Source: Protonemura montana (Eukaryota; Arthropoda; Insecta; Plecoptera; Nemouridae). Taken from it: a stretch of DNA of 64,000 nt. Below, piece by piece: positions 1 through 64,000 of this stretch (the stretch's first letter is position 1; each line of letters begins with the position of its first letter). The position numbers and the translations under genes were made by a program. The notes under the pieces were generated by a model. The model was not told where the DNA came from and made no database searches. It saw nothing but the letters and a program-made list of their open reading frames with translations. The stretch spans positions 6,176,001 to 6,240,000 of the forward strand of contig OX387608.1 in NCBI GenBank assembly GCA_947568835.1, in the 5' to 3' direction.

Positions 1-761
1 TTTTACCTTGTATTGTTGTGATTTATTTCTATCTTATGTACAAATTGAAGAATGTTCAGCTTGTTAGCACTCCAATGGGAAGCCGTAAGCGTGCCTTGTG
101 GTATATGTTCAAAGTGAATACCAGCTACTGAGAACATTTTTTACCATCTAGAGTTTCTGCTCCATTTTATAATATCCTTAGGCTCGGTCAGATGAAAATT
201 TGTGTTGTAAATACTCAGAATTTAAGAGCAAATTTTGATTCACCGATATTTATTTTTTTAGCTGATTAGTGATCTGGTACTGGTTATTAAAGATATAAAT
301 ATATTAAAAAAGAGATGCGCATTGTCTATGTTTTTTTTCTTGAAGCTTTTGCAGGGTATTACAGAAAGTAATCTTATCAAGCCTTTACATTTAAGAATAA
401 ATTTAATTCCATCATTATAGACTAGATTCAACTGTCTTTCCTCAGAAAGCGTCAGCAGAAAACCATTTTCCTTCATAGATATTTATACCCTTCCGTTTCT
501 TCAATTAGCTCGTTGTGAACACGATACCTGGCGTCTCGTATTTCTTTCGATCCCGATATCGAATGCTCCATGGAAAATTTAATTAAAACACGTGTATTAA
601 CACATTACACCTACACCTAACAATGAAACACTTTCATAAAAAGCGCGTACAGCGAAATTGATGCACACAACTAAAGAAATTATTACAATACATATCATCT
701 CCGATATTAAGTTACCATGACACCACACATAACATCATCTCCATTGTTTCTCTCAGTGTTA

Positions 762-1166
762 TTATATAATAACACCGTTTATTCTTCTGCCGCCACCACT
801 TTTGTTTAACAGAATGACAATTGTCGGCTGTCTCGAGTTAGCAATCAGCATGAAAGGTTGCTGCCTAAATATAGTCGCAACGAAATGCAGATCACGGCGC
901 CAATAGTCCAGACAGAACACATTTTGCCCCACTGCTGCAAGGATGTAATAATATGGTAGTGGCACGCATAGTAAAATTTGATATTCCTTGATGATAAGGG
1001 GTGGTTGAACGTGATACCTATGCTGGGGTGGGAGTCGCCGTATAGACTCATTGATGTAATAAAGGTGTATACAAAAGGGGGCATAATTTTTGGCACGCGA
1101 ACGATATTTGGCCCCGTCGCGTCTGGTGGCTTGAAGGATTTTTGCATGTAATTGATCTTGGTTCAT
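762..1166 (-). CDS. Unassigned pair of overlapping open frames
   Basis: A 134-codon frame and a second 100-codon frame (845-1147) are both open on the minus strand of this slightly GC-richer patch. The protein from either frame has mixed composition and no signal peptide, membrane segment or family motif that I recognise. Two long overlapping open frames could mean a decayed coding copy with a frameshift, but in sequence of this kind they can also arise by chance. No splice borders or promoter were found. The rest of 1-1547 is AT-rich with nothing else recognisable. Confidence 0.12.
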   Translation of the reverse strand: MNQDQLHAKILQATRRDGAKYRSRAKNYAPFCIHLYYINESIRRLPPQHRYHVQPPLIIKEYQILLCVPLPYYYILAAVGQNVFCLDYWRRDLHFVATIFRQQPFMLIANSRQPTIVILLNKSGGGRRINGVII

Positions 1167-1547
1167 GCGATGGGGTATGCGGTCACGAATTAGTTTGAGC
1201 TTGTTTTGTGTTTTTTTGTGTTATTTGGAATGGTTGGCAGACATGTAAACGGACATGTGTTTAGATGTCACGTGGTATTTGAATTTGAGGGTATGTGCGA
1301 CAATTACTGTCTTAGAGGACCTAATAGCCATGGGTTCCGCATTATAGATAAATCTTAACACAGATGTTACCTTTACTGCAAGTATTGAAAAAAAGGGCAG
1401 CAACGATCTTTTTAATTTTTATCTTAATGATCACCGATTTTTAATTAAAGTATTCAAAAATATAATGTTACTGAAATGACAGTGTGTTCTTTTGGAATAC
1501 ATTTTTTTTTTTATATCTTCAAGGTTTTGAGAGCCGTTGGTATATGA

Positions 1548-1681
1548 GTCTTGTGGTTTTTTGGTTTATACTCTTTTGTGAAGGTCTTTTAGTCCTAAAA
1601 AGGACTTTCCAAAAAATGGAGAAATTCTTTTTAGGATTAAAAACCTTCACAAAAAAGCATTTACCGAAAAACCACAATACT
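1548..1681. repeat. Fold-back (hairpin) element, MITE-like
   Basis: Two ~55-bp arms (about 1548-1603 and 1627-1681) are imperfect reverse complements. The left arm carries TCTTGTGGTTTTTTGG and GTGAAGGTCTTTTAG, and the right arm carries the matching CCTTCACAAAAAAG and CGAAAAACCACAATAC. The spacer is ~23 bp. This is the shape of a non-autonomous fold-back element. No second copy was seen in the window. Short open frames over it are a by-product. Confidence 0.6.
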
Positions 1682-2229
1682 TGAACGCATTATTATTAGT
1701 ATTGTGTGTTGGCAGTGATCACGATTTTCCGTATTTTCCTTTCCAACCGTGCCCCTGTTTTACGGAGTCCAATAAACAAGACAAAAAACAAATAAACCCA
1801 AATTTCAATCTTAGAAAGTACATAGTGAATCGTTTGACCTTTCGCTCGTTCACGAACCTGATTCGCACATTCGATTCCTAGGATCGAAGACGATGTACAC
1901 CTTCTATAAATAAAGAGAATTGCGCTGCCTCCTCGAGTGCTAATAAATATTAGCAATTCCTGAGAAAGCGTGTTTCAAAATGTTTGTCCACCAACCCACA
2001 CACCTTCAGTTTACGGAAACTGAACCTAGAAAAGGTTTCCCCGGAAAATCCCCCTATTCCAAGAATGTCACAAAATAAGTATAAGTATAAGTATAATTTC
2101 ATAATTGATTTTTAGCACGTTCTAATGAAGCGATTCGCTTTAATTTAAGCTTTTAACTTGGGTTGGTTTTTACACATGCGTTTCTAGCTATTCCTGACCA
2201 ATGCCTTTTTTTTCAACTTGATTAATACA

Positions 2230-2403
2230 GGTATCGATGGGTGTACGCCTTTCGTGTTATCCATATGCTTTACGACCGATTCCGTGCTTTGGTCATTTCG
2301 CCGAATTGCCGGAGGTCGTGGGGCCAGTGTTCGACTAGTACCTATCGAGGGTCGGGTGGAACTTGATGGCACGCGTGCTCGATATTTCGAATCGATTTCT
2401 TAA
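2230..2403 (+). CDS. Possible terminal exon, unidentified
   Basis: A GC-rich island about 170 bp long follows a pyrimidine run and an acceptor-like AATACAG at 2223-2229. After that acceptor one frame stays open to TAA at 2401-2403; the other two close earlier. The encoded peptide is mixed in composition with an arginine-rich middle and matches no family I know. No donor follows, so if real it is a last exon. The opposite strand is open over the same stretch, which weakens the case. Confidence 0.2.
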   Translation, partial: GIDGCTPFVLSICFTTDSVLWSFRRIAGGRGASVRLVPIEGRVELDGTRARYFESIS

Positions 2404-2619
2404 AGAATTAATAACATGTTCTCTCTGGGAATTCATGGTTGGGTGAACGCTCGAAGACAATTGCTTGTTTTTTTTTTTGGATCGGTTGGTTTGCATACTT
2501 TAAAACTGTCCACCTACCTCGACGCTTGTCACTTGGGTGCCGCGTGGGAAGTGGGATGTGAATTAATTAAGAACTTCCGTAGATTTAGTTTTACTATAAT
2601 TTTCAACTGTAGTTGAGCT

Positions 2620-2685
2620 TTTGGCCTTACAGAAACATCTGAATTTCATTGCATGTGATTGGAAGACACATGCTTTAGTAACTGT
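2620..2685 (-). repeat. Fragment of the dispersed ATCACATGCAG family
   Basis: The reverse complement reads AATCACATGCAATGAAATTC followed by an AGATGTTTCTG segment. The same core is found at 12655-12765, 31328-31600 and 56228-56490. Only the core survives here, followed by a short tandem TAACTGTTATGG duplication. Confidence 0.5.
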
Positions 2686-3090
2686 TATGGTAACTGTTAT
2701 GGAATTGAGAAAGTTGTAAAAATAGTTAGGGAAGAAGTTTTTTTTTTCACTTTCCATTACTGTCAATGAAAATGTATGGCAATTTATTACTAACTTCAAA
2801 TTTAGCTCACTATTCAATTTTATTTTATCTGTTTTCCTTCTCGTGTAGAAATTAAGGTGCTAAATCGAAATAAGCCCAAGTTAAGGTTTTTTTTTTGGTT
2901 TTTTTTTTTGGTTTTTTTTTCGGTTTTAGAGAGTGGGGAATTTATTTTTTAATCAGAAACTTCGTCCCGCTCGTTTTTTTTTTTTTTTTGCTGTCAACGA
3001 CAGGCTGTGTTAGCGACATTTGAAACGTCAATCTCGGCGGAGGTGGAACTGAAAATCAATCAGTTTTGGAGGCGTTTGGCTCACGAGAGT

Positions 3091-3683
3091 ACGTTGGATG
3101 TTTTCCATCTGATTTGCTTGGGTACTGACGTTTTCCCATCTGATTTGCAAGGGTACTGACGTTTTCCCATCTGAATTGCAAGGGTACTGACGTTTTCCCA
3201 TATGAATTGCAGGGGTACTGACGTTTTCCCATCTGAATTGCAAGGGTACTGACGTTTTCCCATATGAATTGCAAGGGTACTGACGTTTTCCCATCTGAAT
3301 TGCAAGGGTACTGACGTTTTCCCATCTGATTTGCTTGGGTACTGACGTTTTCCCATCTGAATTGCAAGGGTTCTGATGTTTTCCCATCTGATTTGCAAGG
3401 GTACTGACTTTTTTCCGTCTGATTTGCAAGGGTACTGACGTTTTCCCATCTGATTTGCAAGGGTACTGACGTTTCCCATCTGATTTGCAAGGGTACTGAC
3501 GTTTCCCATCTGATTTTCAAGGGTACTGACGTTTTACCGTCTGATTTGCAAGGGTACTGACGTTTTCCCATCTGAATTGCAAGGGCACTGACGTTTTCCC
3601 ATCTGATTTGCAAGGGTACTGACGTTTTCCCATCTGATTTTCTTGGGTACTGACGTTTCCCATCTGATTTGCAAGGGTACTGG
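3091..3683. repeat. 31-bp minisatellite, 18 units plus partial ends
   Basis: The unit is GGGTACTGACGTTTTCCC followed by ATCTGATTTGCAA. Full units start at 3120, 3151, 3182 and so on to 3645, with 30-bp units where one T of the T-run is lost (3461, 3491, 3645). Degenerate partial units lie at both ends. Variants CTGATTTG, CTGAATTG and ATATGAATTG mark subtypes. Because 31 is not a multiple of three and the unit has no minus-strand stop, all three minus frames stay open for long distances. The resulting 214-, 142- and 133-codon frames are therefore repeat artefacts. Confidence 0.95.
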
Positions 3684-5255
3684 CGGATGTCTTGTGGCAT
3701 TTGCTTGTCAATAAAATTTTACTGTACTTCCTTACACCGCTGAATCAGATCAGTGTGAAATGAAGGAAAGGCGTGAACCGGAGATCGTAAAAAGGCGTTG
3801 CTTCGGAAGCGAGACATGACACTAATAAATGAAGCATAAAACATTATTATTTACGAGGTAATTTAACTTTTTTTTTCGTGTTTTATTTGCAAATATCTCT
3901 CTGAAAAATTTTCCTTTCGAATGCTATAAAGTCGGAAGAGATATTTCAATTAAATTTACCTGTAAAGGTGTGACATGGCACGACGCCATCGGCTTAATTT
4001 TGTTTTTGAATAATTCAGGAAAACATTAAAAAATACATGTTCTATTTTTAAAGTTGGTGGGACGGTACTTCGTGTTTTTTTTTTTTTTTTTTTTTTTCTT
4101 AACAGAAGTTAGTTTTTATTGAGCAGCCAGGACACAAGCGAAAAGGTGATCTGAGCTTGATAGATATTGAATGCCAACAGAAAAGTCAATTTTCTTTTCA
4201 ATATTCTTGGAAGACCAATTGAAAGTTACCTAAAATCTTTGAAAGTTCATAGAATGCACTTTTCTAGTCCACTAGTGTTAAACAATTATAGATATCTCCG
4301 TAGAGATTCTCAAAGATAAATCACAATTTAATTTTAAATATATAAACTTATTTTTTGTTCAATATTTAAGATAATTACTGTAAGCTTTGTCATTTTGTTT
4401 TTAAATAAATACATTATTACTATGTCAACTGTTATTAACACCTCCCAAACTGTATGAAAAAAGCACACAAATACAAAAAAGTTTCCTTCAAATTACCAAA
4501 AAAAACTGTAACCACTCCCATACAGAGTAACAACGTTACACCTAACCGGAGTATAAAAGTCTATTTATTTACTACGCAGTACACACCCGCTGTTAAAACA
4601 GGGTAAGAGGGGGACCCCATGCCGCCAAGTCTGTGTTGTGGGTCGAGGGCATTCACCCGCCCAGTAGCCAGATAGGCTGCAACCGTGGCTCCCCTAACCC
4701 TAACTCTAACCAGACACGACCAAAACAATGACTCACACCAAGGGTAGTCTAACACAAACTACCATAACGCTAATGTTAACTGTCTTAGCGACAAAATAGC
4801 CACCATTACAGCGACAAAAATGGCAGATGCCTCTAAAATAATAATAATAATAAATAATAATAATAATATAATAATAATAATATTTTTTTATTCCATAAGC
4901 AACATGAGAATGTCATACAGGAAAGTCATTTTGAATTTTCAAGAAATTCTTTTATGTTATAAAAACAGCTTTTCATAAGGTAGCGCTTCAAACCCTGTTT
5001 AAATGCTGAACCCTCGTTTTCGTTCAACTCTGGTGGAAGTAAATTATAAAATAGACTTCCAGCATAAGCAGGTCTTTTTTTAAATGTAGTTTTTTCGAGA
5101 TGGAGACACCGTCGTTTCGAGTGGTTAGTCATTTTATTTCTCGCAGATTACTCGCATTTGAGACTGGTTTACGCTCAGTTATTCTTTATTTACCTCAACG
5201 ATTGATGTACATGTGTTGATATTTTGAGTCGTAATTTTTCGATTGTAAATGTTTG
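3684..5255. other. AT-rich gene-free interval
   Basis: No exon-like island was found. It contains a 23-base T run (about 4075-4097), a mildly GC-richer patch at 4580-4740 with no recognisable coding content, and an AAT microsatellite listed separately. Confidence 0.6.
4837..4884. repeat. AAT microsatellite
   Basis: Interrupted (AAT)n/(ATA)n run. Comparable AAT tracts sit at 34330-34350 (the tail of a SINE) and 61812-61842. Confidence 0.9.
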
Positions 5256-5322
5256 TTATAAAGGACGGCCGCACGCGCCATCAGATGGCACCTACCGTTA
5301 CCACGTGACTTGTTTACTCAGC
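5256..5322 (+). repeat. Short dispersed repeat with GCGCCATC core, copy 1
   Basis: Shares the order TATAAA, GACG, GCGCCATC, TGG, then ACCGTTACCA with 11495-11555. Family and full length are unknown. The core resembles a CTCF motif in reverse complement, but this copy has two mismatches. Confidence 0.5.
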
Positions 5323-5428
5323 TAGCTTTACAATTAGTAACACTGGTTCTCGTAACTATTTCTATTTAATATTAATGACCTAACTAGCTAGAAACTCTCT
5401 GGGGTAGCCACTCTGGCTCGAAAAGAAC

Positions 5429-5845
5429 ACCGAACGGTTTGGCGTGTTCTCAGGAGATCCCCGAAGTTAAGCAACACTGCGCTGAGTCAGGTATTGAATG
5501 GGTGACCATTATACACATGACCAGTTCTGTTCAGGAGAGAGGTTGGAGGGATGAAATTTAGTACAGCAACTTCATTCGCCTTGCTTATCAACCTCTCGAC
5601 AACATGGATTTGTGGAGGAATCCTGCTGTTCGAGTTGTACCGTCCTTCGGAAGGGACGTTAAGCCCGTTGATGCTATTCGACAGGAGTAGGCTACGTGCC
5701 GGCACCGGGTTTCCCCTCCTCCTTTCTAGGCAAGGTTATGTTCATCATCACCCTCATCATCATCCACTCATTCACCGACGCCATTAGACCAGTGCCGCAT
5801 GGCCAGTTGTCAAAACAGTACGTCGTTAAACACCACACATCAATC
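5429..5845 (+). repeat. 5S rRNA-derived SINE, copy A (near full length)
   Basis: Starts ACCGAACGGTTTGGCG and carries the 5S-like GAAGTTAAGCAAC (box A region) and a GGGTGACC element of box C. The SINE body follows (GACCAGTTCTGTTCAGGAGA, then CCTTGCTTATCAACCTCTCG), with a tail of GTCGTTAAACACCAC plus (AATC)n. About 11 bp is missing from the head relative to the copy at 34329-34781. Flanks AAAAGAAC and AAAAAAAC may be a target duplication with one mismatch. Short open frames inside are artefacts. Confidence 0.9.
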
Positions 5846-5859
5846 AAAAAAACTCATGT

Positions 5860-7847
5860 GCGAGCAGATTAATTATTGACAGTGAAGGGTAAAGGTCGGG
5901 GTACCAAATATGACCAAAATAACGCACGCAAGTCGCTGGTGGGTTTTTTTATTTTTGCGTGGAGGGATGAAATATAAATTGGCGCTGTGGTGGGATGACA
6001 TGGAAAAGTGCTCAACGGATCATGGTTTTGCATTTCGGCTGGAAGGCTTTTAAGTGCTGTAGATACGTTTCGGATTTTAGCTTTAGGAGTGGAGTGCCCG
6101 AATGTTTTTTTTTTGTCGTTTCAGTGAATTTTGGAGAATTATGGTTTTCTAGACCGTAGAAAATCGACCGCACAATGGTTTCGATAAAATATGTTTATAC
6201 AAGGTTTTGGGTCATTGTTTTGGGTAACGCATTGCGAGTAATCGCGTTTTTTTTGTTTCTCAGCCCAACCCCTAATGTCTGTTGGAATCTTTAAAAAAAA
6301 AAACATCACACAAAAATTATCTATTCGATAAATAACTATTCGCGGTGACAGTAATGGCGTTGTTCCTCTCTGGAAATAAGTGCGCAAGGACCGTTTTTTG
6401 TTATCTAACGCCGGTTTCTTTCCGCGATCTTTACAGAAATAAATTAACAGAAACCATAAAACTGATAAAAGTTGAATGAAAATCACTGAGAGGCAAACGA
6501 TTTTTGTTGTTAACTCAAAATGACTTCTATGTCCGCTACTAGTGATGGTTTTACAATATAGAATTAACTACCTTGCTTGATAGCTACGAGTTCAATGGAC
6601 TCAATTGAAAACAACAACAATGTTCTAGTTAATGTCGATAAATCGGTATGCGATAAAGGACATAAAATCAACGTCGTAATTAAATTGTATTCCACTTGTT
6701 TTCGTTTTCAATTTATTCTTCTAATTAATAGCTTTCTCATTACGATGGAGAGAAGCTTTCTGCGACTTAATAATAAGAGGGGTAGAGGGGAATTTTGAAT
6801 GGAACCAAATTGAAAACATAATTAATGTCAATCACCTTTTGTTACGGAGTTAAGTGGCTTAGCGACTTCTACGGTGGTGAACACGATCATTAGTTGTTAG
6901 CGTCGTATTTTCAAAAATCATTTTTCATTTTCAAAAACAGAACAGACTATAAAGTGAACAGCATTGTTGAATGATTTCAATGGGTTCAGGGTTTAGGAAT
7001 TCCCCGTGCCTGAAACTGATAAACAGATATGAACTAATTAATTCATCTGAGCCTACTGCCTATCTCATTACTAATTTGTATAATTCAGTCAGATTGCCAT
7101 GCAGATTCACGAATCTGATTTCATGCAATAGATTTATTATCACCATTGCAATTACACGCAGCAAGTAATTGCTTATACCATATGTAATCCACATATTTCA
7201 AGTCGACAATTATTAACAACTAAGTATACCATTTCAATTATCATGCCGCATAATTGTATAATAAATTAACTCTAGTGCTGGTCGCGTCCCATAAAATCGT
7301 CCAGGCACATGTAAAGGGCAAAATCAGCAATAATTCTAATGGCATTAATCATAATTTATAATAACTTCAAATAAATGTCAAATGAGAAAAAATAAGGACA
7401 CAAACAAATATGATTTCATTCGAATCTTGTTACATTGACATGAATATCAAACTGATAATCATCCAATTATTTCGTACATTTATTTCTTTATGACAAGTCA
7501 TGGTGTTTACATTTCGATAATTACAATGTTACACGGAATGTCGCAATAGCTGATGTCGTAGTAGCCATTAGTAGGTGTCGTCTGGGAGAATTGGCGGCCC
7601 TGAACTCGCGCAGTGGCGCTAGGTCGATAGTGGCGTATCACTGTCGATAAGCACCAGAACGGTTAGTGACTGGCATTCAAATTCAGGAATACCATTTGAC
7701 AGTTTATTTTACACAGAACAGAATTATAAAAATACATGGAAAGGGAACTAGACTGGAAAAATGTGTGACCAAACCGGGATCTCTCTATAACTTGCTGGTT
7801 TCAGCTCTAGTGGAATTACCAGAATAACCAAAAAAACCTTCAAAATA
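5860..7847. other. AT-rich interval with no recognised feature
   Basis: Short open frames (for example 6139-6486 on the minus strand) have AT-driven composition and no splice or family motif. Nothing repeated elsewhere in the window was recognised. Confidence 0.5.
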
Positions 7848-7860
7848 CATATGTAAGCGT

Positions 7861-8170
7861 TAGGATAAAATCTTATTTAAATTGCAAACGCTTGCAATGC
7901 GCGAGGTATTTTATTATTATCAACACTTTAACCGTCTCAAAAATTGATCCCCAAACGGAGACTCGAACCCAGATCTCCACCAATCGCGGGTGTTGCTCTA
8001 AACCTCCTTGGAGAACTGCCATTCTCATCAAATACAGTAAAATCGTCTCAAAAAGCCAGTGTCCAAGTAGCTCAATGGTTTAAAGCAACTCCCGCGATAG
8101 TTAGAGATCGGGGTTCGAGTCCCAGTTTAAGCATCAATTTTTGAGACGGTTATAGTGTTGATAATAATGA
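7861..8170 (+). repeat. Inverted tRNA-like SINE/fold-back element, copy 1
   Basis: The element begins AGGATAAAATCTTATTTAAA and ends GTTGATAATAAT. Flanking 13-mers CATATGTAAGCGT (7848-7860) and CACATGTAAACGT (8171-8183) differ at two positions and look like an aged target-site duplication. Inside, 36-bp arms 7913-7948 and 8133-8168 are inverted repeats with one mismatch. Each arm adjoins a tRNA-like module pointing outward: minus strand about 7950-8030, and plus strand about 8058-8128 with box A-like TAGCTCAATGG and box B GGTTCGAGTCC. The long irregular duplication favours retrotransposition over a classical MITE. Transcription by RNA polymerase III is inference. Confidence 0.8.
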
Positions 8171-8210
8171 CACATGTAAACGTCTTTGGGTTATTCAAGT
8201 CAAGTGAGAG

Positions 8211-8224
8211 ACACTAGATGGCGC
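8211..8224 (+). promoter_or_regulatory. CTCF-like motif
   Basis: ACACTAGATGGCGC matches the widely conserved CTCF core CCASYAGRKGGCGC at 13 of 14 positions. It lies 28 bp beyond the tRNA-like element's duplication. Binding is untested. Confidence 0.4.
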
Positions 8225-8365
8225 TCGTTGCCGTCATTTTTAACAAAACCTCTGATATTTAATAATTACGACTCAAAATAGCGAAACACCTTTTATCAAT
8301 AGTTGAGATCGTCAATCGTATCAATCGTTCAACATTATTGAAGATTAATTACATTTAAACCTAAG

Positions 8366-8528
8366 AAAAACTATTTGAAATGGGTTTTGAATGCTAAGTA
8401 AAGGACAACTTAGAATTTTACTAATTGTACTAATTTTACTTAGCATTCAAACCCCATTTCAAATAGTTTTTGTTAAAACTATTGCTAAGGATAAATCAAG
8501 TAGACATGAGTCTAAAGACCATCATACA
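8366..8528 (+). repeat. ACCATCAT family, copy with inverted-repeat start
   Basis: Arms 8366-8402 and 8435-8471 are 37-bp inverted repeats with one mismatch. The unique 3' part follows (GCTAAGGATAAATCAAGTAG, then CATGAGTCTAAAGACCATCA). Other copies in the window keep only the right arm and the 3' part. Class is unknown: a 3' fragment of a larger element or a hairpin-ended non-autonomous element are both possible. Confidence 0.75.
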
Positions 8529-8872
8529 TGTAAACCAGTTTTAAATACAAGTAATCTGCAAGAAATAAAGAAATGAAATTTCTTAACTATCAAAATATCT
8601 AGTAGGATCCTCTATTTTCGTTGATATATTTTCGTTGATACTCATAATTATTTAGTTAAAAACGCCAATGTGTTCGAGTTCTTATTTCAGAAAATACACA
8701 ATACATTAGTTTTTAAGTTATTGACCCTGGTTATTTTGTTTGGATGCATTTAGGAAGCTTGAACTAGGTAATTGTTATAATTTTATGTGGTTCTTTTGTT
8801 ATCGGAAAATTGTCAGGACTGCTCTTACCCTTGAAGAAGTAACTAGTATATGTTAAAAACGTCGGGAAATTT

Positions 8873-8973
8873 AGTTGCCCTTTACCTAGCATTCAAAACC
8901 CAGTTCAAATAGTTTTTATAAAAACTTGTGCTAAGGATAAATCAAGTAGACATGAGTCTAAAAACCATCATAA
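8873..8973 (+). repeat. ACCATCAT family, short copy
   Basis: Begins GCCCTTTACCTAGCATTC and ends TCTAAAAACCATCATAA. It matches 8435-8528 and 57502-57601 throughout at high identity, and the left inverted arm is absent. Confidence 0.8.
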
Positions 8974-9105
8974 AGTTATCGGTCGGTTTATTGATCTATC
9001 ATATTTAATTCAAAGTTGACAATACCCTGTTGGCATACCTAACACAAAAGAAATTAAAATCAACCAACAATTCATCAAGTCACCTGTTTAAAGTAACTAA
9101 CTTAC

Positions 9106-9250
9106 CTATCCGTGCCCGACGCCACTGGTTGGCATGCGTACTGTCGTCAACACGTGTGTAATACTGTTTTGTGGCAGGCGCCAGTCTTATCGCGATTGAT
9201 GTAATTAGCCTATCACAACTTGCGATTTGATAAGAAGCGCGTGTATACAT
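9106..9250 (-). CDS. Candidate first coding exon, unidentified
   Basis: From ATG at 9248-9250 (minus) 48 codons stay open to a strong donor, ATAG|GTAAGTTAG, just below 9106, ending in phase 1. The segment is GC-richer than its flanks. The peptide is mixed and basic (it includes APATKQYYTRVDD) with no motif I recognise. If unspliced the frame stops eight codons later. An E-box CACGTG lies inside, so a non-coding or regulatory reading is also possible. Confidence 0.25.
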
Positions 9251-9430
9251 AAGATCTGATGCAGAAATGAAAGCAATGTAAACAATCTCTTATCTCTCGT
9301 CATGCTATAAGAAACCAACTTCGCAATAATGTCATGCTGTATTCCATTGATTGCACAATTGCACGTGTTTTCTTAATTGTTTGGTTTACGGTTTGATTTG
9401 TGTTTTTCTATGGCGGTTAGAATCAAAGTT

Positions 9431-9745
9431 AGGATGAAATCTTATTTAAATTGCAAACGCTGGCAATGCGGGGGGTATTTTAGTATTATCAACACTATAA
9501 CCATCTCAAAAATTGATGTCCCCGTTTGGGCATCAATTTTTGAGACGGTTTGAGACGGTCTCAAAAATTGATGCTAAAACGGGGACTCGAACCCCGATCT
9601 CCACCTTTCGCGGGTGTTGCTTTAAACCATGAGCTTCTTGGACACAGGATTTTTGAGACGATTTTAGTCAACACTATAACCATCTCAAAAATTGATGTCC
9701 CCTTTTGGGCATCAATTTTTGAGACGGTTATAGTGTTAATAATAA
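9431..9745 (+). repeat. Inverted tRNA-like SINE/fold-back element, copy 2
   Basis: Flanked by a perfect 13-bp duplication TAGAATCAAAGTT (9418-9430 and 9746-9758). Starts AGGATGAAATCTTATTTAAA like copy 1 and ends GTTAATAATAAT. A single tRNA-like module on the minus strand (about 9565-9645, box B GGTTCGAGTCC, box A region TTTAAAGCAACACCCGCG) lies between two perfect hairpins, 9504-9545 and 9683-9724. Each hairpin has stem TCTCAAAAATTGATG and a 12-nt loop. The hairpins look like collapsed remnants of further tRNA-like arms. Confidence 0.85.
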
Positions 9746-9759
9746 TAGAATCAAAGTTG

Positions 9760-11494
9760 AATTTCAGAGATTTTAGGACACGTGTCTACAAAATTGGAGG
9801 TACGCAATATTTTCAGATGGGGAAATTAATTAATTTGGCTAAGATAATTTACTCGTGCAACTAGGGGGAGGGGGGGGGATTCCTAAAATTACCCCAAATT
9901 TCATATCCGGACTCCGGTATCATAAACCTTTGCCGAAACAGGAAAACCAAAATAAATAATTCGTTGTTTTTGTGATCTTTCATGCGTATATTATTAAAAT
10001 CCCGCGTGTATATTTTTTGCTTTCTTCTTCATCGCTCCTGGATTTTTTGTTTTTGAATCCATTTGCAAATTAGTTTTTTTTTCACTGCTTTTATAGCGAA
10101 GTGGTAATAGCCTGAAGCCTCTTTTTGTTCCGTGAATTACACAAACAAGAAAATTCAAACAAACAACGCGACTGCCGGAAGCAAGGTTTTCGGCCAAGCG
10201 ACCCCCCCCCCCCCCCCAAGTTTCTATGTTGTATTGTGCCCCAAACTCTCAGTGACTGCGTGGTGGGATTGTAAAATGTGTTCGCACAACTTTTATTACC
10301 TTGAGTTGGCCAATGCTTTCTGTAATTATATGCAAAGTTTGTAACGAATTGTGTTTGTAAAACACGTGTGCGGTTTTGCACGGGCACGGCTTGCACGCAC
10401 CGAAACGCATCGATGGGGGGCGTCAAATTGGTGTCAGTGCAAGTCCAAGTTTCGGACATTTGGGCGATTTTTTTTTTGGCCATGGTTTTGTAGTCCCAGC
10501 TTTGGAAATGATTGCATGGATATTTTAATTTTTGAATAAATAAATCGATTATTTGACAATATTGATACATTTTTTGGGTATTCTGTGAATATGGTCGATT
10601 TTGTGATCGGTTATATTGTCATTATGTCGCTAAATGGTTTCGACAACTGGCCTTGTGGCACTGGGCTTAAGGGGTTAATGAATTTGATGGTGATTATGAG
10701 AAGTATAGGTTAAGAAGGGGAGCTTTAACTCCCCCCCAAACTTTAAATTTGTTCTTCTCAAAAACTCATTGAGCACCGATATTAAAATTTGTCGGCGCTG
10801 ATACCACCAATTGAGTGGGCCAAAAAGTTCAAAATTTACCTCAAAGTAAAAATAAAACGGAAATATGCCCATCATCAATCTTGATCGGGATTCAAAATTC
10901 GATTAAAAATATAACACAAACAGTGACATCACTGTAGAGACTCTGCAGTGACGTCACTCAAAGATTCCGGTGCAGACAGCGGCGCGTGTCACGCTCATCC
11001 CTCAACTAACGCATACATCACATTTCACGACGAGCACAGAGAGAGAGAAATGCCAAACACCAGTCCAATTATCATCAAGTCGCATGCCCGCCTATTTTGC
11101 ATAGTATGCACCTCATGAGTAAAACTACCAGTCGACTCAAAGCGTACACGTGTCCTTCTCGCAACGTGTGGAGCTCGCGTATAGTACATTTCATTTCATT
11201 ACACCGTTCTAGCGCGTGGCAATTTTTATGTGTCGCGTAGGTGCCGTAGCTTTATCACGTTTCTTAATTACGTCACGAGGTGGAAGAGCCCTCCCCCCCC
11301 CCCCCCTTTGCCCGCTCTGTTTTGCCTCTGGTGGTGCTAGCAACTGTGCTAGGGATGGAAGCGAATATTGCCAATGTCGTGAAAAGTGTAGGGGAAATCT
11401 TTATGAGCGCAGTGTAGAAAATCGTATAAAAAAACCGGTCATTTTGACGTGAATGCAATGCCAAAATGATACAATTATTTTGTTGTCAGGTTTT
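9760..11494. other. Gene-poor interval with poly(C) tracts
   Basis: Holds C16 at 10202-10217 and C14 at 11293-11306. A degenerate minus-strand fragment of the 5S SINE tail is possible at 10626-10672. A 159-codon minus frame (10091-10570) runs through the poly(C) as polyglycine and is not credible as a protein. A CpG-richer patch at 10940-11260 contains a CRE. Confidence 0.5.
10949..10956. promoter_or_regulatory. Consensus CRE palindrome
   Basis: TGACGTCA, within a CpG-richer patch that also holds an E-box-like ACACGTGT near 11147. No exon or start site is evident next to it. Confidence 0.3.
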
Positions 11495-11555
11495 TTATAA
11501 ATAAAGACGCAAGCGCCATCGGGTGGTAACCACCGTTACCAAATGTTGCTCAGTA
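11495..11555 (+). repeat. Short dispersed repeat with GCGCCATC core, copy 2
   Basis: Second copy of the repeat at 5256-5322. The reverse complement of 11513-11526, CCACCCGATGGCGC, matches the CTCF core at 13 of 14 positions. Confidence 0.5.
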
Positions 11556-11559
11556 GAAA

Positions 11560-14500
11560 GTTTAACATTAACGTTGGACCTCTATTAGCTAAAAATTGAC
11601 GGTTTTTTATGCCAAAAAGCGTCTAAAAGTTTTAGCAACTGAAAGAAACAACGAATGTTGCATAATAGTTGTTAAAAGATTACCAACGACATATCGTTCT
11701 TTGTTCTAGTCGAAGCTTGCCGATTGTCGTTACCAATTAAAGTCGGTTGGCTAATTACAGTTCACAATAGCGCGTACCTCCTGTCCGTATACACCTGCGT
11801 AGCGTACATGAAACATTATTAAATGAATTCATTTTTTTTTTTTTTTTTTTGTAAAACTCAGCGTTGCGTAAGACAGGTATATGCGAGTTTAAGAGTGCGT
11901 CGGAGCGTACAAATAACAAGGCAGTGACCTCTTCGCCATTTTCGATCGCCACATGTGTAAGTAGCGAAGTGACTGACAACGGTGAGATCTCGAACTGTTA
12001 GTTTTTGCATAGTTTAGGAGGAGGAATCGGTAATTCAATTTCTATTGCGACTGATGAATAATTTCTGCACATGCCAATCTGGTTTGATCATTTATTTGAC
12101 TCGACGGCTAATTCCGTGTTTTTTTCGAAACGACCTAGGGACGTCGGTGTCTTGCTATTGCGTCTTATGCTAATTAGAACACGGTTGTGTTAAGACGTGA
12201 TGGTCATGTGGTTGTCAGGGGATATTTCGTGTGTTGAATTTACAAGTTTCGTTTATTTGAGGACCGTCGACTTTTTTTTGTCTTCTATACACGTTAACTC
12301 TGTTGGTAGACTTATTATCTACAACTTTCCCTGTAAGGATGGATATGACTAAGGATATAACTAATTTCTTATTAGTTATATTAAATTCTTCATTTCTTAC
12401 TGGCATTAACATCTTAATTTAACTCCATATGAAGGCAATAATCGCCGTGGCATTTTTTTTTCAAATTTAACTGTCACGTGAAGCTTTTCCAGATCCTCTA
12501 GGCAGAGTGCAGGTTTGACTCCCATAAATTTGGGGTAAAGTTGATTTTTCCGAGGTAAAAACCCCTAAAAGCCTGGAAACATGGACTGTAAGCTCTTAGT
12601 TCCAGGGTTAGTTTAAATTTTTCTTGGGGGATACAGATTCTGGGAGTTAAAACATTGGCATGGTGATTTCTAATCACATGCAGTGAAATTCAGATGATTT
12701 TTTTTAAGTTAAAAAAATCTCATTTCAGTGTTACCATTTTTTGGTCAAACTGGTTCTAGCTAGGAGTTACAGAAATGGTAAAACCGGATCAAAGTGGTCT
12801 AAGTACAATAGTTCACAAAAGCGCATAACCAAAAAATGCATGTCTCTACTACCTCACTTGTCTTACTCCAGTCATTATGCTAATTATTATTCAAAAACAA
12901 CCTACGCCTACCTGTACTTTCCTTCCCATATTTCCCAGCAAAAAAAACTTTCCGACAAAGGTCAATGCTACCTAGCGGCAAGGTAACTGTGGACAGACAC
13001 AATATAAACCGTGCCTTCCTTGTGATAAAGATAAAATGTGCCCCTCAGCGAGATTGGAGACTTGCAGATAGCGCGCCATTTGACTTCGTCGGCAATTTTT
13101 GCAGACATTTACTTTAAAGATAGCGAGTTTACAAGGTGGGGTGAATGGTATTACCTTACGTTCACTACGAAGCACGTGGTATAGTAATTTCAGTACTTGA
13201 ACCCAGGTATTTATAGTCGAGCACAGCAATTTTGCAAACTTTAACTAGTCAAGGTTTATTTTTCTTGTAGTCTAGTAACCAGAAATATATGCATTTGAAA
13301 AAATGGCGGGAAAACAACAGAACTTTTAAAACAACAAGCTTTGCAGGAATAAAAAAATGTAAAAAGTTTTAGGAAATGGATTAAGAAGGGGATGTGATTG
13401 GAAGAAGAAGAGAAAGGAATACGCAGACACTGTCAATGATTGTATAAATCTGTTTCAAATAAATATATATCTTTGGTAATTTTAAAACGTTCACTGATCA
13501 ATCAAATCTTGTTGTCATGGCCATCACAATCGGATCCAATTTGATTGGTAAAATATGTACAAGGTCATGCCATGAGATGCAAAATGGTCGTCTATTTGCT
13601 TTGATGGTTCTTATCCTGGGAATACTATACCTATGTGTTTTAGTTTAATTCAAGAGGACATTGACTTTGTTATTATTAATTTAACGCGTAATAGCGTATA
13701 GGTAGCTACAAGTTTTCGATTAAAGCAGTGTCAGTGGTTACAATCGATCAAGACATGTGAAAACAAATTGCAATGCTCGTTGAAATACTCGTTTCGCAAT
13801 CTCAACTTGCCTTGTAGCCATCAAACTAATTGATTGCTAATTTTTGAGCTCCACTTTTTAAATCTGTGTGCGTAGTTAGAGTTTCTTCAACCTGTTTTCT
13901 GTTGTCGCCTTTTTTTTTACGTCTTTCTCAACGTCCAAATATTAATTATTTGGATGTCTCTTGCTACTTTTTTAAACGTAACGTCTTAGGATAGAAGCTA
14001 TGTATTTAAGTGTAATTTCCTTGAAGTTCAAGGCCGTTCACAGTTGATTGATTCCGATGTCTTTGTTTGGTTTGGTCCCCAACTCCCAAGTGGAGTACGA
14101 TCTTGCATCGTTACATTCCACGCAGTGATCTTTTGTTGTGTTTTCTATATTTCACCTTGATGTTCTGCGTTCAATCTGTAATTTCCTTCGTTGGTCTAAT
14201 GATCTCGAGGTAACAAGGCCGCATTGGTGATAATTTGAAAATAATTTTTCAATTTGACTTGGGTAGTACCGAAAAGTCACTCGTTTCTTTTTGGTAATCG
14301 GGATCTTAAATTCATAATGCGACGATTGATACAGGTTTTTAAAAAATTCCTATAAATGTCTACGAACTAGCCGCGTTGTAGATGGAGAAGAATGTGATCC
14401 GTTTTTGTGTTTTGTTTACAATTTTTTCTGTTTTTTGTAACTGGTTGAATAAGCCTTTTTCATAGTACGAAGTTGCGATCTTATTTTGGAAAATATTGAT

Positions 14501-14638
14501 AAGACACCAGTAATACAAACGCTCAAGAATTTTTTTATAATTTCCCAATTTTATAAGAGATAAAGTGTAACATTTTTATAAAACAGTCACTTTCTTTGCC
14601 AACTTCGAAAAGAAAAAAATACTACCAACCATATCATC
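11560..14638. other. AT-rich interval, mostly featureless
   Basis: An 18-base-or-longer T run lies near 11832. A minus-strand 85-codon frame at 12972-13229 is only mildly protein-like. A repeat relic at 12655-12765 is listed separately. No convincing exon was found. Confidence 0.45.
12655..12765 (+). repeat. Relic of the ATCACATGCAG family
   Basis: AATCACATGCAGTGAAATTC is followed by CAGATGATTTT, as in the copies at 31328 and 56228. A GGTAAAACC end similar to the 56352-56365 terminus lies at about 12777-12785. Confidence 0.5.
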
Positions 14639-14833
14639 GATGGTTTATTCAACGTATTGGAGATGGTGAGATCGCCTGACAGAGCTTCTCAATTCTGCTA
14701 TCTTATGTTACCACGGGTAAATCATGGCCTATGAGGTTCAATGGTAGATTCAACGTTTGGTAGCCATGAAGAAGCTAAGATCGCCTGCCATCTTTAATGA
14801 CACCTTAAGTCTACTTTCTTATGTTACCGTGGC
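14639..14833. repeat. Imperfect ~100-bp tandem duplication
   Basis: Two diverged units begin ATGGTTTATTCAACGT (14639) and ATGGTAGATTCAACGT (about 14741). They share AGATCGCCTG in the middle and end CTTATGTTACCACGG and CTTATGTTACCGTGG. No coding content was seen. Confidence 0.6.
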
Positions 14834-16331
14834 CATATTATTAACACTCTTCTGTCTTCTAAAGACTGCCACAATCTTCGTCTGGTCCATATAGCATCTG
14901 AAACAAAGTGGCGTTTTAACCCTTGACCCTTGGACACTCACCATAGAGACGGAACACACACAAACGCACGTGGTGCGTTAGCACTTAACTAGCAGAAATT
15001 CAAGATATCACGTTCCCACCACCATACAAGCACTCACACGTAACGAAAACATCTTTGTTCTCTTTCATTAAAAGAAGTTTCATCAGTTTCGCAACAACTG
15101 ATTAAAATCGAATAGCAAAACATATATGTTGATTTGAAGCAATTAAATTCTTGGATTCGTTTGATGCATGGGATTTTGAATGATTATGAATGAAAATGTG
15201 TACCTAGTCTCGATGAGAAAATGGTATGCTCTTGGACTACATCCGAAAATTGTTTGTGAATTTACAACTCCGTGGATATTCTCACAGACCATTTAGATAG
15301 TGCTATAGTCAGTACTTTATCACGTGCGAATCACGATCATTGTTGTTTACGATTAGTATATTAACATACTTAATGTTTTCGATGTGGCTTTTCCGTCCTA
15401 TAGCAAAGAGGTGCTCGTGAGAATTCTGCTAGGCTTATTGCTTGCAAATCGACGTGCATTGTATTGGTTAGTTCTTTTCATATAGACATTGCATTCCTCA
15501 GGTATGTAAAAATAGTTTTCGGTGAAAACGGTGAATTGCTTATTTTGCTATCTTATGATGGGATTTGATTATCCCTCGGTGATAAAAGTGGGACGAGCGG
15601 CGAGAAGTTTTTAATTTTGAATAGGTGTTCCTGCTTAGCGGCTGCTCTGAGCTCAGGATATCTTCAGGAAATATTTCGAAATTAAGACGTCCCCTGCGTT
15701 TTTTCCAGCAAAATCAATATTTTTGAACCTATTTTAATTTACAAACTATTCAGAATTACCGTACGTTTTCCAACGCTACATGCAGTAAAATACTGTTTGT
15801 TTTTTTCCTTATTTAAATTTTCGTCACAATGTTTAGTGAGTTTTTTAAAGACTTCCAATTTTTTGTTTTTTGTATTTCTTCAAAACTACTGTCCTATTTT
15901 GAAGTTTGTTGCTCTGAATTGTACTGGTCGCTTTACGGCGCCATGTCTTCACTTTTAATTAATTTACCAGTAAAAAAAAATCTAAGCTCACCCTCAAGAC
16001 AACTGAAATTTCGTTCACGATGCCCAAAATTTAAAAATGTTCGGCAAAACATCTGTAATGTGCTGTTGTTAGAACGCCGTTTGCTTCCAAATTTACGAGG
16101 ATATCTGATTAAGATCGCTTGATTCGTTATGATAATCACATTTGTCGAAGAATTTGTTGGATTTGTAATTCAGACCAGCAAATGAAGTCACGTCTTCTTT
16201 CATTTCGATAACGCAAGTCTCCGAAAAATCACAATTTGTCCAAATAATTGTTCAAAATTGTTCAATAATTGTTCATAACTGTTTGTCCAAATTTTCGAAA
16301 TTGTTTCGAAATCTAGGTGCGGCATACTTAC

Positions 16332-16377
16332 CTGTTTTTGTACCTCCTATCTCACGTGCCTCTTGTAAATTGTCCGT
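16332..16377 (-). CDS. Internal 46-bp coding exon, unidentified gene
   Basis: The minus strand reads ATTCCTAG at the acceptor and AACAG|GTAAGTATG at the donor, close to the ideal animal consensus. Between them, 46 bp are open in only one frame: 15 codons plus one base (phase 0 in, phase 1 out), encoding TDNLQEAREIGGTKT. A stop sits directly at the acceptor in that frame, as expected at a true intron border. No neighbouring exon could be assigned. The intervening DNA on both sides is intron-like. Confidence 0.45.
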
Positions 16378-16699
16378 CTAGGAATGCCAGGAATGTGCTA
16401 CATATTTGAAAAACTGGAAACATTTCATCGATATCGACTCATGCTTTTACCGTTATAGAATGCTAAACAAACGACCGGCGATTTCAGCGCGTGCATGGTA
16501 CCCACTCGTTTGGCCTGAATTTACAAATCGGAAATAACAATTGGCAGTTTAATGAGTAATTACTGTAAGTACAGTGTCAGTGCGAAAAGTACTTTTGTCA
16601 GTTCAATCAATTTTAATGCAGTGCACAAATATCAAAATAACATATCAAATAGCTTGTAATCAAGTTTAATCAATGGAATAATTGATTTGTGAAGTTTAT

Positions 16700-16978
16700 C
16701 GACGCACTTTTTTGACAACGGACTCTGGCGCATTGGTCTCATAGCGTCGGGGAATAAATGAGTGATTATGAGAATAGTAATGAACCTAACCTAGCCTAAA
16801 AGGAAGGTAGAAAAACTCGAATTACAGGATTCATCCACAAATTCACCTTCATCCCTTTACCTCACTTCAAAATAGGGTCATCTACATGATGGTCACCCAT
16901 TCAATACCTGAATCAGAGCATTGTGGCTGAACTTCCGTGATCTGACGAGAACCGGTGTTTCCAATTCGCCAAAGAGTT
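16700..16978 (-). repeat. 5S rRNA-derived SINE, copy B (internally deleted)
   Basis: Reading the minus strand, the 5S-like head (GAAACACCGGTTCTCGTCAG, then GAATGGGTGACC) is followed by a shortened body and the tail with GTCAAAA and a degenerate GCGTCG motif. Most of the central body is missing. It is heavily diverged and looks old. Confidence 0.8.
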
Positions 16979-17868
16979 AGTTACGAATCAAATAGGGTTA
17001 TTTGTGACAAGAAAGCTGTGAGGTCGGCCATTTTAATCATAATTACTACTGCTGGGATTCCCTGCGTTTTCCCGGTTTTGGCATGGCGTTTCAATGCTTC
17101 TTTCCTCCTAATCGCCAAATAGTATTATTGGTTTTCCTCATTTGCTTACCCTAGATGTATAAACTGAAGTAGATGGATTATTTACTGACGCGTTTTCCTT
17201 AACATGTTCAAGACCTTTATCCCGCTTATAATCCTTTTGCACTGCAGCATGTTTTTCCTTATATTCTTATCTCTTTGGGATTCCTCAGATGCTAATCCAT
17301 GCAAAAGCCAGGCTAAGCCGTAAATACATTTGACATTATCGCAAAACCATCCGCTGCGAATTCAGTTTCAGCTAATTAGAGAAACATTGGAATAATATTT
17401 TTGATTGATTATACTGATGTTTTTGCCACGCTTGCTCTAGAGCGCGATAAATATTTGCCAGGCATCGCGCGGCCGACATGGAATCAACATTTTCTTGCTG
17501 AAAAAAACAATTGTGATTCGGGCTCAGGTTCGGTCATAACATGTTTACAAGTCAACAAAAATTTGGCATCGTTATCTCTTCTAAAATCCACGTGGCAACG
17601 AGAAAAACATATTTTCGCCTTACGTTAATTCTCGCAGATGACTGTGGAAGAGGGAGGGGGGGGGGGGGGTATTTACGGCGCCACACTCGTCATTGTTTTT
17701 TCGTTTTTTTTTGTGATAGATTTTTTTGAAAATCTGGAGTGCTTAGACGTGAAATGTCTGTTATGAACCGTGACATTTTTATTTTCTTATTGACGGAAAA
17801 TAAGATGTGACGCATTGTAGTAAAGTCAACAATCCGTCGAGGACACTCCGTTTTTAGCGAGAGACCAC

Positions 17869-18296
17869 ACATTTTCCGGCAGAGGCTTCACCGGTCGTTT
17901 TCAGGTGAATTTCGGCCCGTTCGGGCCAACTGTCATTTTTAATAACACTGTAAATCATCTCCGCTGAAATCCGCCATTTTTATTTTGCTCTAAAGCTTTT
18001 ATCGTAGAGATTTTTTATATATATTTTTTGTAGCAATTATAGGAATCTTGTGAATTATTTTGCAAATATTGATAGCAATGCTAGGAGACAGTCCTTGTGC
18101 TGGTATCTTCTCTCACGGGCTAGACTGTAGCAATGCTGGGGACAATCCTTGTGCTGGTATCTTCTCGCACAGGCTAGACTGTAGCAATGCAGTGGACAGT
18201 CCTTGTGCTGGTATCTTCTCTCACGGGCTATTGACTGTAGCAATGCAGGGGACAGTCCTTGTGCTGGTATTTATACTCGCAAGCGCAATTTTGTAA
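17869..18296 (+). repeat. 55-bp-tail family, copy 1 (four tail units)
   Basis: The 5' module begins ATTTTCCGGCAGAGGC, followed by CACCGGTCGTTTTCAGG and GGGCCAACTGTCATTTTT. The 3' tail has four tandem units with TAGCAATG at 18073, 18128, 18182 and 18238, spaced 54-56 bp. Each carries GTCCTTGTGCTGGTATCTTC. The unit gives short open frames on both strands that are not genes. Confidence 0.85.
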
Positions 18297-18905
18297 AGTC
18301 ATCCTAATTTGGACTCACATTTTTTTTATAGATTCGACTGATTTAGATTTGGTGTTGAAACTTTCGTTTTTAAATCACTACTACAAATTACTGGATTTCT
18401 ATTCCAAATATGATTCGTATTTCACAACTTGACACAGCTGAAGTCGCCCACAGCACAACGCAGTAAACCGTCGCCCAGTGTTCCCACGCTGATGCCGATG
18501 AATCACTTCACAATTCCTAGCACCGAGACAAAAGTGAATCAAACCCATGACCGCTTATGCCGACCGAAAAAAAAACACCCAGACAATTAACGAGACGTTT
18601 GCTTAACGAAGTGTTAGTACATCACACATGGGTGCTAAACACCGTTCAAAAACACCGTGTCACATCCTTCTTGCTACTCGCGTGGTGCCGGGTATTGTCA
18701 TGAGATCATGAGATAGAAAAATCACATTCTTCTCTCATATGTAGTCACAACTTAGAAGAAGTGACACAAACATTGTATCAAGGTGTCGCTAGTTGCGCAA
18801 ATTTTGTTCCCTCCTGTAAGAATGTCCCATTGTTTGCCCCTAGTACTTAAAAGGTGTCACAAACATAGTGTCATGAGTTGTTCATATTTTTCCTACCGTT
18901 TTGAT

Positions 18906-19228
18906 ACCGAACGTTTGAAGTGCTGGAAACACCGGTTCTCATGAGATCAACGAAGTTACGTTACACTGTGCTGAGTCAGGTTTTGGATGGGTGACCATCA
19001 TGGTGACCATCATACACATGGCCAGTTCTGTTTGGGAGAGAGGCGGAAGGGATGAAAGTTAGTACAGCAACTTCATTCGCCTTGCTTATCAACCTCTCGA
19101 CAGCATGGATTTGTGGAGGAATCCTATACTGTCCGAGTTGTACCATTCTTCGGAGGAGACGTTAAGCCGGTGGTCCAATTGGTGCTATTCGACAGGAGTA
19201 GACGACGTGCCGTGTCTCATTCTTTCTA
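18906..19228 (+). repeat. 5S rRNA-derived SINE, copy C (3'-truncated)
   Basis: Full head from ACCGAACG, a 5S segment AACACCGGTTCTCATGAGAT, and the body to about the ACGTGCC motif. The tail is missing. It carries a 12-bp tandem duplication (GGTGACCATCAT twice) inside the 5S-like box C region. It lies just beyond the 3' end of the lysine-rich gene model. Confidence 0.9.
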
Positions 19229-19379
19229 ATAACTTTTTCTTGTTTCTAGTTTTATTTTCTAGTTTGCTTTCAGCATCTGTTTATTTTTATATTCTATGCA
19301 TATGGTTGTCGAAATTAAAAACTCCTGGAATGCTAGAAACTTCCTAAAAACCAAATTTTTGGATTGTGACGCGGGTAAA

Positions 19380-19385
19380 TTTATT
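19380..19385 (-). terminator. AATAAA polyadenylation signal candidate
   Basis: AATAAA on the minus strand, about 130 bp downstream of the TGA at 19517-19519 and before the SINE at 18906-19228. Its position fits the lysine-rich gene, but AATAAA is common in such AT-rich DNA. Confidence 0.35.
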
Positions 19386-19516
19386 ATCAAACTGATATTC
19401 AGAAAAACTCGTGATATTTCTGTTGCAAAAAAAGATTGTGCGCAAAATATACAACACCAAATATAAAATAAAAAACCGCATTTTTTTTGACTTTCTTGTT
19501 TCGAAGACTGTCTCCT

Positions 19517-20565
19517 TCAAGAGGATTGTTGTACCACATCATTGCTGATCGTTGCAGCTTCCAGGCTTTTCTTGCGTCTCTTTTCCTTCTTCTTCTTACT
19601 TTTTCTTTTCTTATACGCCAACCTCCTCATCTTCCTCATTTTCTTAGTCTTGCTTTTTTTCGTCGACTTCCTGTGGACCCAGATCTGCAACGCTTTCTTG
19701 AAGCGATCGTCTAAAATATGGAGGCAAAAATCTGTCAACTTAAATCATACATTTTCAATTCGTCTTTCTTAATTTGCCTAAAATGCGAAACGTTTTCTGA
19801 AATTGCCAATTGACTTCAGTTTTGAGAGCAGTCAATGAACCAAGGCTTACCAAAATAATATAGTTTGAAACTCGTCGTTATTAAAATTGAATTAAATTGT
19901 CAATTTACTCTTCAGGTATAGCTTCGAATCCTCCTAATGCATATATGCATTACACGTGGTCAGAGATTAAGCCCCTAAAAATAATTCCAATCTTGCAAAT
20001 AAAGTGTGTGAAGGAATTGAGTGTCTTTCTTTGCCAAAAGTACAAATATTAATTTTTAAAAAACCGTAGATGGGGTGTCAAACTATAGGTACATGAAGAT
20101 TTGATGTCAAGAAAATGCTAAAATCACTAGTTTCAATTTTTTTAGGTGCATCCAATGCACTTTTGCATGTCTCAAAAATAAGTTTTTAATCTCTGTTTAT
20201 AAATATTACCTACCTACGTGACGATTGCTGAAAAGACTCCCTATTTATTTGGTCGATTAACAGAATTCAAACTTGAATATGCGATTTCAGTGATATACAT
20301 TTAAGTAAGATGATCACCCAATCAGGAAGATCGGTGATGCTCTTTATCCATAACCGAAATAGTAATGCTGAAGGGTAAAATTGGTTTATATTTATGTGTG
20401 GCTTAGTACCCAAAACTTAGAAGTACCACCTAAGAGAAGAGAATGCCATTCTTCTCTCTAAGGTACCACTGTGGACTTACCAACGACAGTGGCACCTTGG
20501 CAGCTTGTTTGCCACTCGGCGAAGGAAGTGTTACCAGCGTTCGGTACGGTCTTGATGTTACCCAT
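19517..20565 (-). CDS. Two-exon gene for a lysine-rich ~92-residue protein
   Basis: Exon 1 is 20481-20565 (minus): ATG at 20563-20565 in context AAAAAAATGG, 28 codons plus one base, then donor GTTG|GTAAGT. A 770-bp intron follows. Exon 2 is 19517-19710, entered at acceptor CCTCCATATTTTAG. Both sides are phase 1, so the junction forms an Asp codon and the frame runs to TGA. The N-terminal part is neutral (GNTSFAEWQTSCQG). The C-terminal half is strongly basic with runs such as KKSKTKKMRKMRR and KSKKKKEKRRKKS, suggesting nuclear or RNA/DNA association by inference only. The frame is open nine codons above the ATG to a TAG that is also an acceptor, so an upstream exon is possible. Family not recognised. 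Confidence 0.5.
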
Positions 20566-20680
20566 TTTTTTAAAAGTGACCAAAATCAGCACCTATATCT
20601 TGTCATGGAAACGGCGACAATGGTGTCAAAATTCTTGTTTTAGTTGTCCATTGCTAGGCATAGATTAAATTGAATGAGGA

Positions 20681-20750
20681 TAAAGCCATTAGACCAGTGC
20701 CGCAGGGCCCGTTGTCAAAACAATGCGTCGTTAAACTCCTCAAATAAATC
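20681..20750 (+). repeat. 5S-SINE tail fragment, copy D, with target duplication
   Basis: Only the 3' ~70 bp are present (GCCATTAGACCAGTGCCGCA, then GCGTCGTTAAAC). It is flanked by AATGAGGA at 20673-20680 and 20751-20758. A 5'-truncated insert with a short duplication is typical of LINE-driven retrotransposition. Confidence 0.75.
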
Positions 20751-20759
20751 AATGAGGAC

Positions 20760-22470
20760 AGATCTAAATACCGTCGAGTACAAAAATCCACCAACTCTAC
20801 TTTGAATGTTAAAATATTGTAATTGTTTACTTTCAACTTGAATCTAAATTTTAACTGTTTTTTTTTTTACCTTTTGACAAATTTCAACGTCTTAAAAAGT
20901 TTTTTTTTTTTACAAACGGTAGAAAGAAATTTATAAATATAAATAAAAACATACATAAACAGTGTAATTTCGGTCTGTATCGACATTGAGCAAGGCAGCT
21001 TTTCCGTACATGTGTCCCAATCCCAACTCGTTACAAGACCTTGTCAAAATTGTACCCAAAAACCACCTGAACCGTCTGAATTTGCTATATCCAAATATGA
21101 CCCAAGTAATTTCGCTCCAAAAAAAAAAAAAACTAAATTACAAGTTACTAAATATAAGCGAAACTACGTCGAAGAAGCAATTGTACCTAGACACTGTAAT
21201 TAGTGTGTGCTTGCGGCCGGCATGCTTGTCTACGTCGCAGTTGCGTGGTGGCCGGTCATTGAGATAGCGGCGAGTGACCCTGGCCCTGGCAATGAAGTCA
21301 AATCAGTGTTGGGCAGGCGCCTTGAAGGTTTGAGAAGCACGTTTTATGTTCAAGATTATGTGCACGTTTGCCACAATCGTCTAATAGCATCGCTACGTTT
21401 GCTTATTTATTTGTATTTATTTATTCTTTTAATTTTTCACAAATCATACAGATCAAAAATAGAAAACAAATCTTAGAAGATTTGAATAAATAGGCATTTT
21501 CTCTGTCAAGCACTATTGCTTTTAAGATAGATATGAAACTTGTGATATAGAATTAGTTTCAAATGGAAATCTAGGCTTTCTTGGCGGTTTACTAGGAAAA
21601 AACAGAGGATGTGGTGTAGTTGAAATTTACAACACCGTCCCCGTTCCAAATTTGAGAATCGTCGCAGACATTAGCTATTCGTGTAATAAATAAGTATACT
21701 GCAGTTCAAGGAATGTAGGTAACAAGGATACTACTTTTGTGATTTCATCAACGTGAAGTTTAGCATAATGCACGAAAATCGGCGCATTTTCTTTGATCCT
21801 ATCTTTGTTCCAAATCTGGATCACGTTGATAAGAAAAACAACGTGGTTGTCAGATGTAACTTTAATTAATTGGTATCTTGTCGTTCAAGAAACGATCAAT
21901 GTCAAATTAAATGGCTTTAAAAGCTACCATATGAGGTCCGTCCTGTCCCTACTAAATTAGCACTTATCTGACACGGTATTTTATTTCGTGATATTTTTTT
22001 CTTGGACCCTTTGCAGATCATAACAGAAAATTATCTCGATGATGAGTTCTTGCGTTTGAGAATACAATCAAAAAATGATAAAAATTGATTTCCCGACCAA
22101 ATTTGAGAATTATTGCTCCAATAGCTTTCAAGATAATAATTATAATATCGTTTATTGTCATAAAAACCAATACATACAAAATATACTCGTGTACAGACAT
22201 ACATTTTAAAATGATTAAAACTGCATATGATCAAATTTCGTAATCCTAATAACACTTGTTTTCACAGCCTGGCTTTATAATACACAACTAAAATACTTAA
22301 TTTAAACAGTCATTACATTAATTTACATTACAGTATATGTCGATTAATATCATTTTTATAGATTAAGATTATAAATAAGATTTAATTTAAAGTTTCGGGG
22401 CTGGGTGACCCGCTCCCCCTCCCAACTATGCAATTTTCTAGCTAAGAAAAAGTCCACTGAATTTTTCCTA
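20760..22470. other. AT-rich interval with no recognised feature
   Basis: Short open frames at 20986-21476 and 22018-22255 lack splice borders or known motifs. A GC-richer patch at 21190-21340 has no clear reading frame. Confidence 0.45.
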
Positions 22471-22499
22471 GCATAAAAACACACTGGCTTCGCCTCCAA

Positions 22500-22709
22500 A
22501 TGACCCTGTCCCAGTCTCAGATCTGGGACACTTTGAAAGGAAAATTGACGTGCAGATGTCGGCTCAGGAAAAGCATGTCTTTAAGGTTAAAAACACGGGG
22601 CGTGCCATGTGACGGCGAATGTGACCCTGTCCCTGACAGTGAATGCAAGTGCTTCTACAGCGACGTGTACAGAGACGATACGAAGTTATTTCTGGAATTG
22701 GGACCGTAG
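22500..22709 (+). CDS. Possible cysteine-containing exon, unidentified
   Basis: A GC-richer segment follows CAGTCTCAG at 22511-22519, a possible acceptor. The frame encodes a peptide with clustered cysteines and acidic residues (VPCDGECDPVPDSECKCF) and ends at TAG 22707-22709. Four cysteines in ~17 residues would suit an extracellular domain, but no known spacing is matched. The open frame is short and unpaired with another exon. Confidence 0.18.
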   Translation: MTLSQSQIWDTLKGKLTCRCRLRKSMSLRLKTRGVPCDGECDPVPDSECKCFYSDVYRDDTKLFLELGP

Positions 22710-23100
22710 GTCACGTGGACTTGTTCTTGTGTTGGCGGAAATGCGACGCTAGGGCTAGAGGGGTGGGGTTTATGTTACAGAGGTGGGTGATCGGTAACTG
22801 GCCCGGTTGCGGATGGGATGTTTGAGCAGCAGGGGTCAGATTAGGAATAGGAGTTAATTTATTTAAACATTCTGGGGACATTTATGAATAATTGGGAATT
22901 TTAGACATGGTATTTCTTTGGTAATCTTCGTCGTAAAGTCTGTAACGAGGGTGAGTAACGCAGCGTTTCCGTACACGTCTTCCTATCGTAACGCTTTATA
23001 ATATATCCGTCCTATAATAAAAATAAAATAAAATACTTTCGGAAATACAACTTTTTCAGTTTTTATTTTTTATTTTTGTCAACGGACTTGCAAGTCGGTA

Positions 23101-23343
23101 TTGGAACCCGACGGGTGCACTTGTTTAAACAGAAGAAAGATGGAGTTTATTACTGACGTAAGTAAATTCGAACTAAAACGGCGATTCCAAGAAATCGTGC
23201 GCTTTTTTCCGTTGTCTTCGTCGTTGCAGGACTTTTTCGATGGGCAAATATTGCAGATGCTTTTTTTTTCGCGTATGTTTCTGCACGTTTCAATGCGACA
23301 AATCACGTCAGGACGCCAGCAGCGACGAGATAAAACGGTGTGA
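23101..23343 (+). CDS. Possible small gene with a 72-bp optional intron
   Basis: The frame is open for 80 codons. Inside it, ATG at 23140 gives six codons to GAC|GTAAGT (donor at 23158). A pyrimidine-rich stretch then ends in TTGCAG at 23229. The 72-bp intron-like segment is a multiple of three, so the frame is open spliced or unspliced. The minus strand is also open (23079-23306). No family motif was recognised. Confidence 0.2.
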   Translation: MEPDGCTCLNRRKMEFITDVSKFELKRRFQEIVRFFPLSSSLQDFFDGQILQMLFFSRMFLHVSMRQITSGRQQRRDKTV

Positions 23344-25260
23344 AGTTACATAGATGAAGCACGCGAAGGGAATTTCGTAGAATTTTACTCTTTATTTGCT
23401 CTTATGATATTGAAATATTTCCTTGCAGGCCACGGATCATTCTCACGGCCGTTGATATATAGGGTTCCGTAATCCTTTTTGAGAATTCACCCGTTTGCAA
23501 CAGATTTCTGAAAACTTGTGTCGTTGGAAGGAAACATTTTCGATTCTTTGAGTTTGAATTTCAGTCGAAAATCGCTCAACGCGATAAGATAACGAACACT
23601 TTTATTTTTTAAATTAGGTACCGTTATCACTGCAAAAATGTGCACTATCGTTTTTCTGAGAATTATGAAATTCAAAACAATAAGTTTGCTAATGAATTAT
23701 GATTATCTTTGCTTATCGTAATTCGCGGGAAACTAATCGGACAGTATAATTAAATCGCTGTGAAACACCGTGTTTGTGAAATTTTAGTTTTGGTTTGCGA
23801 GAAATTTTATTTTTTATTGGTTTTGGTACTTATTGCTTATTTTATTTCTGACAATGCCCAAGTTTTAGCTTGGAGTCGAAGTTGGTTATTAATTTTAAAC
23901 TTTTTCACAACAAAAATTGCAACAAAAAAAAATTGCAAAATAATGTCTTCTCATTCACACGCAAATTCGTCCACGACACAGCAATATAAACGTTCTAATC
24001 AAAAGAAAATTGAAAACCGCAATCGCTTTCGCCGCCTACGCGCGCACCTAGAATTACCTAACAGTTTAATGAATGACATTTGCGTAGTACACCTGCGACT
24101 ACGTAGGTAATTTCATTGAGCGTTGACGTAGTTCCCCCGCCATAGCGTAGAGATAAGCGCAAACGCTTTGTTGTGTCAATATTTCTTACCTGATACAAAT
24201 GTGGTCGACGCCTTGTAAAGTATGTACAGGATAATAACTATACTTAGTTAAAATGGCCGTGCATAGAGGATTCTAACAGCATTGGGTATGTGTGAAAAGG
24301 GTACCAGGAGTTCAGGGGTGTTCAGAATTTGGGCAAGGTTATGTTTATTAAAAAACCTAAATGAATAGACTTAGATATATTTTTAAAAAATGCCTATAAA
24401 AACTATGCTTTCATACAAATTTTCATCAGAATGCTATCACCTATATTGTCTCAAAACACTTTTAACTCCCACAAAAAAAATATTGAAACGTTTTAGACAC
24501 CCTCCCCCCCCCCCACCACACCCACACCCACACACCCACACCCACACCCACACATCCCCAAACCAAAAGTTACACAGGCCCCTCAAAACAGAAAATAAAC
24601 TCAGGAATTCATCAAAACAGCACTGCAATGACTAATGATAGCTACTTATAGGTTAGTATTGTAGGAATGTTGCTATTTATACCGGTGATTTTAACCCTGA
24701 AATGAATGTTTGCAAACAACGATATTCGAAAATGCCGTTACTTTCAAATATAATTTCGAACATTCTTCAGCGCTTGCTCAGTGCATTTCCTATGCGACTT
24801 TTTTAAGTGAATGTCAAATGCAGATTATCCTATTTCCGCTGGTCTTTGCTTATAAATACGTTCTGCAATATTGCAGTACGTTTTCTGTGATCTAAATACG
24901 GTAGAGTGTTTTAGACGTTTGATACAAATTGCTAAGACGTCAAAATGCGTAACGAATTAGGCCTAGGAGATATTTCTACAAATAGTTGAACTGGTTTTTA
25001 AATATCAAATCAAGTCCTGACATAGCGGAACCATTAGAATTTTTCTATTATGACCTTGATGCTCTTGGTATTTAAAATAATATATATTTGAAAGGTGCTT
25101 GAAATCGTTTCGTTTCTGATTTTTTGTTACGATCTATTCGTACTTGAAAACTGAATTGAAATTCTGATCTAGGAGTGTCTTTCTTAGCTGTAGGATTGAG
25201 AAAGATTGACTTATATATAATCAATCCAACATCAATACAACTATATTCAGTTTAGAGAAA
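23344..25260. other. AT-rich interval with a CACACC microsatellite
   Basis: A short C run is followed by (CACACC)n-like sequence at about 24505-24556. A 116-codon plus frame at 23760-24110 is hydrophobic at first and basic later, without splice or family evidence. Nothing else is supported. Confidence 0.45.
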
Positions 25261-25495
25261 GAACATACTTTTGTTCGGCAGAACCGCCGATGTCCACCAA
25301 ATTTCATTTTGCTTTAAAGCTTTCGTTTTTCGAGCTGTTTTAAGAATTTTTCATGCAATTATTTAAATCTTGAAAATTATTTCACAAATATAAAAAGTAT
25401 TTTTTTAAAACCGTCACTAAAACCACGAGTTATTAAAAATTCTAGGGAGGGCAGGTTTAGAGCTGGAATATTCTCTCACCAGGAAAACAATCGAG
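25261..25495 (+). repeat. 55-bp-tail family, degenerate copy
   Basis: Begins GAACATACTTTTGTTCGGCA like the copy at 35554, continues through ATTTTGCTTTAAAGCTTT, and ends with a decayed half tail unit (GGAATATTCTCTCACC). No tandem tail is present. Confidence 0.55.
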
Positions 25496-25738
25496 TATTA
25501 AATGTCTTTCATCATTTACGTCAAACTTCCACAGCACTGAACTGGCTAATCTCTGTATATCCAAGCCATTTAATTCGCCAACATAACCACAAGCACGACA
25601 CTCCCATCAACACAGCTGTTAAATACGTCTGCGCATAAATTAAAATGTCACACTCTCAATGCACGTCATAGAACGTGTCAATCAAAACAGCAGCAATCTA
25701 AAAATAGTATGCATTTATATAAATCCTTTCAATATTTT

Positions 25739-26020
25739 TCAATCACTTGAATGTAATTGTTCTCGTGATCTCGTCGACGCTTCAGGCGGCGATATAACGA
25801 CGTCATCGCGCGTTCCATGGTAGGTGTTGATTGGTGAATTGAGATAGCGTCCTTGGCCAGGACATTGACGTTTGGCGGCGTGTCCTTCAGGACTAACTGC
25901 TATGGCGGATTGTGGGACGACGGTTTTAATGCCAGAAGGCGATTGAATGTGTAACGTTAGGTTGTTTTTAGCAACTGGTGTTGCTGGATTCGCGTAGCGT
26001 TTGACTATTGATTTGAGCAT
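25739..26020 (-). CDS. Candidate 93-residue protein or exon, unidentified
   Basis: A single open frame from ATG (26018-26020), with an in-frame TAA 12 nt upstream, to TGA at 25739-25741. It is clearly GC-richer than its AT-rich flanks, and its composition is protein-like: SIVKRYANPATPVAKNN near the start, AVSPEGHAAKRQCPGQG in the middle, a Ser/Arg-rich end. No signal peptide or membrane segment. No donor of quality was seen inside, so it would be a single-exon or terminal coding piece. Family unknown. Confidence 0.35.
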   Translation of the reverse strand: MLKSIVKRYANPATPVAKNNLTLHIQSPSGIKTVVPQSAIAVSPEGHAAKRQCPGQGRYLNSPINTYHGTRDDVVISPPEASTRSREQLHSSD

Positions 26021-26556
26021 TTTTTTAACTAGTTATTTTGACATATGTGTTTGCGTTTTTTTCCTCTGTTCTTTAGCTCTTTAAGGGCCAATTAGCTTGA
26101 TAATTGTGCCATTTTCAGGTCGCCAATCATACAGTGGGATTCGCGACAATGTTTTTGGATATTATCAGCCGAATGTATATTTTTTGGTACTTTTAAAAAT
26201 TAGAAAAACGTTACGAAGATCTTTCTCGTTTTTTTCGCACAACTTCACAAAAGTTCGTATCTGCAGTTCTTTTCAATCCAGTTTTATAAACGTTCCGTAT
26301 TAAATTTTTTTTCTTTGTTTTGTTTTTCTCACAGAACAGCCGTTTTCGCTGCATAAAACTTCTATGATTACGTAACAACGAATATCTAATAACGCAGTGC
26401 AAAAAATCGTTTTTAAATTATTGATTTTAAACCTCAAAAACAAACAAAAAATGCCATCTCCCGCTCAGAGGTGGTCAGTACTTTTGTACTGCCTTTTCTC
26501 TCTTACCTACAATTGCGATATTGCATAATACCTATACTTCGTTAAGCGATTGAACA

Positions 26557-26955
26557 AACTTTCCCTGTAGAGGCGCCACCGGTCGTTTTGGGATGACATG
26601 TGGGCCAACTGTCATTTTGAAAAAAACAGTACAAACAAATCATGATGGTTTGTAGACTCTGTCTACTTGATTTATCCTTAGCACTAGTACAAATCACTAG
26701 TACTTAGTACAAAGCATCTTCGCTGATGTCAGCCATTTTAGTTTTGCTTTACAGGTTTTATCGTGCCAAGACAAGTTAGTAGAGCTGTTTTACAAATTGT
26801 TCTCCAGATTGTAACTATTTAAAAAATTGTTTTGCAGTTATAATTTTAATTTAAAAATATAGCCACTGATATCATTGTTGAAATGATATTCTGAGTAGGT
26901 AGCGATGCTTTGTGCTGACCGCCTTCTCTCACAGGCCAGACTGTACGAGTTGGTT
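26557..26955 (+). repeat. 55-bp-tail family, copy 2 (interrupted, minimal tail)
   Basis: The 5' module (CTTTCCCTGTAGAGGCGCCA, then CCGGTCGTTTTGGGATGACA) is split after AACAGTACAAA by an ACCATCAT-family insert, then resumes with CATCTTCGCTGATGTCAGCC. The 3' end keeps only part of one tail unit (CTTCTCTCACAGGCCAGACT). Confidence 0.75.
26640..26690 (-). repeat. ACCATCAT-family fragment nested in the 55-bp-tail element
   Basis: On the minus strand it reads GTGCTAAGGATAAATCAAGT, then AGACAGAGTCTACAAACCAT. AGTACAAA occurs on both sides, which may be a target duplication. The nesting shows this insertion is younger than its host copy. Confidence 0.65.
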
Positions 26956-27282
26956 TTTCAATTTTCATATCATTCTTTTGATCGCTTTGAATCGAGTCTT
27001 TATTTCAAATGTCAAAGCTTGTTGTGTGTTTGTGTGGCGGATTAAACCTTACGAAATGGAATGCATTGAAATGGCAAGCAAGGTGCAGAAACGAAAGGTG
27101 GTTTAGCCAATTTAAAATACCACATTTTTGTCGAGTTCTACTGACTTTTCGGATTCGTAACTTAGAATGCACTGACATTTAGTCCAAGATTATTTTTCAT
27201 TTTCATCGCAAATCGAAAGTTTTATTTAACATTTAAATACTTGATCTATAATTAGCTTCCCCAGATTAACATCGTAATAAAA

Positions 27283-27660
27283 TCAACGCTGCGCTGGGTC
27301 AGGTAATGTATGAGTGACCACCATACACATGACCAGTTCTGTTCGGGAGAGAGGTTGGAGGGATGAAAGTAAGTACAACAACTTCATTCGCCTTGCTTAT
27401 CAACCTCTAGACAGCATGGATTTGTGGAGGAATCCTGCTGTTTGAGTTGTAAAGTCCTTCGGAAGGGAGGTTAAGCCGTTGGTCTCATGGTTCTCTTCAA
27501 CAGGAATAAACTACTTTCCGGCACCGGGTTTCCCCTCCTCCATTCTACGCTAGGCTAGGTGCATCATTATCCTCATAATCATACACTGATTCACCGACGC
27601 CATTAGACCAGTGCCTCAGGGCCAGTTATCAAAACAGTACGTCGTTAAACACCACAAATC
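27283..27660 (+). repeat. 5S rRNA-derived SINE, copy E (5'-truncated)
   Basis: Begins within the 5S part at CAACGCTGCGCTGGGTC and runs through body and tail to GTCGTTAAACACCACAAATC. The box C equivalent is degraded (ATGAGTGACC). Confidence 0.9.
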
Positions 27661-28563
27661 TACATGAAAATATTTCATGACAACAGTTTTTCCCCTTCGA
27701 TAGTTTTCCCCTTCCCCATCGATATTCTGACTTGATCACAATTTCGTCACCCCTAAATTCTCACCCTCTCGTTCAAGTCGAAGACTGATTCCCCTCATTT
27801 CGTGTGGGGCAGGTGTGGTGAATACCAATACGATGAAATTATGAATTATTAGGTGGGTTTCACACATAATTATGAGCGATAGCAAGAACTCACGTATTTC
27901 TGACTTGACATTTCGAGCTCGTGTCATATGGGCTTTAAATATTCTGACATGACATATAGGCGTATAACGTCGAGGTCGAACTGCATGCCTCCACTTCGAT
28001 TAAACGCATTTTCACGCATTTTTTCACGCATTCTCCCCCATAACCAAACGTACCGTCAAAGTAATTTTTTATATCATCTACATATGCAAGATAGATAACA
28101 AAGCAGGCAACTGCTGCTACCAATTTTATACAAAAATGAAATCTGTTGATTTTTATCATTCTTATAGTTCAAAGCTGGTGGCATTGAAAATTAATAAAAA
28201 AAATTGGCACGAATCCCAGCAAAAGAACGTGATTGCGTTATTTTCTGCCGGTTGCCACCCAACCAACTTACTGATTTCCTACACATTTATTCCGGTTTGC
28301 GATTAAAAAATGCGCTTTTAATTAAAACGAATGGAATATTATATAATCTTCTTCTTTTGTTAACACTGGGATTATTAAATCCGTTGTTCTAAAAGTAAAT
28401 TTAAAAAAAGTGGGCGTCTGGTCGGGAATGATAGTACCTATAGATGTGGCGCACCATCAGGATCTCATCAGGATCTCTCTAGAAAGACTGGGGTAGGTTC
28501 TCTGCCCCTCATAAAGTAAATATGACAGATTGTTGACCAACACGTTGGATCTGACGGTTTGCA

Positions 28564-28755
28564 ATGTATCTGCTCTGTCACCAAGCCGTGTGTCGACAAC
28601 ACACGGCTAGTTGTAATGTTTTTCACCTTCAGAAGGACGCAAGTCTGCGTTCCTGTTGCGAGACAAAAGACAAAACCTTCAAATCTGCGTACGAGTCATT
28701 TAGGGACAGTTTTACATTTTCCGGCTTCGGTTATGATGAAAATAGATTTATCTGA
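28564..28755 (+). CDS. Possible exon with cysteine pairs, unidentified
   Basis: An open frame of 63 codons in a GC-richer patch, with several cysteines early and a polar end (SFTFSGFGYDENRFI). Other frames are also open for part of the way. No strong splice borders were seen. A perfect hairpin at 28584-28608 lies inside. Confidence 0.2.
   Translation: MYLLCHQAVCRQHTASCNVFHLQKDASLRSCCETKDKTFKSAYESFRDSFTFSGFGYDENRFI
28584..28608. other. Perfect 10-bp stem, 5-nt loop hairpin
   Basis: AGCCGTGTGT is followed by CGACA and ACACACGGCT. The stem is perfect and GC-rich in AT-rich surroundings. Function unknown. Confidence 0.6.
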
Positions 28756-28826
28756 TTGGCTGTGACTACGGAAATGAGTATTTTATATGAGACTTTTTAA
28801 CCAGGCTTTAAACTGGTTAAATTTTG

Positions 28827-29036
28827 TCGTTTAACCTAATTTTATATTGTATTTGGGTAAGCTTAATCCAACAAGATCGAACCCAACCCAACGAATCACT
28901 ATCCGCACCAACCCAATCTAACCGATTCTGACTTTACCTTTCCTAAAATCCTAACCTTACATAAATTTATATTACCTTACCTAGCATAACCTTATCTGAC
29001 CTAACCTTACTTCACCTAACATAAGCTAACCTAACA
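28827..29036 (-). repeat. Degenerate CCTAA/CTTAC repeats
   Basis: Repeated CCTAA, CCTTA and CCAAC words without a fixed register, for example CTGACCTAACCTTACTTCAC. The reverse complement contains TTAGG, the arthropod telomere word, but no pure array exists. It ends shortly before a 29-base A run (29070-29098). Confidence 0.45.
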
Positions 29037-29064
29037 AAACAAGCAAACATAAAGTCTTGCTATG

Positions 29065-29101
<37 letters not shown>

Positions 29102-29409
29102 TATGAGATTGGCAAGCCTATGCCTGGTATCTGCATCTTGTCGCTCCCACTGCGTCTGTACCGTGCGACGCTGTAGAATGCATCGGTGACTCGTGAACGT
29201 AATGAGTTTTAGTGACGTCAGCACGTGGACGAAAGGACGCGTCTGTTCAGGGAGTTAATTAAAATGAGCTAAATGACGAATTCCTCTTGCGTTCGTCCTT
29301 GCGTGTCGCCCCTTGCCTACCTCGCCCACGAGTGTGTGTGCTCGAATTTGAGGTGGTTTAATATGAAAGATGACGTGTCATGTTTGGAAAGGTTGATATT
29401 GTTGATATG

Positions 29410-29521
29410 GTTGGTTTGGTAATACCGGATCTCAAGCGATTGTGTCGAAGTTAAGCAACACAGCGCTAGGAAATGGTATGGAATGGTCGACCAATATACT
29501 TGTGGCCAGTTCTGTTTGATA
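29410..29521 (+). repeat. 5S-like head without SINE body
   Basis: Contains GAAGTTAAGCAACACAGCGC and GGCCAGTTCTGTTTG but stops where the SINE body would begin. Box C is degraded (GGAATGGTCGACC). Confidence 0.7.
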
Positions 29522-29587
29522 AAGTGCGGTTAAAAACTGGTTCAAATTATAAGAATTCATATCAGCTTTGTTTTGTAGTGGTTTTAC

Positions 29588-29775
29588 CCGCATTCAATAC
29601 CTCTCGATAACCAGTGTTTCTAAAACGCCCAACCCGTCGGTACTCGGTGGTCACCCATTCAATACCTTACCTAGCGCAGGTGATCTCACGAGAACCAATG
29701 TTTAAACTCAACAAACCGTTCGGTGGTCACCCATCCAGTCTCTGACCCTGCGCAGTGTTGCTTAACTTATCGGCT
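29588..29775 (-). repeat. Three tandem 5S-like head fragments
   Basis: On the minus strand, three partial heads follow each other at 29724-29775, 29647-29723 and 29588-29640. The last bases of one head (CCGAACGG) abut the next GGGTGACCACC. No SINE body or tail intervenes, so this is a head-only array pointing opposite to the head at 29410-29521. Confidence 0.7.
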
Positions 29776-29779
29776 ATGC

Positions 29780-30590
29780 ACATGTCTAGTTTGAGTACCG
29801 CATTCCGCGAACTAAAACACAATTACTGACTAAATTAGATGTAATAAAACGCACAGTCTAATTTTGTACTGGATGGGCGTTTCGGAAGATGCCTTCATAA
29901 CATGATAACTATAAATAAATTTGTAAATTTTTTTCTTCATTAATAACATGAAATTTAGACACACCATTTCTGCGAATTTGAAATGCATTATTTTTATTTT
30001 TAACTAGCTTACTGTATAATTAGCAATGGTGCATGATTTCAATTGTTATCAAAGACCGCGTACCATGTGCAGGTAATCACCGTTTACCCTGTCTAGTACA
30101 CATGCTTATTTCAATAATAATCTTCATTACGAGATGGTAATTTAGCGAAAATATTTTATAATCATTTGATAACCTAGCCTTGTGCATATGTTCGAAGCGT
30201 ATTATCATTATTCACTTTTGAAATATGTTTTTCCTATTCATAACTAATGAGTATAACTCGTAAAGCTATTTTTATAAGTATGAATTTGCAGGTAGTTTCA
30301 ATTCTACTGTAGGCATTTTTAACGATGTTATAACACAATTATTATTCAGAAACCGTTTAAAGCAAAAATTATTATGTCATAAAATTATCATGCGAAATCC
30401 ACAAATTCTTAAAATTGTACGGCGAAATTTTCTCTTTCCTGAAACTAAAATATTTATTTTATCTGGTTTAATACGTACGCTGAATACACTTTTTAAATCA
30501 ATTCCTCAATAAAATCAGGACATTTCAACACACATTTCACAACAGAAAATCACTGAATATCCAATAATAATTATCAATATACAAATATAC
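29780..30590. other. AT-rich interval with no recognised feature
   Basis: Very low GC. No open frame above background, and no repeat shared with the rest of the window was recognised. Confidence 0.5.
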
Positions 30591-30599
30591 AATATATCC

Positions 30600-30850
30600 G
30601 CAGGAAAAATGTGCGGTCAAACGAAGGACCTGCCAATTCAATTTCAATTTATTTATTTATTGCCCGTGTAAATCACAAACTGGTAACTGGATAATGGGCT
30701 CGTCAGTTCATAGTGTTAAATAATAAAATAACACATTACAATACATATTGCAATAATAATAATAATGCATAATTAATAATGCATCATACAATTGCCGGTC
30801 TTGTGCGGTACCAACTGAGCTATCCAGGCACACAGGTCCCAGCTTCCCAG
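30600..30850 (-). repeat. tRNA-like SINE fragment split by an insertion
   Basis: On the minus strand, GCCTGGATAGCTCAGTTGGT (box A-like) and GCACAAGACCGGCAATT end near 30786. Sequence resuming near 30640, GGCAGGTCCTTCGTTTGACC, would supply the box B side. About 150 bp lies between, ending in an AAATAAATAAATTG tail like a LINE or SINE 3' end. The B box is degenerate, so this is a repeat fragment rather than a tRNA gene. Confidence 0.5.
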
Positions 30851-31160
30851 GGCGGAATAATGGATCACCGCAGGGGATAAGCTAAGGGGGGAGACGGGAA
30901 GAAGCCAAGGCGACTCGTAGGTGGACAAGTACTCGAAACCTTAATGATGCTAATTAAATTGTCCCACGGACAGACTGGGCTGTCACGTTTTCCTGAACCC
31001 CGTTTTTATCTATGGTATTTCCAGGATATATATTTTTTTGTATTTTTATTTTGTAATTTCATGGACAAGAATTACAATTATGATAATGTTTGCCCTCATG
31101 TCAGACAGATTTACCTAAATAATGATTTGAATTGTGAATAAATTGATAATAAATAATGTT

Positions 31161-31260
31161 ATGATGGTTTTTAAACTCATGTCTACTTGATTTAGCCTTA
31201 GCACTAGTTTTAACAAAAACTATTTAAAATAGGTTTTGAATAGGTTTTGAAGGTTGTCCA
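31161..31260 (-). repeat. ACCATCAT family, minus-strand copy
   Basis: Matches the 57502-57601 copy in reverse complement, with a small internal duplication of AGGTTTTGAAT at the far end. Confidence 0.75.
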
Positions 31261-31327
31261 TTGGGCTTGATTGACCATACAGGTATGAGAAGTATATTTT
31301 TTTATGCGACATTATCGATAGCTAACT

Positions 31328-31600
31328 ATACCAAAATCTCGCCTCTTGGTTCAAGTATTAGTTGAAAAAACGACTTCCAATCACATGCAGTAAACTTAAG
31401 ATATTTCTATAAGCTAGAGATCCAACTTACAGTTGAAAATTTTGCCATTTGTTAAAATCCTACCTAAGACCACATCAGCCCTGCTATCTTTAACACCACT
31501 GTCTCGCGAAATCACTCTTTAATCATAACACCCATCATGAATCAAGGGCTTGAGATGTGATATGTGGCAGCCAGCACTAGCAGGGATGTAGGCGTGTTAA
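31328..31600 (+). repeat. ATCACATGCAG family, long copy
   Basis: Shares with 56228-56490, in the same order: CCAAAATCTCGCCTC, CCAATCACATGCAG, TAGAGATCCAACTTACAG, and further on ATCATGAATCA. The terminal ATTTTGGTAAAACC seen at 56352 is mutated here. Confidence 0.7.
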
Positions 31601-32316
31601 CATGACGGGTAATGGGCGTCCAGGCGCCAAGACTAAAGGGCGTTATGCTGCGTGCATGGTGGACACCATGTGATGGAGGAGCGACCATATGGCTGGCACG
31701 GGATTGCTCGGTGATGGGACACTGCGGTGGTTAGACGTAAGGAGAGCTTTGGTGGGCAGAGAATGTGGTGTTAGATTTGGAGTTAGTGGTCTTGTATCGT
31801 TGAAAGTCCGTTCCTGTACCTTGATTTTTTTTTAATTGAAAAGTAGACGCTTTGGCGTTTGTTACCCTACGCGATTTCAACTGTTAGGTCTTGATACATG
31901 GAATTTTTTTTTTTTTATAAGAAAAATAGGTAAATGTGCAGGTCAAATCATTTTTTGTCATTGCACAGAACGCTTTGTTACTTATCTTGAAATCAGGATG
32001 ATTCTCCAAACTGGTAAATTGTTTTAGTTGATTTTTAAAATATTTTTGAGTTTTTTTAGAAAATGATTAGTACATTTACAGCTAAAAAACCTCAATAAAA
32101 TCGTATAAAAATTGTAAGTCTCTGTGTAATTGTATTCTCCATTTTGTACTACATCCTCCAATCTACTTCTTGAAGATACGACTTATATGAGAATAAGATG
32201 AAATAATAAAATAATAAAATACGATTTATATATTTAACCAGGCTGGATAAAGTACCTTACGCTATGAAGTAACGATCACTCCTAAAGATATGAAAATTAG
32301 GGGTCCAGGGGCACAT

Positions 32317-32337
32317 CCCCCCCCCCCCCCCCCCCCC
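32317..32337. repeat. Poly(C) tract, 21 bases
   Basis: Uninterrupted C21. Others of 14 bases or more are at 10202, 11293, 33773 and 38529, with a G14 at 17656. Confidence 0.9.
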
Positions 32338-32388
32338 ACACAAAGATGGGGTTTGGTTTAGATTCATCCTGCCGATATTGCATTTTAG

Positions 32389-32514
32389 TGCGGCAAAGTT
32401 GACCTCTTACCATCCTGCGCCATTGAAAGTGCATCAAACGCACTTAGATACCTACTCTCATCCTCCTCGCAGCTTTCTTCGTGGACTCGTGGGTATGACC
32501 ATCTATCTGGATGA
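32389..32514 (+). CDS. Possible terminal exon, unidentified
   Basis: An acceptor-like GATATTGCATTTTAG at 32374-32388 is followed by 41 codons and TGA at 32512-32514. The peptide is serine-rich with GKVDLLPSCAIES near the start. A second frame is also open over most of the region. Short and unpaired, so weak. Confidence 0.2.
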   Translation, partial: CGKVDLLPSCAIESASNALRYLLSSSSQLSSWTRGYDHLSG

Positions 32515-33073
32515 TTCCGATACAACTCTAGTCTGATGGGGTGGGGGGAGTGGGTTTCCAATCTTTACTGCCTTTCTCGCGGGGGAGGACATCGAGGGCG
32601 TCTGTGGTAAAATAGTCTAAGAAACAGCGAGTTACATCCTTACAGCTACAGACTTTATGACTGTGTGATGGTAAAATCTCAATTTTTTCTTGTTTTCAGC
32701 GATGATAATATGTCTAGACTGAGCTTAGAGGGGATTTGTTTAAAAAATTAGTTTTTACTTTATGCTAACTTGCGCTGCATTAAATACGAGCGTCAAAAAG
32801 TTATTATTTAAAATTGCAGTGGCTTGGGAAAGTTAAAACTAACGGCTTACGTAAATGTAGTCAGTCGATTTCACAAATTTTCCTTTGGCTCTAAAATTTC
32901 CTTTTTTACTTGAAATCGAAACTTTTCTGAAGTGCAAAGGGCCGGTCGCTCCAACATGGTAACCAAATTTGTTGCGTCCGTTTGTACAGTAGAATAAGTC
33001 AGTCAAAAGTTGACCTGCAATTTCTTGAGTTACAACGTCCACGACTTTCTTTGAACCTTCTCCCCGAGGGCTT

Positions 33074-33469
33074 ACGAACGGTTTGGCGAAGGAAACACTG
33101 CGATGGGTCAGGTATTGGATGGGTGACCATCATAAACATGACCAGTTCTGTTAGGGAGAGAGGTTGGAGGGATGAAAGTTACTACAGCAATTTCATTCAC
33201 CTTGCTTATAAACCTCTCAACAGCATGGATTTGTTCAGGAATCCTGTTGTTCGCGTTGTACCGTCCTTTGGAAGGGACGTCAAGTCAGTGGTCCCCATGG
33301 TGCTCTTCGACAAGAGTAGGCTACGTGCCGGCACCAGGCTTACCTTCCTCCATTCTAGGTTAGGTTAGATTCATCATCACCCTCATCCACTCATTCACCG
33401 ACACCATTAGACCAGTGCCACATGACCCGTTATCAAAACAGTGCGTCGTTAAACACAACAATCAATCAA
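33074..33469 (+). repeat. 5S rRNA-derived SINE, copy H, with 11-bp target duplication
   Basis: Flanked by CCCGAGGGCTT at 33063-33073 and 33470-33480, both perfect. It starts ACGAACGGTTTGGCG and has lost part of the 5S box A region, but keeps GGATGGGTGACCATCATAAA, the body, and a tail ending (AATC)n. A 128-codon frame across it (32982-33368) is not a gene. Confidence 0.95.
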
Positions 33470-33879
33470 CCCGAGGGCTTGCTAAATATGTCACTGCCAT
33501 TTTTGGGACCTCAGAGCCAAAATCAGGCACGACGAATTCCGAAATGCACGTTAAATTTGACTAGAGTTTTGGTTCGGCGACCACGTCATATTGGTGGGAG
33601 GAATGCAGGAAAGAACCATTGTTCATTTTGGCGACTTTGTAGTTATGATTCATTATCATTTAGCGCACCTGAACGTCCTCCAAGCAAGGTCGTGTGTGAG
33701 CCGACGTGTTATTATTTACAACTTGATTTTACAATTTGGAATTGTTGTGGGTGCTTTGAGTGGGGTCCATATCCCCCCCCCCCCCCCCTCACCCCTCACC
33801 AGTAAGACACTTCTTTTTATACGAAACGGGTATCGAGTACCGTTTAGTCTGAAGGCCTTGGCGAATGTTTTATTTTAGC

Positions 33880-34317
33880 ATAATATGTTTTTTTTCGATT
33901 CCTTCTGCGATCTGATCTGTTTCAAAGTATACGCATCGCCAAGTTATTTCAAAGTTTCCAAACCGCCCCCTCTCCACCCTTCCTAATGCGAAAAGTTTAT
34001 CTGTTTTTATTCAAGTTTCATGAATCGTAAATTTTTATTTCGTTGCTTCTGTGACCAGAGTGTTTCTGATGCTTTTCTACGACAATCCGATTTTCTAATG
34101 CGTCTTTCCACCTGAATAAATTATGAAATAATGTACAAGTCATTGACATTTTTGAAGGTGACTAAAGAAAGCAACCCTTATCGATAAATTATGAAGCCAA
34201 CAGCTGTTCAGCTCTCTGGCTAAACGAATTTCTTTCCTCTAGTTTTTAAATTATTTACTGTGCGTTTCTTTGAATTCAGTTCTTTTATATGAGTGACCGA
34301 CCATAATAAGATGGTTA
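33880..34317. other. AT-rich interval with no recognised feature
   Basis: No exon-like island or shared repeat was seen. The 16-base C run at 33773-33788 lies just before it. Confidence 0.5.
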
Positions 34318-34328
34318 CTCAAATCCAA

Positions 34329-34781
34329 TTATTATTATTATTATTATTATTTGTGGTGTTTAACGACGCACTGTTTTGACAACTGGCCCTGCGGCACTGG
34401 TCTAATGGCGTCGGTGAATGAGTGGATGATGATGAGGATGATGATGAACCTAACCTAGCCTAGAAGGGAGGAGGGGAAACCCGGTGCCGGCACGTAGCCT
34501 ACTCCTGTCGAAGAGCACCAAGGGGACCACCGGCTTCACGTCCCTTCCGAAGGACGGTACAACTCGAACAGCAGGATTCCTCCACAAATCCATGCTGTCG
34601 AGAGGTTGATAAGCAAGGCGAGTGAAGTTGTTGTACTAACTTTTATCCCTCCAACCTCTCTCCCGAACAGAACTGGTCATGTGTATGATGGTCACCCATT
34701 CAATACCTGACTCAGCGCAGTGTTGCTTAACTTCGGTGATCTAACGAGAACCGGTGTTTCCAACACGCCAAACCGTTCGGT
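34329..34781 (-). repeat. 5S rRNA-derived SINE, copy I (full length)
   Basis: The best reference copy. Flanked by CTCAAATCCAA at 34318-34328 and 34782-34792. On the minus strand: ACCGAACGGTTTGGCGTG, AACACCGGTTCTCGTTAGAT, GAAGTTAAGCAACACTGCGC, GAATGGGTGACC, body, GTCGTTAAACACCAC, then an (AAT)n tail. The 5S-homologous head spans about the first 105 bp and includes the internal promoter region, so RNA polymerase III transcription is expected from knowledge of 5S-SINEs. Confidence 0.97.
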
Positions 34782-34799
34782 CTCAAATCCAAGAACTTT

Positions 34800-35550
34800 A
34801 CCATAACATTGCTTACTAAACTATGAAACCTAGGATGTCTGAAACCTATTAGTACACTACACATCACATACTTGTACTAATAACAATAATTATTCTAACT
34901 TTGCTTTGTTTATTTACTATGTTTTGGTCCAATTCGCTTCCGTAAACATGTCGCGCATCAGGTACAAAAGTTTCGGATTTTTAAAGGTTTCTTCTCAAAA
35001 TAATTAAAATAATTACACTTCTCTTCTGTTGAAAGATGTTTTCTCAGGTAATTGCTGCTGCCTAAAATGCTCGCCGTGTAATTTGTGAGCGACGATATGA
35101 ATCATCCATAGAAATAACAAAATAGTTCAATACTTTTTTGTCAACCTATTAAATCTACACACCTTGTTTACCTTCCAGAGAGAATTGAACATTATCATTC
35201 TATTTTCCACCGATTTTATCAGAAATTCCGAAACCGAAAAACAAATTCTAAGCTCCTCGTAATTTTGTTGACTTACGCTCAAGTCTGACCCTCATCGACC
35301 GGCCTCCAATCACAAACGAGTTGACAACAAAATTATATTTCCAAAAAACAAAGTCACAAAACGAGGGAGAGGGCAGAGGCAGTCATGTGAAATTTTATTA
35401 CGTCATCATAAAAGTTGGCCGCCCTCCGATTTCCGAAGCACCTTTCGAGTAGCGACCATAACAATTTTACGCGCTACACCACCTCGAGTTTTACCTAAGC
35501 TCGAATAAAAGCAACGTTTCATTTTATACTAAAAAATTAAACAGCGTGTA
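34800..35550. other. Gene-free interval
   Basis: Mixed AT-rich sequence with a mildly GC-richer patch at 35270-35480. No supported frame or shared repeat. Confidence 0.45.
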
Positions 35551-35553
35551 GTG

Positions 35554-36085
35554 AACATACTTTTCCGGTAGACGAACCGGAAAAGCCTCATTGGGGTGGC
35601 ATGTGGACCAACTGTCAGTTTTAAAAACACTTCAAATTGTCTACGCTGATATCTACTATTTTAATTTGGCCGAGATGTTTTGTTTCTTGAGCTGTTCTAC
35701 AATATTGGGAATACCTTTGCAGATTTAACAAGTATTGTGAAATCCTACCATTGAAATCACTTCTGAAATTTCATTCATGAGTTGGTAGCAATGCTGGGGG
35801 GGCAGTCATTGTGCTGGGAGTCAGTCCTTGTACTGGTATCTTCTCTTACGGGCTAGACTTTAGCAATGCAGGGGGACAGACCTTGTGCTGGTATCTTCTC
35901 TCACGGGCTAGACTGTAGCAAAGCAGGGGACAGTCCTTGTACTGGTATCTTCTCTTACGGGCTAGACTTTAGCAATGCAGGGGGACAGTCCTTGTGCTGG
36001 TATCTTCTCTCACGGGTTAGACTGTAGCAAAGCAGGGGACAGTCCTTTTACTGGTATCTTCTTTCACGGACTGGATTGTACATCC
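35554..36085 (+). repeat. 55-bp-tail family, copy with five tail units
   Basis: Starts CTTTTCCGGTAGACGAACCG. Tail units begin with TAGCAAWG words at about 35789, 35861, 35916, 35970 and 36025. The last four form two 109-bp dimers (35861-35969 and 35970-36078) alternating TAGCAATGCAGGGGGACAG and TAGCAAAGCAGGGGACAG subtypes. The first unit has an extra partial copy (GGGAGTCAGTCC). Confidence 0.9.
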
Positions 36086-36549
36086 ATAACACTTGTACCA
36101 TATAAGACTTGTACGCTTTGCAGTCTTTAGTTCGTACACACAAGTCGCGCATTTTAAAAGTATAATGCACTTCGACACCACTGAGATGTCGCTGCATTAG
36201 TTTTTGCTTATTTTTACCACTTTGTGTTCTTCTCTTTGGTGTTACTGTCCCTTAGTATTAATGTGCACACATCCCTGAATCTGTTACTCTTTAGAGAAGA
36301 CATGTATATCACTTAGTGGATGGTTTGAGATAGAATCCGACGAGCGACTCCTCGGTCAAGCGGTTACAGTGCATTTTCTCGTGGCGCTCGTTCAGAAAAG
36401 TCGAGAAGAGTGATTTCTCCGTTTCTTTTGATAAAACTGTATTTTAAACCTATGATGAAACCATAACCTCTGAAATTATTCTCAACTGATTTATAAAATT
36501 ACTTCATCATTTATTGACTCTAATTCCGACAATTTTCAAACAACGCATT

Positions 36550-36917
36550 TGATTGATTGATTGATTTGTTTTGTTTTGGATTTCTTTCACAACGGGCCCT
36601 GGTTCTTATAGCGACGCTGAATGAGTGGTTGATGACAATGATGACACACCTAACCGAGCCTAGTAGATAAAAGGAAAACCGGTGCGGACACCTAGCTTTA
36701 CTCCTGTCGAATAGCACCAAGGGGATCACTGGCTTAGCGTCCCTTCCGAAGGACGGTACAACGCGAACAACAGAATTCCTTCACAAATCCATGCTGTCGA
36801 GAGGTTGATAAGCAAGGCGAACTACTAACTTTTATACCTCCAACCTCTCTCCCGAACAGAACTGGTCATGTGTATGATGGTAACCCATCCAATACCTGAC
36901 CCAGCGCAGTATTGCTT
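36550..36917 (-). repeat. 5S rRNA-derived SINE, copy J (5'-truncated)
   Basis: Tail (AATC)n at 36550-36563, then body. Only the TGACCCAGCGCAG part of the 5S head remains. Confidence 0.9.
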
Positions 36918-37980
36918 TCCTCACTAGGATATGTGTTACCAACAAACCAAGCAGCTAAAATTATAGAAAAAAGTTGTATTATCAATTTAACGCAAAGGCC
37001 ATCTGACGTGGAAAAACTTTCAATGAGAAAATGCGCCCTAAGCACAGAGCCATCTACTACTTGCACATCCCACTCGGCGATGGATAATAAGTTCATTGTT
37101 GGGGGTCCGTGTGGGCGATGGGAAGGTCAAAATATCTTACTGTCTTGCCCTCTGTAACCCACGTGCTCGCCCACGCGCCCACTACCCCTTTATCGCCGCC
37201 GTTCGCGTAAAGGTCAATTGCAAATCAAACATATCGCGTTGGGGTAGCACAATTCCCAGAAGCGATTCGTTATATACGAACTACATCGCGAGAATCAAAT
37301 CTAATTTAAAATAGTCTGTATTTTGGAATGAAGATGATATCGTTGTGGAAATTGCATTTGAATTTTAAATAGAGAAAAGCAAGATGATTGAATTGTCTTG
37401 TTTCTTAAAGCATAGACGTACGTTTTAAAACACTTTCTATTAAAATTCACAAAACGTAAAAAAATAATGAAATGGTTTGTGGTAAGTTTTGTATCAAGTG
37501 GCATCGAAAGTGCCGAAATATGGTGTACAATATTAGATGTTTTGCAATGTTACGCAACTCTAGCTCATGGTGCTGAAATAAATGATTCTCTAGTTACGAC
37601 GTCACACTCTAATACGTCACGGATGAAAAATAGGGAAAATAATGACTCCCCCAAGTTCTAATTCAAGGGTATATCTACTCGCCCCTTCCCTTGAGTCATG
37701 AGAATTTGTAATGCGTCTATTTTTACCAAAATTACTCCACCCCTTCACCTTTATACACTCATTCCCAAATCGCACGTCACATATCTTCACGCCCTGGTCT
37801 CACCTTGAGCAACCATTATGTAATGCATTAGGTGAAAATTAATGGAAATACTGCATGAAAAACTGTACGTACAGTATTTACAGTAAATTCAATACTTTTA
37901 CATTGACGGTAAAATATTACACAGTATATAGTATTTACATTTTATACATTTTATACATTGTAGTACATTTTTTTAATTCG

Positions 37981-38400
37981 TAGGTCGGTGGGATGAAAGT
38001 TAGTACAGCAACTTCATTCGCATTGCTTATCAACCTCTCGACAGCATGGATTTGTGGAGGAATCCTGCTGTTCGCGTTGTACCGTCCTTCGGACGGGACG
38101 TTAAGTCAGTGGTTCTCATGGTGCTCTTCGACAGGAGTACCTAGGCAACGTGCCGGAACCGGGCTTACCTTCCTCCATTCTAGGTTAGGTTAGATTCATC
38201 ATCACACTCATCCACTCATTCACCGCCGCCAAGCCGTTGATCTCCTCGGTGCTCTTCGACATGAGTAGGCTACGCGCCGGTAGCGAGTTTCACCTTCTCG
38301 GCTAGGTTCATCATCATCCACTCATTCACCGACGCCATTAGACCAATGCCACAGTGCCCCATTATGAATCAGTGCGTCGTTAAACACCACGAATCAATAC
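37981..38400 (+). repeat. 5S-SINE body, copy K, with internal duplication
   Basis: Lacks the 5S head and begins at GTCGGTGGGATGAAAGTTAG. After the first ACTCATTCACCGCCGCC the element restarts upstream (GCCGTTGATCTCCTCGGTGC, about 38231) and runs to the tail, so the segment with TGCTCTTCGACA is present twice. Confidence 0.9.
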
Positions 38401-38527
38401 CAACGAACCCATGTGGTAATATGACAGTAAGACCTGTACTGTCAATGCAATACAAACAGCAGCTCAGGTACGTTTGCCCTGTCGCCAATGCGCCAAACCA
38501 TATCGGTTGTTACCCCAATTTGCCCCT

Positions 38528-38528
<1 letters not shown>

Positions 38529-38558
<30 letters not shown>
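38529..38558. repeat. Poly(C) tract, 30 bases
   Basis: The longest homopolymer in the window, within a GC-richer stretch (38510-38760). Proline- or glycine-rich frames across it are artefacts. Confidence 0.9.
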
Positions 38559-39221
38559 TTACCCAGCACTTTGCGGACCCTGACGATTCGGTCGACGCCA
38601 CTGCGTCTGGGAAGCCGTCGTACCACGTGCTCGCCCCTACGTCTATTGCATACAATAACAATCCCCCCCTGTGCCTCCCCCCCCATGCCCCACTATGCAC
38701 CCTAGCAGTGTAGTCAGACGAATTACCCCGCCCGCCCCATGGCACGCCAGATCGATATCTAATGCCCTAGATTACTTGGAGTAGCGGAAGCATCGCGATC
38801 TACGCTCGTCGGTGATTTTGATGGGATCGTCTGTGTTAATCGGTGGAAATGGATAATAATAATAATCTTATGTTGTATGTGTCTTGAATTGGTAAAAATA
38901 CAGAAATCGTAGACTGTTACGCAATCTGGCGGGACTGTGAGCTTTGAAAATCAATATTGATACGGTTTTCTCATAGCCTACGTGCTAAAATGACTAAGAA
39001 CTCGTCCGAAAGATGGCGTTACAAATTTAGTATGCCTCATCGATATCTGTAACCACTCATCACGATGCTAGCACACTGTCTCGACGGATTTCTAACCTAA
39101 CTGCAGTGATTTATTTTTGGCCTAGCCCTTGTGCTTCATAAGGAAGGAATATCTGCGTTAGCTTTATTTGCGGTCTACATCGATATAACAATATTGTTAG
39201 TACTAAAACTATTGTTATACC

Positions 39222-39267
39222 GGAAATTTGATCGAGGTTATTACTTAATGACCTTGATCAAATTTCC
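39222..39267. other. Near-perfect hairpin
   Basis: Arms GGAAATTTGATCGAGGT (39222-39238) and ACCTTGATCAAATTTCC (39251-39267) pair with one mismatch around a 12-nt loop. A weaker palindrome, AACAATATTGTT, lies just upstream. Confidence 0.6.
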
Positions 39268-39724
39268 TGTTGTCATTTTAAATCACTAGAGTATTTCCAA
39301 TCCCAACTCATCCTCGGTAATTTCGCCATCAAAGTAGAATTAAAGAAACTATCTGATAAAAAAATTGCTATATCCTATCGTTATTGCTGTCGTCGTTTCC
39401 CTTATGATCAATTATTTGTCATGATTTGACAAGTATTTTTTTACATGGGATAGGAAAAAATGCGACTGCATCTGCAAATTTTTTCTAATAGCGTCCTTCT
39501 ATCTAATTTCCTGTTGTTGTCATTTGACTGCATCGCAATTAGATTGTACAGGGTAAAATATCCGTTAAAAGATCATGAAATCGACAAATTGAATCTTTCC
39601 GCAGACATACGCACTTCCTCACAATTGTTTACAACTTTGTATGTTGGTTCGTTTACAACAAAGTTATTTTCAATGTGATATTTTAAATCTACTAACATAC
39701 CGTCAGAATTTTGTGGTTGTGGTT

Positions 39725-40460
39725 TGTTCAGATTACGCACCACGTCACGTGGGGAATGTTAGCGTTGTGCATTCTATGGTGCGTGCGTATCATGTGCGTC
39801 GCGACGCCTGCGAGTGCGTAACCGGATTACGGCTGGCGTCGGGCGTCGGCCGTCGCGTGAATTTCATATCAGAGAGGTGTTTGGGAACATTTTCATTCGT
39901 GCGTTTTTTTTGTTTATTTTTTATAAACGTCTCTAGTGCGAAGCCAGACGACTTGAGTTGCCGAGTCCATAGACACTTTTTTTGCATCAGACATTCCAAA
40001 CTTAGACCAAACTTGTCTCAAAAGTAAAAAAAACCGACCTTCGTCTTTATTTCTTTTTACTTTACATAAAAACTGGCCACCCCTCTTTCTCTCTCTCATT
40101 CGGCTGTAAAAATTCCCATCCAATAATATCTACGAAATATCGTTTTGCGCAAGTTTGTACCTATATACACACCCAACTATTTCCTATTTCCAGGTCAGGT
40201 CATACTATGTCTGGCAGTCTTTTTGCTCTCTACCCAGGAAACTACGTTTCGGTTCCGCATAGTGTACCCCTCCCCCTCTCCTACTACCTATAACCATCCC
40301 CTCTTCGTCACACCAGACAGACGTCGGCGTCGCGGTGCGCCGTCGCGACGTCGTCCAATGACGTCGTTTACGGGATGCTATGAGGGTATTGAGGTCAAAG
40401 GTCATATACAATCCCATGCCCATATTTGGTCAAGTCTGGGTCAGGTCACGGGGTGTCCTG
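39725..40460. promoter_or_regulatory. CpG-rich promoter-like patches with nuclear-receptor and CRE motifs
   Basis: Two GC-rich patches (39730-39880 and 40310-40460) hold a TCACGTGG E-box, CCAATGACGTCG (a CCAAT box fused to a CRE-like site), and a perfect DR1, AGGTCAAAGGTCA, at 40392-40404. Extra AGGTCA half-sites occur near 40196 and 40443. DR1 is the known site for HNF4 and RXR/USP-type receptors. A first exon is not proven; see 40503-40529. Confidence 0.3.
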
Positions 40461-40502
40461 TGTGCCGAGATATCTAGGTGTGTGTGGGATTGGAAGAGAA
40501 CG

Positions 40503-40529
40503 ATGAAGTGCATTGTAGTGCATGAGGGG
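40503..40529 (+). CDS. Possible nine-codon first exon
   Basis: ATG at 40503, peptide MKCIVVHEG, then donor GGGG|GTAAGTCC at 40530 in phase 0. Its only support is the good donor and its place just after the promoter-like patch. The frame also continues unspliced. Confidence 0.15.
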
Positions 40530-40811
40530 GTAAGTCCTAATGTCTGGCTGTCTGGTTTGAGATCTAAAATCTTGGCAGATAAATTGCTTCGAAAAGAGGT
40601 ACTGTGTGAGAGTAGCAGTATGTTCTACGATTATAGAATATGTACCTACCTTAAAATAATCTCAGGCTTTGAAATTGTTTAACATAATTCAAGGACTAAA
40701 CCAGTTTTTCTATGTTTCATATTGAATTAATGCATTTTCAAGCTATATTTGTTGATTTAAAAAAATGCCTCTAATTCCAAAAATGGCTAGAGTATATATA
40801 CTTTTTGTGGA

Positions 40812-41150
40812 TTGGTGACCAGTTCTTTTCGGGAGAGAGGTAGGAGGGATGAAAGTTAGTACAACAACTTCACTCGTCTTGCTTATCAACCTCTCGACAG
40901 CATGGATTTGTAAAGGAATCCTGTTGTTTGCGTTGTACCGTCCTTCGGAAGGTACGTTAATCCGATGGTCCCCATGGTGCTCTTCGACAGGTGTTGTCTA
41001 TGTGCCGACTCCGAATTTCCCCACTCCCCTTTAAGGCTAGGTTAAGTTCATCATCTTCGTCACCTACTCATTCGCAGACGTCATTAGACCTGTGCTCAAA
41101 AGCGCGTTGTCAAAGCGTCGTTAAACACAACAATTTGATCAACTAAATCT
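40812..41150 (+). repeat. 5S-SINE body, copy L (head lost)
   Basis: Begins at TGGTGACCAGTTCTTTTCGG, just after the 5S-homologous part, and runs to GTCGTTAAACACAAC. Central segments are diverged. Confidence 0.85.
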
Positions 41151-41615
41151 TCTTCGACGAAACTTGTAAGATCCGTAGGCAAAATGGGGCTTAAAAACGT
41201 GGCAAAGAAATTACTTCTATTTTCAAACTAGCCGACTGGGAAATTAATTGAAAATTAAAAAAAAAAGTTCATTTAGAGCATTACGTGACACCTTTGAAGA
41301 GTAGTCTTTATGTTTTGTCTCCTTGCTGAGCATGTAAGTGATAACATATGGACTAATCTTTGAAATGTTTTTAAAGGATTAGGTATATAAATGAAAGTGC
41401 TGTCACATGCCACTTTCCTCGGGTATGGCTCGACCAAAGACCATAGATAGGGTTAAGATATGAGACTCTCTGTTGGTAAATTGCCGAACTGTTTTGGTGA
41501 AAATATGACAACTCCGTTTTGTGAAAATATGGCACCATTGCTTTTCGATACCTTTTTAAAAAATGCGGGAAATTTTGAACGGGAGTTTTGGTACCAGGCA
41601 GTTCGCTAGTTGCTG

Positions 41616-41746
41616 AATACTTTCCAAGTGACTTGATGAAACCAGTTTTTAAAATCATACAAAAATCTTTGTATTTATAACTAAATACATTGATTTTTGT
41701 ATGATTTTAGAAGCTGATTTCATCAAGTCACTTGGAGAAGTATTTT
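41616..41746. repeat. Fold-back element, MITE-like
   Basis: Arms ~52 bp (41616-41667 and 41692-41746) share AAGTGACTTGATGAAA / TTTCATCAAGTCACTT and ATCATACAAAAATC / GATTTTTGTATGAT around a ~24-bp spacer. A few indels separate the arms. Confidence 0.7.
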
Positions 41747-42047
41747 TCATTCTTCCAAGACTTGAAATGAGCTGAACAGTTGTGTATGGTGTATAATAGG
41801 AACATTTATTTTAGATAAGTAAACTTTAAATAAGACATAATTAAAAAAATAGGAACTTATCTATCAATAGAGAATAATAATCTAAGAAGTTGGTAATCAG
41901 TTAATATTGAAGAATAGTTGCGTCTTTGGCAAAATAAAAATAGAAAGTGTTTAAAGTATAAAATCTAAGATAAATTATTATGAATAAAATATTGAACAGC
42001 TAAATGGTCTTAAATATTTAAAAAAAGAGTAATATTTTAACAAAAAC

Positions 42048-42378
42048 CTAAGAAATAGTAATAATAAAAATATTGACGTCGTCTTGGTTATAATCGGTGT
42101 GGTCGATGTCAGGGAAATTTGATGTCTGGCCGGGTGATGTCGATGTAGGCTGGCTGGTAGTCTTGGCCGGTACCGAGGCTACTGCAGCCGGATCTGAAAC
42201 AACATAAAAGACAGTATCAAATCTACAGAAATGACTACTTGTAGAGACCTTTTCTGATCTTTTTCTGCCGGGCAGTTGGCTTCGCACCAGCTGGTTGCCT
42301 GTCTTTCATGGCGTGGTTGCCCTTCTTGCAAAAGTTATGGATAATGACGCGGCAAAGGAGAGTAATCACTTTTACAGC
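42048..42378 (-). CDS. Last two exons of an unidentified gene
   Basis: Upstream exon 42249-42378 (minus) is entered at an AG directly after an in-frame TAG and holds 43 codons plus one base. A 55-bp intron (42194-42248, GTCTCT...TTGTTTCAG) follows. Final exon 42048-42193 completes the split Asp codon and runs 47 more codons to TAG. Both exons are GC-richer than their flanks. The first is basic (FCKKGNHAMKDRQPAG, TARQKKIRK). The second is rich in Ser, Thr, Pro and Asp (KTTSQPTSTSPGQTS, DIDHTDYNQDD), like a disordered tail. The weak point is the GTCTCT donor. No family recognised. It may connect to the island at 43600-43917, with a MITE in the intron. Confidence 0.4.
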
Positions 42379-42617
42379 CTAACGCCTGGCGGTAACGACC
42401 CTCAGACATATAAAAGATATTCTAAAAATAATTAATCGTATAACAAGCACTTAGGAAGGAGATTCAGGTAACTTCAAAAGTTAAGCGAAACAATTTTGTA
42501 TGCAAATAAATAATTTGGCTGCAATGTAACTTAATTTGACTTTGGTAGTTGATCACTTGAAAACAAAACTATACCAGCCAGCGGCATTTGCTGCAGCTTA
42601 GTTTAACTAAAACTACT

Positions 42618-42999
42618 GGACCCCTATTTACTAACTTGGTGCGTATTTGGTGTGGCTTTGAAAGTGCGGCTTTTGGCCGTCGACCGAACTCAGCCAAATC
42701 CGAAAGCCGCAAAGTTTTGATTTCACCAACTATTTATATTTCGACCTAGCGCACGAAACGGTAAAATATCAACAAAATAGCTTATCGTTTACCATGGCTT
42801 TCACACAAGTTAACGTCTCTTCAACCTCACTTCACCCAAATACCCAGCCGCATCAAGCCAGGTTTGAATGCCGCATTTGGGTTTGAAACCCACGGCTTTC
42901 GCTTCGAAAAAAGTTAGTGAATGCCAATTGTGGGACATTGCGGCTTTCGCAGCCAGTGCCACGGCTTTCGCTTCGAAAAAAGTTAGTGAATAGCGGTCC
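42618..42999. repeat. MITE with 18-bp terminal inverted repeats
   Basis: GGACCCCTATTTACTAAC (42618-42635) and GTTAGTGAATAGCGGTCC (42982-42999) are inverted with two mismatches. It contains a 33-bp direct repeat with CACGGCTTTCGCTTCGAAAA at about 42890 and 42959. No transposase frame. A target duplication was not identified with certainty. Confidence 0.75.
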
Positions 43000-43599
43000 T
43001 GGCCGGTTCTAAACAATATAAACTTCACATATTAACCTAACTTTACATTGGAATTAATCGTCACATCTGGTACCTAACCTACTAATATAAATCGAACAAC
43101 ACCAAAAGACATAGCTAAATTAAAAGAGGGCATGGAAACTAATATAAAATAGTACTTCCTTTAGACTGCAGATGTTAAATCAGCACACGACTGCGTCTCT
43201 CGTCTCTCCTTTGTTATCCATTACCTGAAAGAACGATACGATTAAAAAATATTACGATAACATAACAATAATGTTAGGTTATTGTAGGTAGCAGCAGTAA
43301 TAAACTGAATGATTGAAAATAATAATTAGGATACTTAATTCGCCAAATTAACTGCAGGGCAAAAACAAACGGGTAACTATAGCATTGGCAAATATTACAT
43401 TGAGCAAAAAACAACGCATGGCTTCTTTAAAATCAGATAATGTAAAACGAAAAACACGCGCTTGGTACGGAAGATAAACAACATTTAATTTCAAACGAAA
43501 ATCAGCTACAAATGAACTACAACCCATAATTAAGTATTAATTAAATCAACAGTATTATTCCAAAAATGCATGAACAGTAAAAAAACGTAGGCACTTACT

Positions 43600-43917
43600 T
43601 TATTTCAGCTCATTTCCTTCTTTTTCACAAATTCCGGCGTTCCGTCCGCCAACGAAAACAACGGCCATTAGCAATAACTTTGAATCACAGAAGGCACCAG
43701 GATAACGGCCAATCAGATGCACGGAAATTATGACGAATAGCGCTCGTAGCGCCTCTGTGAGCGGATGCCTCACAACACTCTTCCTCAAATCCCCCTTACC
43801 AGCCTTCAGCCCCTTGGGCTCGACCATCTTAGATGCTGAGCCATCGCCAGCATGTGTGAGAGACTTTCTTAGGGTTATTCCGCTGAGAAAATATCTTCTG
43901 AGAATGAGAACCGACAA
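43600..43917 (-). CDS. Possible 5' exon region, unidentified
   Basis: A GC-richer island open for 105 codons on the minus strand. An internal ATG in context CTAAGATGG encodes MVEPKGLKAG and meets a donor-like GCTG|GTAAGG near 43801. A further strong donor AAA|GTAAGTGCC lies near 43600, just after the stop. It could be the 5' exon of the gene at 42048-42378, coding or untranslated. The plus strand is also open (43730-43954), so the direction is not certain. Confidence 0.25.
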   Translation of the reverse strand: MSVLILRRYFLSGITLRKSLTHAGDGSASKMVEPKGLKAGKGDLRKSVVRHPLTEALRALFVIISVHLIGRYPGAFCDSKLLLMAVVFVGGRNAGICEKEGNELK

Positions 43918-44293
43918 GAAAGATGACTTTACTACAGCGAATAATACATATTGACTTGCTAATAATTACATTTGCGTAATCATAATAAGAGTTGTTTGCT
44001 TTTGTTAATTAAACATCTGTTTCTATCTTTGTTATCTACATTGCAATGTAAATAATTGATAAAACATGATGATAGTAACAAAATATTCTCGCGATAATCA
44101 TATTCTTGGAATTTCACATGTTTACTCCAGTCATTATTGATGGTTTTTATTATTTTCTCTCTAAATATAACTTCACATTTAGAAAAATGTTCAATTATAC
44201 AACTTTGAGCTATTTCCACAACATGAAAACAAACAATCCGCATTTATCACCCCGTCACATATATTCAGGCAATCCAATACAACCTGTTAACTT

Positions 44294-45228
44294 TCAAAAT
44301 TTCTCCAAAAAAATTTGAAAAGCGGGTCTTGAGACTTTGCTGGGATTTCCCGGGGTAACTTTGCAGAACTGCAGTTCGCCGAGAAACGAGACCACAATAA
44401 GGTCAGGGGTCATGCTTCTACGTAGGAAACTGTATGACCCAAATCGATGGGGGTGGGATATGTGTTTTGTGTGGGAGAGGGGGTGGGGGAATTCAGCCCT
44501 TTGGCGATGGAAATGTCCAGAGTTTGTAGCTAAATTTGTTTCTATTCCAGGCGCATACGATTTAGTGTTTGTTTTACTGTTTGATTGAATTTCCCTGGCG
44601 ACTTCATATATGCCATGAATTGGTTCACCCCATTGTGATTGTGTACGTACGCATTTTTTTTTTGCAAATTGAATTTTGTTTGAATTTTGATTTCGACATT
44701 TCAATTACAGCATGTTGTTTGGAAACAATAATTACATAAATAAAATCCTGTATCTGACGTTTTCAATTACATTATCTGCCTATTTGAGGAATTTCTGTAA
44801 GTACCACTGGATAGTTGTCAAATTGAATTCTGTGCGGAACTTTCATGATTTTTAGATTCATTCGTACACGATTCCATGCGCAAATTGGAAGATGAAAATT
44901 TTGAAAAATCTCTCCCTGGCGCAAGCCTGATTTTCCCGCCCATTGCGCATAACAATATATACCTATCTTGTGCGAAAATCATTAAATACCAAAAATAATG
45001 CGACCTGTCGAAAGTAACGGGATTATTATTCCAGGCTGGTATCCCACAGGAAGAAATTTGTACGCTCCCCAAAGACACACTAATCATTCCAGGCTTATAT
45101 TCTTTCCCCCAACCCGACGAAATTGGATGTTTCCCAACAAGACGTCTGTTCTCCTGGGTGTCGGTTGGGGGAGAGGGGGGCAGGATACCTTTGTAGGGCC
45201 CATTATTGGTTGGGTGATACATCACCAT
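44294..45228 (-). other. Two consecutive 136-codon open frames, doubtful
   Basis: Minus frames 44294-44704 and 44818-45228 are longer than the local background. Their compositions are not clearly protein-like (many Ser, Asn and Pro in the first). No splice borders, start context or family motif were found. Plus-strand frames overlap both. Chance openness is the simplest view. Confidence 0.12.
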
Positions 45229-46109
45229 AAAAAAATTTCTTGGGTCATATCTGACGGAAGTAGGAAATTTTTTTTAAATTAATGATGTTGTGTCAAATGT
45301 TTCCGTCTCATGACCTATTTCGGAACAACTCATGACCATGTTATTACTGATATGATTTGGTCAAAATTTTGACCTTCAACCAATTTCGGAAAATTAATTT
45401 AAATTTAAATTTCAGTTGCGTTTTAATAATTGTGTGCGCCCGAATTTTTTAAACATTGAAGCGTTTTTTGAAAACTGTCAAAGATTCTAATAACATAGTA
45501 GCACAATAGTAGCTGATTTAGGATTTGTGTTAATTCTAATTGTGTAAATAAAATTGTATACAACCCTTGTAGCCTTGAACCAGATCTTTCAAATTCAGCT
45601 TATACCTCTGTTCATTCCACCACTGTCTGCATTTTCACTATTGTTTTCCCCCCCATTTTCCTACACGCAGATAATTTATGGTGACGCTTTTAGTACTTCT
45701 ACCACTTCTCCAGGGAGGTTTCAAAAATCTTCCCATGTTGCCACGGGATATCTACGAGAAAATTGTGTCGTTTTTTTTTTTTTTTTTCGTCTCCTCTCCG
45801 TTTTTCTCTAGTGGCACTTACCACGCGCCTGCGTCTCGTATTTTTTCTTTTTTCTTCTTTGCGGCACAGTCTCAACTTTCGAGTGATGTGTGTTGTAAGA
45901 AACTGGAACAGTTTTCTATTCTTTTTTTAATCTGACATGGGAAGTGTTGTAACATTTCGGTTGCACTGATGGCGGAAGTAGGAGCCTAGATTTTTTACAA
46001 CTTAGTCACAATATTTAACCACAGATTAGTTTACTCAGTGGTACCGCCTATAAACTCAATGGAGGAACGGCGTCGTGGTAGAAATCGCGGCTGGTTGGTA
46101 CAATGTGTC

Positions 46110-46424
46110 CCAAAAACTCAGGTGCATCGTTATATAACAATAGACCTTTGTTGACGCATTTGCAGAAGTCTACATTTACCTCTGAAACATGTTAGCTGCC
46201 AGAGTTGATTGATTAGGTTTTGTTGACGAATGTATTGAATTGCAATGCAATCGTATACCTAGCTGGAAGAAGTGAGGAAAGTTATGTAAATTGGCTACAC
46301 AGCTCAGATGGTCGAGTCGAGACGGGTTGAATTGTTGATAACTGAGAAGATGGGCATGAATCGAACAAATAACGTTCTAATTGCCACTTGAAAACTTGAA
46401 AATACGATGCACCTGAGTTTTTGG
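46110..46424. repeat. 315-bp MITE with perfect 21-bp terminal inverted repeats
   Basis: CCAAAAACTCAGGTGCATCG plus T at 46110-46130 is exactly inverted at 46404-46424. The interior holds CAGCTCAGATGGTCGAGTCG and AGACGGGTTGAAT, shared with a diverged copy at 57205-57452. No coding capacity. Confidence 0.85.
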
Positions 46425-46561
46425 TATGTAAAATACCTATTAGAGAAATGTCTGCTGCAGGACTGCGTTAGCTTTTTGATAGAAAGTGAGAGAGATGAGG
46501 TTTTGAGAAAAACTGTTTTGACGATCAGCAGTGCGAGTGAAACAAAAATAAAATGCAAATA

Positions 46562-46575
46562 ACGCCATCTAGCGG
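46562..46575 (-). promoter_or_regulatory. CTCF-like motif
   Basis: The reverse complement, CCGCTAGATGGCGT, matches the CTCF core at 12 of 14 positions. Confidence 0.3.
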
Positions 46576-47186
46576 AAGAGTTCCGAACTATTTTAGCTTG
46601 TAGGCGAGGGAAATGCCGTAAGACTTTCCGGAGCTCCCTATCCTAAGGTTTTGTGTAGCAATTGTAACCAGGTGGATTATCTGTGTAAGCTTTATCTGCA
46701 GGATTAAACTCAGTGAGATTTTCGATAAATTGTCTACCGACCTGATTAGAATTTTAAATCTAAACGTTTGTCGAATACCGAATAAACCGCTTAAAATCGC
46801 AAATAAACCGATGGCATCATCACGTTTTCTAGTCTGGAGTCTCCTGACCGCATCCAGACCCTCAATTACCGCAAATTACATCCAAAAACTTTTCCGGGAA
46901 CCCTAATTTTCCTTTTGCTTGCTCCGGGAAAAGTTGTGACCACGTACAGTAACGCAATTGAGATTACTACGTCGTCGCCAGTTACCCATAATTATCATGT
47001 TCCGTCGACAACTATTTTCAGACCCTCCGTACCTCCTTAATTTGGTCTTTAGGAGGGTCCCTTTGGTCTAATAGCAGTGCCGGTTGAACGGAAGTGTGGG
47101 GTAACTGAATTGACCAAGGGACTAAAACCTGCATTATTATATTAGAGAAACTTATGTGTAAATATCGCACTTTTCTGCACTTTTAT

Positions 47187-47549
47187 TGTCCCCAGCATTG
47201 CTAAAGTCTAGCCCGTGAGAGAAGATACCAGCACAAGGACTGTCCCCAGCATTGCTACAGTCTAGCCCGTGAGAGAAGATACCAGCACAATGACTGCCCC
47301 CTGCATTGCTACCAACACATAAATGAAATTTCAGTTATTCGGGAATTTCAAAATACTTATTATGTCTAAAAATAATTCCTAAAATTGTTATGACTGGTAG
47401 AACAAATCCTATGGGTCGAATAACAAGGTTCCTGGCACGGCAAAAGCTTTTGACATCAGCAGAAATTATTTGTAGTTTGTTTAAAAATGACTATTGGTCG
47501 GTTTTTCACCTCAAAACGACCGGTGGCATCTCTGTCGGCAAAGTATGTC
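47187..47549 (-). repeat. 55-bp-tail family, minus-strand copy (two and a half tail units)
   Basis: The 5' module on the minus strand starts CATACTTTGCCGACAGAG and contains CACCGGTCGTTTTGAGG. The tail units at 47187-47310 carry TAGCAATG and GGTATCTTCTCTCACGGGCT. Confidence 0.85.
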
Positions 47550-47719
47550 TCTAACTGAAAGGAGTATAGGATCTGGATCTGTTTATGTGCCCCAATATAA
47601 GCGATTGCCGAACAAAACACTTCCTTGCAACAACTTCTCGCTCTTGTTCCGATCTCGGATGAGTAAATTGATATCTCTAATTAGTACCAACTTTACCAAA
47701 GGTAACTCACAAAATTAAT

Positions 47720-49700
47720 GAGCTTGTGTGGCATAGACTGCGCGGTCTGGTTGACTTCAAAGGACTTGGAGTGGTTCAATTTTTTATTTACCTTAAAAAA
47801 AACGAAGTCGTCTCATGGGTCAGTTGACAATGTGATGTGATTTCTGTACGCCGTCACAATATTGTCATTGCCATTTGATAGTCAGCTGTTTTAGCCGCTG
47901 TTGAGTAACGAAAATAGAACCGATCGGGCTATTCAAGTTAGAATTTAAATTGGAACAGGTTCTAAATATCACATCAAAGAACACATTCTTGCTCTAAAAA
48001 TATATTCAACACATTTATAGTGTCTGGGTTGATTCTTCTATATTTTCTTGACAACTTGTAAATTGAGAAAGTTAAATTCCAGATACAAAGTGAAGTGGTT
48101 ACCAAATATCAAGCTTGTTTATTTATATTTTAATGTTTATTTGCATGTCCAATTAAAGTTTCTTGTAATTATACAATAAAATTCCTATTACCACATACTT
48201 CATATCTCAATGACAAGTGAAAGAAAAACACACTTTTTGTATGGTAAAAAAAAAATCAGTATACGTTTATAAAATTGCATCATGAAAATGCATTAGGCTG
48301 CATTTAGTTGGCGATAGTAAAAGTAAATAGAATGCATTGCCGAGTGGTGATGCACTCTGAGAATGGCATGTGCCGATCGTAGCGTTTGAAAGGGCAAAAT
48401 TTCGAGGCACGCCGACGCCCTGTTAATTGACTTACTCTGTAATCAGGACTCGATAAAGTGATTATCTGAAGTTTTTCTTGCAATTTCAGACGACCAATTA
48501 CGCTTAATTAGCGAAAATGCTTTTTTCGAACACGCATTTCGATGGATACCGCTACAAAATGATTTGATAACGACCTCAGCGTCCTTTCTAATGCATCTCA
48601 CTAGCCTTGGTGCATTCTGTTGCAGTTAAATTGTTTGTTTTATTGAAATATTTGTTTTTGTTTCCATACTTTGAAGGTTTGGTAAATGTTTTGGTAACGG
48701 TATAATAATAATAAACAATAATAAACATTTTTCTTCCAGATTGGTTGTTACAACATTAGAACGTCACATTTTCCTATGCTAAAATCGTTATTGTATCGTT
48801 TAACGAGTAAAACCAATGGTGTTTTAAAAAATCTCTGAGCAGTTTCACAAAGTCTTTATCTTCATATATACATTTAATATAATAGGGAAAATTATTAAAA
48901 ATATTCACACCGCTAAAGATAGGTCCATTACAATATTTTGTTGTCGTCAGGTCAAACACATTGCTATTATGTCTCAATTACATCATGGTCCGTCCTTGAT
49001 CCTGATCAACACCCGATAAATTAACAATTTATCATTTCCTTTGTTGATCGATTATTTTATATCATGATGGGAGTAGCGAGAGGAGCGAGCTGAAGGATAA
49101 CCAAATTTGACTAACTAGAATTTTTTTTTCTTCTGTATGTTGATCGCTAACTGATGTTGGACTGATTCTGATGGAATTTTTAGGACCTCTTCGAAATATC
49201 TTAACCTAGACGTGGTACTTTTTTGAAAAATATCTGCTTGGTAGTTTATTTAAAATCAATTTTTACAAAAATTTTCAATAATTTTCCAAAATTTGAAACT
49301 GCATACAATACAGCCATGCTCCAAAAACTGAAGATTCGCAAGCCTTCTTACTCTTCACGCGTTTTTTTCGGTATTTTTTACACCATTGCAACCTTGAATA
49401 CCACATTCACTTATTACTATAGATTGACAAAATTACAGATAAATCATTCTTTAACGCCAAAAAAATGCTCGCTTAGCCCCAGTACTATAAACATGAAGAC
49501 TTTTCAAATTTCCTCCCTGTACCAAAATCACATTCGAGTCGAGACAGCGATCAAATTAGTGAGGTGAACGATCAGACTGGACCGCAATATCCTCTCAACC
49601 AACGACGCTCAAAGGTCTAAAATAACCCAGACAGACTAACCACTATATATGCTACACAGTCTGACGCGCTATTATGGCAACAACAAGATGCTAAAGGAAT
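47720..49700. other. AT-rich interval with no recognised feature
   Basis: AAT-rich stretch near 48700. Short frames (48774-48977 minus, 49223-49567 plus) reflect base composition. No shared repeat or splice pair was recognised. Confidence 0.45.
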
Positions 49701-49734
49701 GGCTCACTTGATATTTCAACAGTACTCTATGGTG

Positions 49735-50115
49735 TTATTTATAAAGTTTAGCTCGGGGATCGCTATTCATGTGAAGTAACTCGCGTTGTCGACTAGATTT
49801 TTGTATTATGTAACAGGAGGAACACGAAAAGATTTCATGTGATTGTGCCGATATTTTGGGACGGCGCCTTCTAGGTTTATTTTTGTTGCATATTGTGACG
49901 GTTGGGATGGCTGTGCTGCGTTGAGACGCCAATCGACGCCATTGAATTGTTATGATGGTTTTTTCTGATGAGTCATCAGTTTGGGATCTATGATCTATTA
50001 CAAAAGGATTTAGTGTGAAAGAACGGATTTTACCTTGAAGAGTTTTTGTGGTGTTTTTTTTTTCGTATAGTAGGTAATTGTACTTTTTTTTTTCATCTCC
50101 GTCTGATAGAAAATG
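49735..50115 (-). CDS. Stop-to-stop frame with a DEG/ENaC-like VTICN motif
   Basis: About 126 codons are open on the minus strand without an early ATG, as expected for an exon rather than a whole gene. In the middle the frame reads STAIPTVTICNKNK, preceded by KTIITIQ. This resembles the FPxVTICNxN signature just after the first membrane segment of degenerin/ENaC (pickpocket) channels. The usual Phe before Pro is Ile here, no membrane segment precedes it, and the frame stops ~50 residues later, so a pseudogene scrap or chance resemblance is more likely than an intact channel exon. Confidence 0.2.
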   Translation of the reverse strand, partial: HFLSDGDEKKKYNYLLYEKKNTTKTLQGKIRSFTLNPFVIDHRSQTDDSSEKTIITIQWRRLASQRSTAIPTVTICNKNKPRRRRPKISAQSHEIFSCSSCYIIQKSSRQRELLHMNSDPRAKLYK

Positions 50116-50688
50116 TTATGGGAAGCAGAAGTGGCGGTAAAATTTTTGTGGGAAAGTGGTGTTTACTTTTATACGGTCCACCCAGTAATTATGAAAGTGG
50201 ATTTTTTTATTATTTTGTACAGAGCTTCGTGATTGTGATTGTCGGATCCTGTAAATTTATGATGAAATAATTAAAGTTAAGCAATCTGCTTGCTACTTCA
50301 GTTAAGTAAAGGGGGGTTTGTAGATCTTGTTATATGCCTCACGACTCAACCTATTAAATTTTCATTTAGATTTCGTAAGTGCCTGTGTTTTCAAGCTACC
50401 TTCCACACTTTTAAATCCCTGTTGTCACTTTTTTACTGTCGTTTAATTCGTCTCACACTGAGACGCCATAAAAGCTGTGTAAAATGATCAAATATAAACC
50501 AATATTGACACAGAAGGTAAAAAATGGTCCCCAAACTTTCTCCAAACTAGCGAGCTACATTATGATTTCCCTTCTTTTTCTTAATCACTTATTAAAGTCA
50601 GTAGTCTAAGAGTAACAAACATGTCAAATGTGAGCGAAATTTCGAAATATTCTACGCAGTTTTTCGACGATTGATGCATGAGTTATTC

Positions 50689-50943
50689 CTAGAGTTCTAA
50701 GATTTCTATTCCATCATACAAACTCGAGTCATTTTCACCCACCGATTGCAACATAATATTATTGTTTGCCAGTTGAATTAAATCCGATTGGCGGTCACCA
50801 AGAAAAACTACCCCTACTGAGTCAATACCATTAGCGAAGCCAAACGTAGCTGTCAATTTCATGCGGAATGGACAGATGGGATTCAATACTAGCCAAACAT
50901 CTCGAAGATTCTCGAAGATCTTTGTTCCACGATACACAGACAA
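50689..50943 (-). CDS. Possible coding fragment, unidentified
   Basis: An 84-codon frame with protein-like composition (FGFANGIDSVGVVFLGDRQS in the middle, an acidic end) ending in TAG. It overlaps a second minus frame (50831-51061) and a plus frame. No clear acceptor or promoter. Could be a remnant of a mobile element gene. Confidence 0.2.
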   Translation of the reverse strand: MSVYRGTKIFENLRDVWLVLNPICPFRMKLTATFGFANGIDSVGVVFLGDRQSDLIQLANNNIMLQSVGENDSSLYDGIEILEL

Positions 50944-51375
50944 ACACTCTCATTACTATATACACCCCCGCCCATGCTTGCTCTGGATTGCGCATTTGGA
51001 ATTGAGATTTATACTTGATCTTTGGCTTCGATCTGATTTTCCATTCTGTTAAACGACTCACATTTCGTATGCCATTATCGTGAATGAAACGAGTCGCCGC
51101 AGCTTGAGATCGCGCGCGTGCGGGGCTCGCTTTATTCGGGGTGCGAATTTTCGGACCGTATTGGGCGCTGTACTGTGTCAGGGACTCTGGATTATAGCAA
51201 TTGACCTATGGTACCTCTCCGCTCTAACAAAAAGTGGTGTTTGAATTTTCGCAAATGATGGACAAACTTAAATGGGTGACATTACTGGTGAAATTTTACT
51301 AACTCAAAAAAAAGAAAAAACACAAATATATACGAAACCAAACAATTTTGTTTTTCCATACCATAATAAATCAGC

Positions 51376-51516
51376 TTAACTGCCGGTTTTTCTGTAACAC
51401 ATTAAGTAATTAACAGTCCGTTCTCAAACAAAACATCTTCTAATTTGCTGGTGCCAAGCAAATTACAAATTAACGGTCTGTTAGGTTATTAACGAACCAC
51501 TGAAAAACTGGCCCTA
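51376..51516. repeat. Short MITE-like inverted repeat
   Basis: TTAACAGTCCGTT inside the left half and AACGGTCTGTTAGG in the right half are inverted. The outer GCCGGTTTTTC and GAAAAACTGGC also pair. Length ~140 bp, no coding content. Confidence 0.6.
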
Positions 51517-51587
51517 AGGAAAACAACACTTTCCCCGAGGCCGAAGTCTATTCCTAAAGGTCAATCACGCATTATACAATACAAACT

Positions 51588-52260
51588 TTGTTTTATAAAA
51601 ACGCCGCTTGTGAATCTCAAGTATGGCTCCCGAAATGCCGACAAGAAACAAACGCCGTCTCCTCTGAACCTTACATGCCATCCAGTCGAGGTGTTTATAA
51701 ACTATTTATAATGTCAAGGATATTCAGGATTGTTAGACAGGAATGCAACTCTTTGGTTTCAAAGTGCAATACATGGCGACACTCTCTTTATCTATCTAGA
51801 GACACGACCGAAACGAGAGAACGGAACAGAGGCAAAGAGGGTTGAACGACCGGTTCTAGTACGTAAATACAGAAATAGTTGGGGCATTGCAACTAGCTCT
51901 GCAGGCTCGGAGGCAGAGGAAAGACATGGAAGGCTTCTTCTCGTTTGTTACCGCCTTAGAGTAGCCTTGAAGCTGGAGACAACGACCACGTGTCGTTATC
52001 GCCTCGAGGTCGAGGGATGACTTGTTCCTTTGTGGCCAAGACCAAGGGATTGCTTTTCTATGAGGGGAAGACAAGAAGGTGGAGCTAGTGAAGCCGCGCG
52101 TGTTTTCCCAGCTTCGCGCCAAAAGTTTCATGAACATCTTTTGTTTCTTGCCACGCATCCCCCGTAAATTTGTATACTCCTTGACGAATACAATGGGTAG
52201 CAAATTTTGTGCGTAATTTGGAGCACGCACGAACCTTATAGTAGAGCCACTTAGCAACAT
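51588..52260. other. GC-richer region with overlapping short frames
   Basis: Plus frames of 85 and 96 codons (51588-51845, 51730-52020) and a minus frame of 134 codons (51856-52260) overlap. None has a family motif or a convincing splice pair. It may contain exons or an old mobile element; I cannot choose a strand. Confidence 0.2.
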
Positions 52261-52396
52261 TGTTCAATTCTCCGTATTCGCGTTTTTTTGTCATACACCT
52301 TATCTGAAATAATAACTGCTGTATTGTACTTAGATGATAGTTATTGCTCGCAACAGTTTAAGTTTTAATTAGTCTAGCAGCAAAAAAAGAAGGCCA

Positions 52397-53089
52397 TCAC
52401 CCTCTTTTTTTAGGACAACTCCTGCGAAATAGGCCATCGTCCTCGTTATCCGTTAAAACACCAGCAGGCGCTTCTGCTATAGCACAGAGCTGATACCCGT
52501 AGCACATGCTATGTCTGCCGTTCATCTTTAGCGACATGCTATATAGCGACAACGACGGCTGCGAATTCGCAATGCCCATGAACTCAACATCCTCTGGCCG
52601 CCACCGCACTAGCAACGTTCTGCCTTGCGCTTCCCGCCATTCGCGTACACGTGCTTCGAGAGGGAGAGCGCACGATATCGCGTTGTCTCTCACCGTCTCG
52701 ACTCCTTCCCTCTCATTCTGCCTCGTGGTTTTCTGTCTCTGTTTAGCTACCCCGTTCAGTGCCCTCGCTCCAGTGAGAGAGTCCTGTGAGGGCAGAGAGT
52801 GGCGGGCGTTAGGTGTTGATGCCACGGGTTTTTGGGTTACGTGATTGCGGCACTGATTTTGAACGCTAGCATTGCTAGTTGACAAAGAATTCGTTTGAAA
52901 AAATTGTACACGTTTAGAGTTGACATTTCCATAGGTTTGCATGGTGAAGTTATGTAGAGGTTTGAAAAAACTGTTAAACCGTGACTTTTTTATCACTAAA
53001 ATGTGTTTAGCGAGCATGTTTTCTGTCCAATTCGCGCTTGGGGTGCTAAAGTCACTTAAAATGGTAAAGATTATTGCAAATACCTTCAT
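52397..53089 (-). CDS. Longest open frame (230 codons), doubtful
   Basis: Starts with a hydrophobic MKVFAIIFTIL but has no proper signal-peptide cleavage region. The central part is polar and arginine-rich (NGVAKQRQKTTRQNEREG). The 5' half is AT-rich and the 3' half GC-rich, so the frame spans two different base compositions, which argues against one exon. The GC-rich half (52550-52830) is also open on the plus strand. It may be a CpG-rich regulatory stretch rather than coding. Confidence 0.2.
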   Translation of the reverse strand: MKVFAIIFTILSDFSTPSANWTENMLAKHILVIKKSRFNSFFKPLHNFTMQTYGNVNSKRVQFFQTNSLSTSNASVQNQCRNHVTQKPVASTPNARHSLPSQDSLTGARALNGVAKQRQKTTRQNEREGVETVRDNAISCALPLEARVREWREAQGRTLLVRWRPEDVEFMGIANSQPSLSLYSMSLKMNGRHSMCYGYQLCAIAEAPAGVLTDNEDDGLFRRSCPKKRG

Positions 53090-53224
53090 TCCGAAAGAGA
53101 ATAAACCCCGACAGACGACTATTCCCTTCTCAATTTACTCTAAAAATAGACAAATCAACATTCTTCGGATCAAATATGTCTATTAAACAACTAATTTCAC
53201 CCATCATCCTGCAACCCTTACCCT

Positions 53225-53530
53225 AATACCCCACTCTCAACATAGCGATGCTCTCTGCTGCCTGCTCGCTCGTGGCGGGCGCAGCAGCGGCCAAGGCCTT
53301 GCGTTAGGGGGCTGCGTCGACCCACGGTGGGGTGGCTCGGCTGCCGGGCAGGGGGTGAATGGCTAGGGGTGTTTGACGTCATCGTTACAACACGACCCGG
53401 CAATGACGTCGAATACGCAATCGCCGTGTGCGAGTCGGCACGTGGCTGGGTACGTGGTGGAAACGCCCGTAGGTATGCGGATTTCGTGCGTGTAGATGTT
53501 GTGCAATATACTGCGGTCAATGCCGATAGG
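53225..53530. promoter_or_regulatory. CpG-rich island with consensus CRE
   Basis: The strongest CpG cluster in this part of the window. It holds TGACGTCA at 53374-53381 and AATGACGTCGAA near 53402. A short frame, MLSAACSLVAGAAAAKALR, starts at 53252 on the plus strand and a 100-codon frame lies on the minus strand, both probably by-products of GC content. A promoter is plausible but no exon was tied to it. Confidence 0.3.
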
Positions 53531-54362
53531 TAGGTACGTTGATAAATACCGATGGGTTAGACCTATGGTTTAAAGGTATAGTTCATTACCTCCTTGATTA
53601 GAAGATTTTTAGGGGTCGAAAAAAAATCTACTTTTAGCAACGTTAACGTCGTAAAGATGAGTAATATGTGTGTCAGAGATGTCTGCATTTGTTGATTACC
53701 AATTACTTTTTAGTTTTCTGGATACGCTTTTCGTTCGGGACACGATCATGCTGTAATTGATTGCGGAATTAAATGTCTGAACTGGTTAGTTCGCCAAATT
53801 ATTTTTGGCTTAAAAATATGTTTTTCCCAAAAAAAAATAATAATAATAACAAATCATCTAATGAGCATCTGCTTATTGTCAGCTTCGTTATAGTTCAGCG
53901 ATAATTCAAGAAGAAACCTTTTGACATATTTTCACTGGTTATCATTCACTGGTTATCATATATAATGGGTTTAGTTTTTAGGATTTACTGACTTCATATC
54001 GGTGTCAGATTTCTCTTTCCATGCCATAGCTGAAAACTCCACACAATATATTCAAACTATCGCACAAAAAAAAAGGATGCTTTTGAGTTTAGATGGCCGA
54101 TAAGAAAGACTTGACTGTGGACACTAGCCGATAACCATGCGGGTATCCGGTACACGAGAACCAGAGGGGCTACCCGAAATAAAAAAAAAAACGGGGCATT
54201 ATCGATGGAAAAAAAACGCAATCTATTTCTTGGTATTCTAAACCGCAGAAGCTTCATCTGCCCTGAGGGGTTCGATTAGATATGGTTGCTCTGGGCTGCC
54301 ACCGGATATCGATCAGACAGAACAGATATCGAACTGGGCAACGTTAGACTTGCTGACAGCTT

Positions 54363-54716
54363 CTATGCTGACAATGAAGGAAAAGTTGCAAGGCAAGTTG
54401 TGCAGCGCTGATATGGGGACACCCACAAGAATGAAAATGCAAGCAAACATTTAGGGCAAAAGCCTGTCGTTTCCACAATGGTTTTTGGACCATTTGATGA
54501 AATTACTTTATCCTCGCGAGATGGTAATGTAGTGATACTTATTACAATAGCCTCAGATTCATCTCCCAAAGTATTTCTTGAAATCAGTGGTGAAATCAAA
54601 ATGACCCAACTTGTCGAAGCGAAGGTGTCACCTGGAATTTTGTACGGCGGGTGTAGGTGAGCAAGCTTTTTTTCTAAAAGCACCTTGTAGAACATTTTTA
54701 TTGTGTCTAGACTCAC
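54363..54716. other. Possible degraded coding fragment, strand unclear
   Basis: On the plus strand, about 75 codons ending at TAG 54658-54660 read as plausible protein (FGPFDEITLSSRDGNVVILI). The minus strand is open for 117 codons. No family recognised. An old mobile-element fragment is possible. Confidence 0.2.
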
Positions 54717-55489
54717 TAGTGAAGTTAAATATGTGTGATTACCGACCAGAGAAATTTGTAATTTATATTAAAATATGTTAAAAATGTTAATATTTTTTGC
54801 TTGTAAAACATAAAAATTGCTTTAATTTCTTAGCTGGGCCCAGTTAAAAATTGATATGCTTGTTAATTGGCTCATGAATGCGCGATTTGATCACGGTTTA
54901 AAATTATGAATTCATTTGCCATAAAGTTTTATGAAAAAATGAGCATGCATTTTGCTAATGAGCTAATTACCCAAGTACAAAATGTCTTGGTCGATCTCGT
55001 GACTTATCTTTGTGCCTCTCATCACCTCGTTAGCGCACGTGAGATTCAGAGAGTTTAGCACGAGTCTCTAATGAAAGCAATTATAGAATTTTAGAATATG
55101 TTTGAAAGTACGAATAAATTCCATTATTTTTTTGCCAAAACACTGCCCACATTTTGTGCTAAAAGCAAGTAGCAGCTGCTGGAGCCACTAATAACTCTCT
55201 AGCAAACAGACACACCTGAAAATATACCAAAATAATGAATCAGAGGCACGATTTCAGACACAGGAAAATAGTTTCTTAGTAATCAAGTAAATTTCTCTAC
55301 AAAATGGACCCAAAAACAAAAAAAAATATTTGTTTCCTCCAGATATCCATTACATATCCCGCCACTAGCTGCGAATTACCGAAAATTTTTCATAGTGAAA
55401 ATTTTCCAAAAATTCCTCTCATAACAATACCAACAAAAAAATTCTAAATCCCAAACCTTCCCATTCACCACACCACGTGACCTAAACGA

Positions 55490-55800
55490 AAATTGCCACA
55501 CCTCTCATCGCACGCCACCCAAACATTGCCGCGCATCTTGCCCTCGGCACCCACCCTTAGAGGGGTATACGACAATTCACATTCTAGCCTCGTATCCCGC
55601 CGACCTCCCTCTCGCCCTCCAGCCCCAACCCCTCCAGACCCGGCGAGTTCCCGCCATACCGGCTCTAAGCTCCTTTGCTGTTAACGTGAGACCACCTCGT
55701 GCACGCTCCGACCGCGCCCTTTTTCTCCACCCTAAAGCTTGCCTCGTGATCGGTTGCCCACGAGGTACCAATGTCTTGGCGCAGGGATTGCCGTTTAAAA
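55490..55800. other. GC-rich island with no assigned function
   Basis: A sharp rise in GC against flanks that are very AT-rich. Proline/arginine-rich frames on both strands follow the base composition. No splice pair was recognised. It could be a promoter or a foreign insert. Confidence 0.3.
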
Positions 55801-56227
55801 AGAGTAACATGGCTTTTCATTTTTCGATTTTATTGCCCTTTAAATGTTTAAATGTTTGTCTAACGTACCATTAGCTTGTCATGTGTTAATTGTAGAAACA
55901 TTTAGGGATTTCGTACTAAATAACTTATAATTCATGTTTTAATTTGTTCCAATGTGGAAATATCGATTGAGTACTGATTGAACTGGAGCAGTTCTATGTA
56001 CGCTATTATTTAATTTTCATTCTTTTCTCGAAAAGAAGCCGAAATTTAGTAAAACATATTTGAAAATGATCGCGTTGCCTGGCGTTTAGACTTTGAACTG
56101 GAGTTGTACTAGTTAGCAGTTTAATTTCCTGAATCTAATAAATTTTAGAACGAGTGAAATTAAAATAATTGTGGAAAAAAAACAATTCGTTCAGGTTTTC
56201 AGTGCATCTTTGCCATTTCTTATTTCT

Positions 56228-56490
56228 GGTTTTACCAAAATCTTGCCTCCTAGATAAAGTGTTACTTGAAACCATTGCCATGACGATCTCCAATCACAAG
56301 CAGTGAAATTCAGATATTTCTGTGAGTTAGAGATCCAACTTATAGCTGAACATTTTGGTAAAACCCGTAAGATGTGCTCTGATCAGTTCCACTTCCACCC
56401 AGTTAGTAAGTCCCCACCAGACCAGCATCCAGCCATAGAGATCACGATGAATCATGGAGCTCAAGTCAAGCCGACGGCTTGATGACTTTT
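56228..56490. repeat. ATCACATGCAG family, copy with intact inverted ends
   Basis: GGTTTTACCAAAAT (56228-56241) is exactly inverted at 56352-56365, defining a 138-bp MITE-like unit. Similarity to 31328-31600 continues past the right end to about 56490, so the family may be longer than the inverted unit. Confidence 0.7.
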
Positions 56491-57204
56491 ATAGCTAATC
56501 TAATTTGATGAATTCATTCAACTCTTGCGGTTTAGCTGGAGGATTGATGGGCCTAGATAGAGTGTGCGTTGGCTGGCTGTCTGTGTGGTATGGTGGCACC
56601 ATGTTACATACGCCCTCGTTGGTCGCTACTTTAAGATGGCTGGAGAATGAATGAAAGACACAACATGTATATAATAAAGATGCTGAGTACAACTCCAAGA
56701 ATTTATGAATCAAACTTTTTTTTTTGTTAACCGTAGATTTTTTTGCTAGGGATGACAAATCCGAGTAGTAATGGTAGGTTCATGATGGTGTACTTGGTAT
56801 TTTTTTGAACGGTTTGTTCGTTTTGATGAATATTTTTTTGTAATTTAATAACTCTGACACGATCTCACGTAGGTTTAATCGCTTTTAACCATTGCGCTAT
56901 ATGATTCGTGTCGTATCGTTAATTGATAATATGGAAGTGTGCTTTGAATGCAAAACATCCGCATTCTCTTACGTTACATATTTTGTACAATTCTTTCTTA
57001 TATTAAAGAAACTTAGAACGATTTTTTTACTTGACAGCTATGAAATGTAACGAACAGATATTATTGTACCCTAATTTCGAGCCCAAATTTTCTAGAGATG
57101 CTATCGTTAATTTCTCGAGACCTTGGTTTTTAGCTAAATACTTGTTGGACCTAGTTACGCATGGTAATTGGTGTTTATTTTGTTGTCAAGTCAGGTAGAT
57201 AATT

Positions 57205-57452
57205 TTTTAGAAGTCAATAGTTACCTCTGAAACCTGTCAGCGGATATCATTAATTATTGGACTTTATTGTTGAATGTTTCTCCAATCGAGAATTACCTAG
57301 AGTGCGTTTGGGTTTTTGCAAATACCTGCATTTTTGTTTTACCCGGCGGAAATGGGTGAGGGTGAGGGCTAAACAGCTAAGATGGTCGAATCGAGACGGG
57401 TTGAATTTTTGACAAGATGAACATCAGCAAATTAATTGTCACTTTACTACTT
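57205..57452 (+). repeat. Diverged relative of the 46110-46424 MITE
   Basis: Shares TTACCTCTGAAACCTGT and CAGCTAAGATGGTCGAATCG, AGACGGGTTGAAT in order. The terminal inverted repeats are not preserved. Confidence 0.6.
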
Positions 57453-57501
57453 GACAGACTCAAAGCAACTGATTTTTTGGAAAGCACAATGCTTTAATTT
57501 T

Positions 57502-57601
57502 AGTTGTCCTTTACTTAGCATTCAAAACCCATTTCAAATAGTTTTTCTTAAAACTAGTGCTGAGGATAAATCAAGTAGACATGAGTCTAAAAACCATCAT
57601 A
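57502..57601 (+). repeat. ACCATCAT family, short copy
   Basis: AGTTGTCCTTTACTTAGCAT through GAGTCTAAAAACCATCAT. Nearly identical in layout to 8873-8973. Confidence 0.85.
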
Positions 57602-57808
57602 ATAAATACAGATATTGTTTTTTAACTAATGGGTTAGCGAAACGTAACTTAAATCTCATGAATATATGGAACTACCGAGTCTATACCAAAAATAGTTAAA
57701 AAACTGATTTCTCACGCACCTTTTATTTCCGATAATCCCTATCAATCAAGAACTTTCCCCGTGATAAAGGGATGAGCATCAAAATGTATTCAGTGATTCT
57801 TTAGTTAC

Positions 57809-57930
57809 CTGTGCATTTCCTGTCACTCCACACGAGTACGCCTTTATGTCCCTGGCATCTCCCACATCCTACACCTTCCACGCTTTTCAAACCTTTTTTT
57901 ATCAAAGTAATGAAAGGGGCAAGGTCACTA
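57809..57930 (-). CDS. Candidate internal exon, unidentified (strand uncertain)
   Basis: On the minus strand a pyrimidine-rich acceptor CCGTCGTCTTGCAG is followed by 122 bp: one base, 40 codons and one base, then donor CACAG|GTAACT. The peptide includes GVGCGRCQGHKGVLVWSD, with three cysteines in all. The frame is open upstream to a TAA with no ATG, as in an internal exon. However, the plus strand (57811-58023) also reads as protein (KVMKGARSLLQDDGSDKTFD) and reaches GAAT|GTAAGG. One of the two is likely real; I slightly prefer the minus reading. Confidence 0.3.
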
Positions 57931-58319
57931 CTGCAAGACGACGGAAGTGACAAGACATTTGATATGTCAATCTCAATTTACCAAACGATCCAAGACGAAT
58001 GTAAGGAACACGAATTTCGCTAACTTCCAAGATATAACCTCCAAATTTTTTTCTACAACGTACCTGAGTAAACGTTTCAACAAAGGAGTCAGTCTATGAC
58101 TATTTTTCATTATAGCATTGAAAAGCACAACAAAATTACTCACTGAATTCCAACCAAAAAAAAAACACCCTTGCTTGTACCAAACTAGCACTAATATCAG
58201 TTATTATCGTCCATTGAGTAGGTACATACCTAAATACATTACGACGAGAGTAATGTTTACGACCTCTACTATCATTGCCACACAAATAATTAGACCCATT
58301 ATCTCTTAACGGTACGGGC

Positions 58320-59100
58320 CAGCTAAAACTGATTTTTTCCCTTCGTCGCCAAGTGCGTTACGCAGTTAAAACACGACCTCCCTTAAGTCCCGTATGCGCT
58401 GTTCCAAGATTTACGATAATTATACTAAGTGTTATTATAATCTGCGGTAAACGTCTTATGTCCGCTAACGTTTATTATCTTTATGTCATATCATCTTTAT
58501 CACGCTTGTATAATTAATTGCTAATGTGGGCTTTGGGGTGCTCGCTAAACGCTTTAATCGTAGCCACTCACATGCACGCATAAGAAAACTAAGTAACCAT
58601 CATTAACTTACGCGTATTTCAGGCGTAAACTATGCTGGAATAGTTCGGAAAGGGTTAGGGGGGGTTGAATGGTACGTGGCGTTGTTGAACGAGAAATTAA
58701 ATAGAAATTTGAATTCAAACGCCATTAACGGGCTTATGGGGTGGTGTTTAAACTGCCCCGGTCTTGCAGTTCTAATTTCTTAGATACCCCACCCACAATT
58801 TTGGTGTGTGGGGGGAAAGGGTTATTATCTTACGTGCCGGTGGTGTCTCTTAGTTGAATTTACGGACGATCTCACGCGCCATTTAGAAATTAAATCTGAA
58901 CGGTGGAGGAGGTTCTTTTTTTGGAATGGGTTTTGTAATTTACACTCTAAGAGAAAATTCGGAAATTTTGTCTTTCCCTTTTGAGGAAATGTCTGTATGA
59001 TTTAAGGTAGAAGCGTCTTTATGCTGAAAAGATATTTGCATAATTTAGCTGCTTACTGTATAAGCATGTCTTATCTGAGATGTTAAAAAGCCGCAAAACG
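58320..59100. other. Gene-free interval
   Basis: Mixed composition. No supported exon or shared repeat was seen. Confidence 0.4.
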
Positions 59101-59189
59101 ATACATTTTATAAGGAAAACCATGGATCCATCAATAGTTCAGCTTGCTTTCACTGTTCACGGAAAACTTATTAATTTCCACTCAGATTT

Positions 59190-59418
59190 TCACCAACTTC
59201 TTGAGCTTGCAATGTGTTTTTCTGTTACGTAAGTCCAAACAGAAATGAACGGCGCAATTCGTGTGAGCCTAAAGGCGCCATGGTTCAATTTGATGGCGAC
59301 GCGACTCGTGTTACCAGAGGTTAAATCAATATTATTGGATTGACATTCGAGATCCATGCCCATACCGTGGACATATAGATACTTATTGGCTAACAGTGTC
59401 CTGGCGTTATCGCCAAAT
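59190..59418 (-). CDS. Candidate exon, unidentified
   Basis: The acceptor GATGAGTGTTTCAG ends at 59419 (minus). The frame then runs about 75 codons to TGA at 59190-59192, with a possible donor TTAC|GTAACA near 59235. It is GC-richer than its flanks. The peptide is protein-like (MGMDLECQSNNIDLTSG, then AIKLNHGAFRLTRIAPF). The frame is also open upstream of the acceptor to 59471. Family not recognised. It lies upstream of, and opposite to, the promoter-like region at 59930. Confidence 0.35.
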
Positions 59419-59929
59419 CTGAAACACTCATCAATATTTGCCAGTGGAGAAAAAGTTAATAAGCTATGCACGTGTACACGTGAAATGCGATTCGGTTTAT
59501 ATGGTTTTACGATTATGATTATTTTTTTATGTTGCTTTGCATTGAGGAAAAACAGTGTTTTATTTGATAAGAGTTTGATAGGACGACAAAAGGGAATAAG
59601 CAGGACGATAACAATAAAAAGGATGTTATTTTAATTAGTTTCAATCAAGTTACTATGTTAGCTGGTTGATAATATTTAATGGAAAGATAATTGCTGTGGC
59701 AGAGCTAGCATATTTCCGCTTTTGAAATGAGGTAAATATGCTACTTTTCCGTATTCCGATATCTACGTAAAAAAAAAATGTAATTCATTTACGTCTGTAT
59801 TTTTACAATGCCATCACTGAAATTAAAATCATATTGTAACTCCAAAAAAAACAACAAGAACGAAACATCATTTCCAGCATAATAACAATAACAATCAACG
59901 TGAGTAACCCACCGCGTTTGAAACGGAAT

Positions 59930-60300
59930 TTTTCGTCCGTTCCCACGTGCCCACGTGTGGCCTGGCTCGGCTTGGGTGTGGGGAGGTGAAGGTTTTCAGT
60001 CAGGCATCAAGCTAAGCGCGCACCTACCAATAGCCCCGTCGCATTTCCCCAGTCTACGAAGCCCGCATGCTCGGGTTTAGGCGGGATTTCCTACGAGAGC
60101 GTCACTACTGAGCGGGGTACGTTGGTGTGGTGGGGAGAAAGCTGACGGCGTGTTCCCAGGCTTCTACGGAGCGCCGTTTCTCCAGTCAGGTTTCTGCAGT
60201 CGGACAGCTCTGTCGCACTGTAGTACCGCGTTGACAAGTGACTTTCGTGTTATATATACGAGAATAATATTTACTACTCTCGTTCAGAAGCATTTTTATT
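59930..60300 (+). promoter_or_regulatory. CpG-rich promoter region with TATA box
   Basis: A GC- and CpG-rich block (about 59930-60250), including CCCACGTGCCCACGTG at about 59941, ends in TATATATA at 60251-60258. An initiator-like TTCAGA (A at 60286) lies about 35 bp from the start of the TATA box. A second initiator-like GCAGTCGG is near 60196. The first coding ATG of the following exon is at 60562. Confidence 0.45.
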
Positions 60301-60561
60301 TTGAGTCGTACTAGTTTTAACCGTCAAGTTTTTAAGAAACGTGTGTTATTTCGCAGTGAAGCAAAGGCGGGAAACGCATTTGAGGGAACGTTTTGTGAGA
60401 TTGTTAGTAGGAAAATCGAAACCCACACGTGTCTACGGTTTTAAAAGCCGTTTCAAGATATCCGAAGTTTTCATGAACTGTTTTGATACTTCAATAAGTG
60501 ATAATTATTGGTGATATAATGGGTGGTGTTTGTTGACAATTGAATTTCATTTGTGAAAACC

Positions 60562-60657
60562 ATGAACAAGTCGGAGAAATGTAGCAGAGGGAGTGTGATC
60601 GTGGCGACATTGGCAAGATTTTTGAAGCTGGGTTCGCAAGCGAAGTCTAAGAGAAAG
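60562..60657 (+). CDS. First coding exon of an unidentified gene
   Basis: ATG in context AAAACCATGA with an in-frame TGA 18 nt upstream (60541-60543). 32 codons run to AGAAAG|GTAAGA at 60658, phase 0. The peptide is strongly basic: MNKSEKCSRGSVIVATLARF, then a lysine/arginine end KSKRK. A short hydrophobic patch VIVATLARFL is too short for a confident membrane segment. The proposed leader (60286-60561) holds two short upstream frames, ATG 60473 (13 codons) and ATG 60519 (5 codons), which could damp translation. No second exon was found in the remaining 3.3 kb. Confidence 0.5.
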
Positions 60658-60659
60658 GT

Positions 60660-61800
60660 AAGACGGCAATTGCTCGAAAGACGTAGAATCGCGATTTCAG
60701 ATCTATATACATCTTACTGAAAAACTATTTCAATTTTACGAGAAACTATTATTTTATTTTTCTAAATGTGCAATTTTTTTCTCCTGCTTCCAATGAAAAA
60801 TCAATATTTATATTACACAATTCTTTGAATAGTTTTCCTGGTGCTTTTTCCTCATAGACTGTTTGATGTTAGCTCGCATAAACAGAGCATTGCAATGATT
60901 CTTCGTTTTTTTTCAACGTATTTTCCTCGTGGTTTCTATACCTGGCGCCATTTGCCTCACGGTTCTCTATTGAACGCCAGCAGGTTGTAAATCTCGGCAC
61001 TTCACAGCTTCCATAACATTGTCACCTGCAAGCAAATGGTCTACTGGTAGATTGTTGTTTCCAACGTCTCCTCAAGATTAAAAACCCACGTGGTGAAACA
61101 ACATATCATGGTTCTCTCCGTCCATTGTTTTCTATGGTCTTCGCTAACCGTACGGTTGATTATACTGGCAGTGTCCACTTCTATATATAGACACCTAGCA
61201 TCCGCAACCATTCTTCGGCGTAGCGAACCTGGGTAACCTTCCAAGGCAAACGCGAGCCAGCGAGAGACCACTGGCTTCTTTCAAGGCCAGATCGAAGCAA
61301 TTTTACAGCGAGACGCAGACTTGATATAATTTGCTAGAGTGGGAACGAAATAATAACATACACGCAATTTTTATTTTCGGAATCTAGCTTTATACCTGTT
61401 ATGTCGCCCTAGCCGGAATCTCGTTATGCTTCTTTTGAATTGGGTTTTCGGGGTCCCGTATTTCTTATGAAAGAGAACTGGAGAGGGGGTGGCTTTGAAG
61501 ATCTAGGGTGTAGAATAATATTTTTCGAAATAACGGAGGGAAAAAAATAGGCAGACAGAACTAGACCAAATATACCTGGCATTTATTTGCTATTATCTTC
61601 AAACTGTTAGGGTGCACAATCTTTAGAAAATGCATCCCTCGCTGCTAGGAAACTGCATTTCAATAGAAAACAACAAGATTTCTCTCCCCTCTCGCGAGTC
61701 GTAGTTTCTTGCGCAACACCTTTTGTCGTGCACAATCTTACAGCAGCCAGACGACTTTTTCTTGTAAGTTTTCGGCGCGACTCTTCTCGGTTTCTTCGCG
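60660..61800 (+). other. Probable first intron of the 60562 gene
   Basis: AT-rich with no exon-like frame continuing the basic peptide. A GC-richer patch at 60940-61290 shows no clean borders. Confidence 0.35.
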
Positions 61801-61811
61801 CCAGGTGTTTT

Positions 61812-61842
61812 AATAATAATAATAATAATAATAATAATTTTT
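61812..61842. repeat. AAT microsatellite (about nine units)
   Basis: A pure (AAT)n run. It appears as polyasparagine in a 135-codon plus frame (61728-62135) that is otherwise unsupported. Confidence 0.9.
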
Positions 61843-62521
61843 ATTGCTCCAAATTGAATTACACTGGAAATCTGTTTACACTGAAATTTGGAAATCTGTT
61901 TACGGCGGTCAAGTTTGGGGCACGCGCAGGCAGCTCCACGTGCATGAAATATATCGGCCAAGTCGTTCGTCCTCGACCATGGCAGGACGCAACATCTGCT
62001 TCTACCGTCTTACAATTCTCAAAGATGTGTGTCTTACGTATTATTACGAGGTATAAGCCACCTGCTTTCGGTGGTCACTTCGATTCACCAAGAAACATCA
62101 CCTGCCGCCGGACGAAAAAAAAAAATATCACTTAACGATCAAAATATACCCTTCGCATGTCTTAGCATCTTGATCGAAGAAAGACGCGAGCACACTTCTC
62201 ATTGTTAGTTGCATAAGAAATCTTTCTTATCCACGCTGGTTTACCACCTGCCTCCAAAAATATAATTATTATCCAACTCTCTATATAAAAGTCCTTTCAT
62301 CGAGCCACCCTCTCTTGCTTAATTATTTTTTGTCTAGTTCTGAGTCCCCATCTGCTTTTACGCCAGATCTTCATGAAGTTCAGAAACACCTGGCTATTAA
62401 AATAGGGTTTTTCCTGATAAGCCATATGCCGAGAGCGTGTCTGTCTGGGGCTACGACCCCTTCAACTAACATCTCAGACGAACGCATTGTTTTTCCACAA
62501 ATCTAATCTATTCGGACTTGA

Positions 62522-62740
62522 TTAGCTGTAAACATGTCGATACCGAATTACATCACTTGCACACGTCGTTGCATTGTGTTCGTGAGATTCACAATACTTA
62601 TAAGTAGCCATCACTGCCTCGATCAATTTCGATGGGACTTTGTGACCGTTTTCTCGAAACGCACTACTCTCGTTCGTGAAAGTGTACAGGGTCATTCGGC
62701 AGCCTTCCTGTCGGCCTGTATACGTGTTATTACGAGACAT
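62522..62740 (-). CDS. Candidate 72-residue reading frame, unidentified
   Basis: From ATG at 62738-62740 the frame runs to TAG at 62522-62524 with protein-like composition: SRNNTYTGRQEGCRMT early, VPSKLIEAVMATYKYC in the middle, HEHNATTC later. No membrane segment or family motif. The plus strand is also open for 93 codons (62534-62815), so the assignment is weak. Confidence 0.25.
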   Translation of the reverse strand: MSRNNTYTGRQEGCRMTLYTFTNESSAFRENGHKVPSKLIEAVMATYKYCESHEHNATTCASDVIRYRHVYS

Positions 62741-63612
62741 TTCGTCCTCTGGCACTATGAACCTTGCTTCTTCGTCGTCTGCCTGCTACGCATCTTGGCA
62801 GTTTGGAATTTGTAAAGCTTTGGTCATTGTGTCAACTGATTTCTGGTTGCAGCTTGTTTTTAGCGGTGGTAGGTGCTCGCGGTGGCGATCTATGCTGGTT
62901 GCACAAGCTAACAGCTCGCTTAATTAGCGTTGTAGAAGCAATTAGTAGTCGTTTTAATTGCTTTTTATAAATCAAAACGTAAGTCTTGCGCCAGCTACTT
63001 CTTCCGAGTTTCTCTTGGTTTTTCCTCCGTGTATTCAATCATGGTAACCACATGTTTTTCAGTTTTGTCGATATTAATTTCTAATAAATATAATTAAGCT
63101 TGGAATATCATTGACAAGCATCCTTCGATCTTGGATTTATTGCGTGGCCATTGACAATGTGTCGACCGTCAGATTAAATCTGAAAATGTATACTCAAGTC
63201 TGTTATTAAGGTGTCAGAGGTTTAGTCCTTGGCAGGTGGCACAGCTATTAAAAACACCGCGTTTTTTTGTAATGTTTGTATTATTTTCACGTTTGTTTTT
63301 CACTCTCTAGTCATTGGCCAATTAGTTGTGTACCTTCATTAACCGAAACGTCACGATTCGCATTGCAATATGCTATCATTAGTGGTCTAGGCTTTAATGT
63401 AAACAAACGCGAAACCTTACAGATAGCGTAGAAACAACATTTCTGTTATTACATTTTTTTCTTCCATCTCTAAAGCGTTAGTTAATCAAGTTGACATTGT
63501 GATTAATTAATTTGTCTTCTAATAATATCAGCCAGTGGTTTCCGAATAGGATGTTTCTTATTAGTTATTTCCTTCCTCGTTGTTAGTCAACAGCTTGGGT
63601 ATTCCCCCATAT

Positions 63613-63735
63613 CTATTTACAGTTGTGTTGCGCTCGATTTCTTTCAATCAGGTCGTTTTTCAGTGTTTCAATGGACATTACGCACTTTTTGAAATCAGCT
63701 ATGGTGTGGGCGAACTGTTCTCCCACTACCACCGA
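63613..63735 (-). CDS. Possible terminal exon with helical peptide
   Basis: A 40-codon stop-to-stop frame on the minus strand reads like a helical, coiled-coil-type segment (EQFAHTIADFKKCVMSIETL, then NDLIERNRAQHN) and ends at TAG. The acceptor would be the weak GGTGGTAG near 63725. The plus strand is open for 89 codons across the same place (63580-63849). Confidence 0.22.
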   Translation of the reverse strand, partial: SVVVGEQFAHTIADFKKCVMSIETLKNDLIERNRAQHNCK

Positions 63736-64000
63736 TTACGCACATATTTTCTCAAGTATCGCATTAGTAAAATAGTAAAAAAAAACACTCGTTTTGAAAG
63801 GAATGCTTATCTCTATTGCTTGTTTTCTGTGCGCTTATCTTCTGTTTAAAAATTATGATCACTCCATATGAACTTTCATGTAAATATGTCCTAGAATTTC
63901 AAGTCTTTGATATCACCTGCATCAAAGGTGCCGCCGATATCGACTGCGTAGGATGGCACATCGTAATTTGCCGTTGAATTTGCAAGCGGAATACAAAAAG

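What the first reader, a model, noticed from the sequence alone, without database searches (positions are those of the whole stretch)
7861..9758. Retroposon built from inverted tRNA-like arms, two copies ~1.5 kb apart
Both copies start AGGATRAAATCTTATTTAAA and end in AATAAT, and both are flanked by 13-bp duplications (perfect in copy 2, two mismatches in copy 1). Copy 1 has two tRNA-like modules facing outward between 36-bp inverted arms. Copy 2 has one module between two perfect hairpins whose loops look like residual tRNA 3' sequence. Known tRNA-derived SINEs are usually head-to-tail, and MITEs have short fixed duplications, so this mix is unusual. That it is a new SINE subclass is inference.
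Basis: partly seen in the sequence, partly recalled or inferred. Interest (0 to 1): 0.72.

Follow-up and report, generated by a model that had tools for sequence, protein, structure and literature searches.

The report
tRNA-bearing hitchhiker of Penelope-type retrotransposons
Two mirror-image repeats in this animal-like genome belong to a family of short mobile elements that carry a tRNA-like sequence and appear to be inserted by the copying machinery of Penelope retrotransposons, so their many copies could be used to study how that poorly understood machinery works.

Summary
The two repeats are real and belong to a large family: a 23-base stretch of the head occurs 544 times in the 258-Mb genome and 0 times in the reversed control. 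Copies are built from a 331-nt unit: 50-nt extension, 169-nt X, 73-nt tRNA-like part, 39-nt tail. Of 97 scored copies, 61 have two outer ends that are both 3' regions of the unit, one at about position 331 and the other 50 nt further. Flank duplications, mostly 12-15 bp, exceed the 99% null in 44 of 61. The centre junction is nearly always different (47 values in 53 two-arm copies), so the mirror image is made at insertion, not inherited as a design.

This matches published Penelope-like elements (PLEs). The genome holds PLE reverse transcriptases (80 matches); one PLE copy shows an inverted end, a 12-bp duplication and a one-sided extension of about 50 nt; PLE end fragments in the same loci, one lying between the two copies, show the same 50-nt offset. 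Best reading: a non-autonomous tRNA-bearing retroposon inserted by PLE machinery, probably by priming from both cut strands. Mobilisation by PLE is inferred from architecture only; no sequence is shared. New variant of a known kind.

The parts
7847..7859 (.). left flank duplication of copy 1 (13 bp, 2 mismatches to the right one)
   Evidence: read; scored
7860..8004 (-). copy 1, inverted arm, unit positions 380 down to 236: extension h, tail t and a truncated tRNA-like part
   Evidence: L001 1500-1644
8004..8168 (+). copy 1, forward arm, unit positions 163-327: part of X, whole tRNA-like part, tail
   Evidence: L001 1644-1808
8061..8133 (+). tRNA-like module of copy 1 (21.1 bits, below Rfam's gathering score of 29)
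   Evidence: L001 1701-1773
8170..8182 (.). right flank duplication of copy 1
   Evidence: read; scored
8351..8536 (+). PLE-derived inverted mini-insert between the two copies, with its 11-bp duplication (8351-8361 / 8526-8536, one mismatch, read by eye)
   Evidence: -[246-292] at 8364-8410, +[254-345] at 8435-8526
8638..8973 (+). solo PLE pseudo-LTR with extension, 93% to that of L088
9418..9430 (.). left flank duplication of copy 2 (13 bp, perfect)
   Evidence: read
9429..9521 (-). copy 2, segment 1: extension h and inverted tail (380 down to 288)
   Evidence: L009
9518..9550 (+). copy 2, segment 2: forward tail closing the first hairpin (278-310)
9555..9668 (-). copy 2, segment 3: inverted tail, whole tRNA-like part (about 9572-9644, 28.0 bits) and part of X (309 down to 195)
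9669..9700 (-). copy 2, segment 4: inverted tail of the second hairpin (319 down to 288)
9697..9751 (+). copy 2, segment 5: forward tail to the AATAAT end (278-332); its last bases overlap the duplication
9746..9758 (.). right flank duplication of copy 2
   Evidence: read

Best explanation
The two repeats are copies of a non-autonomous, tRNA-bearing retroposon inserted by the machinery of the Penelope-like elements (PLEs) living in the same genome. SHOWN in the copies scored: the family is built from a 331-nt unit that can occur in tandem; a typical copy has two arms lying head to head, and both outer ends are 3' regions of the unit, one at about 331 and the other 50 nt further (381); duplications are mostly 12-15 bp; the centre junction differs from copy to copy; the two arms sometimes carry different subfamily states; PLE-derived inserts in the same loci have the same plan and the same 50-nt offset. 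INFERRED: the PLE enzyme nicks both strands about 13 bp apart; each free 3' end primes reverse transcription on the 3' region of an RNA, one at the end of the extension and one at the internal site AATAATAAAA; the two cDNAs run towards each other for variable distances and are joined with microhomology or filler, which gives the head-to-head insert. LEAST CERTAIN: what the tRNA-like part does. A Pol III transcript should stop at the TTTTT just behind it, so it is not an obvious promoter for the full template.
For:: of 103 de-duplicated copies 6 at locus edges were dropped; of the other 97, 61 have one extended and one non-extended outer end, 2 both extended, 15 extended/other, 11 non-extended/other, 8 other/other. 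Duplication score above the 99th percentile (8.5) of 3660 mismatched flank pairs in 44 of 61; matched lengths 9-24, 27 of 44 at 12-15. The 53 two-segment copies have 47 distinct centre pairs; 288/278 (5), 285/278 (2) and 278/288 (2) recur, all around the same short palindrome; 80 PLE reverse-transcriptase matches, best E 1.3e-41. L086 has an 856-codon frame, direct pseudo-LTRs (649-1001 and 3589-3940), an inverted copy of the right end (167-637), duplication ATGAACCTATTT, and about 49-50 nt of extension on the right end only. PLE right ends stop either at TAGTTTTTCTAA(AA) (L089, L091) or about 50 nt further (L086, L088, L090); 10 of 21 scored PLE pieces have one end at about 346 and one at about 296; 7 of these 10 have duplication scores of 9 or more (threshold borrowed from the tRNA element; no separate null was run); arms of one copy differ at 21 of 101 diagnostic comparisons against 127 of 2134 at conserved sites; 5 of 24 copies with two or more testable sites differ at two or more, among them L033 with a 16-of-16 flank match. 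PMC3846280 (passages; Discussion) describes inverted pLTRs, a one-sided 31-bp 'tail' and duplications of 8-10 bp for rotifer PLEs.
Against: No significant sequence similarity between the unit and the six PLE stretches read (L086-L091; best E 1.3), so the link is by architecture. Movement was not observed. 17 of 61 two-ended copies have no duplication above threshold, and 36 of 97 copies do not have the two-ended form. Arms agree more often than independent templates would predict (40 of 52 at site 320, 25.2 expected), so many copies may use one template or one source; mixed arms could also come from one RNA with two unlike tandem units. Arm-to-arm divergence (mean 0.084) is hardly below that between copies (0.092). 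Pfam finds RVT_1 (E 2.8e-13) but no GIY-YIG domain in the L086 protein up to E 10; PF01541 finds one place in the genome, an SLX1-like gene by my reading. The sample is biased towards copies with the extension.
Confidence: 0.68

Rival explanations
1. PLE-type insertion, but the inverted arm arises by self-priming: the cDNA snaps back and copies itself, as PMC3846280 proposes for rotifer PLEs.
For: The recurring palindromic centres around 288/278 look like snap-back products. Arms agree at diagnostic sites more often than expected from independent templates (40 of 52 at site 320).
Against: A snap-back copy should not carry 50 nt that its template arm lacks, yet 61 of 97 copies have one outer end longer by that piece. 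Arms of L033, L034 and L050 carry different diagnostic states. Most two-arm copies have other centres than the short palindrome.
Confidence: 0.2
2. A tRNA-derived SINE of a new inverted-dimer subclass: one master copy with two facing-out tRNA modules was amplified by a LINE.
For: tRNA-like module with box A and box B by eye, AAT-rich 3' end, variable duplications. The 288/278 hairpin form recurs in 5 of 53 two-arm copies and may be an inherited subfamily.
Against: 47 centre junctions in 53 copies and mixed arms in some; TTTTT directly behind the tRNA-like part; tandem units and the one-sided 50-nt extension are shared with PLE inserts. LINE ends were not searched, so a LINE partner is not excluded.
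Confidence: 0.1
3. A MITE or fold-back DNA transposon carrying captured tRNA sequence.
For: Long inverted repeats and strong folding.
Against: The ends are asymmetric by 50 nt in 61 of 97 copies, arm lengths and centres vary, and matched duplication lengths vary. A transposase partner was not searched for.
Confidence: 0.02

Closest known systems
Penelope-like elements, in particular the Adineta vaga Penelope families (PMC3846280, passages and Discussion read)
   Same: Head-to-head inverted end repeat, direct tandem end repeats, a short extension ('tail', 31 bp there) on one end only, short duplications (8-10 bp in the passages seen).
   Different: No open reading frame of its own, no significant sequence similarity to the six PLE stretches read here, a tRNA-like module in the unit, an extension of 50 nt and duplications mostly of 12-15 bp.
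Metazoan retrozymes, small non-autonomous elements with type I hammerhead ribozymes (PMC7229834, passages read)
   Same: Non-autonomous, unit in the 170-400-nt range, occur in tandem, duplications longer than 4 bp; PLEs present in the same genomes.
   Different: No hammerhead was found in the unit; a tRNA-like module lies instead upstream of the tail. The word 'inverted' does not occur in that paper's main text.
tRNA-derived SINEs (features recalled)
   Same: tRNA-like part with internal Pol III boxes, short, non-coding, variable duplications.
   Different: Head-to-head arms with a new centre in most two-arm copies, tandem unit, TTTTT behind the tRNA-like part, one-sided extension.

Membership tests
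Penelope-like element | open reading frame with PLE reverse transcriptase (and GIY-YIG endonuclease in Penelope proper) | tested here: not met
   The unit is only 331 nt, while the frame in L086 has 856 codons. In the window no ORF of 100 aa or more overlaps the copies except a 104-aa TTG-start frame at 9550-9864, taken as chance. Hence called PLE-like and non-autonomous, not a PLE.
Penelope-like element | inverted end repeat, tandem unit, one-sided short extension | tested here: met
   61 of 97 copies, tandem examples L006, L043, L068; same plan in L086 and PLE fragments
Penelope-like element | end sequences shared with an autonomous PLE | tested here: not met
   no significant match to L086-L091; the other PLE copies were not read. 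Only a short likeness by eye: CATCCTAA / CATCATAA at the extended end, TAAAA at the other
Penelope-like element | mobilised by PLE protein | not testable with these tools
   needs an experiment
tRNA-derived SINE | tRNA-like part with internal Pol III promoter | tested here: met
   Rfam tRNA 36.1-48.7 bits for the best copies in L002, L026, L030, L032, L036 and L042; window copies only 21.1 and 28.0; box A and B by eye; transcription not tested
tRNA-derived SINE | body free of a Pol III terminator | tested here: not met
   TTTTT at unit positions 297-301 in the majority sequence
tRNA-derived SINE | one heritable structure shared by the copies | tested here: not met
   47 centre junctions in 53 two-arm copies
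Metazoan retrozyme | hammerhead ribozyme | tested here: inconclusive
   No Rfam hammerhead in six loci up to E 5 or in L042 up to E 10 and no core motif in the doubled unit; but Rfam also did not call the hammerhead-like motif in L086, so the Rfam negative is weak
MITE | symmetric terminal inverted repeats and fixed-length duplication | tested here: not met
   50-nt asymmetry in 61 of 97 copies, variable matched lengths

The most novel reading that the evidence does not exclude
A tRNA-like domain has taken the place of the hammerhead ribozyme in a PLE-dependent element: host tRNA-processing enzymes (RNase P, RNase Z) would cut tandem transcripts into unit-length RNAs, and PLE protein would insert two such RNAs from the two sides of one staggered break. 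This would be a SINE-like class that depends on PLEs rather than LINEs, with RNA processing by tRNA mimicry.
Probability: 0.2. Interest if true: 0.82.

Novelty: new variant of a known kind. Interest (0 to 1): 0.62.

Why it matters
How PLEs insert, and why they leave inverted ends with a one-sided extension, is open: PMC3846280 (Discussion) could not settle the template strand and proposed self-priming. This family offers many short insertions in one genome of large contigs, each recording both ends, the centre junction and the template state of each arm (97 scored here; 544 exact matches to the head 23-mer). The question becomes countable, and the first count here favours priming from both strands over snap-back. 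No paper on a tRNA-bearing PLE passenger was listed in the eight literature searches made; they cover only the held open-access papers, and I saw listings for most of them.

Tried and rejected
Relation by deletion to the PLEs read: no significant match. GIY-YIG genes with PF01541: one place, SLX1-like by my reading. Autonomous element behind two odd head copies: L061 holds only a piece of about 53 bp in what I read as an intron of a DNAJC7-like gene, L059 only part of the head. L087, fetched as a second PLE family, did not match L086 at DNA level; its pseudo-LTR was not delimited in the 1.3 kb taken. Better conservation of the tRNA-like part: not found (majority fraction 0.935 against 0.958 for X, 0.948 for the tail, 0.971-0.975 for the extension; subfamily sites included). 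Rfam miRNA matches to the hairpins were set aside as palindrome matches below their gathering scores. A LINE partner, a transposase and Pol III transcripts were not searched for. The species was not identified.

Sampling: 84 loci were mapped. L001-L048 are among the best matches to four DNA queries; L050-L085 are 36 of 96 chosen places out of 100 listed and 544 counted for the head 23-mer, so copies with the extension are favoured. Overlapping loci gave 103 copies, 6 at locus edges were dropped. One search was an earlier, looser count (47 of 71 pairs above its 99% null) that included false pairings. Searches used the 53 two-segment copies; 24 had two or more testable sites.

Odds: a draft gave the best explanation 0.76; I lowered it to 0.68 because the odds of best and rivals together exceeded 1.

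Full report
WHERE IT IS. A DNAJC7-like gene with introns in L061 (my reading) and PLEs suggest an animal; the species was not identified.

THE OBSERVATION. Copy 1 is an inverted arm (7860-8004) and a forward arm (8004-8168) with 92 nt of inverted repeat; its left tRNA-like module is truncated. Copy 2 is five segments with two hairpins. Neither window copy reaches Rfam's tRNA gathering score (21.1 and 28.0 against 29 bits) and ARAGORN calls no tRNA in the window.

THE FAMILY. Searches with copy 1, copy 2, the tRNA-plus-tail part and a neighbouring stretch from L036 gave 2800, 2643, 1198 and 2183 first-look candidates, 40 scored each. The 23-mer TTTAAATAAGATTTCATCCTAAT occurs 263 + 281 times, its reversed control 0 times. 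One genomic copy (L042) served as reference: a 331-nt unit of extension h (1-50), X (51-219), tRNA-like R (220-292) and tail t (293-331), followed again by h (332-381). More than one unit in tandem is seen for example in L006, L043 and L068.

THE MIRROR IMAGE IS MADE AT INSERTION. After removal of overlapping loci there were 103 copies; 6 at locus edges were dropped. Of 97, 61 have one outer end at the end of h (374-381) and the other at 322-342; 2 have both extended, 15 extended plus other, 11 non-extended plus other, 8 other. In 44 of the 61 the flanks repeat above the 99th percentile (8.5) of 3660 mismatched flank pairs; matched length 9-24, with 7, 9, 6 and 5 copies at 12, 13, 14 and 15. 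The 53 two-segment copies have 47 centre junctions; the recurring ones (288/278 five times, 285/278 twice, 278/288 twice) surround one short palindrome. At the junction the segments overlap by up to 8 nt or are separated by up to 63 nt (all). An earlier, looser count gave 47 of 71.

TWO TEMPLATES IN SOME COPIES. At five subfamily-diagnostic positions the two arms of a copy differ in 21 of 101 comparisons, against 127 of 2134 (6.0%) at conserved positions; 5 of 24 copies with two or more testable positions differ at two or more (L024, L033, L034, L039, L050), L033 with a perfect 16-base flank match. Against this, arms agree more than independent draws would (40 of 52 at site 320, 25.2 expected), and divergence between arms (mean 0.084, 46 copies) is close to that between copies (0.092). 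Mixed arms could also come from a single RNA with two unlike tandem units.

THE PLE LINK. L086 shows an 856-codon frame, RVT_1 by Pfam (E 2.8e-13), a GVYEV...KVYIGETGR stretch that I read as a PLE-type GIY-YIG endonuclease (recalled; not found by Pfam), direct pseudo-LTRs, an inverted copy of its right end, duplication ATGAACCTATTT and an extension on the right end only. A hammerhead-like motif CTGAAGA...GAAA lies in its pseudo-LTRs and in L088, L089 and L091, not in L090 (recognised from memory, not called by Rfam). When the PLE pseudo-LTR was mapped on the 84 loci fetched for the tRNA element, 22 pieces were found and 1 was dropped at an edge; 10 of 21 have one end at about 346 and one at about 296, the same 50-nt offset; 5 are extended/other, 3 non-extended/other, 3 other. 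Of the 10, 7 have duplication scores of 9 or more, with the threshold borrowed from the tRNA element. One of the other three (L001) merges two window inserts and its flanks are not meaningful. The window carries one such PLE mini-insert at 8351-8536 and a solo PLE end at 8638-8973, both between the two copies. There is no significant similarity between the unit and the six PLE stretches read.

MECHANISM. In the 61 two-ended copies both outer ends are 3' regions of the unit, so both target strands appear to have primed synthesis, at two sites 50 nt apart. Self-priming, proposed for rotifer PLEs in PMC3846280 (Discussion), does not readily explain an arm 50 nt longer than its supposed template, nor arms with different diagnostic states; it may still explain the palindromic form. 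The priming steps, the role of the PLE protein and the end joining are inferred.

THE tRNA-LIKE PART. In the majority sequence its acceptor ends pair; the best copies in six loci score 36.1-48.7 bits as tRNA. It is not more conserved than its surroundings and is followed by TTTTT. No hammerhead was found in the unit (the Rfam part of this negative is weak). That the tRNA-like part replaces the hammerhead as an RNA-processing site is the bold reading.

LITERATURE. PMC3846280 was read in passages and Discussion; PMC8969392, PMC7229834 and PMC11722881 in passages. Eight searches listed no paper whose title or abstract start told of a tRNA-bearing PLE passenger; two PLE papers that I wanted are not held, so priority cannot be judged fully.

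VERDICT. A real, many-copy family; a non-autonomous tRNA-bearing retroposon with PLE-type insertion structure; new variant of a known kind; interest 0.62.

Noticed in passing
L050, L053, L071, L072, L073, L074, L076, L080; also C11:1914150-1914464: Some copies contain head-to-tail arrays of a 52-bp unit (reference 216-273, the 5' part of the tRNA-like module), a dozen or more repeats in some: a satellite growing inside a mobile element.
   Followed up: partly
window 26642-26688, 31159-31241, 57496-57602: Further fragments of the PLE pseudo-LTR in the window.
   Followed up: no
window 34661-34781 (-); L026 252-370: 5S rRNA-like sequences (64.8 and 49.7 bits); they could be 5S genes or a 5S-derived repeat.
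   Followed up: no
C5:9491, C12:132793, C13:142988, C2:150072, C14:13008460, C15:12836716, C1:33018086: Several PLE reverse-transcriptase matches lie within about 150 kb of contig ends, judged from the contig lengths shown (for contigs entered near position 1 by the position alone).
   Followed up: no
window 3028-3700 (-): Minisatellite whose overlapping open frames repeat QMGKRQYPCKSDGKTSVPLQIRWENVST-like units.
   Followed up: no
L061 1771-1823: A solo piece of only about 53 bp (reference 329-381) in what I read as an intron of a DNAJC7-like gene, possibly a severely truncated insertion.
   Followed up: partly
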